This document shows positions 1 to 64,000 of a DNA stretch of 64,000 nucleotides, one piece after another. Each line of letters begins with the position of its first letter. The stretch's first letter is position 1. The notes under the pieces are model-generated. The model did not search any database and had not been told where the DNA came from. It worked only from the letters and a program-made list of their open reading frames with translations. The translations under genes and the position numbers were made by a program. The DNA is from Planctomycetota bacterium (GTDB lineage Bacteria > Planctomycetota > Phycisphaerae > Phycisphaerales > Phycisphaeraceae), in contig CP066225.1 of the NCBI GenBank assembly GCA_016350165.1, positions 1,054,001-1,118,000 of the forward strand, in the 5' to 3' direction.

Positions 1-822
1 ACTGGTATCGCGCAAAAGAAAGTCTATCATAAGCCCATTCATCCGATTCGATTACTGGCCTGGGAAACGGCGGGCCGCCGGATTGCTACCATTACAACTG
101 CTCCTGATGGAGATCAAATGTTTTTGATCAACCCTGAACCACGAAAGCTACAGCAAATAATGCGTTTCGATGGTCAGAAAGTCTGGGCAATCGCATGGAG
201 GTCAGACCTGGAGCTCTTTGCAACCCTGACTGATAATGGCGTAATCATGCTCCACAATCCAGACACGGGCAAAATAATTCGAGTATTAGATGTTTCTGAA
301 TTTGAATTGACAAACGATGGAAATATCTCAATCGATCCGAATGGTGAAATATTAGTGGCAACCGGTGACCGCGATCAAATTGGTTTTTGGCAAATTGCTG
401 ATGGTCGTGTTGATTCGATTGTATTACCTCAAAATTCACCACGTCCCGTCAAACACACTTGGAGCCCTGACGGTAAATTACTAGCAACCGGCAACGATGA
501 TGGTAGCATCTCTATATGGAAAATTTCAGATAAAACTCTGCTCAATCATATCACAACATCCCTAACCCAAGCTCCTAAAGTAGCGTGGCACCCCAACGGC
601 GACCGATTGGCAAGCCCATGCAAAGACCATACGATTTACATCTGGGACTGGCAAAACGGTGAACCGACAATGAATCTAGTTGGGCACCGCGGAAATGTCA
701 CTGATCTAGCATGGGAACCGAATGGACGTCTACTTGCTTCAGTAAGCCAAGATGGCACAATTCGTATATGGGATGCGACCACAGGTTATATAATTGATCA
801 AAATAAGTTAACAGCGAATTAG
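1..822 (+). CDS. WD40 repeat protein, 5' end outside window
   Basis: The reading frame is open from the first base, so the start lies upstream; the ATG at 118 is only an internal methionine. The 273 visible residues form about six WD40-type blades, each with a turn such as SPDGKLLATGNDDGSISIWK or PNGRLLASVSQDGTIRIWD (GH-like start, D-x-x-x-x-x-WD end). WD40 propellers are protein-protein interaction scaffolds; no enzymatic domain is visible in this part. The protein ends a few residues after the last blade (TTGYIIDQNKLTAN), so the propeller is C-terminal. Family assignment is firm; the specific role is unknown, and a kinase or other domain could sit in the missing N-terminus, as is common in planctomycetes. 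Confidence 0.9.
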   Translation, partial: TGIAQKKVYHKPIHPIRLLAWETAGRRIATITTAPDGDQMFLINPEPRKLQQIMRFDGQKVWAIAWRSDLELFATLTDNGVIMLHNPDTGKIIRVLDVSEFELTNDGNISIDPNGEILVATGDRDQIGFWQIADGRVDSIVLPQNSPRPVKHTWSPDGKLLATGNDDGSISIWKISDKTLLNHITTSLTQAPKVAWHPNGDRLASPCKDHTIYIWDWQNGEPTMNLVGHRGNVTDLAWEPNGRLLASVSQDGTIRIWDATTGYIIDQNKLTAN

Positions 823-1831
823 TATATTAGTTTTTAACTATATTTTTTCCAAGCCAATCTATCTATTTCTCATTCGTTCATATCGGTAACAAATAAAGAT
901 ATTTGTACCGATATGATTTTGCTGTAATTGTATGTCAAAAATCAGATAAACGCTTCACGTATGCTTACGATAGTTTACGGTCGATGCTATCACATAAGAA
1001 AACACATAGTCTCAGCAAGAAAACACAATCCAACTCTGTCTAATCGCCCTAATTCTTACCCTTGTCTTACTTTTACAAGATTATCCGAGTTTATAGTAGT
1101 GCTGTTACATATGCAATTTTCATGATCTAAATTAGCAAGACTTATGAGGCTTTGTCGCACTTAGGGGGGAGTGCGACAAAGCCTATACCAACAACCACAT
1201 TGATAGATTGAAAGTTCAATGCTCAAATGCGAGTGCGTAACAATACAGAAAAGTCATCACGCAAAATCGTCAAACTTATATTCAAGCAATAATAAAGTAG
1301 ATAAACCGCAGATTGTGTGGATAAACAAATCTATTGCAGTGTGTTATTAATACCTCTGATACCACCCTAGTTCTCATGCCATTTGCCGAAACTCAATCGT
1401 GAGCAAGTTATTCCAAACATAATTACAGCGAAACGTTGCTCTTTTATTTGGCCATGCAAGTATCTTTTACTTCCTTTGTTTTACCATGTCCCAAATCTCA
1501 CGAAAAATACGTACTAATTGGTAGAAAATAGTTTATTTTTTATCAATTCAGACGAGTAATACAAAGCTATCAAAAACAGATGATAGTGCATACTTAAATA
1601 TTACCACACAAAGTTATTAGTGCTATGCCACAGTATCAATTTCTATTTACCGAACATACCTAGCTATATATTCCATGCCATTGACAAGCTTCTTATGAGG
1701 AGAAAAAGACAAATCAAAACTCGCCTCTAAACAAGCTTTTTGTCGTCTGCAGCAATAGCGTTGATCACTCTCAGTATGATTACCGAAAGGGTGAATCCCA
1801 ACACCGCTTAAAAAAACTCGTAAGGTCTATC
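823..1831. other. gene-poor AT-rich stretch
   Basis: No convincing coding frame. A 65-codon frame at 928-1125 has no ribosome binding site and no family resemblance. The one clear structure is the 13-bp perfect hairpin at 1148-1183, listed separately. The rest is AT-rich and may be decayed sequence. Confidence 0.5.
1148..1183. repeat. perfect 13-bp inverted repeat
   Basis: Arms GGCTTTGTCGCAC (1148-1160) and GTGCGACAAAGCC (1171-1183) enclose a 10-base loop containing six G. No T-run follows on either strand, so it is a poor intrinsic terminator. GGCTTTGT-type termini occur at the ends of several insertion sequences, so this could be a transposon-end remnant, but no transposase frame is nearby. 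It lies in an otherwise empty region. Confidence 0.6.
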
Positions 1832-2155
1832 ATGAAGCATTCCAAGCTTGGTCTCACATCATTCTATATCAGCAGCACATCCATTCTCTGTTTGGGCCTC
1901 ATGTTTGTTGCCATTATTGTTTCTGTCATCATTCAAGATAACAGCAACAGCAGCTATGATCTCGTCGAAATAACTATAGGGTGCAGTATATTCATCATTT
2001 TGTTGCTTGATCTTATCGCATTAATACTTGGCATTGTGAGCCTCTTTCAACCTCAAACCCGAAAGATATTTGCAATCATTGGTATATGCTTGTCTCCCTT
2101 TCCATTACTCGCCATCCTCTTCATGATAATTGTTGGCACTCTGTCTGGCGCGTGA
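1832..2155 (+). CDS. small membrane protein, DUF4190-like
   Basis: A 107-residue protein with three hydrophobic segments (about residues 9-35, 50-68 and 82-104) and little else. The second and third segments are joined by a short polar turn with FQPQTRK, which recalls the small DUF4190-type membrane proteins. A weak TAAGG lies about seven bases before the ATG. No neighbour within 300 bases suggests an operon. The assignment to DUF4190 is a pattern impression; that it is an integral membrane protein is clear from the composition. Confidence 0.6.
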   Translation: MKHSKLGLTSFYISSTSILCLGLMFVAIIVSVIIQDNSNSSYDLVEITIGCSIFIILLLDLIALILGIVSLFQPQTRKIFAIIGICLSPFPLLAILFMIIVGTLSGA

Positions 2156-2482
2156 ATCAAGAATATAGCAACTACCAGTATGATCATTACAGATGAAGGA
2201 CCAATTAGTTAGATCATGTAGCTATAAATCAACTATAAATTTTAAATTAATTTTCCTGCTCATTTTGACACCTATTAGTGTCCTGATTTTCCGTCGGATT
2301 ACGTATTATTTATTTGGATAGTTATAGGGTTTATTAGGTTTAGTAATGTGAAGTCGTTTGGATAGTGTAGCGACTTCATAACTAAACCATGATCACAAAT
2401 ATAATTAATGCATTTCGTGTAATCGGATGCATCCGAGTTTGTTCTGCGAAGTAGGACATCTTGATCGAGGAGAGAAAGAAAG
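2156..2482. other. upstream region of the PEP-CTERM repeat protein
   Basis: No gene. It holds an 8-bp inverted repeat TGAAGTCG (2349-2356) / CGACTTCA (2371-2378) and a perfect 14-base palindrome TCGGATGCATCCGA at 2423-2436, 47 bases before the start codon at 2483. Either could be an operator for the downstream gene. A good ribosome binding site (GAGGAGAG) lies at 2467-2474. Confidence 0.5.
2423..2436. promoter_or_regulatory. perfect 14-base palindrome, possible operator
   Basis: TCGGATGCATCCGA is its own reverse complement and sits about 47 bases upstream of the start of the secreted repeat protein. Dyads of this size near a start are typical of dimeric regulator sites. No regulator gene is adjacent, so its role is inferred from position only. 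Confidence 0.3.
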
Positions 2483-4816
2483 ATGAAAGTACATATTCAA
2501 TCGGCCGCGGTGCTGCCTGCAGCACTTGCGTTTATCACTATTGGTACAGTTGGCTTTACAGCATCCCCCGCCTCGGCTGCCACATACACATGGAATGGGG
2601 ACACCAACCGGTTTTGGACATCCGACAGCAACTGGACTTCTGACGATGTACCTGAGACCGATGTACCCGAAAGCGATGACATCGTCGTTTTTAATGGATC
2701 ATCAAGCAATACCGCGGTATATCTCAACGGCGATCGCACGATTCAAGAACTAATGTTTGGTGGCAACACCAATTACGATCTGACGCATTACTCAACAATT
2801 AACACACTTACCCTCGCAAACGGCAATCTCACAACAACAGGGTCAGCCACACACCTCCTCAAGTATCATATCAATCTGGGTGACAACGGTATCTGGTCCA
2901 TTGACACGCCTATTTTTCAAGTAATAAACAATATCAGCGGCGATCACAGTCTGACAAAAACCGGAAGCGGTACACTCTCTCTTTCAGGTGACAGTACTTA
3001 TAGTGGGGGAACCATTCTTAGTGAAGGGACACTGCTGCTCAATAGCAATAACGCTTTGGGCACAGGGCTTGTTACAGTGCAAGGTACGGCTGAAGCCCCG
3101 ACCATGGATTTGGCGAACGGTGTCCATATCGCCAACGACATTAAGCTACTCAGTGATTTGTACATAAAAGCAGCAGAGGGCAAACGAGACGTTACATATC
3201 ACGCGGGCGTTATCTCCGGAGATATTGGTGCTAATCTCATCTACAACGGCGAAGATTCATTCGCTTTTACAGGTAACAACACTTATCGTGGCAATACCAT
3301 TATTGAGAGTGGCACGGTGCAAATCGGTGATGGTGGAACAACCGGTTGGATTGCGGGTAATATCGAAAATCATGCCACGCTTGAATTCAATCGCTCAGAC
3401 GACATCACTTATGATGGCGTACTAAGCGGACCGGGGGATGTATATCAATTTGGCACAGGCACCCTAACCCTGACCGGTGATTCAACCTTTGGTCGTCTTC
3501 TTGCTGATGGAGGGCACCTTGTTGTCGATGGCGCAAATATCAAGCTTACCGCCAATACGACAAAGGCGCGACTGGTCACCAGATACGGCGATATGACGAT
3601 TCAGAACGGTGCTGATTTTGAGTATATTGGTGCGTCGCGTATTCATAATGCATTGACCGTGACTGGTAGTGGTACGTTACTTACCGGTGATCAAATGTAC
3701 GTAAGCACGCACTCCACCGAAAAGAGGTTTGTGGTGGAAGATGATGCTGAAGTGAACATCGCTGGTTTCTTTACTATAGGGGCTTATGGCCCCGGCCACA
3801 TAAGTGTACAAAGCGGTGGCAAACTATCAACGGGACGATTTATTGTCCAAGGTACAAGTTCGGGCTTGATTACTGGCAGTGATAGTCAATTGACAATCAA
3901 TAGCAACCTGTTCTTGTACGATAGTAGCGGACTAGCTGTAAATGATGGTGCTGGCGTTGAAGTCACTGGCTACACCAAAGTAGGAACTCCAGAAGGCTTC
4001 ACAATTGACGGCGGCACATTCAAGACCGATCAATTGATCGTCAATAATACCTCGACACCAACTATCAGTATTTCTGGCATGAATGCTCTAACAATTGGTC
4101 ATCTCAACGGCAGTTCTACCTACCAAGGCTTTATTCAAGATGCTGAAGGTGGCGCGGGTGAACTAATTAAGGTTGGAACAGGTACTTTTACTCTCACGCA
4201 AGCCAATACATATACTGGCTCCACTAAAGTTTTCGACGGAACACTGTTGGTCAATAACTCAAGTGATTCAGCAACCGGTAGCGGTAACGTTATTGTTAGA
4301 GATAGCGGAACTCTCGGCGGTAACGGCTTTATCGAAGATGGACGTGTTATTCTTTACACGGGGGGCACTCTCGCGCCCGGTCAGTCAGCAGGTCATCTCA
4401 CAGTTGAGAACATCACTTTTTACCACGGCGATACTACGTTAGAAATCGAACTTGGTGGTTTGGCTGATACCGAATACGACGTTCTGTCCATACTCGGCAG
4501 TGCTGTACTCGGCGAATTCGGCAGCCCACAGTTAGATGTCTCACTGATTGATGGGTTCACTCTCGACCTTGATCAACAGTTCGATATCGTCAACATCAGT
4601 GGCATCCGCTACGGTGAGTTTGACGGCCTGTCGGAAGGGGCACTGGTCAACAGCTTCGACGACATCGGTTTGTTCATCACCTATCAGGCTGGCGATGGCA
4701 ACGATATTGCGTTGTACACTGCTGCCATTCCCGAACCTACTTCTTATGTAATGCTAGGTCTTGGTGGTTTAGTTCATGTTCTTCGCAGAAGCAATCGTAT
4801 GTTTAGGAATTATTAG
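2483..4816 (+). CDS. secreted autotransporter-repeat protein with PEP-CTERM anchor
   Basis: A 777-residue exported protein. Residues 1-32 form a signal peptide ending ASPASA before ATYTWNGD. The body carries autotransporter-associated beta-strand repeats of the form GTGTLTLTGDSTF or NTYSGGTIL...GTLLLNSNNALG, which build a right-handed beta-helix. The C-terminus is a PEP-CTERM signal: IPEPTSYVMLG, a hydrophobic stretch, then basic residues (LRRSNR), so the protein is probably processed by an exosortase rather than by a beta-barrel. Start: ATG at 2483 with GAGGAGAG about eight bases upstream. One segment (IGDGGTTG...FNRSDDITY) closely matches segments of the giant autotransporter at 8110-17616, showing exchange of repeat modules. 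Probable surface or matrix protein; ligand unknown. Confidence 0.85.
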   Translation: MKVHIQSAAVLPAALAFITIGTVGFTASPASAATYTWNGDTNRFWTSDSNWTSDDVPETDVPESDDIVVFNGSSSNTAVYLNGDRTIQELMFGGNTNYDLTHYSTINTLTLANGNLTTTGSATHLLKYHINLGDNGIWSIDTPIFQVINNISGDHSLTKTGSGTLSLSGDSTYSGGTILSEGTLLLNSNNALGTGLVTVQGTAEAPTMDLANGVHIANDIKLLSDLYIKAAEGKRDVTYHAGVISGDIGANLIYNGEDSFAFTGNNTYRGNTIIESGTVQIGDGGTTGWIAGNIENHATLEFNRSDDITYDGVLSGPGDVYQFGTGTLTLTGDSTFGRLLADGGHLVVDGANIKLTANTTKARLVTRYGDMTIQNGADFEYIGASRIHNALTVTGSGTLLTGDQMYVSTHSTEKRFVVEDDAEVNIAGFFTIGAYGPGHISVQSGGKLSTGRFIVQGTSSGLITGSDSQLTINSNLFLYDSSGLAVNDGAGVEVTGYTKVGTPEGFTIDGGTFKTDQLIVNNTSTPTISISGMNALTIGHLNGSSTYQGFIQDAEGGAGELIKVGTGTFTLTQANTYTGSTKVFDGTLLVNNSSDSATGSGNVIVRDSGTLGGNGFIEDGRVILYTGGTLAPGQSAGHLTVENITFYHGDTTLEIELGGLADTEYDVLSILGSAVLGEFGSPQLDVSLIDGFTLDLDQQFDIVNISGIRYGEFDGLSEGALVNSFDDIGLFITYQAGDGNDIALYTAAIPEPTSYVMLGLGGLVHVLRRSNRMFRNY

Positions 4817-4902
4817 CTGATTTAAAAAACGGTCATACTTTTAGTTGTATATTCAAAAATAATTAAATTCGAAAATATAATGCAATAAGAGGATTGAAAG
4901 GA

Positions 4903-6216
4903 ATGGGAAAAATGATCAACTTACGTATGCAATTTATAAGTTCGGTCGTAATAGGTTTGGTTTTACAGACCGTATGTGTTGCTGGAGATTATAGAATCGT
5001 TGACACTGGACAAGATGTATTTTTCAACAACTCAACTGAGATTTCAGCCCCAAATTATAATGAAGCTTTTTATGGCCAAGATGCACATTACCTAGGCCAT
5101 CAAGCCAGTTATCAAACCAGTGTAAATGGCTTAACCGTCTATGATCAGGTTACAGACCTGACCTGGCAGCAGCAATCAAACGTCAACTCAGATAAAATGA
5201 CTTGGAGCCAAGCGCAAGATTATGTCAATCAGATGAATGCGCAAAATTATGGCGGATATAGCGATTGGCGTCTGCCAACCATTAAGCAGTTATATTCACT
5301 GATTGATTTTCGTGGAACTGATCCTAACCCACAAGCTACATCAACCACTGGCCTGACCCCATTTATTGATTCAAATACTTTTGAGTTCAATTATGGTGAC
5401 ACAAATGCCAATGAGCGAATTCTTGATGCACAGTGGCTCAGTAGCAACCTCTATTCTACTGGCCACCCTCAAATTGGTGACTTGGCCTTCGGTGTTAATT
5501 TTGCTGATGGGAGAATTAAAGGTTATGGTTTGTCAACGTTCGATCCAATACAAGGGCAAACGGATAAAACTTTTAATGTAAGACTTGTCCGTGGCAATGA
5601 AAACTATGGCATCAATCAACTGGCAGATAATGGTACTGGAACAATAACAGATAATGCGACAGGCTTGATGTGGTCAAAGGATGACAGTCAGCAAGGTATG
5701 GATTGGGAAAGTGCGTTAGCATGGGTACAACAGAAAAATGATGAAAATTATTTAGGACACAATGACTGGCGTTTACCTAATGCCAAGGAACTACAGAGTA
5801 TTGTTGATTATTCAAAATCTCCAGATAACTCTGATGGTGCTATAGATGATGTTTTTAATATCAGTACCATCTTGAATGAAGATGGCGAAGACGACGCACC
5901 ATACTTTTGGACTGGAACCAGTCATATACGTTTTGATGGTACTGCTCACAATGCGGTTTATTTATCATTCGGTCGTGCACTTGGCTATATGAGTAATGAG
6001 TTCGTGGATATTCATGGTGCAGGTGCGCAACGTAGTGATCCTAAGACTGGTGATCCAAATGAATATCCTCAATGGGGCCACGGGCCTCAGGGTGATGTTC
6101 AACGGGTATTTAATTATGCGAGATTAGTCCGTGATGTGAACGTTGTGCCTGAACCTGCAAGTTTGACATTGCTGGGGTTGTCAAGCCTCTTATTACTTCG
6201 ACGTCATCGTATATAA
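4903..6216 (+). CDS. secreted DUF1566 (Lcl C-terminal) protein with PEP-CTERM anchor
   Basis: About 437 residues with a signal peptide (hydrophobic run FISSVVIGLVLQTVCVAG), two DUF1566 modules and a PEP-CTERM tail (VPEPASLTLLGLSSLLLLRRHR). Each module has a DxxTxLxW strand (VTDLTWQQQ; ATGLMWSKD), a helix with aromatic and acidic residues, and the hallmark DWRLP (YSDWRLPT; HNDWRLPN). DUF1566 domains occur in surface-exposed bacterial proteins; their function is not established. Three starts are possible in frame: TTG 4894, ATG 4903 and ATG 4912; AGAGG at 4888-4892 best fits 4903, and AAAGG at 4897-4901 fits 4912. It follows the PEP-CTERM repeat protein by under 100 bases in the same direction, so the two may be co-transcribed. 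Confidence 0.85.
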   Translation: MGKMINLRMQFISSVVIGLVLQTVCVAGDYRIVDTGQDVFFNNSTEISAPNYNEAFYGQDAHYLGHQASYQTSVNGLTVYDQVTDLTWQQQSNVNSDKMTWSQAQDYVNQMNAQNYGGYSDWRLPTIKQLYSLIDFRGTDPNPQATSTTGLTPFIDSNTFEFNYGDTNANERILDAQWLSSNLYSTGHPQIGDLAFGVNFADGRIKGYGLSTFDPIQGQTDKTFNVRLVRGNENYGINQLADNGTGTITDNATGLMWSKDDSQQGMDWESALAWVQQKNDENYLGHNDWRLPNAKELQSIVDYSKSPDNSDGAIDDVFNISTILNEDGEDDAPYFWTGTSHIRFDGTAHNAVYLSFGRALGYMSNEFVDIHGAGAQRSDPKTGDPNEYPQWGHGPQGDVQRVFNYARLVRDVNVVPEPASLTLLGLSSLLLLRRHRI

Positions 6217-6249
6217 TTATCAGGTTTATTAGACATAATAAATGGCAAG

Positions 6250-6282
6250 ATCGTGCGGACGATGAAATATCGAACGCACGAT
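6250..6282 (+). terminator. intrinsic terminator of the DUF1566 gene
   Basis: Outer arms ATCGTGCG (6250-6257) and CGCACGAT (6275-6282) and inner arms CGAT / ATCG form an interrupted hairpin followed by TTTTAATT. It sits between two convergent genes, 34 bases after the stop at 6216. Confidence 0.65.
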
Positions 6283-6345
6283 TTTAATTGTCAAATACTG
6301 GGTACAGTAATTTACGAGATTTTTCCTTGTTTGTGTAGCCTTGGA

Positions 6346-7827
6346 TTAATGATTGAGAGCGAAAACGGAAGCGGTGTAGACGTCCATGCAGTGTTTGGCT
6401 ACATCGTCCCAGGTGAGTTTTTGGAGTTCGAGGTCGGCGTGCTTGCGAAGCTCGGCGGCGAGCGGTGGGCGGGTGAGGACGTTGATGATACGGTCGGCCA
6501 TGGCGAGGGTGTCCCAGAAGTCGACTTTGAGTGCGTGGTGCACGACTTCGGCGACGCCAGAGGTTTTGGAGACAATGACGGGAACATCTTGGCGGATTGC
6601 TTCGAGCGCTGCGATGCCAAAGGGTTCGGAGACGGAGGGCATGACGTAGACGTCGGCCATCTGGAAGACGCGTTGCACGTCGTTGCCACGGAGGAAGCCG
6701 GTGAAGAGGACTTTGGAGCCGATGCCTTCACGGGCAGCGAGTTCGATGATTTCGCGAGTCTTGTCGCCGGAGCCTGCCATGATGAATTTGACGTTGTCGA
6801 TTTTCTCAAGGACTTTTTTAGCAGCAGCGACGAAGTATTCGGGGCCCTTTTGCATGGTGATGCGGCCAAGGAAGAGACAGATTTTGTCATCTTTTTTGAT
6901 GGCACGAGGGCGGACTGTTTGGACGGGAGTGACGACGTCGTTGTCGATACCGTTGTAAACAACGTGGACTTTTTCGGCGAGGACGTCGTAGCGTGAACAG
7001 ATGATTGACTTGGTGAGGTGTGAGACGGCGACGATGGCGGTGGCGGCGTGCATGCCGGTCTTTTCGATATCGAAGATAGTTTGGTTGATGTTTTCGCCTG
7101 CACGGTCGAACTCGGTTGAGTGGACATGGACGATGAGGGGAAGGCCAAGCTTTTGCGCGATGGCAGCGCCTGCGGGGAAGGTGAGCCAATCGTGTGCGTG
7201 GACGACGTCGTATTGTTTATCTTTGATGAGGTCGAGTGAGAGGCCGGCGTATCGGTTGACGGCGGTGAGGAGGTCGCCGTTGTAGTCGACATCGGAGCCG
7301 GGCTCAAATGAGACGGTCATGGGCGGGGTTGAGGAACCGTTTGAGAGATTGACGAAGCCGGGCCGCGGTGAGGTGCGGATTGCTTCGGAGCCTTCTTTGG
7401 CTGCTTTCTTGACGGTTTTGTATTGTGTTTCGGTGAATTTTGCGTTGGGGGTTTGCTCGGCAAAGAAGGAGCCGGTGTTGTTGGTGGCGGCGTTTTGATA
7501 GGGGGCGGGGACTTTTGCGAGGATGGATTGGAAGGTGACGTGCGTGAACTCTTCGGTGGCGGGCTCTTCGGGAGCCATTTGCTGATAGGTGAAGGTTGCT
7601 GCGACTTCTTGCGGGGTGCGTTTGCCGGGGGGATTGCCCGAGGGGTTGGATTGAGGCGCAAGGAGATTTACGTGGGAGCGGAGTTCGCTTCCAACGGCTT
7701 TGGGTAGGACAAAAGTGATTTCAGCACCGCAGTGGCCGAGGGCTTTTGTGAGTCCATAGCAGGCGGTACCTAGTCCGCCAGAAATAAAGGGAGGGAACTC
7801 CCAGCCTAACATCAATATCCGCATCAT
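6346..7827 (-). CDS. GT-B glycosyltransferase, starch/glycogen-synthase type
   Basis: A 493-residue GT-B fold enzyme. The N-terminus (MLGWEFPPFISGGLGTACYG) has the glycine-rich sugar-nucleotide loop of GT5/GT4 enzymes such as glycogen synthase. A low-complexity insertion of about 120 residues (roughly 60-185) separates it from the HAHDWLT motif. The C-terminal GT1-type domain has GRITMQKGPEYF and the donor-binding EPFGIAALEAI with the E-x7-E pair. Expected reaction: transfer of glucose or another hexose from a nucleotide sugar to a growing glucan or polysaccharide. A strong AGGGAG precedes two adjacent ATGs (7827, 7824); spacing favours the second slightly. Coding G+C is clearly higher than in neighbouring genes. 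It could equally be a synthase for another storage or envelope glycan. Confidence 0.85.
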   Translation of the reverse strand: MMRILMLGWEFPPFISGGLGTACYGLTKALGHCGAEITFVLPKAVGSELRSHVNLLAPQSNPSGNPPGKRTPQEVAATFTYQQMAPEEPATEEFTHVTFQSILAKVPAPYQNAATNNTGSFFAEQTPNAKFTETQYKTVKKAAKEGSEAIRTSPRPGFVNLSNGSSTPPMTVSFEPGSDVDYNGDLLTAVNRYAGLSLDLIKDKQYDVVHAHDWLTFPAGAAIAQKLGLPLIVHVHSTEFDRAGENINQTIFDIEKTGMHAATAIVAVSHLTKSIICSRYDVLAEKVHVVYNGIDNDVVTPVQTVRPRAIKKDDKICLFLGRITMQKGPEYFVAAAKKVLEKIDNVKFIMAGSGDKTREIIELAAREGIGSKVLFTGFLRGNDVQRVFQMADVYVMPSVSEPFGIAALEAIRQDVPVIVSKTSGVAEVVHHALKVDFWDTLAMADRIINVLTRPPLAAELRKHADLELQKLTWDDVAKHCMDVYTASVFALNH

Positions 7828-7904
7828 GATTGCTCCCTATCCAGCACACCTATACATCTGTATTTATGGGGCTATTTATTTACTCTATTGTGTTTCTAAT
7901 AAAA

Positions 7905-7950
7905 ACCTCTGGTCGTCGAGGGGGGGTCCAGTTAACGAACGACCAGAGGT
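7905..7950 (-). terminator. intrinsic terminator after the giant autotransporter
   Basis: Perfect 12-bp arms ACCTCTGGTCGT (7905-7916) and ACGACCAGAGGT (7939-7950) around a G-rich loop. Read on the minus strand the stem is followed by TTTTTATT, so it stops transcription coming from the gene that ends at 8110 before it reaches the glycosyltransferase. Confidence 0.75.
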
Positions 7951-8011
7951 ACGGTTTTAAAATTAATTTAGATGAATATTCAAAAACTGCGTTTCGCCTG
8001 CAAATCGCTCA

Positions 8012-8068
8012 CCCCATGATTGTGTTCCAAATTGAGGTTCCCCCACAATCATGGGGGAGGAACCTCAA
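8012..8068. repeat. interleaved inverted repeats (A B A' B')
   Basis: Two perfect inverted repeats overlap in an alternating order: A CCCCATGATTGTG (8012-8024) pairs with A' (8044-8056), and B TTGAGGTTCC (8032-8041) pairs with B' (8059-8068). B lies in the loop of A and B' lies outside it. In RNA this gives either two mutually exclusive hairpins or an H-type pseudoknot. It sits in the 3' untranslated region of the giant autotransporter, between its stop codon and its terminator. Confidence 0.65.
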
Positions 8069-8109
8069 AATGTCAGCAAGCATGCAATCGATTGACGCTC
8101 TGAAAAAAG

Positions 8110-11100
8110 TTAGAAGCTGATCCTAACACCTGCATAGATGTTGCTCACGATAAAGTCATCCGGCGTAAACTCGGTGTTATACTGAACCGTAAAACTGATC
8201 GGTGCCTTGTGGCTGATGCCGATCAGGTTCACGCCGATCAGCCCCGAATCACGGCCGGTGCCGAGACCTGTGTAACTAAACGATTCACCACCTGCCGGCA
8301 TACCTACGTTGACTGTATCAATCGGATCAAGGTATTCATGTTCCCACGAACCAACCAACTCCGGCACAAACAGCATCTCTGAGGTGTCATACTCATACGT
8401 CGCTCTAAAACCAAGCCGGGTCACAAACGAGTTGCCGTTGAAGGCGCCCACATCAAGGTTCAGGTCTTCTGCACCCGTTTCACTGTGTGAACCGATCTGC
8501 AGGTTCACCCACTGCAACGCCAGCTGCGGGCCGATACCCCAATTGCCTTTCTTGAACTCGTAACCACCGGTCGCAAGCGTCTGCAGGTAAAAACCGGTTG
8601 GGTCCGACTCCGCGACACGGTCAACGCTGCCAAAACGGATACGCCTGTTGTTTTCATAGAAGTTAACGCCGCCGCCAAACAGCCCTGAGGCATAAAAACC
8701 ATCCTCGTTAAACCACGTCATGTACATGCCCGTGTTAATGCTGTTGAACGAGCTGGTGCCCAGGCCATTGTCCACCGTAATTCCGGTGTTCGAATAACCT
8801 AAAAAGGCACCCGCTGCTAGCGTATCCAAAACCCTGTAATCAACGCCCAGGGTCACACCACCGGTGTTGAATTCAAAACCCGCCTGGCTTTCCTGTGAAT
8901 CAAAATCGCCGAACGTGCCAAAACCATTTACCCATGCGCCCCAGACATCCTTACCAGTACCACTAAAGCGATTGGTCTCCTGCTGCTGCTCAAGCGTCTG
9001 CTGAGTTTGCATTGCTAAACCGATTGCAACCTCGGGATCGGCGGATTCTTCAGCAGTGGATGCTTGTGGTGTCTGAACTTGCAGGTTATTAGACCACAAC
9101 TGCGGCAGACCGTAACGCAATTCGTTGAGCCGGCCGTTGAAGTTGTTGTTCTGCACGTCGATGCCTTTGAACGTCGCTTGAGCCTGCGGAACAAGATAGT
9201 GCGGCACCAACTGATCGAATGCGGCAACCAACTGTGCATCCGTGAGTGTTTGCAGCTGGCTAATCACTGTCGCGATATCGCCTGTTGGATTGCTATCTGC
9301 AATTTGCGCAAAGGCTGCGGCCGCTGGGGCAAGATGAGGCTGCGTTACAACATCCGTAAACGGAACTTCAATCAATTCAATCGTAATGTCATTTGTGGTA
9401 TAAGTCGCTTCAACATTAAACGATCCTAAGTTGTCAACGATTGAACTGAATTCACCGTTTATGCCACCACCTGCTTCTAATATCATGAAGGTGTCACCTT
9501 CAGTTGGCGTGTAACCCGAAAGGCCGATGACGTTCAGCGTGCCATCAATATCTGCAGTGCCATCGACATCAATCAGGTCGTTACCGACACCTTTACCCGC
9601 TGTTGATTCGATCTCCATGTCATACACGCTGGTGCCGGTCAGTGTAAGATTGCCCATCATGCTGATGGTTCCGATGCTGTTGCCGGGTGAAATCGTGCCG
9701 GCGTTGGTGAAGTTGCCCGCAAAATAGCCCGAGCCACCGAACATCGCACCGCTGGCAACATTCATATTCGGACTGGCCATGTTGCCATTCACGATCAATG
9801 CACCCCCATTCACCGTGGTATCACCGGTATAGGTGTTGTCGCCGTCCAACGTCAAAGTGCCGATGCCTTGCTTGATTAAGTCGCCGGTCCCTGAAATTAC
9901 ACCTGCGAATTCTGTATTGTTCTCGTCGCCGACCGTGAGCGTGTTGTCCTGCATGCTAACATCACCGCCGGTAGAACCACCACCAGCCAAGGCGCCGATT
10001 GTTTCGTCATCATTGAGCTGCAACGTTGCACCATCAACATCAGCGAGTGTCACGGTGCTGCTGTCACCGATCGCATCACCACCACTCGCAATGACAGTAC
10101 CTTCATTGATATTTGTATCACCACTATAGGTATTTTGCCCATTAAGTGTCAGCGTGCTAATGCCTTCTTTGGTTAAGCCGCCTGTACCGCTGATCACACT
10201 GTCAAGATTCAGGCTGTAGTCGCCAGTAACGATTAAGTCACCATTCAATGTGATGTCGTTAGCAATCGCGATGCCATCGGAACCAGCGCTTAATGATGTT
10301 GTAAAATCTGGATGTATTGTCTCTTCCACTGTGAACGTGCCAGTACCGAGGGCGTTATTGTGGCCGACCGTGAGTGTACCAATACTAAGCGTCGTACCGC
10401 CGCTATATGTATTGTCACCATTCAGCACAAGCACATCACTGTTAGCACCAGATTCTCGAACTAGTGCGCCCTCGCCACTAAGCACACCGTTAAATGTCGT
10501 GTCTATACCAGTATTAACAACCCAGTTTGCATTCAATACCATATCGTTATCAAACGTATCGGTACCGCTAGAGTAGAAGTATGAAGTGTCATTGATTGTT
10601 ATTGTGCCGGTACCGAGCGTGCCTGTGTTGACGGAGTTGAGTGTGGCACCATTCAGAGTAATCCCGCCGGAGAAACTGTTGGCACTTGAACTCAGATACA
10701 CACTCCCACTATTGATGACAATACTGCCACCATTGCCACTATTATCGTCAGTGATAGTACCATGGAAGTTTATCCTGCCATCGATCGTCATGACAGAATT
10801 ACCTAAATCAACATCATTATCAATCTCAACGTAGGGATTTGTAGGATCTGGAAATTCTCCCGCTTCAAGTGTCGCATCACCAGTAAATACCACTGTGCCG
10901 GTACCAAGCCGATTGCTATTCAAGCCACTAGCAGTCGTGCCCTTAAGTACGATGGTACCCCCAGCAATCGTCGTGTCACCGCTGTAATCGTTATAGCCGT
11001 TCAGCGTCAGCGTGCCGTCGCCCTCTTTGGTGAATGAACTGTCGCCGCTGATATTGCCGTTGAGTGTCAAGTCGTTGTCGCCGGTAACGGTAAAGTCCTC

Positions 11101-14100
11101 ATTCAAAATCACGTCGTTATCAAGCGCAACGCCATCGACACTGGCACTTAATTCTGAGACGCTTACGGCACCATCCACGGTTAATATGCCGGTGCCAAGC
11201 GCGCTGTCGCTGCCGACCTGGATGAGGCCGCCATAGTGCATCGTGCCACCGCTATACGTATTGTCGCCACTCAGCGTCAGCGTGCCGTCACCATATTTGG
11301 TTAGGAAGCCCGTACCATCAATCACATTGGTAAGTATCAGATCATTACCACCGGAAACGACTAATTCATTATTCAAGGTGACCGCATTCACAAGCGTGAC
11401 GCTGCTCGCACCAGCAGTTAATTCTGATTCTGCTCCGACAGTAATTGCGCCAGTGCCGAGCGCACTGTCGGTACCTAACTCAATTGTACCGCCACTAAGC
11501 GTCGTACCCCCGCTATACGTATTGTCATTGTTCAGCACAAGTGTGTAGATGCCTGTTTTCAATAATAACCCATCGCCACTGATCGCGCCGTTAACGGTCA
11601 AATCACTCGACGTGTCAATTTGTAAGGAGCCATCTTCCAAGACAATGGCATTATCAATCGCGATGCTGCTGGCATTATCGATTGTTGTTAATATTGACGA
11701 TCCTGTCGTCGTTAATGCGCCGGTGCCGAGTGCGGTGTCACTGCCGAGGTAAAGTTCATTGCCGTTCATCGTCACACCGCCGGTGAATGTGTTATCACCA
11801 TTCAGTGTGATAAAGGATGTCCCATCGTGAACAATACTGCCATCACCGGAGATCGTGCCGTCGAAATACATATCAGAGGAACCGCTAAAAGTCATTTCAT
11901 GCGTGTTCAACTCAATATCATTGGTGATATAATAGGTACCTTGACTACTAGACAGTCCCGCATCACCCGTAAATTCCACGGTGCCGGTGCCAAATGCGTT
12001 ACTGTGGGCGATCCCAATTGTGCCTTCTGAAATGGTCGTGCCACCGGTATAAACATTGTCGCCGCCAAGCGTCAGCGTGCCACTGCCCACTTTATTTAGG
12101 CTGCCGCCAGCGCCTGAAATCACACCGTCAAAAGTTGTCGAATTCGTGTCGCCAACCGTCAGAGTGTTGCTTTGAAGACTCACCTCGCCGCCCGTGGAAC
12201 CACCACCCGCCAGTGAGCCGATCGTCTCGTCATCATCGAGTTGCAACGTTGCACCGGCAACGTCAGCAATGGTTACGGTTCCGCTATCACCGATTGCATT
12301 ACCGCCGGACGCAACCACGGTGCCGCCATTAATATTGGTGCCACCGCTGTAAGTGTTGGTGCCGCTCAGCGTCAGCGTGCCGTCGTCTTCTTTAATCAAC
12401 GCGCCCGTACCATCAATCACACCGCCAAGGGTCAAATCGTTATCGCCGGAAACGGTTAAGTCGTCATTCAACGTGAAGATGTTCGCAAGCGTCACACTAC
12501 TGATGCCTGCAGTTAATCCTGATGCGCCTGCTACTGTGACAGAGCCGGTGCCGAACGCGTCGTCGCTGTTGACTGTGGTCACGCCGCCATTCAGCGTCGT
12601 GCCGCCGGTAAACGTATTGGCACCGGTAAGTGTCAGCGTACCGGTACCTGTCATCACGATTGACCCTGTACCTGAAATCACACCACCAAAGGTCGTGTCA
12701 TCTGCACCGCTAATCGACAGTATGTAGTCTTGAAGATTGACTTCACCACCTGTGGAACCACCGCCGGTCAGCCCGCCGATCGTTTCATCTGCATTGAGTT
12801 GCAACATTGCACCGGCAACATCAGCAATGGTCACGAGGCTGCTATCGCCAATAGCATTACCGCCAGAAGCGATGATCGTGCCAGCATTAATTGTTGTGTC
12901 GCCACTGTAGGTGTTTGTACCGCTAAGCGTTAATGTGCCGCTGTCTTCTTTGATTAATCCACTCGTGCCGCTAACCGCACCATCAAGGATCAGATCATTG
13001 TCGCCGGTAACAGTTAAATCATCATCTAGAATGATTGCGTTCGTAAGCGTAATGCCGTCAGAACCAGCGATTAACGTCTTTACCTGAAGGTTATCTAACA
13101 CAGTTAGTGCGCCCGTGCCGAGTGCAGTATCACTGTTAACTTGGATGGAGCCCTGTCTATGAGCCGTACCACCGGTAAACGTGTTGTCGCCAGCGAGCAC
13201 GAGTAAACCGTCTTCCCCTTTTATGATTGAACCGTCACCGCTAATACTACCGTCAAACAGCGACTCAACATTCAGGCCACCATTAAAAGTCAACACCGCA
13301 TTCACTTCGATATCGTTATTAAACTCTTGGGTGCCGCGGCCTACCTCTAGTTCTGCATTACCGTCAATTGTGATTGCCCCGGTACCGAGCATGCCTGTGT
13401 TGATGGAAGAAAGTTTACCACCGTTCATGGTAATTCCACCAGAGAAACTGTTAGTATTTGAAGCCAGATAAACGTCACTCCCACTGTTGATGGTAATACC
13501 GCCACCACTACCACTATCATCATCAGTGATCGTACCGTAGAAATATATATCGCCGTCGATCGTCATGACGGAATTACCTAAATCTACATCATTATCCACC
13601 CTCGAAAACTGATTCCAAGAGCTCGGAAATTCTCCTGCTTTCAGCGTCGCATCACCCTCAAATATCACAGTGCCGGTGCCAAGCCGATTGTAATTCAAGC
13701 CGTTGTCAGTCATGCCTTTGAGTACGATAGTACCGCCAGCAATCGTCGTGTCGCCGCTGTAGCTGTTGTAGCCGTTCAGCGTCAACGTGCCGCTATCATT
13801 TTTCACTAATCCGCTCGTGCCGCTGATATTACCGTCAAGGGTCAAGTCATTGTCGCCGGAGATGGTTAAGGTATCGTTCAACGTGAAGATGTTCGCAAGC
13901 GTCACGCTGCTGATACCCGCAGTTAATCCTGACGCACCTGCCACGGTGACGGAGCCGGTGCCGAACGCATCGTCACTGCTAACTGTCGTAACGCCGCCAT
14001 TTAGCGTCGTACCGCCGGTAAAAGTGTTGGTGCCGGTGAGTGTCAGCGTGCCGGTTCCTGTTATCGCTAATGAACCTGTGCCGGACACCACACCATCAAA

Positions 14101-17100
14101 GGTCGTATCGTCATCGCCACTAACCGTAAGCGTGTTGTCTTGAAGAATGAGTTCGCCGCCTGTGGAACCACCGCCGGTCAGCCCGCCGATCGTCTCGTCA
14201 TCATTGAGCTGCAACGTCGCACCGGCAACGTCAGCAATGGTCACAAGGCTACTATCACCAATCGCACCACCACCTTCAGCGATAACTGTGCCTGCATTAA
14301 TCGTCGTACCACCCAAATACTCGTTACCTCTGTCACTTGCATTGCTCAGCGTCAGCGTACTACTGCCATTTTTTATTAAACCCTTATTACCGTAAACTAA
14401 GCCAGTAAAGGTCAAATTATTGTCACCGGTTATGGTCAAGTCGTGACTAGCTAGGGCGATCACGTTCGCAAGCGAAATACCGCCAGCACCCGCAGATAAT
14501 TTCGGTGTAACACTGAAACCAACTGAGTACGATCTAACCGTGCCAGTACCTAATGCATTATTGTTGTTGACTTGGAGGGTGCCGTCTGAAATCGATACCG
14601 TGCCACTATACCCCGAATTGTCACCGCTGAGTGCTAGTGTCATGTTTTGTTCTTTTACTAATTCCCCAGAACCAGTGAAGTTACCACTAAGGGTCACGCT
14701 ACTACTTCCTGCTATCGAAGTGTACGCGCCCAGATCAAAGTCGTTATCAAACTCTACGCCGCTTCCAACATTAAAGAATATACCTCCTTTTTGCTTTGTT
14801 ATTACGGTGCTATCACCAAGTGCAGTAGCGGAGCGGACCCGAAGCGTAGCCGGAACATTACCATAGCCACGGTTCAGGACAAAATTGCCAGAGAAGCCTG
14901 TATTATCGCCGGAAATGTCTACTACGATAACATTATCAATCGAAATTTCGCCTGTACCAGAAATATCACCATGGAGATACGTAGTCTTCCAGCCTGTAAT
15001 GGCCATGACACTATCATCTTTCAGATTGATGTCATTCTGAATATTGGCTGAATTTCCTGACTCCCATTCTCCTGAGTCAATTGTCGCATCATCTTCAAAT
15101 ATCACGGTGCCGTAGTCGCCGTTGACGTCGGTACCGCCGAATGCAATGTCACTACCACTGATATCAACTGTGCCACCATAAATCGTCGTGTCGCCGGTGT
15201 ATGTGTTGGCGCCGCTGAGTGTCAGCGTGTTGCTGCCTTCTTTTACTAAGCTGCCCGTGCCGGAAATCACATCCGCATAGGTAATATCATCCGAACGATT
15301 GAATGCAAGTGTGCCATTATTAACGATATCACCCTGAATCGAACCGGTCGTGCCACCGTCGCCGATCTGCAGCGTTCCCGCAGAGATCGTCGTGCCGCCG
15401 GTGTATGTGTTGTCACCGCTGAGTACAAGTGTGCCAGCGCCGGTTTTTGCTAATGCGCCGCTGCTGGTACCGTCGCTAATCACATCCGCGTAGGTTAGAT
15501 CATCCGAACGATTGAATGCAAGTGTGCCACTATTAACGATATCACCCTGAATCGAACCTGTCGTACCACCGTCACCGATCTGCAACGTTCCCGCAGAGAT
15601 CGTCGTACCGCCGCTGTAGGTATTGGTGCCGCTCAGCGTCAGCGTACCAGCACCTTCTTTGGTTAATGCGCCGGTGCCATCAATAACGCCACTCAGGGTC
15701 AAATTATTGTCGCCAGATACGGTTAAGTCGTCATTCAAAGTGAAGACGTTATCAAGCGAAACGCTACTGATGCCCGCAGTTAATCCTGATGCGCCTGCCA
15801 CGGTGACGGAGCCGGTGCCGAACGCGTCGTCGCTGTTGACTGTGGTCACGCCACCATTCAGCGTGGTGCCGCCGGTAAAAGTATTCGTGCCGGTGAGTGC
15901 CAGCGTGCCGGTTCCTGTTATCGCTAATGACCCCGTGCCTGAAATCACACCATCAAAGGTCGTATCATCATCGCCACCAATCGTGAGGGTGTTGTCCTGA
16001 AGAATAAGTTCGCCACCTGTGGAGCCACCGCCGGTCAGCCCGCCGATCGTCTCATCCCCATTAAGCTGCAACGTTGCACCAGCAACATCAGCAATAACCA
16101 CGAGGCTACTATCACCGATCGCATTGCCGCCTTCAGCGATGATCGTACCAGCATTAATTGTCGTGTCGCCGGTATATGTGTTTGTGCCGCTGAGCGTTAA
16201 CGTGCTGCTGTCTTCTTTAATTAAGCCGCGTGCGCCAGCGCCGCCAATCGAACCGGCAAGCGTTAAATCATTGGTGCCGGATATCGTCAAATCGACATCC
16301 ACCAAAGTGACGTCATTCTCAAGCGAAATATTGTTGACGCCGGCAGTTAATATCGGTGCATCAGCAAAAGATACGAATTTATCCACAATGAGTGTGCCCG
16401 TACCAAGTGCGTTATTGTGGCTGACTTGGATGGCACCTTCGCCAAGCTGCGTATCGCCACTAAACGATGAGTTGTCGTGGGTGAGCGTCAGTGTGGGTGT
16501 ACCTGTTTTTAATAATTTTCCATCACCGCTGATCTCACCACTCAAGGTCTGTGATTTGGTAGGTAGATAAACCGTTGTCGTCGCATTCAATATGAAGTCG
16601 TTACTAAAATCCTTAGATACTCCATTAATGGTAATTCCAGAAGCTCCCGTTATCGTTACCGCGCCGGTACCGAATGCGGTATCGGTGTGAACACCAATAT
16701 CACTACCAGCCATAGTAATACCGCCGGCAAATGAGTTATTGCCGAATAAGAAGCAATTCACGTAATTGCCCAAATAAATACTGCCTTCACCGGTAATATC
16801 ACCATTAAGATACAGATTATTACTGCCGGTCGTGGACAAAACTTGACCATCATTCAGATTGATAGCATTATCAATAATACGGGAGCTTTCGGTCCAAGGT
16901 CCTATATCAAGTAGCGTATCACCTGCAACTGTGATTGCGCCGGCGCTATCGCCGAATGCGTTATCGGTGTTTATATCGATTGTGCCGCCGGAAAGTGTCG
17001 TGCCACCTCCATACGTATTGCTGCTGTTCAGCACAAGCGTACCGTCACCTGTTTTGGTTAATGAACCCGTGTCGCCACTGATGATGCCGCTGATTTCGGT

Positions 17101-17616
17101 GTCATTGCTACCAGTCACGGTCAATGCTGTGCCTGCACTGAGATCAACCGCACCGTTGATGCCGAGTGATCCATTTGCAGCGTTGAATTCCAATGTGCCT
17201 GACGCACCAGCAATATCCACGCTCACATCAGCATTCGATGTTTTGCTGTTCGTGATAGACGCATTGGGATTAAACGTGAGTGAGCCAGTGCCTTGTAGGT
17301 CATAGGTACTGTCTACGCCGGTACTGAGAAATTCCAAGCCGTTGATATTGGTGTAGGCTGTGTCAAGACCCGTAATGGGAATCGCGGGATCGCCGCCTGT
17401 ATCGAAACCGGACTGAACGAAGATGCTACCGTCGACATCAGTTGTTGGTGCTGTGCTATTTATCCAGTTCGCATTATCCTGCCAACTGTTGCTGTTTTGC
17501 GTATCAAAAAATGTAACATCAGCTGCAAAAGTACTACTGCTCAACAACAAACCGACCGCGCCAAGGCTCATGCTTATACGATTGATATTGACCATTCCGT
17601 TGACCATTTCGCTCAT
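8110..17616 (-). CDS. giant autotransporter adhesin-like protein (3168 residues)
   Basis: A type V (autotransporter) protein. An N-terminal signal peptide (about residues 10-31, ending SSSTFAA) precedes some 2700 residues of autotransporter-associated beta-strand repeats with recurring strings such as GTGTLTLTG, TNTYSGGTT and NAIGDSS. A linker (residues about 2700-2870, TLTDAQLVAAFDQLVP) leads into a C-terminal beta-barrel beginning near DVWGAWVNGFGTFGDF and ending in the aromatic-terminal strand AGVRISF, the signal read by the BAM complex. Many units are near-identical to one another (for example three long copies of the NAIGDSS...TIADVAGATLQL block), so copy number probably varies. Likely a surface adhesin or structural coat. 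ATG 17616 lacks a strong ribosome site; in-frame ATGs at 17607 and 17595 would also keep the signal peptide. Skp and HtrA homologues, which help such proteins across the periplasm, are elsewhere in this window. Confidence 0.9.
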   Translation of the reverse strand: MSEMVNGMVNINRISMSLGAVGLLLSSSTFAADVTFFDTQNSNSWQDNANWINSTAPTTDVDGSIFVQSGFDTGGDPAIPITGLDTAYTNINGLEFLSTGVDSTYDLQGTGSLTFNPNASITNSKTSNADVSVDIAGASGTLEFNAANGSLGINGAVDLSAGTALTVTGSNDTEISGIISGDTGSLTKTGDGTLVLNSSNTYGGGTTLSGGTIDINTDNAFGDSAGAITVAGDTLLDIGPWTESSRIIDNAINLNDGQVLSTTGSNNLYLNGDITGEGSIYLGNYVNCFLFGNNSFAGGITMAGSDIGVHTDTAFGTGAVTITGASGITINGVSKDFSNDFILNATTTVYLPTKSQTLSGEISGDGKLLKTGTPTLTLTHDNSSFSGDTQLGEGAIQVSHNNALGTGTLIVDKFVSFADAPILTAGVNNISLENDVTLVDVDLTISGTNDLTLAGSIGGAGARGLIKEDSSTLTLSGTNTYTGDTTINAGTIIAEGGNAIGDSSLVVIADVAGATLQLNGDETIGGLTGGGSTGGELILQDNTLTIGGDDDTTFDGVISGTGSLAITGTGTLALTGTNTFTGGTTLNGGVTTVNSDDAFGTGSVTVAGASGLTAGISSVSLDNVFTLNDDLTVSGDNNLTLSGVIDGTGALTKEGAGTLTLSGTNTYSGGTTISAGTLQIGDGGTTGSIQGDIVNSGTLAFNRSDDLTYADVISDGTSSGALAKTGAGTLVLSGDNTYTGGTTISAGTLQIGDGGTTGSIQGDIVNNGTLAFNRSDDITYADVISGTGSLVKEGSNTLTLSGANTYTGDTTIYGGTVDISGSDIAFGGTDVNGDYGTVIFEDDATIDSGEWESGNSANIQNDINLKDDSVMAITGWKTTYLHGDISGTGEISIDNVIVVDISGDNTGFSGNFVLNRGYGNVPATLRVRSATALGDSTVITKQKGGIFFNVGSGVEFDNDFDLGAYTSIAGSSSVTLSGNFTGSGELVKEQNMTLALSGDNSGYSGTVSISDGTLQVNNNNALGTGTVRSYSVGFSVTPKLSAGAGGISLANVIALASHDLTITGDNNLTFTGLVYGNKGLIKNGSSTLTLSNASDRGNEYLGGTTINAGTVIAEGGGAIGDSSLVTIADVAGATLQLNDDETIGGLTGGGSTGGELILQDNTLTVSGDDDTTFDGVVSGTGSLAITGTGTLTLTGTNTFTGGTTLNGGVTTVSSDDAFGTGSVTVAGASGLTAGISSVTLANIFTLNDTLTISGDNDLTLDGNISGTSGLVKNDSGTLTLNGYNSYSGDTTIAGGTIVLKGMTDNGLNYNRLGTGTVIFEGDATLKAGEFPSSWNQFSRVDNDVDLGNSVMTIDGDIYFYGTITDDDSGSGGGITINSGSDVYLASNTNSFSGGITMNGGKLSSINTGMLGTGAITIDGNAELEVGRGTQEFNNDIEVNAVLTFNGGLNVESLFDGSISGDGSIIKGEDGLLVLAGDNTFTGGTAHRQGSIQVNSDTALGTGALTVLDNLQVKTLIAGSDGITLTNAIILDDDLTVTGDNDLILDGAVSGTSGLIKEDSGTLTLSGTNTYSGDTTINAGTIIASGGNAIGDSSLVTIADVAGAMLQLNADETIGGLTGGGSTGGEVNLQDYILSISGADDTTFGGVISGTGSIVMTGTGTLTLTGANTFTGGTTLNGGVTTVNSDDAFGTGSVTVAGASGLTAGISSVTLANIFTLNDDLTVSGDNDLTLGGVIDGTGALIKEDDGTLTLSGTNTYSGGTNINGGTVVASGGNAIGDSGTVTIADVAGATLQLDDDETIGSLAGGGSTGGEVSLQSNTLTVGDTNSTTFDGVISGAGGSLNKVGSGTLTLGGDNVYTGGTTISEGTIGIAHSNAFGTGTVEFTGDAGLSSSQGTYYITNDIELNTHEMTFSGSSDMYFDGTISGDGSIVHDGTSFITLNGDNTFTGGVTMNGNELYLGSDTALGTGALTTTGSSILTTIDNASSIAIDNAIVLEDGSLQIDTSSDLTVNGAISGDGLLLKTGIYTLVLNNDNTYSGGTTLSGGTIELGTDSALGTGAITVGAESELTAGASSVTLVNAVTLNNELVVSGGNDLILTNVIDGTGFLTKYGDGTLTLSGDNTYSGGTMHYGGLIQVGSDSALGTGILTVDGAVSVSELSASVDGVALDNDVILNEDFTVTGDNDLTLNGNISGDSSFTKEGDGTLTLNGYNDYSGDTTIAGGTIVLKGTTASGLNSNRLGTGTVVFTGDATLEAGEFPDPTNPYVEIDNDVDLGNSVMTIDGRINFHGTITDDNSGNGGSIVINSGSVYLSSSANSFSGGITLNGATLNSVNTGTLGTGTITINDTSYFYSSGTDTFDNDMVLNANWVVNTGIDTTFNGVLSGEGALVRESGANSDVLVLNGDNTYSGGTTLSIGTLTVGHNNALGTGTFTVEETIHPDFTTSLSAGSDGIAIANDITLNGDLIVTGDYSLNLDSVISGTGGLTKEGISTLTLNGQNTYSGDTNINEGTVIASGGDAIGDSSTVTLADVDGATLQLNDDETIGALAGGGSTGGDVSMQDNTLTVGDENNTEFAGVISGTGDLIKQGIGTLTLDGDNTYTGDTTVNGGALIVNGNMASPNMNVASGAMFGGSGYFAGNFTNAGTISPGNSIGTISMMGNLTLTGTSVYDMEIESTAGKGVGNDLIDVDGTADIDGTLNVIGLSGYTPTEGDTFMILEAGGGINGEFSSIVDNLGSFNVEATYTTNDITIELIEVPFTDVVTQPHLAPAAAAFAQIADSNPTGDIATVISQLQTLTDAQLVAAFDQLVPHYLVPQAQATFKGIDVQNNNFNGRLNELRYGLPQLWSNNLQVQTPQASTAEESADPEVAIGLAMQTQQTLEQQQETNRFSGTGKDVWGAWVNGFGTFGDFDSQESQAGFEFNTGGVTLGVDYRVLDTLAAGAFLGYSNTGITVDNGLGTSSFNSINTGMYMTWFNEDGFYASGLFGGGVNFYENNRRIRFGSVDRVAESDPTGFYLQTLATGGYEFKKGNWGIGPQLALQWVNLQIGSHSETGAEDLNLDVGAFNGNSFVTRLGFRATYEYDTSEMLFVPELVGSWEHEYLDPIDTVNVGMPAGGESFSYTGLGTGRDSGLIGVNLIGISHKAPISFTVQYNTEFTPDDFIVSNIYAGVRISF

Positions 17617-17684
17617 TCCATGATGGGGTGCAATAACACAACAAATAACAAATTGACACTGAGATACTCAATAAAAAAGAAAAA

Positions 17685-17703
17685 CGGGCTGCTTACAAAC
17701 CCG
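17685..17703 (-). terminator. terminator-like hairpin in the autotransporter leader
   Basis: On the minus strand CGGGTT and AGCCCG pair (one G-U) around a 7-base loop and are followed by TTTTTCTTTTTT. It lies 69 bases before the start codon at 17616, not after a gene: the OmpH gene upstream already has its own terminator at 18052-18085. It is therefore either an attenuator for the giant autotransporter or the end of a short unannotated minus-strand transcript. Confidence 0.5.
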
Positions 17704-17943
17704 ACAAAACAAATAACATAAAGACAAAACTAAAGGTAAAACCTGTGGCAACTATGCCATATCATGTATCAAAACACATACATTTTCATTGATCTACATG
17801 CCATAGATTTACAATACTTTGCGAAATATTCTACACAGAAAGAACTTTAGATATTTGGTATCAGTACGACTACAAATGATCATCGCGGTCGCAGATAACC
17901 GCAGGTTTCGGCCAACTAAAATAAGTCGTATGCATAAGCTGAT

Positions 17944-18085
17944 TGCTATAATGGCCCCAACTTATAGTTCAATTAACACAGAGTACAACCATACAATCAC
18001 CCATATCCTCCCTGCCCACTCCTCTACCCGTTAATCACTCAATCGCATACAAAAACCTTCGAGCATAGCAGTGCTCGAAGGTTTT
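17944..18085 (+). ncRNA. candidate small RNA with extended -10 promoter and terminator
   Basis: TGCTATAAT at 17944-17952 is a perfect extended -10 box (TGnTATAAT); no good -35 is visible, as expected for this promoter class. Transcription would start near 17959 and meet the hairpin ACCTTCGAGCA / TGCTCGAAGGT followed by TTTT at 18082-18085, giving an RNA of roughly 125 bases. The body is C-rich and unstructured (CCTCCCTGCCC near 18010), which could pair with ribosome binding sites. No open frame of note lies inside. The hairpin also serves the convergent OmpH gene. Confidence 0.35.
18052..18085. terminator. bidirectional terminator after ompH/skp
   Basis: Arms of 14 bases (AAAACCTTCGAGCA, 18052-18065, and its complement 18072-18085) around a six-base loop, with T-runs on both strands. 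It lies 37 bases beyond the stop of the OmpH gene at 18123. Confidence 0.8.
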
Positions 18086-18122
18086 ATGATATTGCATTTT
18101 TCTCAATCGACTTCAGTCAATA

Positions 18123-18725
18123 TTACTTCGCGTTGTCATAGTCATTGTTCATCGTCGTGATGACCTGCGTAGTTAAATCAACGGTATCAGCTGAATAGAG
18201 CACCTTACGCGTCATCATCTGTGCCTGCAGTTCTTGTTGATTCTTGTAGTTACCTAAACTATCCAGCGATTCCTTCGCAATCACAATCTCATAACCGTAT
18301 GCTGTCGCAATACGATCCACTGCCGCTGCGATTTTGCGATAAATATACTCCGAGCCAACCAGTGTTTCGCGCTGCAGGCGTGCCTGTTCATACTGCTGCC
18401 ACGCCTGCATGTTATATGCCTTCATTTCGGCACTACGACGAATCTCATCGTATGCACTCGTCCCCTCAACCATGTTCAGCTGATCTTGCATGCCCTGTAG
18501 TTCTTTCTTCTTCTCGTCAAACTTGGCAACAAATTCTTGCTGTGCAATCTTTATATCTGCTTCCAAAGCGATGCGTTCCTTCAAACCTTTCATTACCTTC
18601 GCAATATCAACTGTTGCAACAGCCGTAGGCTGTGCCAACATGCGGCCAGCCGCACCAGCGCCCACAAACGCTACAAACAACAAGCAAAATGCCGTACCTA
18701 GAATGATCAACTTACGTTTCATCAT
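18123..18725 (-). CDS. OmpH/Skp family periplasmic chaperone
   Basis: A 200-residue exported protein: N-terminal hydrophobic signal (IILGTAFCLLFVAFVGAGAAG), a VATVDIAKVM strand typical of the start of mature OmpH/Skp, then long alpha-helical coiled-coil arms rich in E, K and Q (about residues 50-130), and a C-terminal YEIVIAKES strand that completes the body domain. Skp forms a trimeric cage that holds unfolded outer-membrane proteins in the periplasm. The gene lies directly upstream of the giant autotransporter on the same strand but is separated from it by a terminator. Start ATG 18725 is followed by a second ATG at 18722; the first is kept. Confidence 0.85.
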   Translation of the reverse strand: MMKRKLIILGTAFCLLFVAFVGAGAAGRMLAQPTAVATVDIAKVMKGLKERIALEADIKIAQQEFVAKFDEKKKELQGMQDQLNMVEGTSAYDEIRRSAEMKAYNMQAWQQYEQARLQRETLVGSEYIYRKIAAAVDRIATAYGYEIVIAKESLDSLGNYKNQQELQAQMMTRKVLYSADTVDLTTQVITTMNNDYDNAK

Positions 18726-19914
18726 GATGTTCTCCGAATTTTCATTCTTTAATCAGTTATATTCCCTTAACTTAAAATTGATCCAACAGCTAGTTGTTAA
18801 GTAATACGTAATTAGTTCGAACATCAGGACATTAATACATGCCATAATTAGCAATAAACCAAGTCCATATCCCAATCTTTGTAGGAGCCAAAACAAATCA
18901 CATAATTTTATAAGTAACAATGGATTACATGATGAAACAAACCTGCGCATGGCAAAATCCGATGCAATTTTATTTTTAACTAATTCCTTCCATACTGCCC
19001 TGTATCATGATCATGAAATCATTAATTATAGGAGCTAACGTATATTTAAAAAACTATGTCAGTTCAACAACCTCTACACGAACGCGTAAAGATTCTCATA
19101 AAATACTATTAATATTTATGTGCCTACAACGCGCTATGGTTCAATAAGTAACTTGCTATAACAATGTAATAACGAAAACAGAACATAATTACTTTATTTA
19201 TCACTTGACTCAAGCAATACAATGCATGCGACAAAGTGGAAACTATCCCCAAAACCTGAGAATAATGCTAATGTAGCCCATAAAAACATTCCGGTGAATG
19301 TTAGCTAAGTGTTACTCATAACACACAACCAGCATGCGGAAATATTGCTACCACACAAACAGAAGCTCAATCCACCAGTGTTTGCGATAACGATGTTACT
19401 TCCGCCCAATGCTGAAAATTCGGTTTTATATGGATATTATTGTGCGTTGCGATCGTTCAACACCGCGTGTTCTGAGAGTTGTGTGTCTAGTTTACCCGAA
19501 TCTTAGTAGCGTGCCCCATTTTTGATACCAGTCGTTATGAGAGTTTCGGCTGATGGTGATTATCCCCCTCTCACATGAGATACAAACCCTCTACTTATGG
19601 ATATTGACAGTTACTTGGTAGGTTAATGGTCATTGATTTATCTGCTAAAGCCGGAGAACAAGGCGAATGCTCGCACGAAAAGAAATCACAAACACCCTTT
19701 TATTTGTATATCATCTTCTACATACACATAACTTTTCAAAAGAGTTTTATTAAAAAATAATTCAAAAAAACTTCAGTAACATAAAGCAGAAAGTTTGCAA
19801 ATAAAAGTAGAGTAATTACCAGAGTTGCTATTTTGTCCTCAGGCAGGAACATATTGCTTCTCTCCCATATGCACACAATAGTTTGACCGCTATTTGTTAA
19901 TACGACAATACGTT
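18726..19914. other. AT-rich non-coding stretch
   Basis: No supported gene in about 1.2 kb. Short frames at 18753-18950, 19309-19506 and 19736-19939 lack ribosome sites and family resemblance. A 12-base palindrome TCATGATCATGA lies near 19007, and a minus-strand terminator-like hairpin lies at 19285-19302. Confidence 0.5.
19285..19302 (-). terminator. terminator-like hairpin
   Basis: On the minus strand AACATTC and GAATGTT pair around a four-base loop and are followed by TTTTA. The nearest upstream minus-strand gene ends at 19915, some 600 bases away, so the transcript it ends is not identified. Confidence 0.35.
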
Positions 19915-20328
19915 TTATTCGACATGGATGACTATGCATAGATGTACAATAAGACCTAGCTTTTCAGCATTCTTAATCATGTTCCGCGTTTCTTTGGATT
20001 CACCGTCCCAAATTGCAACTAAAACATCAGCGTACTCGGCCATTTTCAGATTGCGAACCGGGCCTGCTGCTCGGCCGTGTTTCTGCCAATTGAGCGGGAA
20101 CACTCTGATAGGCAAACCCATTAATCTAGCCCATTCCTCACCTGCTCGATCAATTCCTATCGCACCACCAGAGACGACTTCTCCAATCTCATCTGCAAAC
20201 GGGCAGTCCTCCATTGCATCATTAACATATTGCACATCAAACAGGTTATGACTGCCTGCAATGATGCACTTCAAACCGCTGCTTACATTCTTTGATTCTC
20301 GTGGGTATATGAGCATAGGATTACTCAC
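19915..20328 (-). CDS. DUF2493 / YspA-like SLOG-fold protein
   Basis: A 137-residue protein with a single Rossmann-like SLOG domain. KCIIAGSHNL at the N-terminal strand, VVSGGAIGIDRAGEEWA (the GGA-x-GxD nucleotide-binding turn) and AAGPVRNLKMAEYADVLVAIWDG are the signatures of the DUF2493 family. SLOG proteins bind nucleotides or nucleotide-derived ligands such as ADP-ribose; DUF2493 members are often found on mobile or phage DNA. The first ATG has no clear ribosome site. The next gene, divergent across about 250 bases, is a fragment of an ADP-ribosylglycohydrolase, which also handles ADP-ribose; whether the two were ever functionally linked cannot be told from sequence. Confidence 0.8.
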   Translation of the reverse strand: MSNPMLIYPRESKNVSSGLKCIIAGSHNLFDVQYVNDAMEDCPFADEIGEVVSGGAIGIDRAGEEWARLMGLPIRVFPLNWQKHGRAAGPVRNLKMAEYADVLVAIWDGESKETRNMIKNAEKLGLIVHLCIVIHVE

Positions 20329-20579
20329 ATTTTGTTTGTAATATCACAAACATTTTGCTTAGTTGATCCATCACATCACATCACATAGCCCCCTTCTGCT
20401 GTAGCATCATGCGCTTGTTCTTGATAATTCCATCAGTAAATACGTATTTGGCCCAAAATTTAGGACATCAAAATACATCGTGACTTACATATTTCTGATA
20501 AATCTTTGTCCGGCATATAAAATAAGAACATGAATCAGAGTTATGGCTTTAGAATCCGACTTGTTTACAGTGTAGATTT

Positions 20580-21206
20580 TTGCGATATAGAATAAATAAA
20601 ATGTTGTCAACTGAATTTCAAGAAATAGATAGATACATTTTCGCATTTAATCTGGAAATGCGTCTTGCATTTTGGACAAGAGGTGAAATAACGCATTGTA
20701 TCGGTTCAGTCTCACTATTCATTATCATCTGCCAACAAGCAAATGCCCTTTACGCAATGGCTATTGCACACGCAATCCAATCTGAAGCAGATAAGCAGTT
20801 TGTCTATGATTCGATTTGTGGATGGGCAATTAAATTGGATGTTGATCGCCAACTCATAGATTTGATTGCTATCGCCGCCGAACATTCCCCTCAAGATTTC
20901 ACGCAACAGCAAGGTTGGGTATGTATTGCTTTTCAGAATGCACTCTGGCAACTACTACACGCCCCATCGTTGCAAACTGGCATAACAGATACTGTCATGC
21001 GTGGCGGAGACACCGATACCAATGCAGCGATATGCGGAGCCTTGCTGGGAGCCGTGTATGGTATCGATCAAGTTCCAGACCAATGGTTAAAGTGTATTTT
21101 GAATTGTAAACCAGAACCACATAACCCCAACGTTCAACATCCACGCCCACAAAAATATTGGCCGTGTGACGCCTTCGAACTGGTAACGCAATTGATAGGT
21201 GTCTAA
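20580..21206 (+). pseudogene. ADP-ribosylglycohydrolase, N-terminal half missing
   Basis: The C-terminal half contains the family hallmark MRGGDTDTNAAICGALLGA (residues about 140-158), whose Asp residues bind the two Mg ions, and an ANALYAMAIAHAI helix typical of the DraG/ARH fold. The family is normally around 300 residues and has a second metal site near the N-terminus with a DDT-type motif; here the frame begins abruptly with MRYRINKMLSTEFQEIDRY and that motif is absent. The upstream 250 bases do not contain it in another frame that I can see. The enzyme removes ADP-ribose from arginine or similar substrates; with half the active site missing it is probably inactive. It could be a live shortened variant, but a decayed gene is more likely. 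Confidence 0.7.
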
Positions 21207-21285
21207 AAGCAATTACTAAACTACGTGTCTTGTGCAGCATTAACACTGTGTTAATTCAGTCATATCATCAAATAACACTTAAGCT

Positions 21286-21693
21286 TTATGCTTGCTTGTT
21301 TGTATCACCTTCTACCAACTCACCCGCAGCTATATTTTGCTGAAACATCGCCGCTTGTATTTTCTTGAATATCTTACTATCAGCCGTTGCGAGGAATTGA
21401 CGCCCATCTTTGAACTTAACCGTAAAAGTAATCTCTTTCTTCTTTCCGCCAAGAAGCAACCCCGCAAGCAACCCTACCGGCCCCAGAATTAGTGAACCAA
21501 CTGCAGCTAGCCCAAAGGCATCACTAACTCTTTGCATATGTTCCTCAGTTTTAACTTCAAATGAGTCTACTTCATTCAAAGGCACAAATTCACCACGGAA
21601 TCGATGCGCTTGTGTTCTCAAGCGAAAACCACCCCGAACATAGTCGTTGTAACCAGTTAGAAAATTGCCTGCATGAATTTTGATATATGCCAT
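21286..21693 (-). CDS. small protein with glycine-rich membrane hairpin, unknown
   Basis: A 135-residue protein not assigned to a named family. Residues 1-55 look like strands of a small beta-domain (FRGEFVPLNEVDSFEVKTEE); a glycine/leucine-rich hydrophobic stretch follows (GSLILGPVGLLAGLLLGGKKK, about residues 66-86); then two strands (ITFTVKFKDGRQFLATAD) and a helix. The layout recalls small bacterial PH-like proteins with an inserted membrane hairpin. The same architecture, beta-domain plus glycine-rich hydrophobic hairpin, is why a membrane-associated role seems likely. No operon partner. Confidence 0.55.
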   Translation of the reverse strand: MAYIKIHAGNFLTGYNDYVRGGFRLRTQAHRFRGEFVPLNEVDSFEVKTEEHMQRVSDAFGLAAVGSLILGPVGLLAGLLLGGKKKEITFTVKFKDGRQFLATADSKIFKKIQAAMFQQNIAAGELVEGDTNKQA

Positions 21694-22155
21694 CGCCTAG
21701 AAAACCCTATTCTTTGTAATGCCCGGTCATAAGATGTAGATAACAGAGAAACAGATGATTTTTTACACGATGTTAAAGCTACATCTTTTAAAAACAATAG
21801 ATGTTTTGACATGAGCACTTGTGTTGCCGGGGCAATGATCACTTTTTTATTGTTTTGTCTCTTTGTAACCCGCTGATTGAATAATAACATTACCAGACAG
21901 CTTTTGATCTTGCCGTATATGCTGATTAAAAGTGCTACTTAGCGCTAGTTTTCGTATACACACTTGCGTTGATACCGTGTTCTCTGCATTTTTTATTTTT
22001 TTACCCTTTGAGATGCTCCATTCGAATAATAACACTACTGGAGCACTTTTTAGGGGTCACAAAAATCACGATTTTGGCTAACTTTTGCGCTGTTTTTGGT
22101 TTTTACGCTCATATTTTTGACGGTTTAAATGATCGTAAAACACACCTACTTTTAG
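21694..22155. other. non-coding stretch with a 145-bp degenerate tandem repeat
   Basis: Two segments align at a constant 145-base offset: GCACTTGTGTTG near 21815 with ACACTTGCGTTG near 21960, and TTGAATAATAACATTACCAG (21877-21896) with a near copy at 22022-22041. Overlapping short minus-strand frames (21657-21890 and 21847-22035) start with similar peptides (MLLFNQRVTK and MLLFEWSISK), as expected from the duplication, but neither has coding support. Confidence 0.45.
21750..22041. repeat. 145-bp degenerate tandem duplication
   Basis: At least 80 bases of each copy align with no net gap at an offset of 145. Identity is moderate; the most conserved parts are CACTTG-GTTG and AATAATAACA. The outer limits are approximate. 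Confidence 0.45.
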
Positions 22156-23034
22156 CTATTGCTCGATAATCGAACTGCAACCCCATTCATCATCTCCGAT
22201 ATACCGAAGCGTGACTGAAAATCTGTTCCTAACAATCGCACCAAATGAGTTGGTTGCATCAACATACATATTGACGACATACCACCCCTTGCCCAATTCC
22301 TTCACGCAATCATCTGCACGCTGCCTGCCAAAGTCAGCTGATTTCGGGTTTTTCAGCTTCTGCTTTATGAATACTTTTGCCATACTCAATGCATCGTAAA
22401 CAGATGCACTGGCGATCTCTTTTTCTAACGCTAATTGTTCTTGTTCTCTTGCCTGCCGCTCTTTTTCAGCCTTCTTCTGCGCTAAGAACTGATCATAGAA
22501 TGTTGCCGCCTGTTCATCCGCAAAGCGCAACTCATATCCACGCTGATAAGCCTCTTCAGCATACTGTTTAGCCAACCGCTCATTACTCTGTGCGTCGTAA
22601 TAGGCAATCAAACGAGCAATCACAATCTTTTGGTTGTTTAAACCAAGCAATGACTTGGAGCCATTAAACAGTTCTTCATAAGTTGCCGCAGCCTTCTCAT
22701 GCTCACCATTCTTCCATGCTGCATGCGCTTGCTTCAATTCACCTAAAACCCCTCGCTCATCAATCTTCATCCCCATCATCAACAAGCTGAAGATCATTAC
22801 AAACAGTAACCATCTTTTTGTTCCATGCTTCAGCACTATGGGTGCGCCACCCATATTCACCATCTTCATCCGCAAGCTCTTTATTGCCAACAGAACAATA
22901 CAAGCCAACGCCATACCGCCCAACAACACCGTCCCCAATACGCGTAGCTCGCCTACCACCCCGATCACCATCAGAATAATAAAACCCCACAACACAAATC
23001 CCCACTTACCGATTTTCTGTTCGTCCTGACTCAT
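22156..23034 (-). CDS. membrane protein with tetratricopeptide-like and C-terminal beta domain, unknown
   Basis: A 292-residue protein, third gene of a minus-strand operon. Three hydrophobic segments near the N-terminus (about residues 10-27, 31-50 and 73-90) anchor it in the inner membrane. Residues 95-175 are helical with a pattern like a tetratricopeptide pair (AHAAWKNGEHEKAAATYEEL; RLAKQYAEEAYQRGYEL), then a charged coiled coil (QKKAEKERQAREQEQLALEK). The last 85 residues (KVFIKQKLKNPKSADF ... VVNMYVDATNSFGAIVRNRF) match a small domain seen at the end of many bacterial hypothetical proteins, fused to various N-termini. It starts 63 bases after the CsgG-like gene. Role unknown; an envelope function is inferred from its neighbours. 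Confidence 0.65.
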   Translation of the reverse strand: MSQDEQKIGKWGFVLWGFIILMVIGVVGELRVLGTVLLGGMALACIVLLAIKSLRMKMVNMGGAPIVLKHGTKRWLLFVMIFSLLMMGMKIDERGVLGELKQAHAAWKNGEHEKAAATYEELFNGSKSLLGLNNQKIVIARLIAYYDAQSNERLAKQYAEEAYQRGYELRFADEQAATFYDQFLAQKKAEKERQAREQEQLALEKEIASASVYDALSMAKVFIKQKLKNPKSADFGRQRADDCVKELGKGWYVVNMYVDATNSFGAIVRNRFSVTLRYIGDDEWGCSSIIEQ

Positions 23035-23097
23035 TCGTTCAATCCTTATCTATATCTATATGTTCGTTTGCTTGATGACTGATCACATCCGTATGTA

Positions 23098-24087
23098 TTA
23101 CTGAAAAAGTTCATCCACCGTCTGCTTCGTTTGCTTTGCACCTCTACTCTGCGCTTGTTCCCCATCCTTTTCCTGCAACTTACACAGATCGCCCCTTTGT
23201 ATTTCACCATGCAGTAACGCATATACCGCAATGCTCATCTTCGCATCTACTTCCGTCACTTCGACCAGACCGATGCGCTTTTTCGCTGCCCCGAGTACCA
23301 AACCCGTATCCGGATCTTTAATGACCTGCCCTTTGCGGTACACCACAAACCGGTCTCCCTTCTTGATGTGATTGTCCGAGCCCTGGTTCAGATACACCTG
23401 CTCATCTGCCACATGCACGATCTTGATCGGGAAGATCTCATCAAGCACCAGCTTCGTCAGCTTCGCAACCAGTTCTTCCTGTGCAAGTTCAAAATACTTA
23501 TTGGGAATGCTCGGCGTTTCCAGTGCATTGATCTTGTAATCAAACGTTGCCGATTCCGCCGTCATGATCTGCCCTGTCTCAGTATTGACCATGCGGATAC
23601 TCGCTTTGATTGAGATCACTCCTTTACGCGTGATCCGGTTCGTGTAAGGCACCTTCTTCTCACTCACCTGCTGCTCAATATTGTCCAACGAACCAAACAG
23701 CAGCAGGTCCGCCCCGAGCATCTTCCCCATCTCGACATGATGCTTCTTGGAATCCGCATACGAGCTATCCGACAGATCCGCTTCCTTTAACAACTTCTCA
23801 AGTTGCGATCTTTCAACTACCTTTAAACGTTTAGACTTCACCAGCGCTGTCACCACCTTATTCGTCAGCAGATTCGTCGTCTTCGGCAATTCCTGCACCT
23901 TCATCTGTTCGCGTGATCTGCCGCCCTGATTCGCTTTAACCGATACGCCCCGATTCACGCTCGGCAACTGAAAATCAAACACAGCAATCGTCGGCAGCGT
24001 CTTCTTCGCTTGCTGCGCAAACACTTCACCGCACATCACACCCATCATCAAACCGATTGCCGCTAAAAAACAAACGCTCTTTTTCAT
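23098..24087 (-). CDS. CsgG-like secretion/assembly protein
   Basis: About 329 residues: signal peptide (KKSVCFLAAIGLMMGVMCGEVFAQ), then a CsgG-type domain with TIAVFDFQLP, LTNKVVTALVKSKRLKVVERSQLEKLLKE and MLGADLLLFGSL, and a C-terminal domain with GDRFVVYRKGQVIKDPDTG. CsgG proteins form outer-membrane pores or periplasmic assemblies for surface-fibre export (curli) and related envelope work; here the lipobox Cys of true CsgG is missing, so it is more like the soluble FlgO/CsgG-domain group. The start at 24087 is chosen over the upstream ATG 24126 because AAGGAAAGAG lies just ahead of it and the signal peptide follows directly. Co-transcribed with 24161 (73-base gap) and 22156. Confidence 0.75.
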   Translation of the reverse strand: MKKSVCFLAAIGLMMGVMCGEVFAQQAKKTLPTIAVFDFQLPSVNRGVSVKANQGGRSREQMKVQELPKTTNLLTNKVVTALVKSKRLKVVERSQLEKLLKEADLSDSSYADSKKHHVEMGKMLGADLLLFGSLDNIEQQVSEKKVPYTNRITRKGVISIKASIRMVNTETGQIMTAESATFDYKINALETPSIPNKYFELAQEELVAKLTKLVLDEIFPIKIVHVADEQVYLNQGSDNHIKKGDRFVVYRKGQVIKDPDTGLVLGAAKKRIGLVEVTEVDAKMSIAVYALLHGEIQRGDLCKLQEKDGEQAQSRGAKQTKQTVDELFQ

Positions 24088-24160
24088 CACTCTTTCCTTA
24101 ATATCTATCTGCATATTAGTTCTCACATTCCCCCCCTAGGTTCAATCTTTACGTCATGTT

Positions 24161-24850
24161 TCACCTTGAAACCGTAGGCAGATCACGTGTCATCTTCTGA
24201 ATCACTTTCCGCGCCAGTTTCGCCTGCTCCGGCTCAAGTGCATTACCAACTAACGCTCCTGCCGCAACGCCTGCCCCTGCACCAATAGCAGTCCCCGTAT
24301 TCTTGTCATCAAACTGACTGCCCAGGACAGCCCCTGATAAACCGCCAACCAGCCCGCCGCCGATTGTGCCTAGTCCCTTCTTCAAACTCCCATTGCCTTC
24401 ACCCATCCAAAGCAGCTCCCCACTGCTCACATCACTCATCTTTGCCGTCATACTGATCCGCTCCCCAAACTCGCTTACATTCACAACTAACATGGTGTTA
24501 ATGTTCTTAATCCGCAGTTTTTCCTTGCGGCCAGACGTGATCCCTGAACTCTGCTGAAAATCAACCTCTGTAATCACTTCTTCCAAGTTCGCTCGATCTG
24601 CGATCGAATACCCCTTCTTCATCAGTTGCATCCCAAACAGATCCGCCACCTCCTTGCGCTGCATCTTACCGAGCACATCACTCCCATCCGACACCACCAC
24701 GCCAATCCGACCCAGCGCATCGAAGCGCATATTAGAACTCGTAAAACTCTCACCGCTCGCGCATCCAAACATCAATGCGCAAACGGCAAGTAGTGCCAAC
24801 AAGGGCGGCCAAGTAAACCGTACATCGTCAGATATATCATTAATTTTCAT
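24161..24850 (-). CDS. lipoprotein with glycine-zipper domain, CsgG-operon partner
   Basis: About 229 residues. A lipobox (LMFGC, Cys near residue 30) follows a hydrophobic segment, so it is a lipoprotein. Residues 40-135 resemble the CsgG/GNA1162-type alpha-beta domain (RIGVVVSD, KGYSIADRANLEEVITEVD). The C-terminus is a glycine zipper (GTIGGGLVGGLSGAVLG and GTAIGAGAGVAAGALVG), a motif that packs membrane helices and is common in outer-membrane lipoproteins. The start at 24850 is chosen over 24889 because of AGGAG about ten bases ahead. First gene of the operon 24850-22156; its leader holds the structured RNA at 24967-25190. Confidence 0.7.
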   Translation of the reverse strand: MKINDISDDVRFTWPPLLALLAVCALMFGCASGESFTSSNMRFDALGRIGVVVSDGSDVLGKMQRKEVADLFGMQLMKKGYSIADRANLEEVITEVDFQQSSGITSGRKEKLRIKNINTMLVVNVSEFGERISMTAKMSDVSSGELLWMGEGNGSLKKGLGTIGGGLVGGLSGAVLGSQFDDKNTGTAIGAGAGVAAGALVGNALEPEQAKLARKVIQKMTRDLPTVSR

Positions 24851-24966
24851 AAACTCATTACTCCTGTAATCATGAATTTTCAAATTCAAAGGGCAAGATA
24901 GCTACATGCTCATCCAGCACGTTAACCAATAAACAAACAACTAATTTGATGCACCAACGACCATAC

Positions 24967-25190
24967 AAAAAGGGCGAACGTCGCTGGTTCCATTTCACAC
25001 AGAGGCTGTAGCAAGCCTAGCAATGAAAATGGTCAACGAGTCCGCCCATAACTGAGGCGAACCCGAGTGCCATACCTCATTGCTTGTGAAATTGCTACAT
25101 TCCTGTGTGAGGTTCTGTTACTCGAGATCGTTAGATCTTCGCTATATTGTTGCAGCCCTTCGCTCGGCTGCCATGTTTCTGTTTCCTTTC
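24967..25190 (-). ncRNA. rod-shaped structured RNA / leader of the CsgG-like operon
   Basis: Three consecutive perfect 8-bp helices stack into one long hairpin: 24995-25002 with 25103-25110, 25007-25014 with 25092-25099, and 25019-25026 with 25077-25084, with short internal loops. On the minus strand the RNA ends GTTCGCCC followed by TTTTT (24967-24971). GGGCGGAC (25040-25047) can instead pair with that GTTCGCCC, so a terminator helix competes with the rod. A 10-codon frame (25174-25142) with AAAGGAAA ahead lies in the 5' part. The layout fits a 6S-like RNA or a riboswitch/attenuator for the operon starting at 24850; I cannot name a known family. AGGCT / AGCCT inside the 3' arm can also form a small side hairpin. 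Confidence 0.45.
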
Positions 25191-25202
25191 AATCAACAGA
25201 TA

Positions 25203-25248
25203 ATGTTGACACTTAATAATTACACCGCTTTGGAATTCTTGTCAACAT
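25203..25248. promoter_or_regulatory. inverted TTGACA pair upstream of the structured RNA
   Basis: ATGTTGACA (25203-25211) and TGTCAACAT (25240-25248) are a perfect 9-bp inverted repeat 28 bases apart. Read on the minus strand the distal half gives a consensus -35 (TTGACA, 25245-25240) with AATTAT at 18 bases as a possible -10, placing a start near the structured RNA. The symmetry also suits a regulator dimer. Confidence 0.4.
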
Positions 25249-25880
25249 CCACTTCGTTACCTGCTTCATTTTAAAGCATATTTTAGAAATACATCACATC
25301 TAAATCAGATTCAAAATTTTATTAATGTCCCATAATTCAAAGATTTCCGCTTAATTCCCTTAGATTCCCAAGGGTTCGTTTCAGGTCTGCGGAAAGTTCT
25401 AATCAAATTTGCAGAACAGGGAATCAGGCTAAAAAGTATCAAAAGAACTGAATTGCATACCCAATGTAAACGATGACTTGAGTGTGCTGATAAGCATCTA
25501 CGTGAAAGTCAAAATCATGTAGGGTCAAGCTTGCACAGACCGCTATCGGTCATGTACAAGATACTGAGATTGACATTTCTTAATAATAAGCTGGTTGCCC
25601 CAGTGTGAATCACACGGTCAGAGAGTAGAGGGTAAGGAATGCTTATTGAAAATAACAACAGCTATTGATTTAGATTTGACAGCGTTCATTGCGCTTCAAC
25701 ATGCACCATGCATGCTCTATCCTTTGGGCATTCAATAGCTTGTTGTACCCTTTAATAATCGAGTCATGATTACGGATACTCCGTAGCAATCGTCTTAATA
25801 AGTGATTGTCTAAACACCCATCGTTTTGTTGTCCATCAACGTAACCGCGCGATAGCTGCGCACAAATCGAGAGGAGATCT

Positions 25881-26114
25881 ATGAAAAGATCAAGAAAACA
25901 AACGAATTGGATTCCACCGCAAGAGCCTGACGAGCAGTCGCTCTTAATCGATGCTAACACCGTTGCCAAACAACTGGGCTGCTGTACGAAAACGGTATAC
26001 AAGCTTGCGAAAGACCACAAGATCAAATCACGCCCCATTGGCCGCCTGCGCAAATTCAAGCAGCAGGATGTTCTGGATTTTATTGAAAACTCTCAAGGAG
26101 AAACAGATGAGTGA
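25881..26114 (+). CDS. excisionase-type helix-turn-helix protein
   Basis: A 77-residue protein of the MerR-like excisionase (HTH_17) family: LLIDANTVAKQLGCCTKTVYKLAKDHKIKSRPIGRLRKFKQQDVLDFIE shows the helix-turn-helix followed by a short wing. Such proteins are recombination directionality factors or small regulators on integrative elements. GAGGAGATCT precedes the ATG. Its stop overlaps the start of the next gene by eight bases (ATGAGTGA), so the two are translationally coupled. With the recombinase at 28163 it forms the integration module of the element. Confidence 0.8.
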   Translation: MKRSRKQTNWIPPQEPDEQSLLIDANTVAKQLGCCTKTVYKLAKDHKIKSRPIGRLRKFKQQDVLDFIENSQGETDE

Positions 26115-27759
26115 CCACACACACAAGCGAACAAAAAAGAAAACTCACACTTCGAATCACGCAAATTCGAAGCATTCAAAAATCGTACGCACAAAAAAGA
26201 AAGGCAAAAAGAAACAGATGCCAAAACAAAGCAAAGTTGTAAGAAGGACCAAGAAACGTTTCGCCACGCGTCTCCCAGACCCCCAACCAGTCCCGATCAT
26301 GGAGCCGATCAGTCAGGGATTGCAAACAGATATTCTGCCTGAATTTGCACAGGATTTCTGTCACATGATCGCGGACACGCAGGAAGTCCCGATCCACTCG
26401 CCCGTCATGGTTTGCATGGCAGCACTTGCAAGCCTTGTTCAAGGCCATTTTGTAGCACACGTCAGAAGAGGCTTTAAAGAACAGCTTCCACTCTACACCG
26501 CTGTGCTACTAGGTAGCGGTGAAAAAAAGAGTCCCACCCAGAACGCCATCCTTGAGCCGCTACGTGAGATCGACAAAGAAGTGCAAAGAGCCTGGGAGGC
26601 CAAATTCGATGAGGTTGAATCACACAAGGCTGTCATCGAGCAGCAGATCAAGATAGTTCAGCGTAAAATCCCAAGAAACGCGGGCAAAGCTGAACAAAAG
26701 CGTTTCGCAGATGAAATCTGCAAGCTCAGGCAGTCAATGATTGTGCATCCCAGGACGCAGCTTATCGCCGAAGATTTCACCGAGGCCGCACTGGTCGACG
26801 TCTTGAAAGACTCCGACGAAAGAATCTTGGTGGCCAGTGACGAGGGCGCCCTGCTTGAGAATCTCAAGGGGCGGTTCGGTAACAAATCCGGTGAATACTC
26901 ACTCTTCCTCAAAGCGCATGATGGCACTGAGTTCAAATTTGATCGCCGCAGTGACAATCGGCGTATCACCCTTGAAACCCCGCTGATTTCTACCACCATC
27001 GCCTTCCAGCCTGAAGTCATGGCCGCAACCACGCAAACAGAACGCATACTGGGTAACGGTCTGGTGCAACGTTTTCTGTGGACCAAACCAGAACCAAAAG
27101 CCGGGCGCAGAGAATTCAACAGCATCCCTTTCTGTTCTGAAACACACAGCGTCTACTGCGACGCAATAACCCAAATCTACAAAACGCTTGAACGCAATAC
27201 CCAATGCCACCAAGTTCGTTTAACGACCGACGCTCAAATAGAGCATGCAGTTTTTGAGCAGTACATCGACCGTCTCATGCGTCCCGCATTTGTGACAGGC
27301 CACGGCGCTATAAAAGGCTGGTGCAACAAACTGCCAGGCCAAGCAGTCCGCATTGCCACGATCAAAGTGATCTGCGAACACATCGTCAGTTTATCTGAGT
27401 TCGACCCCGAAAGCATCGTCGTTGATGCTTCAGACATGAAAGCTGCAATCCAATTTTGTAAGCAGCTAATTCCTCATGCGCGTGACGCCATCTCACTGCT
27501 TGAGGGTGGATCAACAACTGCATTGCAGAAAGTGCTTGATCATTTTAGTGCAAACGGCTGGCCAACCGGGGATTTCTGCAGTAACCACATCTTTAAGAAA
27601 GTACGTTCAAAATCAGTCAAGAGGTGCAGTAATTTAGACCCTGTTATACAGATACTGCTGGAGCACAAGTATCTGTTCAAAACAAACCCCTCTGGCAAGA
27701 GTGGTCCAACCACCCAGTACTATCGTGCCAATGAATGCTTGCCCCCAGCGATGGAGTAA
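26107..27759 (+). CDS. DUF3987 (YfjI-type) protein, element replication candidate
   Basis: About 550 residues. The first 60 are very basic (runs of K, R, H and T), likely a nucleic-acid-binding tail. The DUF3987 domain follows (PVMVCMAALASLVQGHFVAH; LLGSGEKKSPTQNAILEPL with a P-loop-like turn; ILVASDEGALLENLKGRFG; ISTTIAFQPEV). DUF3987 proteins occur in phages, satellites and integrative elements, often next to primases and in place of a replicative helicase; a DNA-replication role is inferred, not shown. Start 26107 (AAGGAGAAACAG ahead) is chosen over a longer frame opening at 25951 that overlaps the excisionase gene. A coiled stretch (residues about 160-215) splits the domain. Confidence 0.75.
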   Translation: MSDHTHKRTKKKTHTSNHANSKHSKIVRTKKKGKKKQMPKQSKVVRRTKKRFATRLPDPQPVPIMEPISQGLQTDILPEFAQDFCHMIADTQEVPIHSPVMVCMAALASLVQGHFVAHVRRGFKEQLPLYTAVLLGSGEKKSPTQNAILEPLREIDKEVQRAWEAKFDEVESHKAVIEQQIKIVQRKIPRNAGKAEQKRFADEICKLRQSMIVHPRTQLIAEDFTEAALVDVLKDSDERILVASDEGALLENLKGRFGNKSGEYSLFLKAHDGTEFKFDRRSDNRRITLETPLISTTIAFQPEVMAATTQTERILGNGLVQRFLWTKPEPKAGRREFNSIPFCSETHSVYCDAITQIYKTLERNTQCHQVRLTTDAQIEHAVFEQYIDRLMRPAFVTGHGAIKGWCNKLPGQAVRIATIKVICEHIVSLSEFDPESIVVDASDMKAAIQFCKQLIPHARDAISLLEGGSTTALQKVLDHFSANGWPTGDFCSNHIFKKVRSKSVKRCSNLDPVIQILLEHKYLFKTNPSGKSGPTTQYYRANECLPPAME

Positions 27760-28162
27760 GTCATTGATGTAATAATGCATGGCATTAGGTATATGTGAAT
27801 ATATTTAATTAAAAAAAATATATATCTATAAACCTATGGTTTTATGCATTTATCTTGTCTTCGACAACGAAGCTCCTCTCCGTTCCGCTTCGCTTTCTTC
27901 TTCTTTTAATCTGACCAGTTTGGATAGGGGCTGACTTGTTCAGCCCCTCCCAAGCTTCGCTTGGGAGAACCGTTGTAAACCTATAAAACCATTCACAGTA
28001 AGCCGCAAGCAATCTCATCTGACCTTCAGTTTTATATTGTAGATTGGACATGAACCTATTAGCATGTCATGCAAGCTCACCCTCAGATGACTCGAGTAGA
28101 GACCGTGGCTCAAGCAATACTAATTTTAAAAGGGTCAATACATATGACAGGATCTAGGCTCT
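27760..28162. other. intergenic region of the element with two hairpins
   Basis: No supported gene. An AT-rich start (27780-27840) is followed by two adjacent strong hairpins listed separately. A minus-strand frame (27842-28051) is not supported by any family resemblance. Confidence 0.45.
27926..27967. repeat. two adjacent hairpins between DUF3987 and integrase genes
   Basis: AGGGGCTGA (27926-27934) pairs with TCAGCCCCT (27940-27948), and CTCCCAAGC (27947-27955) pairs with GCTTGGGAG (27959-27967). They overlap by two bases, so they either form as a tandem or compete. No T-run follows directly. Possible roles are a transcription stop, an integrase-binding region or an origin on the element. 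Confidence 0.55.
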
Positions 28163-29585
<1,423 letters not shown>

Positions 29586-29614
29586 ATCAGTCAGTCGTTG
29601 CTGACGGGTTGCTT

Positions 29615-29643
29615 AATTTATGTGATCTAATTCACTCAGTCAA
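29615..29643 (-). promoter_or_regulatory. promoter of tRNA-Ile
   Basis: On the minus strand TTGACT (29643-29638), a 17-base spacer and TAAATT (29620-29615) resemble sigma-70 boxes. The tRNA begins 30 bases downstream of the -10 box. Confidence 0.5.
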
Positions 29644-29800
29644 GCCGACGCTACAGTTAACCACACACACGTGGAAAACCCGATATAAGCTTCTTGCTTT
29701 ATGCTTGACCATTGCATAACTTGCGTCTTACCATCGACATAGCCCGATAGTATCCGGTCAACCATTCGTCTCGATCGTCCAGAGCCCTAGGATTAGTTCA

Positions 29801-31240
29801 ATGGCAATTAATAATTTCAACTTAGCATCACTCATAGAGCAACAAGACGCCACTCATCCTCTACACCTCATAGAAGAGCATATAAACCCTGCATACGCGA
29901 AAGTCCTGAAAATCCTAGGCTACGATATTCGCTATACAAAGGGACAAGGACAGTATTTATGGGACGACCAAGGAAATCGCTATATCGATTGCTTGGCAGG
30001 CTTCGGCGTCTTTGGGATTGGCCGCAACCATCCGGTGATCAAAGATGCGATCAAGCAGGCGATGGATCTAGATTTACCTAATTTACCAAAATTTGGAGCC
30101 TCCAGAACAGCGGGGCTGCTTGCAGAAAAACTGACAGAAATTTCACCGGGCGATCTAGACACAGTCTACTTTTGCAACTCAGGTGCAGAAGGCTGCGAGA
30201 CGGCGATCAAGTATGCCAGAGCAGCTACCGGCAAGAATCGGATCATCTACTGCCAAAAGGCGTACCATGGCCTCACAATGGGAGCACTATCGATTAATGG
30301 CGGCTTGGAATTCCGAGACGGATTTGGCTCGCTACTAACCGATACAGCATCGATTCCATTCAACGATGCTGAAGCACTTGAACGCGAGTTAGCATTAGGC
30401 GATGTGGCAGGATTTATTGTCGAACCAATCCAAGGCAAAGGTGTGAGGATTGCAACACAGGAATTCATGAAAGCAGCTGAAGAACTATGTCGCAAATACA
30501 ACGCGGTATTGATTGCCGATGAAGTGCAGACAGGAATCGGCCGCACAGGCAAAATGTTTGCCATTAATCATTACGACATTAATCCGGATATTTTAGTCAC
30601 AGCCAAAGCCATCTCCGGCGGCTACATCCCACTAGCAGCTGTCATCTCAAGACGATCCATCCACAACAAAGTCTTCTCATCACTCGACCGTTGCGTTGTA
30701 CATTCAACAACCTATGGCCAGAATGATCTCGCGATGGTTGCAGGACTTGCAGCATTCCATGTTATTGAAACCGAAAAGATCATTGAAAACTCTGCCGCGA
30801 TGGGCCAAAAGTTAATGGATGGCTTATCTGCTTTAATTCCAAAATATGATCTGCTCAAGGATGTCCGTGGCAAGGGATTAATGGTCGCACTAGAATTTGG
30901 ATCGCCAAAATCATTGAGCTTAAAAGTTGGATGGAAGCTTCTTCATAAAGTCGATCAAGGTCTATTCCCACAAGCAATCTTGATTCCACTTTTAAAAGAT
31001 CATCACATTCTTGCTCAAGTAGCTGGTCATAATATGGATGTGATCAAGTTGATCCCTTCTTTAACAATCAATGAGCAAGATGTGACAGATATTATCAATG
31101 CATTTGATCAAGTGATTGGGGCGTGCCACAAATTCCCCGGACCTGCATGGGAAGTAGGCAAACGTTTAACGCAACAAGTACTTAAAAAGCAGCCACATAA
31201 CAGTAAAACTTCATCACCCTCCCCTGCAGAAGCGAAATAA
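29801..31240 (+). CDS. class-III pyridoxal-phosphate aminotransferase
   Basis: A 479-residue enzyme of the acetylornithine/ornithine aminotransferase group. It has YLWDDQGNRYIDCLAGFGV (N-terminal domain), the PLP-phosphate loop CNSGAEGCETAIKYAR, the EPIQGKGV and ADEVQTGIGRTGKMF (Asp that holds the PLP nitrogen), and the Schiff-base Lys in TAKAISGGYIPLAAV. It transfers an amino group from an omega-amine to a keto acid; which substrate cannot be read from sequence, and an arginine-pathway or polyamine role is possible but no pathway neighbour is present. The C-terminus carries a 25-residue polar tail. ATG 29801 has no strong ribosome site (GATTAGTTCA ahead). A strong terminator follows at 31249. 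Confidence 0.85.
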   Translation: MAINNFNLASLIEQQDATHPLHLIEEHINPAYAKVLKILGYDIRYTKGQGQYLWDDQGNRYIDCLAGFGVFGIGRNHPVIKDAIKQAMDLDLPNLPKFGASRTAGLLAEKLTEISPGDLDTVYFCNSGAEGCETAIKYARAATGKNRIIYCQKAYHGLTMGALSINGGLEFRDGFGSLLTDTASIPFNDAEALERELALGDVAGFIVEPIQGKGVRIATQEFMKAAEELCRKYNAVLIADEVQTGIGRTGKMFAINHYDINPDILVTAKAISGGYIPLAAVISRRSIHNKVFSSLDRCVVHSTTYGQNDLAMVAGLAAFHVIETEKIIENSAAMGQKLMDGLSALIPKYDLLKDVRGKGLMVALEFGSPKSLSLKVGWKLLHKVDQGLFPQAILIPLLKDHHILAQVAGHNMDVIKLIPSLTINEQDVTDIINAFDQVIGACHKFPGPAWEVGKRLTQQVLKKQPHNSKTSSPSPAEAK

Positions 31241-31248
31241 AACAATAA

Positions 31249-31276
31249 AAAAGGCACTTCATATGAAGTGCCTTTT
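31249..31276. terminator. bidirectional terminator between convergent genes
   Basis: A perfect 28-base palindrome with 14-base arms (AAAAGGCACTTCAT and its complement) ending in TTTT on both strands, between the aminotransferase and the GH20 gene. Confidence 0.85.
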
Positions 31277-31295
31277 CAATGTCAGTTATTCATAA

Positions 31296-33230
31296 TCAGT
31301 TAACTGTCCATGCACCTGCTGAAGCAACCGCTGCATGCATTTGAGGTAGATAACTGAGTGCTTCATCTGGCTTCACTTCAAGTTCATCAATCACTTCGGT
31401 TTCACCGAGGATAATATGCTCTACACGTTGCTGCACTTCACGAAAGCGTCTTGCCACACCAGCGATGCGCATTTGAATCTGCTCCAAACCTTGTGGCTTA
31501 TTACGATCATGCCACATTGCTGTATACGCAGCATCCCATCGCTCAAGTGCTTTAATAACAATCGCTGATTCAACAATCACTTCACGCAGCAAAGTGTCAT
31601 CTTTTTCTTCGTAACCACGAATCAACTTCTGGCGTAAACCAATCTTCTTCACCATTGCATCTGCGAGCAGACCAGCCACTTTCAATTCGCCTGCACCATT
31701 TGGCGAATCATCCATTGAATTAAGACGTGAAGACAAACGACCATACTGCTTGCGGATATCTTCCCAAGCGTCCTTACCATTAACCAGTTCAATCTGACGC
31801 CAATAGATACCCTGCAGAGGATCATCCCAAAGAACCAAATTACCTGTAACAATAGTCTTAGCTTTTTCTTCCAATTCCTTCGCACTCGCAGCAGGATCAT
31901 CTGATCTATCGCCTAGATAGAAAGCTCCCAAGACGCTTGCATCTCGCGAGAGCGTGTAATCGCCATTACATACATGCTTCAAGCGTTTTGTTGCTTCAAT
32001 TTCATTCACCACGCCGGTATAGATCATCTCTGCAACAGTCGTTAAACCTTCAAATGCTGAATCAAGATCGCAGACCGCACCATCATCGCCCCACATCGTA
32101 AAGACGATTTCCTTCACGTCTTTATCACGGCAAGCTTTGACACATGGGAGTGCATGATTATCTGTATTTGCAGTACAGTGCCACAACATCGGCCACGTCC
32201 AAACACCTGAAGCCATAACAGGCTCTTTACCTAAATCACGATGACGATCAATCCACTCACCATAAAAATCAGCGTTATCGTGATAATAATCCCAATAAAC
32301 AAGGTCGACTTCTGCAGGGATTTTTTCTTTTACCTCATTTGGTATCACAGCTTCACGGTCATAATAATCCTGCTGTTTACTACCGAGTCTAAAATACATA
32401 TCCGACCAGATCATCGGATTAAGATCCAAACCCTTGCAGATATCAACGACTCTATTCAAGTGATAGTTAAAAAGTTCAAAACGATTTTCAAAACCATTCT
32501 GATCAAGGAACCGGCCTAAACCAAGATCATGCGTTTCATCCATACCGATGTGAACACGCTTACTACGGACATTGTTCGCCCAATGAGACACCATTTTTTC
32601 AACCAGTGCATATGTACGATCATTACGTACCATCATCACCGACTTAGTATCTTTCATATCCCAGTAATTGCTCCACTTAAGCATTTGAGCCAAGTGACCA
32701 AGTGTTTGCAGACAAGGAATTAATTCGATACCTAAACCAAAGGCATAATCATCAATCGATTTGATTTCTTCGACGGCATAACCACCACGCTGATATCCAA
32801 AGTATGTTTCGCCCTCAAGTTCATAAGTCTCCTCAGTGTAGAGCATGACTTGGTTGTAACCTAGCAAAGCAAGCTTACGTAGCCAACCTTTCAGGAACTC
32901 AACTTTAGGCACAGCATTTCTTGAACAATCAAGCATTACCCCAACGCTTTTGAAGTTTGTCTTCTCACCCTTACTTTCAGCTTTATTTCCAAAGCTCAAG
33001 ATTGTACCAGCACCTCTCATAGCGCCAGTTAGACCGCCATATTCAACGATCAAAGTTTTTTCTTCTTTAGTAACCGCATAACCCAGTTCTCCAAGATCTT
33101 CACCCTTTTTAAAAATAAGATTTACCTTATTCTCATCATTAGGCTTAATCAACGGGTAGCCCGCCTCAAGTAATTCAAGCGCATCGACCAAACGATCATC
33201 AGAACCATCTATTTTATATACGAACTGCAT
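31296..33230 (-). CDS. family GH20 beta-N-acetylhexosaminidase-like protein
   Basis: About 644 residues. The central TIM barrel carries the GH20 catalytic pair in HIGMDETHDLGLG (the Asp-Glu of substrate-assisted catalysis) plus GYNQVMLYTEETYE and LGHLAQMLKWSNYWD. GH20 enzymes remove terminal N-acetylglucosamine or N-acetylgalactosamine by forming an oxazoline from the substrate acetamido group. The N-terminal 100 residues resemble the small GH20b domain; the C-terminal 200 are helical with no clear match. No signal peptide, so it is probably cytoplasmic and acts on imported sugars. The start at 33230 is preferred to 33281 because AAGGGA lies just before it. Confidence 0.8.
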   Translation of the reverse strand: MQFVYKIDGSDDRLVDALELLEAGYPLIKPNDENKVNLIFKKGEDLGELGYAVTKEEKTLIVEYGGLTGAMRGAGTILSFGNKAESKGEKTNFKSVGVMLDCSRNAVPKVEFLKGWLRKLALLGYNQVMLYTEETYELEGETYFGYQRGGYAVEEIKSIDDYAFGLGIELIPCLQTLGHLAQMLKWSNYWDMKDTKSVMMVRNDRTYALVEKMVSHWANNVRSKRVHIGMDETHDLGLGRFLDQNGFENRFELFNYHLNRVVDICKGLDLNPMIWSDMYFRLGSKQQDYYDREAVIPNEVKEKIPAEVDLVYWDYYHDNADFYGEWIDRHRDLGKEPVMASGVWTWPMLWHCTANTDNHALPCVKACRDKDVKEIVFTMWGDDGAVCDLDSAFEGLTTVAEMIYTGVVNEIEATKRLKHVCNGDYTLSRDASVLGAFYLGDRSDDPAASAKELEEKAKTIVTGNLVLWDDPLQGIYWRQIELVNGKDAWEDIRKQYGRLSSRLNSMDDSPNGAGELKVAGLLADAMVKKIGLRQKLIRGYEEKDDTLLREVIVESAIVIKALERWDAAYTAMWHDRNKPQGLEQIQMRIAGVARRFREVQQRVEHIILGETEVIDELEVKPDEALSYLPQMHAAVASAGAWTVN

Positions 33231-33425
33231 TGAGTCCCTTTCTGTCCCACTACATGACATCGTCGATTTAGTACACATCAAACCACAGGCTAAACTGGTT
33301 CAGTACGGTGTTGGATTCGCGAACCCACTCATGAGATGCATTCACTGACCATCCCCACAAAATACCCTCAAACGCACATCACCTCAACTAAGAGCCACTT
33401 TGACAACGATTCTGAGACATTAAAA

Positions 33426-33453
33426 AAGAGCCGCAATCAAATGCGACTCTTTC
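33426..33453 (-). terminator. intrinsic terminator of guaB
   Basis: AAAGAG / CTCTTT and CGCA / TGCG form a stem with one mismatch, followed on the minus strand by a T-rich run. It lies 17 bases past the guaB stop. Confidence 0.65.
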
Positions 33454-33469
33454 ATTTACTTTTAATTTA

Positions 33470-34960
33470 TCAATCAACACCAAGACTGCCCATTCCACCA
33501 GCCGAGTAATTCGGCGACTCATGGGTTATTGCAATATCGTGCGGATGACTTTCAACCATGCCAGCCGAACTGACACGTACAAACTTTGCCTTTTCACGAA
33601 GCTCATCAATCGTCTTCGAGCCACAATAACCCATACCAGCACGCAAGCCACCGATCATCTGATAAACAAAATCACCAAGCGGGCCACGGTAAGGCACCCT
33701 GCCCTCAACTCCCTCAGGCACAAGCTTATCCTTCTTAGTCACACCCTTCTGCGAATAACGGTCAGCACTACCTGCCATCATCGCACCCTGAGAACCCATA
33801 CCACGGTAAGTCTTATAGCGACGGCCGGCATGGATAACCAAATCACCAGGCGACTCATCAAGACCAGCAAAGAGCGAACCAAGCATCACAGCATTTGCAC
33901 CAGCAGCAATCGCTTTCGTGATATCGCCGCTTTGCTTTATACCACCATCAGCGACGACTGGTATACCTGCTGCTTTCGCAGCTTTCATCGCATTAAATAC
34001 CGCAGTTATTTGAGGCACGCCAATACCTGTCACAATGCGTGTCGTACAAATTGAGCCCGGCCCAATACCAACCTTCACTGCATCAGCACCAGCTTCAATC
34101 AGATCTCTCGCACCTTCCTCCGTCGCGATATTGCCAGCAATCACATCAATCGTGAAACGCTGTTTCACTTCACGTACAGTATCAATAACGTTATCGCTGT
34201 GGCCATGTGCAGAGTCAACGGTAACCACATCCACACCAGCTGCGATCAACGCTTCGACACGATCATATTGATGCACACCCACCGCAGCACCAACCAGCAA
34301 TCGGCCACGTTTATCACGACATGACCTCGGGTACTGCTTCATCTTCGCGATATCACGCATCGTGATCAGACCAGTCAAGCAACCAGAGTCATCTATCAGG
34401 AGCAGTTTCTCAACTTTATTCTTATACAAAATCTGCTCAGCATCCTTCAGCGTCGTAGAAGGAGCAGCAGTCACCAAACGATCCTTGGTCATCACTTCGC
34501 TGATAGGTTTATCGTCGTTCGTTAAGAACATCATGTCACGCCGCGTGAGAATACCAACGACCTTACCATTCGGTTCGCCATTCTCTGTAATCGGCACACC
34601 CGAAATATTCTGTTCTTCCATCAACTCACGAACTAATCCGCACGTTGCATTCGGCGCTAGCGTCACGGGATCGGTAATCACACCGTTCGCACTACGTTTA
34701 ACCTTCACGACTTCACGCACCTGTTCTTCGATAGACAGGTTCTTATGAATGATGCCAATACCACCCTCTTGCGCCAATGCGATCGCAAGTTGACTCTCCG
34801 TCACCGTATCCATTGGTGCCGAGATCATGGGGATATTCAGTCGTATATTCTTGGTGAGCTGCGTCGAGAGGTCGGTTTCGCCGGGCACGACATTACTTCG
34901 TCCAGGCACGAGCAGCACATCATCGAAAGTGATTCCGTCAGCAATAATCTTCTGTTCCAT
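33470..34960 (-). CDS. guaB: inosine-5'-monophosphate dehydrogenase
   Basis: A 496-residue IMP dehydrogenase, oxidising IMP to XMP with NAD, the first step to GMP. It has [11 protein letters not shown] at the N-terminus, two CBS domains inserted at about residues 95-210 (nucleotide-binding regulators), the catalytic loop [17 protein letters not shown] with the thioimidate-forming Cys, and [18 protein letters not shown] for the IMP phosphate. Length matches the family. The start at 34960 is chosen over 35059 because FDD-type IMPDHs begin a few residues before this motif; the upstream extension is out of family and basic. A weak CAGGT lies about 12 bases ahead. It stands alone, with no guaA neighbour. 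Confidence 0.95.
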
Positions 34961-35131
34961 GTATAAGCAATACCTGACCCAACCCCGCTCGTCAAGTTGA
35001 CCCCGCCTATAAACCGACTTTTCCCCCATACTAATCTCCCTCTCATACCCTTCGCCCAACTCAATAAAACCGCTTTAATATCAAAACCTTTTCCCAACGC
35101 TAAACAACGTTACCTCGCGACCCCATAAAAC

Positions 35132-35161
35132 AAGCCAACCGCCCTTACGAGCGGTTGGCTT
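35132..35161 (-). terminator. intrinsic terminator of the prepilin-like gene
   Basis: AAGCCAACCGC (35132-35142) pairs with GCGGTTGGCTT (35151-35161); on the minus strand GTTTTA follows. It is 53 bases beyond the stop of the gene ending at 35214. Confidence 0.75.
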
Positions 35162-35213
35162 TGATTCTTTAGCTTATCGAGATTGATTCAATCTCTTTTA
35201 GCTCAACCTCAAA

Positions 35214-36077
35214 TTATTGAAGGTTGTCGTCGTTGTTTGACTCTTGAACGCCATCTGAGCAGCTTTCCCAGTCAGCATAGACCCATGCAGCCTGAGCTGA
35301 TTCGTCGATCAGGTTAGGTGCAGTTGTGTTACCAACGTCGTTAGCGAAGAGGTTGTCGTTTTCGTTCTGGACACCCTTGCTGAACTTAGTAACCAAAACA
35401 GCCTTACTTTCGAAGCTGACGTGGTTGTCGTTCCAAGCAACTGAACCCTTCCACTCGCCACCATCACGCTCGGTGTGGATTGAGCTGATCTGTGCTGTGC
35501 CTGAACCCTGTGGAACGTTAGCGTCAGCACCAGTGTTACGGTCACCCAAAACTGGAGCGAGCGTGTTCAGGTTTTCTTTCCACTCGCCAGTTGATTCAGC
35601 GTGGGCATCCCACTTAGCTGATGTAGCGGTGTTTTCTTCAGCAATACGCTGCATAGCGTATGAGAAGTTATTGGTAGTAAGATCGTTACCAAGAGTTGTC
35701 CACATCTTCTTAACTTCAACAGGGCTGATTGCGTAATCAGCGGTGAAGAAACCACCGTCAAGCAAAACTGCCATACGTGCTGCAGGTGCACCACCGTTAG
35801 CGAAATCACCTTCAGCAACACCTTCAATGTCAAAATCGCCACCGAATGAACCAGCAGAAGCGATCTTACGCTTAGAGGTGAGACCTGGGTACTGGCTGCG
35901 GTTTGACTGTGCGTACATAACCAATGACTGGTGAATACCACGAACCTGTGTGTTGTTCTGCATCTGACGTGCTGTACGGCGAGCTGCACCCAACGCTGGG
36001 AGCAAGATACCGATGAGCAAAGCAATGATGCTGATGACGACGAGGAGTTCGATCAAAGTAAAAGCGCGACGTTTCAT
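35214..36077 (-). CDS. prepilin-type N-terminal methylation protein (planctomycete type)
   Basis: About 287 residues. MKRRAFTLIELLVVISIIALLIGILLPALGAAR is the type IV prepilin/type II pseudopilin signal: a short basic leader, F-T-L-I-E with Glu at +5 after the peptidase cleavage site, and a hydrophobic helix. The rest (GIHQSLVMYAQSN, a WNDNHVSFES motif like the H-x9-DG region of planctomycete pseudopilins) forms the globular head. Such proteins are very numerous in planctomycetes and are thought to form pilus-like structures. The start at 36077 is chosen over 36143 because the leader must be short and GGAG lies ahead of it. Confidence 0.85.
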   Translation of the reverse strand: MKRRAFTLIELLVVISIIALLIGILLPALGAARRTARQMQNNTQVRGIHQSLVMYAQSNRSQYPGLTSKRKIASAGSFGGDFDIEGVAEGDFANGGAPAARMAVLLDGGFFTADYAISPVEVKKMWTTLGNDLTTNNFSYAMQRIAEENTATSAKWDAHAESTGEWKENLNTLAPVLGDRNTGADANVPQGSGTAQISSIHTERDGGEWKGSVAWNDNHVSFESKAVLVTKFSKGVQNENDNLFANDVGNTTAPNLIDESAQAAWVYADWESCSDGVQESNNDDNLQ

Positions 36078-36747
36078 ATGCCTGCTTCTCCATTTGCATT
36101 TGGTCCGTTCAAACACCTCTTTACAAGATGCCAAACTTCCCAAAACCTAAAAACCCGTATTCGCGTCAAATTGTCTCGTATCACCTACAAACAGATCAGC
36201 CTGAATTGAAAATATCCAATCCAAGCCAAACAAACGGTTTTATAGTATGTAAAATTGCATGTTATCTAGGCTATTACGAGTGCGATCTAACGTGAATACA
36301 TTTCACAAAGACAAACGTTGCCTTTGCATTTCATATCAAAATTTCGCTGCGAAATGAATTTACCGATGCTCAAACCTAACTGAACATTTTCGCAGTTCTG
36401 ATCGGCATCCCAGAATTGGCCTTGCAAGGAAGATAATCGCTCTCAGAATGAGAACCGGGAATATTAGAATTGCGGATAACGCAAACCCTTGCAAAAGCTG
36501 TACTTGCCAATCTTCCAGAAGCTTCAACCATACATCTCTATACAGTCTTGCTTCCCATTGGGTCCATCATAAACCTTTCACTCTGTTTCTGTCAAGAGAT
36601 TCTGTTCCCAATATTACAGGAAAACCCGCCTAAAAACCGCCAATTATTTCGCCCAACATTATTCTGCCGATATTCAAGCAGGCTCACGTCTGCATAATGA
36701 CGTTTTTGCCTGAAATTGATCATAAAAACGGAAAATCGAACACCACT
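36078..36747. other. intergenic region upstream of the prepilin gene
   Basis: No supported gene in about 670 bases between divergent genes. A 7-bp hairpin (ATTTCGC / GCGAAAT with one base between) is near 36342. Promoters for both genes must lie here but none is clear by eye. Confidence 0.4.
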
Positions 36748-37644
36748 ATGCTTGCTCGATACCAATCTCGAATTCTCACACTCGTCGCCGCATCAATTGC
36801 TGCAACCTGCATGCTCATCGCTACCCCCAGACTGATCCCCCTCAATGCCTCCACTGGCATCACCTTCACCGATGCCGCCGTCGGTCCCCTCAACGCCATC
36901 ATCATCACAGCCCTCTTCCTCCTCCCAGCACTCATCCTCTCCATCTTCATCGCCGCCTTCAACACCTACCTCTCAGCCACATTCATCTCTGCATTTGCCG
37001 TCCTCGCACTTGCCTCCATCGGCGGCTCCCCCATCGGCTTCATCTACAGATCCGACCTCCCCCACGAATACACCTCTCTCATCATCGAGTCCTTCATCTG
37101 GACAGCCCTTCTCTTTGCCAACCTCTACACCATCCAGATCACCCGCACACCCATTCAAGCCAAACTACCACGCAACCTCGTCACCCCCTCACCTGACGAC
37201 TCAAACCTCTTTGGCAACCTCTCAACCAACACCATCCTCGCCGCCTTCATCGTCGCAGGACTCGGCGGCTTCCTCTGCAACCTCCTCATCCAATCCACCG
37301 CCACATCTCAATCACTCTGCTCACTCATTCTTGCTTTCTTCATCGCCACACTGTTCACGCGTTTCATTTTTCCCTCTGCAAATCCAGTCATCTTGCTCTT
37401 CTCGCCTATGATCGCCGCTATCGTTGGCTACACCCTCGTCCTCATCAACACCGGCTCATACTCCTCAACCTCCAAAATCCTCTCAGCCATCTATTCACAC
37501 CAATTCCCACCACTCGCATTTCCTCTTCCCATCTTCTTCATCTCCGCCGGCACCATCGGCGTCATTCTCGGCATCACCGCCGCAAAAGGCTTCGAAAACA
37601 TGACCATCGAATCCGCCACTCACCAATCCGAAACTGCTGAATAG
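36748..37644 (+). CDS. polytopic membrane protein, unknown
   Basis: About 298 residues, mostly hydrophobic, with eight or so membrane segments separated by short loops. I do not recognise a family. Ordered features: early helix (ILTLVAASIAATCMLIA), pairs of helices with small residues (GPLNAIIITALFLLPALILS; ISAFAVLALASIGGSPIGF), a polar loop near residues 150-165 (SPDDSNLFGNLST), and a last helix pair (FPLPIFFISAGTIGVILG). The frame also opens at 36697; neither start has a good ribosome site. Codons are strongly C-ending, unlike the AT-rich genes to the left, and this bias holds through to 44.7 kb. Confidence 0.55.
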   Translation: MLARYQSRILTLVAASIAATCMLIATPRLIPLNASTGITFTDAAVGPLNAIIITALFLLPALILSIFIAAFNTYLSATFISAFAVLALASIGGSPIGFIYRSDLPHEYTSLIIESFIWTALLFANLYTIQITRTPIQAKLPRNLVTPSPDDSNLFGNLSTNTILAAFIVAGLGGFLCNLLIQSTATSQSLCSLILAFFIATLFTRFIFPSANPVILLFSPMIAAIVGYTLVLINTGSYSSTSKILSAIYSHQFPPLAFPLPIFFISAGTIGVILGITAAKGFENMTIESATHQSETAE

Positions 37645-38107
37645 CACACCACTTCAACACCAGTTATCCCCCATCTACGAATCTTTTTTGGTTTACAAAA
37701 CACCATACGGTATATTGTTATAAGACATTGTGACTGACTCTCACTCAGTTCAATGCCTGTCATTGGGTCCAGTTTGGCAATTTACGTTCCCACCTCAAAC
37801 GCGTTCTGCACTCCGCAGACCTGCGTTATGCCAGCACATTCAGCCTCGGCACGCCGCCGACACAATCACACGTAAATCGCTCTACCACTTTCACAATCCG
37901 CCGCCACGCTACGCCAAGCTCGCTTTTCAGCGATGCCATGACGTCTCATGAACCTCATTCGCCCTCATTTTCGACAATTTGTCCCATAAGCCTGCTCATT
38001 AACACAAACTCGCTCAACACCCCCCGTTTTACCGATAACCTTCTTGTTATCTTCAAACTCACCCGCCGATCGTCACTCACTTCGGCATAACATCACTCGC
38101 AAACACT
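37645..38107. other. intergenic region before the ClC channel gene
   Basis: No gene or strong repeat seen in about 460 bases. It is C-rich on the plus strand like the genes around it. Confidence 0.4.
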
Positions 38108-40063
38108 ATGGCACGATTCATCCGACTTAAAAACAAATTCCATCGCACCATGGTCGCCGCCGGCTTCCAGCGCGATTGGTTCCTCATACCACTCGCCGCC
38201 CTCATCGGCTGCTTTGCCGGCCTCGTCGCCACTGGCTTCGACCATATGGTCACAACCTCAAGCGACTTCTTCTTCGGCAAAATTGACGGAACCACAAACA
38301 TCACGCTTCGGTACGCGCTTCTCATGACCCTCCCTGCCATCGGCGGGCTCCTCGTCGGCTGCATTCAACAATTCATCGCTCGCCAAAAAGCCTCCCACGG
38401 CGTCCCCGAAGTCATGGTCGCAATGGCACGCAAACACGGCGACATCCCACTCAAAACCGGTATCTTCAAAGCTATCAACGCCTCACTCACCATCGGCTCC
38501 GGCGGGTCAGCCGGGGAAGAAGGCCCCGTCATCCAAATCGGTGCCGTCGCTGGTTCATTCATCGCACGCACCGCAAAAGTCTCACGTGAACATATGGCCA
38601 CACTCACCGGTTGCGGTGCTGCCGCAGGCCTCGCCGGCATCTTTAACGCACCAATCTCCGGCGCCATCTTCGTACTCGAAGTCATGCTCCGTGACTTCTC
38701 AATGAAGTCCTTCATCCCCATCATGATCGCCACCGTCTTCGGCGTCACAACATCACAACTACTCCTCGGCGGCGCTGAAGGCGGCGAAGCAATCTTCAAC
38801 GTCCCCGCTGCACTCAAAGACTACGATCTGCAAGCTATCGAAATTATCCCATACCTCTTCCTCGGCATCGGCTGCGGGCTCATCGGCGTCATCTACGCGA
38901 AAGGCATGGGGTTCACCGAAAACCTCTTCGAAAAAGTTAAAACAGCTCCATTCGTCAAGCCCGCCATCGGCGGCCTCTGCGTCGGACTCATGGGTATCGT
39001 CTTTGCATACTCATTCCACCGACCATTCGACAAAGTCTACGAACCTCCTGCCTTCTACTCCAACGGCTACCCCGTCGTCGAAGCAACACTCAACCCCGAC
39101 TCCTACCGCTACGAAGAATACAAAGCTGAACTTGAAAAAACAGCCAAAGCCGCTGAAAAAGCTGGCAAACCTTTGACTGCTGAAGAAGCAACGCCCGTTT
39201 CACCTCAAGAATACCCAACCGTCACCACACACAACTACCCCGTCGGCAACGTCACACTCATGCTCCTCCTCGCAGCATGCTTCGCCAAGATCGTCGGCAC
39301 ATGCCTCACCCTCGGCTCCGGCGGCTCCGGGGGTATCTTTGCGCCTTCACTTTTCATCGGCGCAACCCTTGGCGGCGCCTTCGGCATCGCCCTTCAACAA
39401 ATCGGAATACTCCCCTCAGCCACCCCTGCCCCATTCGCACTCGCAGGCATGGCTGGCGTCCTCGCAGGCGCTGTTCGCTGTCCACTCACAGCCTTCCTCC
39501 TCGTTTTCGAAATCACCCAGGACTACAAACTCATCCTCCCCACCATGCTCGTTGCCGTACTCGCAACACTCTGTGCACAATTCTTTGTACGCGACTCAAT
39601 CTACACCGCCCAGCTCCGCCACCTCGGCCTCCGCATGGGTTCCATGTCTGACATGACCGTCCTCCGCCGCCTCGAAGTCATCGACGTCCCTCCAGTCCCC
39701 GCAGTCGTCGTCAATCCAAATGAACCTGCAACACGCCTGCTCGAACTCGCAAACACATGTGCAGCCACCGACTTCGTCGTCGTCGATGAGAACAACAAAT
39801 ACCTCGGCATGATCATCGGGCACGACGTCCGCACCACCCTTCTTCAACAAGAAGCCATCCCTCTCATGATCTGTGGCGAACTCATGCACGCCGAAATCCC
39901 AACCATTCATCATCGCGACACACTCGACCTCGTCCTCGACAAATTCTCTCAGTACGATACAGCCACCTTCGCAGTCACCGATCAAAACAACACCGTCAAA
40001 GGCGTCCTAACACGTGCCCGCCTCCTCAAAAAATACCAAAACGCCCTCGACGAGCCTGGCTAA
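38108..40063 (+). CDS. ClC-type chloride channel/transporter with CBS domains
   Basis: A 651-residue protein with about ten to twelve membrane helices and two C-terminal CBS domains (about residues 535-645). ClC signatures: GSGGSAGEEGPVIQIGA (GSGIP-like and GxEGP loops; the Glu is the gate), and GSGGSGGIFAPSLFIGATLG (GxFxP loop) that line the anion path. CBS domains in ClC proteins bind adenine nucleotides and regulate transport. ClC proteins are either Cl-/H+ antiporters or channels; the external gating Glu is present, but the internal proton Glu could not be located with confidence. A loop of about 75 residues between helices (residues 300-375, KTAKAAEKAGKPLTAEE) is charged and unusual in length. 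No operon partner. Confidence 0.85.
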   Translation: MARFIRLKNKFHRTMVAAGFQRDWFLIPLAALIGCFAGLVATGFDHMVTTSSDFFFGKIDGTTNITLRYALLMTLPAIGGLLVGCIQQFIARQKASHGVPEVMVAMARKHGDIPLKTGIFKAINASLTIGSGGSAGEEGPVIQIGAVAGSFIARTAKVSREHMATLTGCGAAAGLAGIFNAPISGAIFVLEVMLRDFSMKSFIPIMIATVFGVTTSQLLLGGAEGGEAIFNVPAALKDYDLQAIEIIPYLFLGIGCGLIGVIYAKGMGFTENLFEKVKTAPFVKPAIGGLCVGLMGIVFAYSFHRPFDKVYEPPAFYSNGYPVVEATLNPDSYRYEEYKAELEKTAKAAEKAGKPLTAEEATPVSPQEYPTVTTHNYPVGNVTLMLLLAACFAKIVGTCLTLGSGGSGGIFAPSLFIGATLGGAFGIALQQIGILPSATPAPFALAGMAGVLAGAVRCPLTAFLLVFEITQDYKLILPTMLVAVLATLCAQFFVRDSIYTAQLRHLGLRMGSMSDMTVLRRLEVIDVPPVPAVVVNPNEPATRLLELANTCAATDFVVVDENNKYLGMIIGHDVRTTLLQQEAIPLMICGELMHAEIPTIHHRDTLDLVLDKFSQYDTATFAVTDQNNTVKGVLTRARLLKKYQNALDEPG

Positions 40064-40237
40064 ACCACTCTCACAATTGTCCCTTCTGTCTAATTGATTC
40101 TGCCTCACCACAGCAATCAACAAGACTATCGCATCGCCCTCCTCCATCCATTAAAATACCCGCTACACCGCTTCATCAATGCACCTCACATTTTTGCAAG
40201 CAAATCACAACTCAACAGTCTGAATAACGATATCGCT

Positions 40238-41425
40238 ATGCCTATAACCACCTCCATCCAATCCCCCCCACAACCTCAACTCACAACAACCGCACGCATC
40301 GACTACCTCGACAACGCCAAAGGCATCACAGCGATAATCGTAATAATCTATCACATCGCATTTGGCTTCTCATACAGAGGTTGGCAAGTCAACGTAAACG
40401 ACACAGATAAACTCGCATTCGCCGACAACATCCTATATATATGCCACCTTTTCCAAATGCCCCTCTTCATGCTTATTGCAGGCTACTTCACAGCATTCAG
40501 CTTTCAAAAATATACACTCTCAAAATACCTGAAACTTCGAACGCAAAGAATCTTCCTGCCCTACATAGCCAACACAATCATCTTCCTCATACCACAAGCT
40601 GCCTTCTTATACGCATACAACAATTCACTCTCTGATTTACTCGCCAACCCCACCGCAATAAACATCAAACCAGATCACCTCTGGTTTTTACATCTTCTCA
40701 TTGTCTACACAATCGCAATGATTATCCTTCGACTACTCTTTAATAGCATTCCCCATACACTTCGCCTGTATTGCAATCGATTCGCTTCAACAATCTTATC
40801 AAACATTTTTCTACTATTACTTATCACCTCGATTTTCAGTACAATTTGCCTTTACGCATGGTATATCTGCCCGTCTTCTGTCAGACCTTTAACCAAAATC
40901 ATCTGTTCAAATCGAGGCTTCATTTATCTGCCAATTTTCCTTGTCGGCTACATCGCCTATCACCACGCCCCACTATTCCACGCACTCTTCAAAAGAAAAA
41001 CCACGCTCTGTGTTCTACTAGCTCTGATACCCTTCATCATTCTCCAAGACCATTGGCTACCCAAAGAAATCATCAACTATGACCATCTCACTTTTACCCC
41101 TCCAGCACTGTTCTACACTTCACTGAAAAAATGGATCGCAACCTTACTCGCACTCACAATATGTTTCCGTTTCATTCACAAAAGCAATGCGTTAACAAAA
41201 TACCTCGCCGAAGCATCCTTCGGCATTTATATCATCCACCATACCTTTGCTCTAATCTCGATTGCGATCGTCGCATCATTCGGAGCCAATGTGCCACCTC
41301 TAATGAAATTCATTCTTGCAAACATCATCTGCTTTGCCTCAACCTTCGCCATCTACGAACTCATCGTCCGCCGCATCAAAATCGGCGGCTTCCTCATCGT
41401 CGGTTCACCTCTTCGCAAAAAATAA
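40238..41425 (+). CDS. acyltransferase-3 family membrane protein
   Basis: About 395 residues with ten to eleven membrane helices. The N-terminus, RIDYLDNAKGITAIIVIIYH, carries the family's D-x-A-K-G and the membrane His, and LFQMPLFMLIAGYF follows; these define the acyltransferase-3 group, which O-acetylates or O-acylates sugars, lipids or antibiotics on the periplasmic face. Substrate unknown. Start at 40238 gives a short cytoplasmic segment before the first helix; the frame opens at 40094 but that part is not hydrophobic and has no ribosome site. It follows the ClC gene by about 175 bases and is itself followed closely by the hypothetical gene at 41442. Confidence 0.75.
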   Translation: MPITTSIQSPPQPQLTTTARIDYLDNAKGITAIIVIIYHIAFGFSYRGWQVNVNDTDKLAFADNILYICHLFQMPLFMLIAGYFTAFSFQKYTLSKYLKLRTQRIFLPYIANTIIFLIPQAAFLYAYNNSLSDLLANPTAINIKPDHLWFLHLLIVYTIAMIILRLLFNSIPHTLRLYCNRFASTILSNIFLLLLITSIFSTICLYAWYICPSSVRPLTKIICSNRGFIYLPIFLVGYIAYHHAPLFHALFKRKTTLCVLLALIPFIILQDHWLPKEIINYDHLTFTPPALFYTSLKKWIATLLALTICFRFIHKSNALTKYLAEASFGIYIIHHTFALISIAIVASFGANVPPLMKFILANIICFASTFAIYELIVRRIKIGGFLIVGSPLRKK

Positions 41426-41441
41426 ACTGCAAACTCACATC

Positions 41442-41948
41442 ATGAACACCAACTCACAAACCATCCAATCCGAAGCTGCATATCAATTACTCAAACTAGA
41501 TATGGGTCTATCAACAACCCAAGACACTATCACATGGGCTGACAGCATTATTCTCAAACATGACAACCCACCCATAGAAATCATCGACCTTGCTCTCACG
41601 CCAACTCAAGAGTTTCTTGCGATTCACAAACAACTTGAAAACCTTACAAATCAGACAGAACTAAAACAAGCAACATTGCGCATAGCAACCCAATTCATCG
41701 ACTTACTTATACAAGATCAAATCACACTTACAGATTTAGTCAAACGTGCTCGCAGTATCTATTTATTAGATCTCAATCGAGATTTATACGATCTGATTGA
41801 CTTGTACGATGAATACCTTCTTCACACATATAACAAGCTCGGCTGGCAAACATCTGAAAATAATTCGGAAGCCATCCAAAATCTAAAGCAACACTTTCAG
41901 TACGATCTCCAAAATCTCTTAAACGAACAAAATAACGTTAAGTCTTAA
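41442..41948 (+). CDS. hypothetical alpha-helical protein
   Basis: A 168-residue protein, no family recognised. It is acidic, almost all helical, with no Cys and no signal peptide, and leucine/isoleucine heptads (LENLTNQTELKQATLRIATQFIDLL) that suggest a coiled coil. Start at ATG 41442; the frame opens at 41316 but that segment overlaps the acyltransferase gene. It begins 16 bases after that gene's stop, so the two are probably one transcript. Sits just before rnpA. Confidence 0.55.
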   Translation: MNTNSQTIQSEAAYQLLKLDMGLSTTQDTITWADSIILKHDNPPIEIIDLALTPTQEFLAIHKQLENLTNQTELKQATLRIATQFIDLLIQDQITLTDLVKRARSIYLLDLNRDLYDLIDLYDEYLLHTYNKLGWQTSENNSEAIQNLKQHFQYDLQNLLNEQNNVKS

Positions 41949-42021
41949 TCCGCAATCCTTGCTCGCCGTGCCTCAACCTCACCCCTCGAATATCACGCAA
42001 AACACTCAGTCCCCCAATCTA

Positions 42022-42041
42022 ACGATACGCTTTAGTGAAAC
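42022..42041 (+). repeat. 20-base repeat motif, copy 1
   Basis: ACGATACGCTTTAGTGAAAC, the consensus of a repeat found seven times in this window. It lies before rnpA, inside the long upstream extension of its frame. No hairpin follows this copy directly. Confidence 0.7.
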
Positions 42042-42135
42042 AAAAAATGCCCCTCACCCCCACTCCGAATTCCAAAACCCGCAATCATCTCCCCCAACTT
42101 CCCTCTCCCCTCATTCCTCGCTACCCTATTCATAC

Positions 42136-42546
42136 ATGCAGTTACAACCCCACAACTTCTCCTTCCCACGCTCCCACCGCCTCAGCGGCAACAATCAGTT
42201 TGCAGCCGTATACCAAGCCAAAATGCGCAAAAACGCTGGCCCCATCTCCATTCTCACCAAGCCAAACGACCTCCCCCACAACCGGCTCGGCCTCTCCGTC
42301 TCACGTAAAGTCGGCAACGCCATCAAACGATCACGCATCAAACGACTCCTCCGCGAGTCCTACCGTCTCACCCAACACCAGCAACCCACTGCCTACGACA
42401 TCGTCATCGTCGTCCGCCCTCACGCCCCCTTCCTCTCACTCACCGACTACCAGACCCACCTCCTCGCAGCTCTCAAAGACGCCGACAAAAATTGGCAACA
42501 CCGCCAAAGACGCAAATCCCCTCCAGACAAAAAACCAAACGCATAG
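42136..42546 (+). CDS. rnpA: ribonuclease P protein component
   Basis: A 136-residue RnpA, the protein subunit of RNase P that matures the 5' ends of tRNAs. It has FSFPRSHRLSGNNQFAAVYQ, the RNR box NRLGLSVSRKVGNAIKRSRI (usually KxxxxAVxRNxxKR, basic cleft for pre-tRNA) and LLRESYR. The start at 42136 gives the normal length and family N-terminus; the frame opens at 41959 but that would add 59 proline/serine-rich residues. In most bacteria rpmH precedes rnpA; here the upstream neighbour is a hypothetical gene. yidD follows at 42708, as usual. Confidence 0.85.
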   Translation: MQLQPHNFSFPRSHRLSGNNQFAAVYQAKMRKNAGPISILTKPNDLPHNRLGLSVSRKVGNAIKRSRIKRLLRESYRLTQHQQPTAYDIVIVVRPHAPFLSLTDYQTHLLAALKDADKNWQHRQRRKSPPDKKPNA

Positions 42547-42566
42547 CCCTACAATTCCAATAGCCA

Positions 42567-42581
42567 GCGAGCCACGTTCGC
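42567..42581. repeat. REP-like hairpin, divergent copy
   Basis: GCGAGC and GTTCGC around CAC, preceded by AATAGCCA. The stem keeps pairing through a G-U in place of G-C. It is a shorter relative of the hairpins at 43441, 63489 and 63610. Confidence 0.5.
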
Positions 42582-42631
42582 CATGCCCACCACCTCACCA
42601 CTCATCAACCTCATCTTTCACTCGTCAACCA

Positions 42632-42651
42632 ACGATACGCTTTAGTGAAAC
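42632..42651 (+). repeat. 20-base repeat motif, copy 2
   Basis: Identical to copy 1 (ACGATACGCTTTAGTGAAAC). It lies 57 bases before the yidD start. Confidence 0.7.
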
Positions 42652-42707
42652 AAAAACGACACCCCCTCACCCTCTCCCCACCTCAACTAGCATTAACAAC
42701 TAGCACT

Positions 42708-42941
42708 ATGATCAAACTCTTCAACAATCTCATCGCCGCAATCCTGATCTTCATGGTCATGATCTACCGCTTCACCCTCTCCCCCTTCCTAGGCCGTCAC
42801 TGTCGCTATCACCCAACCTGCTCACAATACATGATCGACGCCATAAAAAAATACGGCCCATACCGCGGCACACTCAAAGGCATCAAACGCATCTTTCGCT
42901 GTCACCCCTTCTCCAAACACGACCACTACGACCCCGCATAA
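42708..42941 (+). CDS. yidD: membrane protein insertion efficiency factor
   Basis: A 77-residue YidD protein with an N-terminal amphipathic helix (IKLFNNLIAAILIFMVMIYR), then RFTLSPFLGRHCRYHPTCSQYM (the conserved C-R-(Y/F)-x-P-(T/S)-C-S-x-Y box), GPYRG and RCHPF. It helps YidC insert membrane proteins. It begins at ATG 42708; the frame opens at 42645 in the repeat motif but the family starts here. It follows rnpA by 161 bases that hold REP-like sequences. yidC is not in the window. Confidence 0.9.
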   Translation: MIKLFNNLIAAILIFMVMIYRFTLSPFLGRHCRYHPTCSQYMIDAIKKYGPYRGTLKGIKRIFRCHPFSKHDHYDPA

Positions 42942-42981
42942 CCCACGCCCCCAACACTATTCCATAACCTGAGTACAAAAC

Positions 42982-43322
42982 ATGTTCATGCGATATTTCA
43001 AATCTCCCACACACCTTTCAAACATCATCACTTTTTGGATTATCATTTTCTACCTCAACCTATTCATCCTACGCAATAATACCATCCTGCTCTTTACGCT
43101 ACTGATGATTCTCACCATCATGCCCTTCCACGCATATCGCCTATACAAACTCGCCCAACACCAAATCGACACAGCCTACGCAATTCGCCACACCATCCTT
43201 ATTTCCTCCTCATCGTCCCCATCCCATTCCTAGGCCCATTCATCATTCCAAAACTCATCAACTCCGACATCAAAAAATGCAAGCAAATTCAAGACCAACC
43301 CCCAAACCCACCAACACCCTAA
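42982..43322 (+). pseudogene. small membrane protein interrupted by a frameshift
   Basis: The first frame (42982-43233) encodes two hydrophobic helices (IITFWIIIFYLNLF; TILLFTLLMILTIMPFHAY) and a cytoplasmic end, then degenerates into SSSSSPSHS before a stop. The next frame at about 43203 continues sensibly: FLLIVPIPFLGPFIIPKLI and a charged tail to a TAA at 43320. A -1 shift near 43198-43205 would join them into about 112 residues with three helices. A sequencing error, programmed slippage or a true lesion are all possible. Confidence 0.5.
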
Positions 43323-43362
43323 CCAACGATTAGCTCATCAAAAACCCCACCCTTCACAACCA

Positions 43363-43382
43363 ACGATACACTTGAGCGAAAC
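43363..43382 (+). repeat. 20-base repeat motif, copy 3
   Basis: ACGATACACTTGAGCGAAAC, three changes from the consensus. No hairpin follows directly. Confidence 0.6.
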
Positions 43383-43408
43383 AACAAAGCACACTCAACT
43401 AAAGTTTG

Positions 43409-43428
43409 ACGATACGTTTTAGTAAAGC
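43409..43428 (+). repeat. 20-base repeat motif, copy 4
   Basis: ACGATACGTTTTAGTAAAGC, three changes from the consensus, followed after 12 bases by the hairpin at 43441. Confidence 0.65.
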
Positions 43429-43440
43429 AACTCCAATAGC

Positions 43441-43459
43441 CGCCGATCCACGATCGGCG
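43441..43459. repeat. REP-like hairpin, copy A
   Basis: CGCCGATC and GATCGGCG pair perfectly around CAC, preceded by AATAGC. Shares the TAGCC lead, the CAC loop and the position 12 bases after a repeat motif with the hairpins at 63489 and 63610. Confidence 0.7.
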
Positions 43460-43542
43460 CGCTCACCCCTCACACCCATCCGTTGCTCACAATCAAACCA
43501 TCCCATGCAAACTTCATACCAAAACCAACCCCCAACCAAACC

Positions 43543-43854
43543 GCGCGCACAAAACCGATTTTGCCCCCATCAAACCCATCCAATTCCTTACCAAAACCAC
43601 CCCAAAACTCACCATTTCTACTACATTTCAAGCCAAAACAGCCCAATTCTTACTACGGGAAAGTCACCGAAAATCAATCTACTTTCACATTCGTGCGCAC
43701 AAAAGCGTGTCTCCCCGTTCATAACTCCTTTATTTATCTCAGAACTTAACAATACCGATCATTTTTTCGACTAATACGCGCATAGACTCAATTTCAAAAC
43801 CCCTTTTTAAGACCATCTTAAAAATCAACTTTCAAACAAAACGTGCGCACAAAA
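43543..43854. repeat. three GTGCGCACAAAA-like sites at 150-base spacing
   Basis: GCGCGCACAAAA at 43543, GTGCGCACAAAA at 43693 and GTGCGCACAAAA at 43843. GTGCGCAC is a palindrome. The last two also share a preceding AAAATCAA...CTTTCA. No gene is between them. Possible protein-binding sites or remnants of a 150-bp duplication. Confidence 0.5.
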
Positions 43855-43879
43855 CCGAAAACCAAACCCAAATCAAAAA

Positions 43880-43900
43880 GGCCGACCCAAATAGTCAGCC
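43880..43900 (-). terminator. intrinsic terminator of the flavodoxin/ferredoxin gene
   Basis: GGCTGAC and GTCGGCC (minus strand, one G-U) with a 7-base loop, followed by TTTTT. It lies 27 bases past the stop at 43927. Confidence 0.7.
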
Positions 43901-43926
43901 TCTCATTCTCATATCCATTCACATAA

Positions 43927-44733
43927 TTAAACAAACACCTCAGGCTCTCTCCTCACCTCACACCCCGCCTTCAACCGTTGGCGAATCCCCTCAATCCGTT
44001 CATCATCCAACGCCCTCGCACCAACGCGGCACTCCCTCACGCACGCACCACACAAAATACACTTCTGCATATCCGTCTTCAACTCAAACCCTTCCATTGA
44101 AATCGCATCGACCGGACACACCTCAACACAAATTCCGCACATCCCACATTTCCCCTCATCCGTACTCGGCCCCATATCATTCACGCTCATCCCATCCTTG
44201 TACTCCGCATTCCCCGGCAACCCAACCCCCTCAACATCACCCAATCCACTCAACCCATCCAATTTTCCTCTAACCTGCTCACCAAAACTCACCGCGGCAT
44301 TCGCATCAACTTCATCAGGCCTCCCCACTGCCAACTCACATTCATCCGTTGAAAATGAATGCTCCCCAATAAACGCGCCGCCCGCAACAACCACAAAACC
44401 AGCCGCCTTTGCCAAATCACTCAACTCCAAAAGCGCATCGTCATAATCACGATTGCCATACACCACCACAACCACCGCCGCTCTCCCCTTCCCTTCCAAC
44501 TGCTTAATCCGCTCCGCCGCTGTCGCAGCAACTCGGCCTGCATACACCGGTGCGCCGATCACCACCACATTATCCGCATCACCCACGCCCTCGCCCCATT
44601 CACGTGATTGCGTCATCGTTACATCCAACATGCCAACGCGTTCATATCCCAACCCCTTTGCAATGCCATTCAACACGCGCCGCGTTGTTCCCGTCGGCGA
44701 AAAATACACTAATTCAGTTCCACTTATTTCCAT
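43927..44733 (-). CDS. EFR1-type flavodoxin plus 4Fe-4S ferredoxin protein
   Basis: About 268 residues. N-terminal flavodoxin-like domain (LVYFSPTGTTRRVLNGIAKGL, the FMN phosphate loop SPTGTT; VIGAPVYAGRV) and a C-terminal two-cluster ferredoxin: CGMCGICVEVCPVDAI and CILCGACVRECRVGAR, two C-x2-C-x2-C-x3-C sets. EFR1 proteins pass electrons between ferredoxin-type donors and a flavin; the partner is not known here. The start at 44733 is chosen over 44757 because GGAGTG lies ahead and the flavodoxin strand begins at once. Codons here run the other way from the neighbouring plus-strand genes: the plus strand stays C-rich. Confidence 0.85.
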   Translation of the reverse strand: MEISGTELVYFSPTGTTRRVLNGIAKGLGYERVGMLDVTMTQSREWGEGVGDADNVVVIGAPVYAGRVAATAAERIKQLEGKGRAAVVVVVYGNRDYDDALLELSDLAKAAGFVVVAGGAFIGEHSFSTDECELAVGRPDEVDANAAVSFGEQVRGKLDGLSGLGDVEGVGLPGNAEYKDGMSVNDMGPSTDEGKCGMCGICVEVCPVDAISMEGFELKTDMQKCILCGACVRECRVGARALDDERIEGIRQRLKAGCEVRREPEVFV

Positions 44734-44950
44734 CGTTACACTCCAAACAGGCTGCAATCTTCAATCTCGCCATCCTACCAACACCCACAATCTCCACCAA
44801 CACGCCCTCATTTGCTCCCATAACCCTTTTTAAAAGCCTCAAATCAGCAATCTCTCATCATTACTGGACTTACGGGGGTAGACCTTTCTACTCAAATGCC
44901 CGATACTTATCTCTATGTAGTCTCGTTAGCCGCTTGACAGTGAAAGACCA

Positions 44951-46447
44951 ATGTCCAAACTCACAAACTTCCTCGCATCCATCAAACGTATTCTCACCAC
45001 ACCCGTGGATGAGTTATCACGTGCTCAGTTACATTTACGCAATGCGATTGAACTTGTGTTCTTTTGCGGCCGCAAAATGAAAGATGACCGCGCAACACAA
45101 ATGGCTGCGGCGCTGACCTACCGGACAATCTTCTCACTCGTTCCTCTCACCGTACTCGCGCTTCTTATCTTCAAAGCTTTCGGCGGCTTCTCCGGACTCG
45201 GGGTCGATGCACAACATAAACTCTACGACTATCTCGGGTTCTCAACACTTACCACCCAGTTTGATCAACCTGCAGAACAAACAGCAGCACCACCTGAAAA
45301 ACAATCCAACGCGCCAAATTTAAATACGGAGCAAACCGCATCACTTTCTACAAATAACGATGCACAGTCTGTAGAAGCAACAGAAGAAGAACAGTCAGCT
45401 CTCGATTCGGTTGATCAGTTTTTTGCAAATCTCAATCATCAAGTTGAGAACATCAACTTTACGGGGATTGGCTTCATCGGTATTGCAGTATTGATCTGGT
45501 CCGCAGTATCGTTGCTGGTTACGATTGAAAGATCATTCAACACGATCTATCAATGCCCTGCAGGCCGCGCGTGGCATATGCGTATCACGATCTACTGGGC
45601 GATTATCACATTGGGACCCGTATTAATTGCGATCTCGATCTTTGTTGCGAATCGCGCTTTCACATTCGCACAAACCATCCCGGGTCTCTCCGCGATGTTC
45701 TCGCTCCTCTCAACTTTCACAGCATTGCTCACGACATGGTTACTGTTATTGGCGTTGTATACGCTCATGCCAAATACACGGGTTATTTTTCGCCCCGCAC
45801 TGATGGGCGCACTTGTCGCTGCGATCCTTTGGGAGCTGGGTAAGTACGGCTTCAAACTCTACGTCGTTAACGCATTATCCGCCTCGTCGTTAAACTCTGC
45901 TTTATACGGCTCACTGGGATTAGTCCTGATCTTCCTGTTGTGGGTTTACACCACGTGGCTGATTATTGTTTTTGGTCTTGAAATCACGTCCACATTACAG
46001 TTACTACCGGGGCAGCGGCTAAAAAATCGACAGCAACAGTCGAGTGCGATTTCACTACTTTCATCGGATAACCTCTTATTATTCATGGCAGCGACAGCAC
46101 ACAACTTTCAAAATGGTGAATCGACTACTGCCGAATCACTTTCCCAAATACTGTCACTTCCAATACGGTCTATCGATCAGTTAGCAGTGTTCCTGGCTGA
46201 AAAACATTTGATTCATCGTTTGTCAGAGTCGGATGCGCATGATCGCGCGTATACACTTGCGCAACCGCCACATGACATCATGCTGGAACAGCTGATTACG
46301 CTAGCCCATGAACAAACAACGAGCCGCATCAAAGATACAGACGTACCCGCATCACAATTTTTGACACAATTGATTGAAACACAGCTCAATGCGACCAGAT
46401 CTCAATCGCTTGCTGACATCGTCAACGGACGCAATAAAAAGAAATAA
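44951..46447 (+). CDS. YihY/BrkB family membrane protein
   Basis: A 498-residue protein of the YihY (formerly RNase BN-like) family: MAAALTYRTIFSLVPLTVLALLIFK at the first helix, and five further membrane segments up to SLNSALYGSLGLVLIFLLWVYTTW, which is the family signature. A low-complexity insert of about 65 residues (residues 105-170, rich in E, Q, A) sits in the first periplasmic loop. After the membrane part a cytoplasmic winged-helix-like domain (residues about 365-480) carries STTAESLSQILSLPIRSIDQL. Function of the family is not settled; export or lipid roles are proposed. GTGAAAGACCA precedes the ATG. Confidence 0.85.
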   Translation: MSKLTNFLASIKRILTTPVDELSRAQLHLRNAIELVFFCGRKMKDDRATQMAAALTYRTIFSLVPLTVLALLIFKAFGGFSGLGVDAQHKLYDYLGFSTLTTQFDQPAEQTAAPPEKQSNAPNLNTEQTASLSTNNDAQSVEATEEEQSALDSVDQFFANLNHQVENINFTGIGFIGIAVLIWSAVSLLVTIERSFNTIYQCPAGRAWHMRITIYWAIITLGPVLIAISIFVANRAFTFAQTIPGLSAMFSLLSTFTALLTTWLLLLALYTLMPNTRVIFRPALMGALVAAILWELGKYGFKLYVVNALSASSLNSALYGSLGLVLIFLLWVYTTWLIIVFGLEITSTLQLLPGQRLKNRQQQSSAISLLSSDNLLLFMAATAHNFQNGESTTAESLSQILSLPIRSIDQLAVFLAEKHLIHRLSESDAHDRAYTLAQPPHDIMLEQLITLAHEQTTSRIKDTDVPASQFLTQLIETQLNATRSQSLADIVNGRNKKK

Positions 46448-46468
46448 ACCCATCAATTACAATGTAAA

Positions 46469-46496
46469 AAACCCGTCAGTCAAACTGAACGGGTTT
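46469..46496. terminator. bidirectional terminator
   Basis: AAACCCGT and ACGGGTTT with an inner CAGT/ACTG pair and a one-base bulge. T-runs follow on both strands, so it serves the YihY gene and the minus-strand short frame. Confidence 0.75.
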
Positions 46497-46535
46497 CATC
46501 GTGTATATGCAGTGTCTCACATTTTGTTTTGCATT

Positions 46536-46616
46536 TTATCGTCTACGTCTGAACATCATCGGTACGAGCAGAACTGAAGCACCAAGTGTGATCATCAATC
46601 CGTTGTACGCTCTCAT
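46536..46616 (-). CDS. orphan 26-residue anchor-like peptide
   Basis: A frame of 26 codons on the minus strand encoding MRAYNGLMITLGASVLLVPMMFRRRR. Its core LGASVLLVP and Arg-rich end are the same as the C-terminal tail of the secreted protein at 48458 (AALGASVLLVPLLLRRKR). It resembles a free-standing PEP-CTERM-type membrane anchor without its passenger. A terminator follows 40 bases downstream. The ribosome site is weak (GAAGATTGATT). It may be a remnant of a duplicated secreted-protein gene or a real small membrane protein. Confidence 0.35.
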   Translation of the reverse strand: MRAYNGLMITLGASVLLVPMMFRRRR

Positions 46617-47134
46617 AATCAATCTTCACACTGCGATTATGCTGATGTGTGTTGCAATGAGCTACAACATCAACATAAAAGTGCGGTGCTAAAAAAGGTG
46701 CGATTTTTCGAGATGCTCTGAAGACCTAAAAAAGAACAAAGCATTCGACCTATTGCTGAACATAACATTAGTACTCTGTTCAATTGATTTCTTGGATTGT
46801 TGCACTTTATTTGTAAAATTCTAAAGCAAGAACTACGCAATCATGACAATAGTACTTAAACTACTTGCCTATCTATTAAATGGCGCCAAGTAAACACTGA
46901 TCATTAGCAGAACACCTAGTATGGATCGACAACATGACTGTTAACTGAGATATGTTTTAAAAGTTTAACGACTCAATGTGATTTGATGTTGAAATAACGT
47001 TAGTGTTATCGCAGTAGAATTGAGAATTAAATGGTGGAACTCGTGGATATATGTTGATGAATTGATCTGCACTATTACAATCAGCGAACTTACGAAGTGT
47101 CGTGGGGTAATGACTCTTTACATTAGAGAGAGTA

Positions 47135-48370
47135 ATGGCATCAGCTAAAACAACACATTCTCGCAAGATGCATTTTGGCCGCTATGACTATGCAGCCTTT
47201 ACATCGTTTTTCGCATATGCTGCAGGTTCTTTAGCGATCCCTGTTGCTCTTGTGAATATTGCAACGGATCTTGATTTTCCGTTAGATGCAGGTGGATTAA
47301 GCGCGGGCGGATTGCTTCATTTTGCAAGAACGGTGCCGATGGTCGCAGCGATGCTCTTGTGTGGTTTCATGGCTGGTCGAATTGGTAATCGAAAATCATT
47401 GGGTGTATCGGTTGCATTGATGTCGGTTGGCGTTGCGATCTGTGCATTTGCTCCGGTTTATGGTGTTCTATTCATTGCATTGATGATTGCAGGGTTGGGT
47501 GAAGGCGTGATTGAGGGATTGGCGACACCGTTTGTTCAGAATCTGCATGAGAACGATCAGCCTGGCCGGTATATCAACTTCGCTCATGGCTTTTGGCCAA
47601 TTGGGGTGTTTGCAACGGTGATCACATCAGGGTTGTTGTTAACATTGGGAGTATCGTGGCGATACATTTTATTCGCTGTAGCGTTATTAAGTTTAGTGCC
47701 AACAGCATTGTTGTTTTTTCCTGAATCTAAAAAGCATCCATATCCTGAATCCTCTGAAAAATTCAATGCAAAACAGGTATTTGGCAATGCAGTTACGATT
47801 ATAAAAATACCTAGATTTTGGCTGTATTTTGCTGCAATGTTTTTAGCAGGTGGGGGTGAATTTGGCTTAACATTCTGGTCAGCAAGCTATATTCAGTTGA
47901 ACTATTCAACGACTGCATGGTCAGGTGGATTGGGTACAACATTTTTTGCCACAGGAATGATTATTGGTAGAACTGGGTGGGGATATTTAATCAAACAAAG
48001 CCAATTGAAGCAGTTGATTACATACTCAGCTGTTGCTGGTGTTGCGGTTACGATCATTTTGCCGATGCTTAGCACCTTATCAATTTTTATGATTTTACTT
48101 TTCTTTGCAGGTTTAGCTGTTGCACCATATTGGCCTTCAATACAGAGTTACACAGCGGACCGTTTGCCACGCGTTGATACAACAATGCTTTTCATTCTTC
48201 TTTCATGTGCGGGCATACCGGGATGCGGGACGGTGACGTGGTTGATGGGATATCTTGGAAATGCAACGGGGTCGTTGACAATGTCGTTTTATTTAATCCC
48301 CGCTTGCTTTATTATTTTAACGATATTGATTGCATTTGATTGGTTGATCTTGACACGTAAACGCATGTAA
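47135..48370 (+). CDS. major facilitator superfamily transporter
   Basis: A 411-residue MFS protein with twelve predicted helices. The loop after helix 2 has CGFMAGRIGNRKSLGVS, a version of the GxxxDRxGRR signature; the central loop (residues about 190-215, FFPESKKHPYPE) divides the two six-helix halves; and the second half repeats GMIIGRTGWGYL. Secondary transport driven by an ion gradient is the family role; substrate is unknown, and sugar or drug transport cannot be distinguished. Terminator at 48402. It stands alone. Confidence 0.85.
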   Translation: MASAKTTHSRKMHFGRYDYAAFTSFFAYAAGSLAIPVALVNIATDLDFPLDAGGLSAGGLLHFARTVPMVAAMLLCGFMAGRIGNRKSLGVSVALMSVGVAICAFAPVYGVLFIALMIAGLGEGVIEGLATPFVQNLHENDQPGRYINFAHGFWPIGVFATVITSGLLLTLGVSWRYILFAVALLSLVPTALLFFPESKKHPYPESSEKFNAKQVFGNAVTIIKIPRFWLYFAAMFLAGGGEFGLTFWSASYIQLNYSTTAWSGGLGTTFFATGMIIGRTGWGYLIKQSQLKQLITYSAVAGVAVTIILPMLSTLSIFMILLFFAGLAVAPYWPSIQSYTADRLPRVDTTMLFILLSCAGIPGCGTVTWLMGYLGNATGSLTMSFYLIPACFIILTILIAFDWLILTRKRM

Positions 48371-48401
48371 ATTAGTCTATTAACCCTTATTTTCAAGTAT
48401 A

Positions 48402-48434
48402 AAACGCTGTGACCATTAAATGACCACAGCGTTT
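48402..48434. terminator. bidirectional terminator
   Basis: AAACGCTGTG (48402-48411) pairs with CACAGCGTTT (48425-48434) between convergent genes, T-runs on both sides. Confidence 0.8.
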
Positions 48435-48457
48435 ATTAATTTAATTTTGTTGTTTAC

Positions 48458-49150
48458 TTAACGTTTCCGCCTGAGAAGCAATGGCACGAGGAGTACACTA
48501 GCGCCAAGGGCTGCTGGCGTTGGTACAGCAATTGATTGATTGCCATTGCTACTATCGACGATAGAAGCTTGCGTGAAGTCAACAAAAATATTTGTGTATT
48601 CACTACCATCGCCGAAGAGTGTGAAGGAGCCGATACTATCGATAATTTCACCTGTTGGAAGACCGAGACCATTTGAGCCATCGAAGGTTTCAGGTGCGTA
48701 ATCGAAAGTCAAATCAGCACCTTCGGAAGTTGGATAACCCAGCGGGCCACCGGCTGTACTAACGTTGGTATAGAACTGATCGATATTCTCGATGTTATTA
48801 CTTTCATTATCAATTTGAACGAGATAGTTACCGTTGTTTGTGTCGTTAACGAACTCATACTCTTCGCCATTGACACTGAGAACTAGCGAAGTAATTGCAC
48901 CGAGGGTGTATTGATACTGGCCTTCACTGAAGGAGTTCACGTTATCCGGTTGAATGTCGTATGTCACACGAACGGTTGCAAGATCACCAATAGCTGCGTT
49001 GCCAGGCGCATAGTTACTGTCACCTTGATTGCTGACAGATTCAACAAGGCCTGATGCAACGTAGGTGACAGGTGCTGCATTGGTCGTGCCTGCGACACTA
49101 ATCATCGCAATGGCGCTTAACCCTGCAGTTTTTGTCATTCTTTTCTTCAT
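48458..49150 (-). CDS. secreted protein with VPTPAA-type C-terminal anchor
   Basis: A 230-residue exported protein: signal peptide (GLSAIAMISVAGTTNAAP), a beta-rich body with YDIQPDNVNSFSEGQYQYTLG and other choice-of-anchor-type strands, and a C-terminus AVPTPAALGASVLLVPLLLRRKR. The tail is a PEP-CTERM relative with Thr in place of Glu (VPTP for VPEP), a hydrophobic helix and a basic end. Passenger function unknown. The same tail sequence reappears on its own at 46536. No exosortase gene is in the window. Confidence 0.75.
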   Translation of the reverse strand: MKKRMTKTAGLSAIAMISVAGTTNAAPVTYVASGLVESVSNQGDSNYAPGNAAIGDLATVRVTYDIQPDNVNSFSEGQYQYTLGAITSLVLSVNGEEYEFVNDTNNGNYLVQIDNESNNIENIDQFYTNVSTAGGPLGYPTSEGADLTFDYAPETFDGSNGLGLPTGEIIDSIGSFTLFGDGSEYTNIFVDFTQASIVDSSNGNQSIAVPTPAALGASVLLVPLLLRRKR

Positions 49151-49601
49151 TTGAGCACTCCTGCCTGTTTGAAGGTACAGGTGTCTTATATCGTTGTGAC
49201 TCTAATACGAACGGGCGTATTGAATCTATAAACATCACGCATAAATTGAACGTGAATGTGGACTCAGCTATTTGCTTATTGCTGCTGAAATGCTGAAACA
49301 AAGAATGTTACGTCTGAAAAATCATGGGCCTATTAGAGTTTGCCCTTGCGATGTGACTATTGCGCATGAATGTGACTTTCCAACTGAATATCAAGCTTCA
49401 TTCGTGCGGACGCATGATAGATGAGTCAATCATTGAGGTAAGTCCGATTGATTGCATCCACGAGCCTTTTGTAATTCTGGGGTCTATTGTAATCCTGAAG
49501 CTTAATTGGATTTGATTAGTTATAGCGTGGTACTAGATTGTTAGATGAAAGTCGCAAATGCAGCAGTTTCAATACGAAGAGGGATGCGGTATGATCTTGC
49601 C
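49151..49601. other. divergent intergenic region
   Basis: About 450 bases between the minus-strand secreted protein and the plus-strand DUF1643 gene. No gene or strong repeat noted. Confidence 0.35.
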
Positions 49602-50120
49602 ATGAGTAAGCAGAAAGTCATGACAGCAACGCCGATACCTACGCTCTTGGAGTCGACCGCGAAGTTTTCTGAGTGTCGGAAATATCGCTATACGCTGCAT
49701 CGGATTTGGGACCCGAATAAGCCTTACTGCATGTTTGTGGGATTGAATCCATCAACGGCTGATGAAATTCAAAATGACCCGACAGTGAGAAGGTGTATTG
49801 GCTATGCGATTGATTGGGGATTTGGGGGATTGGTGATGACGAATATCTTTGGGTTTCGTGCGACTGATCCACGTGATATGAAAGCATGTGAAGAGCCTGT
49901 GGGGTCGCGGAATAATTATTGGCTGAAACGAATATCGGCTGGTGCGGGGTTGACGGTTTGTGCGTGGGGGAATCATGGTACACACCTGTCACGATCGGAT
50001 GATGTGTATCCGCTATTGACGAAGCCACATGCGTTGAAGGTTACGGGAACAGGTGAACCATCGCATCCTTTGTATTTGAAGAAGGATTTGGAAGCGGTGC
50101 CTTATGTGCGTGAAATTTGA
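49602..50120 (+). CDS. DUF1643 domain protein
   Basis: About 172 residues. CMFVGLNPSTADEIQNDPTVRRCIGYA is the DUF1643 signature (N-P-S-T-A and D-P-T), followed by TNIFGFRATDPRDMK and a GNHGTH strand. The function is not established; members are often on phages or near restriction or DNA-modification genes, but here the neighbours are secreted and metabolic genes. Three in-frame ATGs (49545, 49584, 49602) precede the domain; 49602 leaves the normal short lead. It converges on nadE. Confidence 0.75.
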   Translation: MSKQKVMTATPIPTLLESTAKFSECRKYRYTLHRIWDPNKPYCMFVGLNPSTADEIQNDPTVRRCIGYAIDWGFGGLVMTNIFGFRATDPRDMKACEEPVGSRNNYWLKRISAGAGLTVCAWGNHGTHLSRSDDVYPLLTKPHALKVTGTGEPSHPLYLKKDLEAVPYVREI

Positions 50121-50163
50121 GTTGAAACGATACTGAATACTGAATAATGATTCTTTTATTCGC

Positions 50164-51873
50164 TTACTTATCTGAAACAGACCAGCGGTTGTCATAACGC
50201 TGCGCGATCGGCATTCGACGGCCAAAGCCAAATGCTCGACCTGTAATCTTCAATCCTGGTGCTGCCTGCTTCCGCTTATACTCGTTCAAATCGATCAAGC
50301 GAACCATACGCAAAACCGTGTCCTGATCAAAGCCAGCCTCATCAATGATGCGAGCAGCGGATTGTTCTTTTTCTACATAACGCTCAACAATTTCATCAAG
50401 CACTTCGTATTCGGGGAGTGAATCCTGGTCTTTCTGATCGGGACGCAATTCCGCTGACGGCGGCTTCGTGATCGTGTCTTCAGGAATAACAGGTATGCCA
50501 TACGTTTGATGCAGCGGCGAGTTAGATGCTTCATTGATCCAACGTGATAGATCATAAACCATTGTCTTTGGCACATCACAGAGAACCGAAAAGCCGCCAC
50601 ACATATCACCGTAAAGCGTACAGTAGCCAACAGCCATTTCCGATTTATTACCAGTCGTCACAAGAAGTGCACCAAACTTATTGGAGATGCTCATCATGAC
50701 ATTGCCACGAATACGAGCTTGGATATTTTCTTCGGTCACGCCAGCTTCGGTATTAGCAAAAATGCTATCGAGCATTCCCTCCATCGCATAGTGTGCTTTT
50801 TCGATTGGGATCACATGAAACTCTATCCCAAGGTTAGATGCGAGCAACTCAGCATCACTAACAGAGCCATCGGAAGAATAACGTGAAGGCATACCGATGC
50901 CAATGACATTCTCTTTGCCTATTGCATCAACAGCAATCGCACAGGTTAAAGCGGAATCGATACCACCTGAAAGGCCCATAACGATCTTTTTGAAGCCGCA
51001 TTTACGTACATAATCACGTAGGCCAAGAACTAATGCGTGATAGACAGATTCAAGGCCGATCTTCGAATGTTCAATACGACCTGCCATCACATCAGTGTTG
51101 TTGTTTTTATCTGGCAACTCAACAACGAGTAGATCTTCTTCAAAATCTTTTGCATGCCCGATGATTTCTCCACCAGCATTGATAACACATGAGTTTCCAT
51201 CAAACACCAGTTCATCGTTACCACCAATTGCGTTACAGTAGACGATTGGCCGCTGATGTTTACGAGCGACGTGACGCATCAAATCTAAACGGAATTCATG
51301 CTTACCTAGTACATAAGGCGACGCAGCAGCATTGATGATGATGTCTGCACCATGATCTGCAATTTGATCGATGGGATTGATCTCATACAACGGCCGTTCA
51401 AAGATCGCTTGCTCGTTCCAGAGATCTTCACAAATACTTACGCCAATATTCTGACCCTTAACCTCAGATATCACCAAGTGATCACCCGGTTCAAAATAAC
51501 GACGCTCATCAAACACATCGTAAGTAGGCAGCAATGTTTTCACGTGATGATTCACGATCTTTCCATCACGACATACTGCCACCGCGTTATGCAGCAGATG
51601 CCCAGTTCCTTTGTCAGAAACCTTTGGGTAACCAATTAAAGCAGTGATATTCGTACACGCCTGTGCAAGCTTTTCAACAGCCTCCGCGCACTGTTTGATT
51701 ACACGTGGCTTAAGAAGCAGATCCTTAGGAGGATAGCCAATGACAGTCATCTCAGGGAAGACGATCAGATCGGCTTTGTGCTCTTTGGCACGTTCGATAT
51801 CACGCAGAATGAGTTCAGCGTTCCCCTTAAGGTCGCCTACCGTTGTGTCAATTTGTGAGAGTGCAATTCGCAT
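50164..51873 (-). CDS. nadE: glutamine-dependent NAD+ synthetase
   Basis: A 569-residue two-domain NadE. The N-terminal nitrilase-type glutaminase has the Glu-Lys-Cys triad (FPEMTVIG, VKTLLPTYDVFDERRYF, GVSICEDLW) that frees ammonia from glutamine. The C-terminal synthetase has the ATP PP-loop GLSGGIDSALT and NKFGALLVTTGNKSEMAVGYCTLYGD, adenylating nicotinic acid adenine dinucleotide and adding the ammonia to give NAD. Length is normal. The start at 51873 matches the family N-terminus; the frame runs back to 51960 without support. It is the last step of NAD synthesis; no other NAD gene is close. Confidence 0.95.
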   Translation of the reverse strand: MRIALSQIDTTVGDLKGNAELILRDIERAKEHKADLIVFPEMTVIGYPPKDLLLKPRVIKQCAEAVEKLAQACTNITALIGYPKVSDKGTGHLLHNAVAVCRDGKIVNHHVKTLLPTYDVFDERRYFEPGDHLVISEVKGQNIGVSICEDLWNEQAIFERPLYEINPIDQIADHGADIIINAAASPYVLGKHEFRLDLMRHVARKHQRPIVYCNAIGGNDELVFDGNSCVINAGGEIIGHAKDFEEDLLVVELPDKNNNTDVMAGRIEHSKIGLESVYHALVLGLRDYVRKCGFKKIVMGLSGGIDSALTCAIAVDAIGKENVIGIGMPSRYSSDGSVSDAELLASNLGIEFHVIPIEKAHYAMEGMLDSIFANTEAGVTEENIQARIRGNVMMSISNKFGALLVTTGNKSEMAVGYCTLYGDMCGGFSVLCDVPKTMVYDLSRWINEASNSPLHQTYGIPVIPEDTITKPPSAELRPDQKDQDSLPEYEVLDEIVERYVEKEQSAARIIDEAGFDQDTVLRMVRLIDLNEYKRKQAAPGLKITGRAFGFGRRMPIAQRYDNRWSVSDK

Positions 51874-52142
51874 GTGCAATATTGTATTCGGTTCGGCAAT
51901 TTTTCTCACATGTCCGAGCCAGTTCCCTGAGAACTTGGGAAACCAAGGGAAAAAGGGCAAAACCGCTTCAAAAATCAGGTTTCATAAGCATCAATTCGGC
52001 TATTCATAAGGGGGCACATTAAGGTATCATGTAACCTCCTGACAGCAAGCAATCAAAAGCTTCTAATTAATCACAATTTTCGATTCAAATTATATCAACA
52101 CTTCACGTAAAACTTCCATATTCCGGCAAAGGTGAGGGATCA

Positions 52143-53168
52143 ATGAGCCAAATTCAAAATATCATGGGTTGTCGCCACACGACATTATTCGTTGCGTCAG
52201 TTATCACAATCATCAGCCTCTCATTCTTCGGCTGCGTCAACGACAATCCCTCGGCAAATAAACTCATCACTAAAACTGACAATACGATTAATATTCAGGT
52301 TGAAATTGCACGCACACATCTAACGCAAGGTTTTATCAACACCGCCCTCGCAGAATTCGGCCTCGCACTGGAAGACAACCCCGATCTCGTCGAAGCCCAC
52401 ATAGGCATGGGTGATGTCTACCACACCATAGGCAACTACGAATTAGCTAAACGTGCATACGAACGTGCGACATCAATCGATCCTAATCACTACGATGCAC
52501 ACTACTCACTTGCGCTTATGCATCATTTGCTCGGCGAAGTTAAAGAAGCTGTCTCTGTCTATCTACGTGCACTCACTATCAACCCCAAAGGTTTCGAGGC
52601 CAATCGTGATTTAGCGGCCGCATATATGCAGCTTAAAAAACCCGAGATTGCACTCAACTATGCCATTCGAGCAACGCAGCTTTATACTGAAAACCAAGAG
52701 GCATGGACAAATCTTGCATCAATTTACGCATTATTAAAACGCTACAAAGATGCGATCGGCTGTTACCGTGAAGCTGCTGAGTTAGGTGAACTCAATGACC
52801 GTGTTTTACTCGGCCTTGGTGATGCACACATTCACTTAGGCAATTATGAACGAGCTATCACTGTATTAGAGTCACACATTAGCCAAGAACCTTCAGCCAT
52901 CGCATACGAACGACTCGGGCTCGCATGTTTCAAATCACGACAATTTTCAACAGCACTTAAACATTACCGCGAGGCTTTGTTACTCGATCAAAACGACACC
53001 GCTTCGATGAACGGAATCGGTGCCTGTTTGATGACAAAGTATATTCAGGAAGGTCGTGAAAACAAACTGTGGCGTGATGAAGCTGCTGAAATGTGGCGTA
53101 AATCACTCAACATCCGTCCCAATCAGCCTCACATCGCTGATCTTCTCTCCCGTTACAATCGCATCTAA
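52143..53168 (+). CDS. TPR-repeat lipoprotein
   Basis: A 341-residue lipoprotein: hydrophobic lead (TTLFVASVITIISLSFFGC) with the lipobox Cys near residue 31. Six or seven tetratricopeptide repeats follow from about residue 55 (HLTQGFINTALAEFGLALEDNP; YELAKRAYERATSIDPNHYD; and so on), ending near residue 330. TPR lipoproteins usually bring envelope complexes together; no partner is identified. GGTGAGGG lies about ten bases before the ATG. The gene at 53237 begins 68 bases later on the same strand. Confidence 0.8.
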   Translation: MSQIQNIMGCRHTTLFVASVITIISLSFFGCVNDNPSANKLITKTDNTINIQVEIARTHLTQGFINTALAEFGLALEDNPDLVEAHIGMGDVYHTIGNYELAKRAYERATSIDPNHYDAHYSLALMHHLLGEVKEAVSVYLRALTINPKGFEANRDLAAAYMQLKKPEIALNYAIRATQLYTENQEAWTNLASIYALLKRYKDAIGCYREAAELGELNDRVLLGLGDAHIHLGNYERAITVLESHISQEPSAIAYERLGLACFKSRQFSTALKHYREALLLDQNDTASMNGIGACLMTKYIQEGRENKLWRDEAAEMWRKSLNIRPNQPHIADLLSRYNRI

Positions 53169-53236
53169 CGATATATGCAAGATCCACACCTCGCAGCTAC
53201 AATGTTTCTGTTAATCATTCTTAACTGGAAATAACG

Positions 53237-54382
53237 TTGCGAGAAGAATTCATCGACATCTGGAAAAACCTCCCTTCTACTCTACTGGAAGCAGCCAAGA
53301 ATATTGATGCGCAAGATGTCTCGCAAGTTATGCGGCTGCGCAAAAAATTCAATGCAGAACAAGTACGTGCTGCGATCGAACTTACAAAAGCACGTCATAA
53401 AGCTCAATCAAAATTCCCCGATATTGCAGATCGTATATTTGCTGACACACACGCAATCGAGATGGCGTCATCAATGATCGTCGCCCGACATAAATCCCTG
53501 CGTTTTATGAGTAAAAATAATATTTGGGATTTATGTTGCGGCATCGGTGGCGACATGCTTGCTCTTTCTGAAATTGCAGATCAAGTCGTAGGCTACGAAT
53601 TGGATGCACTGCGAGCATGGATGTGTCAGCTAAATACAAAACGTACTGTTAAAGTATGTGACGTCACACAACAAGATTTTCGTGATGGTATTTTTCACAT
53701 TGACCCTGCCAGACGCGATACCGGCGGCAAACGTAAATGGCGATTCGACGATATCATTCCAGGCCCCGACTTTATTACCCAACTCGTCGCCAACAACAAC
53801 GGCGGATGCATCAAACTCGCTCCATCCATCAATCAGGATGATCTACCATTCGAAGCTGAACTCGAATATATCTCAGAAAACAACCGCCTCGTTCAAGGTC
53901 TTGCATGGACAGGCGAACTAAATCAAAACCAGCGTACCGCAACCGTTATCCAAAACAAGCAAATTCACACCTTGCATGGTAACCCCAACACGCTCTTCCA
54001 CGATCGACTAAGTGATGAGCAGCAATATCTCTACACAATCGATCCAGCAATTGAGCGTGCCAACCTCATCCCCGAACTTGCGTCACGATTATCTGCCACC
54101 ATCATCCATGAAAAGCTAGGCTTACTCACAAGCAACCAACAACTCACATCCCCATTTATCAAAGGTTTCAAACTCATCGAGCAAATGGGCTGGAAAGAAA
54201 ACCGCATCAAAAAATGGCTAGAAGAACACAACGCAGGTATCGTTGAAATTAAAACACGTGGCAAAATTATCAACCCCGACATCATTCAAAACAAACTTCG
54301 GGGTAAAGGGAACCAAACCTACACGCTCTTTATTCTACGTAAAAACAAGCGTATTTTGACCTACATCACTAAACGCATATAA
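53237..54382 (+). CDS. SAM-dependent methyltransferase with THUMP-like C-terminus
   Basis: A 381-residue class-I methyltransferase. The SAM loop is IWDLCCGIGGDMLALSEIA (G-x-G-G), followed by acidic VGYELD and by DPARRDTGGKRKW, the family's catalytic-region motif in place of NPPY. The C-terminal 90 residues match the THUMP-like domain found with such enzymes, which suggests RNA, probably tRNA, as substrate. The start is TTG at 53237; GGAAATAA lies ahead, and no in-frame ATG precedes the domain. Annotated family members are uncharacterised. Confidence 0.8.
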   Translation: MREEFIDIWKNLPSTLLEAAKNIDAQDVSQVMRLRKKFNAEQVRAAIELTKARHKAQSKFPDIADRIFADTHAIEMASSMIVARHKSLRFMSKNNIWDLCCGIGGDMLALSEIADQVVGYELDALRAWMCQLNTKRTVKVCDVTQQDFRDGIFHIDPARRDTGGKRKWRFDDIIPGPDFITQLVANNNGGCIKLAPSINQDDLPFEAELEYISENNRLVQGLAWTGELNQNQRTATVIQNKQIHTLHGNPNTLFHDRLSDEQQYLYTIDPAIERANLIPELASRLSATIIHEKLGLLTSNQQLTSPFIKGFKLIEQMGWKENRIKKWLEEHNAGIVEIKTRGKIINPDIIQNKLRGKGNQTYTLFILRKNKRILTYITKRI

Positions 54383-54384
54383 AA

Positions 54385-54415
54385 ACGGCTTACAACTCAT
54401 CAAGCTATAAGCCGT
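54385..54415. terminator. terminator between convergent genes
   Basis: ACGGCTTA (54385-54392) and TAAGCCGT (54408-54415) with a 15-base loop. The T-run is better on the minus strand, for the VOC gene. Confidence 0.55.
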
Positions 54416-54444
54416 ATCATTCTTTTCTATCTCACAGTTAGCCA

Positions 54445-54858
54445 TTAATCCATAATCTGCCCGAACCCAATGTCGTATCCATCTAAATCTTGCACCCCAA
54501 ACTCTTTAATACCATACGACTTCATACACAGACCATAATCAATCGTTGCATTACGAGTTTCCAATTCGCGATAAATCAATTCAACATCATCAACCCAGAA
54601 ATACACATCCCACATCCGATCAACCACACGATAATGCGGCACAATCGCCTTTTCATCCGGCGTCTGACTCAACATTATCGAACAACCATCACGATGTATA
54701 ATGCAGAAATCTGGCGGATCACCAAAAAACGTATCGTAATTAAATCCAAGTTTATCACGATAATGTGCTGCTGCTGCCCGAACATCTGCAACCAACAGCA
54801 CTGGCGCAACACCCAACAATCTCGCTTCAACATCTACCTGACGAAGTTCATAAACCAT
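54445..54858 (-). CDS. VOC (glyoxalase/dioxygenase) family protein
   Basis: A 137-residue vicinal-oxygen-chelate protein with paired beta-alpha-beta modules: APVLLVADVRAAAAHYRDKLGFNYD at the first, and VYFWVDDVELIYRELETRN at the second, ending FGVQDLDGYDIGFGQ. VOC proteins include glyoxalase I, ring-cleavage dioxygenases and antibiotic-binding proteins. The expected His and Glu metal ligands are partly present, so it may be a binding protein. AGGAG precedes the ATG by nine bases. It stands alone. Confidence 0.8.
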   Translation of the reverse strand: MVYELRQVDVEARLLGVAPVLLVADVRAAAAHYRDKLGFNYDTFFGDPPDFCIIHRDGCSIMLSQTPDEKAIVPHYRVVDRMWDVYFWVDDVELIYRELETRNATIDYGLCMKSYGIKEFGVQDLDGYDIGFGQIMD

Positions 54859-55184
54859 AGGATGTCTCCTGTTCCTTTGTTATGAACAACATAGCGAACG
54901 TATTTACTTCTTATGTATGAGAGATGCAAAACTTCGCGGCAGCGAAAATACTTCACGTGACTATTCATTGATTAGAATCAAAACAAACGACTTGAATCAC
55001 TCTTGCCTTACATGCGTACTATGCTGTGTTACCTGTTTTTACACTTTAATTATACCATTTGAAGTTTATTGCGAAATCATTTTCTTTCACACTTCAATCC
55101 GTACCTATCAGACCAATTGATATTTTTTGATCACAAAGGATCAATACTTCTCAAAACTATTCAACTATACAAGAATATCAATGC
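54859..55184. other. intergenic region, nothing recognised
   Basis: About 325 bases. A small 6-bp hairpin (TTGATC / GATCAA) near 55128 lacks a T-run on the minus strand, so a terminator for the gene ending at 55185 is not clear. Confidence 0.35.
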
Positions 55185-58100
55185 CTAATTCGACGGATAA
55201 ACAACTGGCAATTCAATGCTCGTTACATTATCAACATCATGCTTCGAAGCTGCTTCAAATTGATCCGGCGGCGTATCGAAGTACATCTCTGCCAATCGTT
55301 TAGCACGTTCCATCTTTGGATAACGCACTTCACGATAACCCGTCACATCAGCCGGCACACTCAAGATCGACAACCAACGCTGATAATCACGCTCTCCATG
55401 CCAATCAATACGATCAACTAAAGATTCATACCAATTACGGAAATCTTTCTCACGCACATGCCATGAAGGCATTAACTTACGCAGGAACTGACAACCCGAC
55501 ATCATGCGCAACATCCAATCACGTGTCTTAACCTCAAACGAGATCGGTCGACCAAACAATTCAAACTCAGGTCGATTGTGATGCTTATAAACAATACGAT
55601 CACCACGCTCAGGGTTCACGTTATATCGTTTACGATCACGTCGATACTTTTCAGGATTCGTCAGCAGCGCAGCCACATAAACTTCATCTTTAATCAGCAT
55701 CACCTTCGCAAGGTTATGAACCACTGCCCGCGTAATTTCAAAACCATATTCTGGATGATCTTTATGGAAAATTTCCTGCAAACGTAGGCAATATCGTTCT
55801 GCATAATGTATGCCGCCCCAAATCAAACAGTCATACGTACGAATAATGACGTCACGTAGCAACTGATCTGAAACACGCATACCACGTGTCGCACGGAACG
55901 TATGTTTCATCAACACGCGGAACTGTTTGCCTAGCTTTTCACCCTTACTACCCTTGTACCACAAACGCAGCGTATTCACTTTACGTCTAAGCGCCTGTTT
56001 GGCCGACTCATACTCATGACGTGCGAACACTTCAAACAGTTCTGGATGCAACGCCAACTTACGACCAATACCAAACGCACGCAGGTTACGTTCAAATTCT
56101 TTGCCAGCAACTTTACGAATCGCCTTCTCAATCGCCTCACGCTTCAGCGGCAAGTAACCCAACTGAAACGCAATACCAAGCATCATCACATTTGCATAAA
56201 CCTTGTTATCCAAAACACGTTCACACAAATCACCAATGCTCGCGGAGAAGAACTGATTGTCCTTCGAGTTCTCACGCAGTTTATTCAGATACTTTTCTTG
56301 ATCCAGTTCGTCGCGACCCATCATCGCCAATACCGTTGGCGTATCTGTTGTATTCAAAACAACTGATGTTCTTTCTGACGAAGCAACACGATACGGTGCC
56401 TTCGGATCAATCGCACGACATGCTTCAAGCAAGTCCAATCCCAACAGCAAGTCAGCCTTACCATAAGGAATCACCGGCGTCGTAAACTGATTCGCTGAAC
56501 GCAATCGCAAACCAGACGTACCCGAATCAACAACACCTTCGCTTCTCGTATAAACCAACTGCCCAAACACACCACCACTACGAATCGCCATGCCCTTCTT
56601 ATCGAGGAACTGCACCGAGTACCCCATCTCTTCACCTGCAAATAGTAGAATAGAGCGGCATAAGCCAATACCCATACCACCAACACCAGCCAAGTGACAT
56701 CGCCAAATATCTTGATCAGCATGCACCGGCTTCGGCGGATCAGGCAATGAATCCAAGTCAACGAATAGATCGCCCATTCGCTCTGGACCCTGACGATAAA
56801 CAGTCACTTCCTCAAACGATGGACATGCACTAATCCTCGCACACGCACCATCATTCACACAAGTCGAGAAGTCCGTCTGCATCTTCGACCCATAATCCGT
56901 ATCGACCTTTTTCAATGCCGGACAACCCGTCATCGAAGTACATTCCAAACAGTACTCGCAGACTTCCTCAGCGATATTCATAAACGTCTTCTTCGCGAGG
57001 AATCCCTTCTCCTTAACTTCAGCTCTTTCTGCCGCACGCGCTCTGCGGTGATACTTAATTCCACATTCCTTATCCGCAATCACAACCTTTACACCATTCG
57101 AAAGAATCGTTTCTTCAAGCAGGTTACGGTATCGATCACGATCAGCAGGATTGATGCGAACAATCTTCACATCAGCTGTAATTTCCTTTGGAACCAACCC
57201 CTTCACAATGCGCTCAATACTCAACGCATTCGTCACACGACCCATCACATCTGAATCATTCGACTCGTGAGGCTGATGCCCCGTCATGGCCGTCGTACTA
57301 TTCTCAAGAATGATGTACGTAATATCTTGGCCGTTATAAATCGACTGACCAATTGCAACCTGTCCCGAGTGATAGAAAGTACCATCACCCATAAACACGA
57401 TCTGCTTATTATCGATAAATGGATCAACACCAGCACCCGTCGCACCACCAAGACCCATACCCGAATAGTTCTGCATCAGCGGTTCATTCGGCGGGAACAT
57501 CAGCATCGTATAACAACCAGTGTCACCATGCGCTACCATATCCACCGGCTTACGGCGATGGTTACGTTCCATATAATCTGCATCTAGCAAATCACTACGC
57601 AACTCTAACAATACATTAGATGAGTCACGGTGCGGGCATCCCGGACAGAACGTCGCAGTACGAATAGGCAAATCAATATCAATGCTCTTCGCCTTCTTGA
57701 TACCCTCAAGTTCCGTCGTCAAATTACCATTCGTCAATTCCACTGGCAACGAGCGATGACCTCGTAGCAATGGAACCAATGTTTCAATTATCAATGATGG
57801 ATTCAAGCCACGTGTTTCTGGGAATCCTTCCAACCCGCCCGGGAATCGCTTGCCATAAACATCGCACACAATGTCCTGCTCTTGACGCAACTGCGTAGCA
57901 ATATCATGCACATGCTTCTCAACAAATCCGCGGCGTTCCTCAACAACCACAACCTGCTCACACTGACCCAGGAACTCACCAACAATATTCTCACACACTG
58001 GGTAAGGCATACCCAACTTCAATATCGGGATGCGACCATTCAAGCCCATCTCACTCAGAGCGTGACACAGATAACCATACGAACCACCAGAAGCAATAAA

Positions 58101-58901
58101 ACCAAGAGGCACGCGCTCACCACGTTGCGGCGCACCAATAATTTTGTTCACACCCAACACGCGCGCCGCTTTCTTCACCGCATCATGACGCGACGTCATC
58201 CGTATCTCTTCACGCCAAGTACGTGGCGGCAACAAAACCATCTGCTCAACATGCGGCTTCACATCATCTTCATACGACAATGCAACCTTCTGCTTCTCAT
58301 TAATCACCGGATAATCGTTTGATCTCACCTCAACTGAACCACCGCCGTCAGCCTGAGCCGTCGTCACCAACATGCCCATGTAAATGCTACCAGCTCGACC
58401 TATCTTAAAGGAGATATCGACCCAGTCCTTCATCTCCTGCCCACAGCTCGGCTCAAGGATCGGCATCCGAAGATGCTCTGCCAAATATCGTGAGTCCGCA
58501 GGCACTTGTGTCGAGTCAGACCACGGGTCATCGCCCGTTACGATTAGTCCACCACCATCACCCTTTGTCCCTGCAAGCACACCCAACGCCAACGCATCAG
58601 ACGCAACATGCAGACCTACATTTTTCATCAGCGCAATACCACGGCCGCCCACCATCTGTAGGCCGTTCAACATCGCAACACTAATCGCTTCATTAGCACC
58701 CAGCCGCGCAACAATACCCTGCTCTTCCAGCAGTTCAGATAAGCTGCCCATGGTGTCAAACACACCACTAATCGGCGAACCTGGGTAACCAGTCACCAAA
58801 TGCACACCACCCTCAATCTCCAGAGCTCCCTTCACCAGCAGCTCATTCCCCGTATAGACAGCATGACCAGATTCCTGAATAAATCTTGGGTCGAACTTCA
58901 T
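55185..58901 (-). CDS. single-chain indolepyruvate ferredoxin oxidoreductase-type enzyme
   Basis: About 1238 residues, a fusion of the alpha and beta subunits of the 2-oxoacid:ferredoxin oxidoreductase family (indolepyruvate branch). Order: pyrimidine-binding domain (VTGYPGSPISG); TPP-binding domain with HGDTGCYTM and FMGDGTFYHSGQVAIGQ; a cysteine-rich iron-sulphur region (residues about 640-700: CEYCLECTSMTGC, CVNDGACARISAC) for 4Fe-4S clusters; the gamma-type domain (LAGVGGMGIGLCRSILL); and a C-terminal DUF6537-like region (last about 200 residues). Expected reaction: oxidative decarboxylation of an aryl or branched 2-oxo acid to an acyl-CoA, reducing ferredoxin. Starts at TTG 58910, GTG 58907 and ATG 58901 are close; the ATG is used. 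No CoA-ligase or aminotransferase is adjacent. Confidence 0.85.
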   Translation of the reverse strand: MKFDPRFIQESGHAVYTGNELLVKGALEIEGGVHLVTGYPGSPISGVFDTMGSLSELLEEQGIVARLGANEAISVAMLNGLQMVGGRGIALMKNVGLHVASDALALGVLAGTKGDGGGLIVTGDDPWSDSTQVPADSRYLAEHLRMPILEPSCGQEMKDWVDISFKIGRAGSIYMGMLVTTAQADGGGSVEVRSNDYPVINEKQKVALSYEDDVKPHVEQMVLLPPRTWREEIRMTSRHDAVKKAARVLGVNKIIGAPQRGERVPLGFIASGGSYGYLCHALSEMGLNGRIPILKLGMPYPVCENIVGEFLGQCEQVVVVEERRGFVEKHVHDIATQLRQEQDIVCDVYGKRFPGGLEGFPETRGLNPSLIIETLVPLLRGHRSLPVELTNGNLTTELEGIKKAKSIDIDLPIRTATFCPGCPHRDSSNVLLELRSDLLDADYMERNHRRKPVDMVAHGDTGCYTMLMFPPNEPLMQNYSGMGLGGATGAGVDPFIDNKQIVFMGDGTFYHSGQVAIGQSIYNGQDITYIILENSTTAMTGHQPHESNDSDVMGRVTNALSIERIVKGLVPKEITADVKIVRINPADRDRYRNLLEETILSNGVKVVIADKECGIKYHRRARAAERAEVKEKGFLAKKTFMNIAEEVCEYCLECTSMTGCPALKKVDTDYGSKMQTDFSTCVNDGACARISACPSFEEVTVYRQGPERMGDLFVDLDSLPDPPKPVHADQDIWRCHLAGVGGMGIGLCRSILLFAGEEMGYSVQFLDKKGMAIRSGGVFGQLVYTRSEGVVDSGTSGLRLRSANQFTTPVIPYGKADLLLGLDLLEACRAIDPKAPYRVASSERTSVVLNTTDTPTVLAMMGRDELDQEKYLNKLRENSKDNQFFSASIGDLCERVLDNKVYANVMMLGIAFQLGYLPLKREAIEKAIRKVAGKEFERNLRAFGIGRKLALHPELFEVFARHEYESAKQALRRKVNTLRLWYKGSKGEKLGKQFRVLMKHTFRATRGMRVSDQLLRDVIIRTYDCLIWGGIHYAERYCLRLQEIFHKDHPEYGFEITRAVVHNLAKVMLIKDEVYVAALLTNPEKYRRDRKRYNVNPERGDRIVYKHHNRPEFELFGRPISFEVKTRDWMLRMMSGCQFLRKLMPSWHVREKDFRNWYESLVDRIDWHGERDYQRWLSILSVPADVTGYREVRYPKMERAKRLAEMYFDTPPDQFEAASKHDVDNVTSIELPVVYPSN

Positions 58902-59389
58902 CAGCACCAAACTTTCATTAGGTAAGGAGGATAGGCATTGGCCATCTCTTTAAGATCAAACATTGAACACCCAATCTTTGATGACCTGTCTCGACGGCTT
59001 CCTCGGCTTCGCAGATAAGTTCCCACACGATCATTCTCGTGTATGGCAACTCTCTCGTTCATCCTGAACTGTGCCTGCCGATTGCTCACCGTCGGCTCCC
59101 TGGTCCGTCGATTACGAACCTTCCTCGTGATGGTTAGGACTTCCTGTCCTGACAACGGTGCGTATTATAGGTCCGATACATTGCCCATAGCAAAGCAAAT
59201 TTCCTGTCGTTCCCGACCAGCGGCACTACGCATTCCACTAGTCGGAACAAATATGCACGCCGCACAAACGCACAACTAAGCATTCATACTCATCCTCCTT
59301 TTTTCTGGTTCGCTAAATCCGTTACAATGTCATGCCCTAACATGCTCAACTGAGCATCCCACCCACCCCAAAACAGGCTTTTTAGTGCA
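58902..59389. other. divergent intergenic region
   Basis: About 490 bases between the oxidoreductase and the ketoacyl-synthase genes. A small hairpin ACACGA / TCGTGT near 59025 only. Promoters for both genes are expected but not clear. Confidence 0.35.
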
Positions 59390-60691
59390 GTGAAGGCTGA
59401 TTCTGAGCAAATTTCAACTAACAATCACCCGCGTATTGTCATCGCTGGCATGGGCCTCGTCTCCCCTCTCGGCCTCTCCGCATGGGATTCTTTTCGTGCC
59501 CTTTTAGACGGCCGAACATTACCCGACCGACTCGCCGAGTTACCCACAAATATCGCACCTGTCGATCTCGTCCAAGCTGTAGGCTCTGCCTGCGTCGCCC
59601 AACATTCACAATACGACCCATCACTCGAACTCGCCGAACGTGCCGCACGTGAAGCCACCACAGAAGCCAACATCCCACTCAAAAACATGCCCACTTACGT
59701 CGCTACATCCAAAGGCGCCGTACACGCACTCGCACGCGCAACCGCATCGCACTACGACGGCCTCATGCTCTCAAACAAAAAACAATACCCCTCAGCCGAC
59801 TGCATCTATTCAGCCGCTGCACCCGACCCAACCCTCGACGACTATCCACTCGCCGTCGCAATGGGCCCACAACAATACCTCAACTATCACCTCGCGCGTC
59901 GTCTTCACATTCAACCCATCTCACATACCGTCGCAGCATGTGCCTCATCACTCACAGCCATGCACCTCGCACGCTCTGAACTACAACACAATTCGCAATC
60001 ACCCGATCACTGCATGATCCTCACCGCCGAAGCCGCACTCATCCCACAACTCATCTACTCTTACAAGCGCTTAGGTGTTCTCGCTAAAGCCAATGTCGAT
60101 TCATACTGTCAACGTCCGCTCAACCAGGAACGTGGCGGGTTCATGCTCTCTGAATTCGGCGCCGCCATCGTCCTTAAACGTCTCAAACCAAACGAGCTGC
60201 CAACCCCAGGCCAAATCGAACTCACAGGCACCGCCATCTCCGCATCAGCCTACGACCTCATTCGCTCAAACCCACTCATGCCTGAACTCAACCACATCGC
60301 CACAAAACTCTTCAAAAATAGAACAATTGACGTCATCCATCCCCACGCCACAGGCACACCCGATCACGACCCCGCTGAACTTGCCGCACTTTCCGCAGCA
60401 CTTCAAGCCACCCAGCAAGACACCTCAGCCCACATCCCCGCTTACGCCATCAAAGGTGCCGTCGGTCACGGCCTCGGTGCCGCTGGACTCGTCTCACTCA
60501 TCACCGCTGCCCTCTCACTCAGAACAGGTAAACTTCCACCTATGCCATGGATAGACAACCCACTCAAACTCGATGGCTCACCTATTCACATTACCCCACA
60601 ACCTCAAACCATTAGCCGCACAGGTTCACACGCCGCCTTCGCCGCTGGTTTCGGCGGCCACACCGCAGGCGCACTCATCACACGTCACTAA
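59390..60691 (+). CDS. beta-ketoacyl synthase (KAS) family protein
   Basis: A 433-residue condensing enzyme related to FabF/KAS II. The active-site Cys is in VAACASSLTAMHLA, the two His in HPHATGTPDHDPAE and KGAVGHGLGAAG. It elongates acyl chains by decarboxylative condensation of malonyl-ACP. An N-terminal RIVIAGMGLVSPLG motif and a C-terminal AAFAAGFGGHTAGAL complete the fold. It is longer than average in the central part and no ACP or ketoreductase gene is near, so it may serve a special lipid rather than general fatty-acid synthesis. Start is GTG at 59390, no clear ribosome site. Codons C-ending, like 36-43 kb. Terminator at 60712. Confidence 0.85.
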   Translation: MKADSEQISTNNHPRIVIAGMGLVSPLGLSAWDSFRALLDGRTLPDRLAELPTNIAPVDLVQAVGSACVAQHSQYDPSLELAERAAREATTEANIPLKNMPTYVATSKGAVHALARATASHYDGLMLSNKKQYPSADCIYSAAAPDPTLDDYPLAVAMGPQQYLNYHLARRLHIQPISHTVAACASSLTAMHLARSELQHNSQSPDHCMILTAEAALIPQLIYSYKRLGVLAKANVDSYCQRPLNQERGGFMLSEFGAAIVLKRLKPNELPTPGQIELTGTAISASAYDLIRSNPLMPELNHIATKLFKNRTIDVIHPHATGTPDHDPAELAALSAALQATQQDTSAHIPAYAIKGAVGHGLGAAGLVSLITAALSLRTGKLPPMPWIDNPLKLDGSPIHITPQPQTISRTGSHAAFAAGFGGHTAGALITRH

Positions 60692-60711
60692 ACCAAGCAA
60701 ACGAACTAATA

Positions 60712-60741
60712 AAAAACCTCCACACAATCGCGGAGGTTTTT
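60712..60741. terminator. bidirectional terminator
   Basis: AAAAACCTCC (60712-60721) pairs with GGAGGTTTTT (60732-60741), T-runs on both strands, between convergent genes. Confidence 0.85.
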
Positions 60742-60764
60742 CTTTGTCTATTCATTGATTAGTT

Positions 60765-61928
60765 TTATTCGAGTTCAACTTCAACCGTCACTACTTCAAT
60801 CCCTCTCAGCACTTCAAGCCGAATCACATCCCCCGCTTCAAGCTTATCCAAAGCCTGCAAGTAATCGCCAATATTCTTAATCGGCTCATCATTCACACCT
60901 ACAATCACATCACCCAACGTCACACTCCCATCGCGATGACGCTTTAACCCGCTCAACCCCGCATCCGCAGCAGTACTACCTTCCTTCACATCCAACACCA
61001 CAACCCCTTCAAAACCAATCCTTCTTTGCAACTGAATATTTGCACGTGGACTAATCGCAATCGCCAACGACGCCGGCTCATACCTGCCATTCTCAACGAT
61101 CTCAGGCACAACACGCTTCACCGTATCAATCGGCACCGCAAAACCAATCCCCGCACTCGACCCACTCGTGCTCACGATCATCGTGTTTATCCCAATCACA
61201 TCACCCTGACTGTTCATCAGCGGCCCCCCAGAATTCCCCGGATTAATCGCAGCATCCGTTTGGATCACCCCATCAATAGGCACGCCCCCAACACTATTGA
61301 TCTCACGATCCAACGCCGAAATTATCCCTTTCGTCAATGTCTGATCCAAACCAAAAGGATTACCAATCGCAAACACACTCTGCCCAACAAGCAAATTCCC
61401 ACTTTGCCCCAAATTAAGCACTGGTAAATCTTCACCATCAATATTAATCTTCAACACCGCCAAGTCATGGTTCGGCGATACGCCCACTAACTCCGCCTGA
61501 TATTCACGACCATCGTTCAGCACAACCTTCGCGCTGCCCGCATTTCTAATCACATGATAGTTCGTTACCACAATCCCATCTTTACTCCAGATAAAACCGC
61601 TACCCGATCCCTCTCTCACGCGATTCGTCCAGAAATCCCTTCGCCTGCCCTTCGTATTGATGTGCACCGTCGCAACACTCGCTTCCTTAAACAAGTTCAC
61701 AACATGCTCTTCATCACTCCGCAATACCTGAGGTTCCAAAGCCACTTCTTTTTCAGGCTTTGCCACCTCATCCGCAGCAAATACCCCCTCCACCAACATC
61801 GTACTCGTCTCCGGATTATTGATCGCCCCATAGTAATAACCACACACACCACCCGCGACCAATATCAACAGCAACACTAACACTTGATTAGATTTATTGT
61901 TCATCTTATCCATGCCCATCATTAACAT
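60765..61928 (-). CDS. HtrA/DegP-like serine protease with PDZ domain
   Basis: A 387-residue protease: N-terminal membrane segment (VLVLLLILVAGGVCGYYYG), trypsin-like domain with His in TNYHVI, Asp in PNHDLAVLKI and Ser in AINPGNSGGPL, and one C-terminal PDZ domain (about residues 285-385, GLSGLKRHRDGSVTLGDVIVGVNDEPI). HtrA proteins degrade or refold damaged envelope proteins. One PDZ rather than two makes it DegS-like in layout. Several ATGs open the frame; any keeps the membrane segment. It is the second gene after the methyltransferase at 61963 (34-base gap). Confidence 0.9.
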   Translation of the reverse strand: MLMMGMDKMNNKSNQVLVLLLILVAGGVCGYYYGAINNPETSTMLVEGVFAADEVAKPEKEVALEPQVLRSDEEHVVNLFKEASVATVHINTKGRRRDFWTNRVREGSGSGFIWSKDGIVVTNYHVIRNAGSAKVVLNDGREYQAELVGVSPNHDLAVLKINIDGEDLPVLNLGQSGNLLVGQSVFAIGNPFGLDQTLTKGIISALDREINSVGGVPIDGVIQTDAAINPGNSGGPLMNSQGDVIGINTMIVSTSGSSAGIGFAVPIDTVKRVVPEIVENGRYEPASLAIAISPRANIQLQRRIGFEGVVVLDVKEGSTAADAGLSGLKRHRDGSVTLGDVIVGVNDEPIKNIGDYLQALDKLEAGDVIRLEVLRGIEVVTVEVELE

Positions 61929-61962
61929 GTAAATCTCAATTCACGACCAAACCACACTCACA

Positions 61963-62622
61963 CTACTCTTTGATCATCATGATCGTTGCATCATGACCAT
62001 TCTCAAAATAGTCCTGACGATACGCAACCAAAGGCGTCTTACTCAGCGCCCACTCCAGCAGCTTAACCGTCGGCAACCTTCTCGCAGGCCATCCCTGCTT
62101 CTGAGCCTTACTACTTACCTTGTCTGACAAAAAGTTAAACAGCAACGTTTCACTCGCACCCGCCCACGCTGATTCCAACACACGAATCGCTTCCTCATCA
62201 CTCATCGTGTTCAGCGTCCCCGAGATCGTCACAATCTGTGGATCACCTTTCCCAAGCAATCCACCATCCGCCACAAAATCCCCCGCATAAAACTCCGCCT
62301 CCCTGATCCCTCGCCCCTTCGCAAATTCGATCACCTCGTCCAACCCATCAACACCCACAAACTTCGCATACTCAATTTTTCGTTCATTCAAATATGTCGC
62401 AAAATCCCCACGGCTGCACCCAGCATCCAACACACGCTTCCCACCCATATAACACATCTCGCAGAACACCCTGAAACGCAACTGCTGCGTCTTTTCGTTC
62501 GCCCACAGCGTCACCTTAAAATCACTGCCATGTTTGCCCGTCGCCTCGCGATACGGCTCCAAATAATCATCTTTACGCTTCAATTCGCAAATCCTTCCAA
62601 TATCTCTCTTTTGACGTCCCAC
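61963..62622 (-). CDS. class-I SAM-dependent methyltransferase
   Basis: A 219-residue methyltransferase with VLDAGCSRGDFATYLNE as the SAM loop, FVGVDGLDEVIEFA (acidic end of strand 2) and VTISGTLNTMSDEE. Substrate unknown. No signal peptide. The start is GTG at 62622. It is the first gene of a two-gene unit with the HtrA-like protease; such pairing is not a known conserved one. Confidence 0.7.
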   Translation of the reverse strand: MGRQKRDIGRICELKRKDDYLEPYREATGKHGSDFKVTLWANEKTQQLRFRVFCEMCYMGGKRVLDAGCSRGDFATYLNERKIEYAKFVGVDGLDEVIEFAKGRGIREAEFYAGDFVADGGLLGKGDPQIVTISGTLNTMSDEEAIRVLESAWAGASETLLFNFLSDKVSSKAQKQGWPARRLPTVKLLEWALSKTPLVAYRQDYFENGHDATIMMIKE

Positions 62623-63407
62623 TTATCCAATCCGCTCACCTCAACAACCACAAAAATAAAAAAATTTTTACGTCAATATCTACCCATTCTTACGCTTTTA
62701 TATTCCAAATTGTTCAGTTCATCATATTACATAAACACTTACGTCTCTTTTCATATTCGTGTGAAATCGCCGATAAAAACCGCAATTTCCAGCAAATAAT
62801 TCATGTTTATTATGCTACCCTGCCGATCTTCAACTACACAAGGATGAAAGTTAGTTCGGTTCATAGATTCTCCCTGCCTCGAGAGTCCAGGCAACCCAAC
62901 ACCGTCGATTCCGACTTTGCGCCTGAACCTGCATCCCAATAAAACCAAATACCAATTCAGCATGTTCGTCCCTCTTTTTCTCGACACACGCTCGCTGTTG
63001 TTGTCCGTACGAGCGAACCGTTACCCACGTGTGTCAGATGCAATGGGTGTCTCCAACTTGTAGTGCGCTGTAGTTTCGTCTCTCTGTTACCCAACGCATC
63101 CAGTAGTGCTGATTCATAAGTAGTTTTGTAGTTGTTTTATTTGTACCTGTTCGTGATCCAGGGGGTCCGATCACGGGTAAGAGTCTGGCAGAGACCAGAA
63201 CGATTTGCGAAACATTCGTATCACCTAGCAGCTTGTAGTAACTGAAATTTTTGTTCAATATTTCCCTCGCCTTTCCAGCTGCCACAGTTCCTCGCAAGTC
63301 CTTCTAATCAGTTTCTCCGCCAGGCTCTTTTGCCATTTATACAGACCCACCCCAATTATCTTCACTTTCCCCCTCTACCTTCTCACACGTCAAGCATCTC
63401 CCAACCC

Positions 63408-63427
63408 ACGACACGCTTGAGTGAAAC
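63408..63427 (+). repeat. 20-base repeat motif, copy 5
   Basis: ACGACACGCTTGAGTGAAAC, two changes from the consensus. No hairpin follows directly. Confidence 0.6.
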
Positions 63428-63455
63428 ATCCCCCTCCCAACCATTCCCCCATTAC

Positions 63456-63475
63456 ACGATACGCTAGAGTGAAAC
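63456..63475 (+). repeat. 20-base repeat motif, copy 6
   Basis: ACGATACGCTAGAGTGAAAC, followed after 13 bases by the hairpin at 63489. Confidence 0.65.
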
Positions 63476-63488
63476 CACACAACAATAG

Positions 63489-63509
63489 CCGGCGATCCAC
63501 GATCGCCGG
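63489..63509. repeat. REP-like hairpin, copy B
   Basis: CCGGCGATC and GATCGCCGG pair perfectly around CAC, preceded by AATAG and followed by a CTCACC-rich stretch. Confidence 0.75.
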
Positions 63510-63577
63510 AAACTCTCACCTCTCACCCCTCACCCCCCACTCAACGCCCAATTTCAAACGCCCAAATCCACTACCCC

Positions 63578-63597
63578 ACGATACGCTACAGTGAAAC
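63578..63597 (+). repeat. 20-base repeat motif, copy 7
   Basis: ACGATACGCTACAGTGAAAC, followed after 12 bases by the hairpin at 63610. Confidence 0.65.
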
Positions 63598-63609
63598 ATC
63601 TCAAATTAG

Positions 63610-63630
63610 CCGCGGAGCCACGCTCCGCGG
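63610..63630. repeat. REP-like hairpin, copy C
   Basis: CCGCGGAGC and GCTCCGCGG pair perfectly around CAC, preceded by TTAG. Differs from copy B at several stem positions, each matched by a change in the other arm. Confidence 0.75.
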
Positions 63631-63779
63631 AAGCCCCAAACCTCACACCTCCCAAGCCTCCCCTCACAACACACCCCTTCCCCCCTATTTTCTCGCCAAA
63701 CCCCTCCCAATCGCCCGATGAATTCCACATTCTCAACTTCTTCCTGCAACGCAAAAAAACTTCGGATATCCTTGTAGTT

Positions 63780-64000
63780 ATGAGTAAGAAGAAGGATGCT
63801 TCAAGTAAGTGGGTCTATAACCTCCGTTCACGTTTCATTGTCTTCGATGGACCAGACGGCTCCGGTAAATCTACGCAATTCCGTCGCTTCTCAGAGTTCG
63901 CCCATTCCCATGGCATCGAAACCTGTGAAGTCCGCGAACCCGGCGGATCTCCCATCGGCGAAAAAATCCGCGAAATCCTTCTCGATCCTCAAAACGACGA
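63780..64000 (+). CDS. tmk: thymidylate kinase, 3' end outside window
   Basis: The first 73 residues of dTMP kinase, which phosphorylates dTMP to dTDP. RFIVFDGPDGSGKSTQFRR is the P-loop (G-x-D-G-x-G-K-S/T), and EVREPGGSPIGEKIREILLD matches the family's dTMP-binding E-P-G-G box with Ser for the usual Thr. A 16-residue lysine/serine-rich lead precedes the fold. The REP-like copies B and C lie about 150-290 bases upstream. Confidence 0.85.
   Translation, partial: MSKKKDASSKWVYNLRSRFIVFDGPDGSGKSTQFRRFSEFAHSHGIETCEVREPGGSPIGEKIREILLDPQND

Follow-up and report, generated by a model that had tools for sequence, protein, structure and literature searches.

Transcription attenuators and riboswitches, such as those of the trp and ilv type and the T-box, are the systems closest to the RNA considered here: they too are placed in a leader, with one strand common to two exclusive helices, one of these right before a U-run, and the ribosome-controlled attenuators among them have a short leader frame, which the short frames met here may resemble. 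The DUF805 (RF03081) and DUF805b (RF02914) RNAs are likewise leader RNAs before varied accessory genes, on some of the same Bacteroidetes contigs as our RNA; the DUF805 RNA was reportedly described in a paper of 2017. 6S RNA (RF00013) shares the shape of a rod with internal loops, and the integron attC site that of a conserved imperfect palindrome lying before or between mobile genes. To our knowledge, few known regulators accompany unrelated accessory genes.

As a case study, we considered a stretch in a window of 64,000 nucleotides (the whole DNA analysed) from a planctomycete genome, G000, for which a rod-shaped RNA with a competing terminator had been proposed. It is near certain that this stretch holds a conserved RNA structure belonging to a structured RNA family. 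The structure stands before unrelated accessory genes in two bacterial phyla, and it probably controls whether transcription reaches the gene downstream.

The leader RNA of the window and its second copy

The RNA is read from the minus strand, where it lies between a probable promoter (25245-25216) and the ATG of a lipoprotein gene at 24850. In folding, the minus-strand leader (371 nt) beats 100/100 dinucleotide shuffles (z -4.87), and the 282 nt of the originally noted stretch, in the plus-strand reading, give a z of -3.56, with 0/200 shuffles as good. The three perfect 8-bp helices of the original prediction are all present on the minus strand (P1, P2 and P3 below), and so is its competing helix, as GGGCGGAC (25040-25047) can pair with GTTCGCCC (24972-24979), immediately before a T5 run. 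The features are as follows, all on the minus strand:

25216-25245, minus: probable sigma-70-type promoter of the leader (TTGACA, spacer 18, AATTAT), 10/12 consensus matches, identical in the second copy
25142-25174, minus: 10-codon leader frame MAAERRAATI (second copy MAAKRRAATT) over a GC-rich hairpin (25152-25171), seen in both copies, short frames being similarly placed in many members
25120-25126, minus: P0a, an early 5' strand that can pair with P0b (P0 pairing stronger matched than permuted in 33 members)
25103-25110 (5' strand) and 24995-25002 (3' strand), minus: P1, basal rod helix, from repeat/helix search, second copy and Planctomycetota alignment
25007-25014/25092-25099, minus: P2, middle helix, perfect 8 bp, from inverted-repeat search
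25088-25103, minus: L hairpin, GGAA[UGUAGCAA]UUUC, its loop being the P2 5' strand (permutation test over members)
25077-25084 (5' strand) and 25019-25026 (3' strand), minus: P3, from inverted-repeat search and Planctomycetota alignment
25062-25068, minus: P0b, partner of P0a (same permutation test)
25055-25065, minus: strand A of the apical hairpin (CGGGUUCGCCU), from folding and permutation test
25037-25047, minus: strand B of the apical hairpin (GGGCGGACUCG), common to A:B and B:C (permutation test and member comparison)
25003-25018, minus: R hairpin, AGGC[UUGCUACA]GCCU, its loop being the P2 3' strand; the R stem covaries
24972-24979, minus: strand C (GUUCGCCC), near-copy of part of A and alternative partner for B (permutation test and member comparison)
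24967-24971, minus: U-run directly behind C, from the sequence and the T count behind C in members
24161-24850, minus: first gene behind the leader, a lipoprotein with a glycine zipper and weak CsgG/GNA1162 likeness (protein comparison)

The lipoprotein gene is followed by a CsgG-like gene and then by a membrane-protein gene without Pfam match, and this operon adjoins an integrase and tRNA-Ile. The same genome carries a second leader copy (C1:2783388-2783673, 89% identical over 286 bases), which precedes a paralogous lipoprotein gene that is frameshifted there. The leader is more similar between the two copies (89.5%, 248/277) than the gene (73.0%, 491/673). Three P1 and two P2 pairs are altered on both sides with pairing kept, and the apical 66 bases or so differ by one substitution. 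Open frames cross the rod in some GC-rich relatives, yet we reject a protein-coding rod because a 1-nt gap separates the two copies inside the rod and it is pairs, not codons, that they conserve.

Near each copy, at a distance of a few kilobases, is a gene for a tyrosine integrase, and this gene ends in one case at tRNA-Ile (the window) and in the other at tRNA-Tyr (the second copy). The second integrase matches Phage_integrase just below the cut-off and SAM-like domains above it; direct repeats of the tRNA ends of both islands were not found in the sequence examined around them. In both islands a DUF3987 protein is encoded between leader and integrase (window 25951-27759; L003 11223-12935), an arrangement that resembles a small replicating or satellite-type element. 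The island of the frameshifted lipoprotein (G000:C1:2782599-2783275 and L003 9873-10562) also carries an NrtR-type NUDIX regulator nearby and, at L003 5051-6019, what we take to be an ADP-ribosylglycohydrolase-like frame.

The promoter hexamers are TTGACA at 25240-25245 and a second one ending at 25216. That the leader has its own probable promoter, as had been proposed, is supported by its identity in the second copy and by the clear homology of the two copies, which begins at the -35 hexamer; promoter-like sites between 24000 and 26000 numbered 2 in a consensus scan, against 3.8 in shuffles, and were thus not above chance. A simple terminator scan of the minus strand in the same interval found no terminator-like site. 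The symmetric TTGACA pair pointed out earlier is indeed present as a 9-nt inverted repeat (25203-25211/25240-25248). The second copy alters its right half (GTGTCAACAT to GGTGAACGT) and leaves TTGACAAGAAT and AAAGCGGTGTAATTATTAAG identical, so that conservation extends to the -35 and the symmetry probably arose by chance; an operator at this pair was rejected, as the partner half differs in the second copy. The 10-codon frame that had also been noticed is found at its place, and its length is kept in the second copy with three codons altered.

An RNA family in two phyla

After removal of duplicates, the searches with covariance models and with one DNA pattern left 34 distinct members, 20 in Planctomycetota and 14 in Bacteroidota, nine of the latter being in one genome (G978), before nine different genes. 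Model R1, made from the two window-genome copies, matched 2/301 genomes of the order and 4/397 of the class (own genome included). A second model, R2, matched 7/392 genomes in the phylum, 2/26 in the family of G348 (one too weak to count), 1/62 in the order of G803 and 8/17 in the order of G830, where there are up to three copies per genome and where one match (L032) was judged spurious. The DNA pattern was that of the P2 and R strands, for part of which the members that it found were selected, and it hit 19 contigs (12 Planctomycetota, 6 Bacteroidetes according to their titles and 1 Mycolicibacterium); R2 matched 14/19 of these, including the Bacteroidetes loci L041 and L045. Model R3, built on four Bacteroidetes members, matches 6/6 source genomes and the nine divergent copies in G978. 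Cross-tests tie the two sets together: R3 finds 14/20 Planctomycetota loci, together with L041 and L045, at E values up to 1.9e-4 in 95 kb, the window copy not being matched, and R2 finds 4/12 Bacteroidetes loci at E values up to 1e-8. Four kinds of match were excluded, namely G433 as chance (E 0.07), L032 as an inverted repeat, L051 (the Mycolicibacterium contig) because R2 does not match it, and antisense matches of members as chance or artefact. The window leader had no blastn match in 50 other genomes of the family or in plasmids or phages, and blastn with the L061 leader found none either; likewise, no match was returned by the window-derived pattern in genome contigs or by a degenerate pattern and a lipoprotein search in viral contigs. 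In L028, L029 and L033, from three genera, some 350 noncoding bases from the promoter to the ribosome site of the gene are almost or fully identical, and the lipoprotein gene has diverged.

By its own terms the original prediction would have been refuted by an absence of covariation in relatives, and covariation is found in both groups. Among the 20 Planctomycetota members, 91.1% of cells are paired and 42/48 rod pairs show two-sided change, with a covariation score of 0.625 against 0.181 for shuffled and at most 0.086 for slid versions, in which 37-44% of cells are paired; these counts were taken from alignment A13 because A7 still includes L032 and one antisense row. Among 12 Bacteroidetes members the values are 98.0% of cells, 25/35 pairs and a score of 0.642, against 0.181 shuffled and at most 0.081 slid. 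Alignments A12 and A13 were fitted to the rod. Together with the compensatory changes in the second copy, which carry the three helices beyond chance, this confirms, as far as sequence comparison goes, the predicted rod of P1, P2, P3 and apical A:B.

The two strands of P2 also carry each a small stem of their own, L (for instance GAAA..UUUC) and R (for instance GGCUC..GAGCC). In an alignment that was not fitted to R, all cells of the R stem are paired and 3/6 pairs show two-sided change, and its permutation test gave 0/5000. The L stem gave 2/5000 over all members and 602/5000 in Bacteroidota, the latter not significant, and P0 gave 0/5000 over all, 37 in Planctomycetota and 126 in Bacteroidota. 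By these comparisons the R stem is well supported, L more weakly and P0 to an intermediate degree, and the covariation is compatible with L and R either kissing alongside P2 or alternating with the rod.

In the 90 nt that precede the modelled RNA, 10/34 members have an ATG with a stop directly after it (shuffled mean 3.2) and 15/34 an ATG with at most one codon before the stop (shuffled mean 5.6), 0/500 shuffles being as high in either case. For Planctomycetota alone, an ATG-stop with no codon between is found in 2/20, a value reached in 47/500 shuffles, and for Bacteroidota alone the count with up to three codons was reached in 54/500. Shared ancestry contributes to this recurrence, since a single genome supplies six of the eight Bacteroidota cases. 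Measured from the model start, the ATGs cluster at upstream distances of 18-29 nt in Bacteroidota and 48-65 nt in Planctomycetota, smaller clusters lie further out, and six members have no ATG in these 90 nt. The recurrence of a very short upstream frame is suggestive at the sequence level, as is the wider meaning that it would lend to the 10-codon frame of the window.

All nine copies in G978 are followed, 18-271 nt behind, by an ATG frame of at least 60 amino acids, and most of 28 loci examined have a plausible co-directional gene 3-221 nt behind, the shortest distance being that of L041; L035, L037, L039 and L046 offer too little DNA or no convincing gene. Pfam-matched genes behind the leader encode Hsp70, LytTR (two), ankyrin repeats, a PD-(D/E)XK nuclease, a Mutator transposase, a zinc ribbon, an N6-methylase with HsdR N-terminus and DnaJ domains (one above and one below cut-off), and no common pathway, which might have pointed to a small-molecule ligand, was found among the genes examined. 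The G063 copy (L014, about 8624-8786) lies between 24-nt tRNA-Cys repeats at L014 4808 and 15840, on a contig with an integrase (14443-16026) and tRNA-Cys (15842-15915), and the flanking repeats and the integrase place it inside an integrated element of about 11 kb.

Other RNAs were met on the same contigs. In L071 the known leader RNA DUF805b lies 34 nt behind our RNA, and DUF805/DUF805b matches stand before several different genes (L036 3840-3907, 5079-5146 and 5846-5913; L054 4288-4322; L071 528-562; L076 2698-2732), two of them just below or below cut-off. In G803, two c-di-GMP-I-GGC riboswitch matches lie upstream of the RNA (L021 1796-1934 and 2329-2388, minus strand; 52.4 and 40.1 bits, cut-off 59), and group II intron pieces occur on two RNA-carrying contigs (L046 4621-4742 and L076 208-283).

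Strand B, its two partners and what the leader may do

The members share the apical hairpin A:B and, before the U-run, an A-like strand C. Duplex energies were compared by permutation in 33 of the 34 members (L048 was dropped as near-identical to L054), with windows set by rule. The P2 strands were taken from the model alignments or chosen by eye, and in L008 and L045 strand C was positioned manually; L027, L034 and L075, in which the rule had put C in the wrong place, were kept. The B:C duplex has a mean of -15.2 kcal/mol when matched against -10.4 kcal/mol when permuted, with 0/5000 over all members and 0/5000 within each phylum, counts that are not probabilities since the members are related; for A:B the values are -16.3 and -11.0 kcal/mol. 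It therefore holds, for these predicted duplexes, that A:B and B:C are about equally strong and that each fits its own RNA better than the strands of other members. Five of seven unrelated window pairs used as controls gave 313 to 3302/5000 over all members, and the other two, A with C (34/5000) and P0a with C (67/5000), probably owe their low counts to a difference in composition between the phyla. In L074, A, B and C are altered together, and in L062, L071 and L076 A:B falls to G-U and B:C remains Watson-Crick. On alignment A12, the B:C helix shows two-sided variation in 1/5 pairs, and in the comparison that covered this helix and the R stem 4/500 and 46/500 shuffles reached two of the five measures.

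B:C reaches -12 kcal/mol in 30/33 members, the other three being those with misplaced C, and at least five T are found within 9 nt behind C in 32/33, the rule having misplaced C in three; the member with no U-run behind C is L045. A local hairpin D:C, a possible plain terminator, reaches -9 kcal/mol in 20/33 (in L008 it is underestimated because the rule shortened the D window); as it is weaker in 13/33, we rejected the local D:C terminator alone. When folding is restricted to nested pairs, the best fold is more stable than the B:C form in 33/33 members; the difference is 1.6 to 29.4 kcal/mol, or at most 27.5 if the three members with misplaced C are set aside. For B:C to form, the choice would thus have to be kinetic, or a partner would have to bind, or C would have to replace A at the rod tip in a pseudoknot.

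We infer from these features a cis-acting leader of accessory genes that would work as a bistable, riboswitch-like transcription attenuator, a reading to which we give about an even chance. As expected of attenuators and riboswitches, a conserved structure precedes a co-directional gene and, at the level of sequence, two mutually exclusive helices are found, one of them before a U-run; with B having two partners and the leader position, this supports the likeness to an attenuator or riboswitch seen by the original prediction. With A:B intact, RNA polymerase would read on into the gene, and if C took B, helix B:C and the U-run would end transcription. The winning state would be set during RNA synthesis, by early P0 pairing and by contact of the L and R loops. 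Possible signals are a small molecule, a protein, or a ribosome that occupies the very short leader frame. The operon so controlled in the window would be the CsgG-like lipoprotein operon next to the integrase and tRNA-Ile. A more specific version, which we hold to be improbable, is that promoter and leader form a portable module in two phyla that senses the state of translation, an AUG-stop or few-codon frame holding a ribosome near the 5' end, and that the held ribosome would decide between the rod (A:B) and the B:C terminator via the two loop-complementary hairpins. If true, this would be a class of regulator that switches acquired genes without a pathway-specific ligand.

Several other readings have to be weighed against the attenuator. 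The probable promoter and U-run belonging to the RNA itself, the D:C hairpin of the 20 members in which it is strong, the better conservation of leader than of gene and the absence of a common function among the genes behind would all suit a small RNA of about 200-250 nt that is transcribed independently, from its own promoter to an intrinsic terminator, and acts in trans, the next gene being a mere neighbour. Such an RNA would, however, hardly need a co-directional frame close behind it in most loci examined, at 3 nt in L041, nor would it account for B:C, which is nevertheless kept in the 13/33 members with weak D:C, or for many divergent copies per genome that stand each before another gene; we consider it unlikely, though deserving of real weight. 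The energetics lend themselves as well to a leader that binds a ligand or protein and acts on translation or mRNA stability instead of termination, with B:C in a compact pseudoknot alongside kissing L and R loops: B:C, R and P2, each of them supported, can coexist only if the fold is pseudoknotted or has kissing loops, and the stability of the rod is too great for strands simply to exchange. The U-run behind C in 32/33 members, best explained by termination, speaks against this reading, which seems to us rather unlikely.

A site acting as DNA, that is a folded single-strand recombination site of mobile gene cassettes resembling attC, would explain the patchy spread before unrelated genes, and the near-palindromic character revealed by antisense matches, the copies near integrases, the one inside the 24-nt-repeat element of G063 and the unit identical across three genera could be read in this sense. 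We find it very improbable, because changes to G-U on one side are among those seen in base pairs, because promoter, U-run and short frame indicate RNA, because no array of such sites was noticed, and because the queries used found no copy in phages, plasmids or viral contigs. To a diverged 6S RNA, which the rod shape, the roughly right size and the probable promoter might recall, we give almost no credence. The 6S likeness drawn originally has not stood up, since RF00013 matches neither the RNA nor any other place in the window genome and the family is patchy, absent from most relatives and multi-copy in others, before genes; Rfam scans and distribution alike thus reject 6S RNA. RF00013 does match elsewhere in 16/41 relatives searched, mostly below cut-off and in two cases over it. 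As a separate observation, the genus of G000 and G044 has no RF00013 match, and 6S RNA is diverged or missing there.

Comparison with known systems

In none of the 34 members does the RNA overlap a family of Rfam 15, in agreement with the original remark that no known class was recognised, and nothing in the literature, searched through the openings of abstracts, was recognised as this leader RNA; judged from these two sources, the family appears to be undescribed. It adds to the known RNAs a strongly supported structured family absent from Rfam 15, of unusual layout, in which the middle helix of a rod is made from two hairpin loops and the strand before the U-run repeats one arm of the apical hairpin. 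Its members are spread over two phyla, with up to nine divergent copies per genome, and precede genes such as those for Hsp70, J-domain, restriction-modification, LytTR, nuclease and lipoprotein products. Should the attenuator reading prove true, knowledge of the signal would allow direct tests of how a large number of uncharacterised island genes are controlled.

The DUF805 and DUF805b RNAs are much smaller (68 and 35 model positions) and of another structure; their models never overlap the leader RNA in the loci scanned and match elsewhere in L036, L054, L071, L072 and L076. Unlike 6S RNA, the present RNA has no match to the RF00013 model, and it is patchy, multi-copy and placed before genes. 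Compared with attC, the leader differs in having a promoter, a U-run and an internal alternative partner. From the known attenuators it differs in being without common pathway or Rfam match, in that about 60 nt, with the R hairpin between, separate B from C, and in that its C strand repeats an arm of the hairpin at the tip of a long rod.
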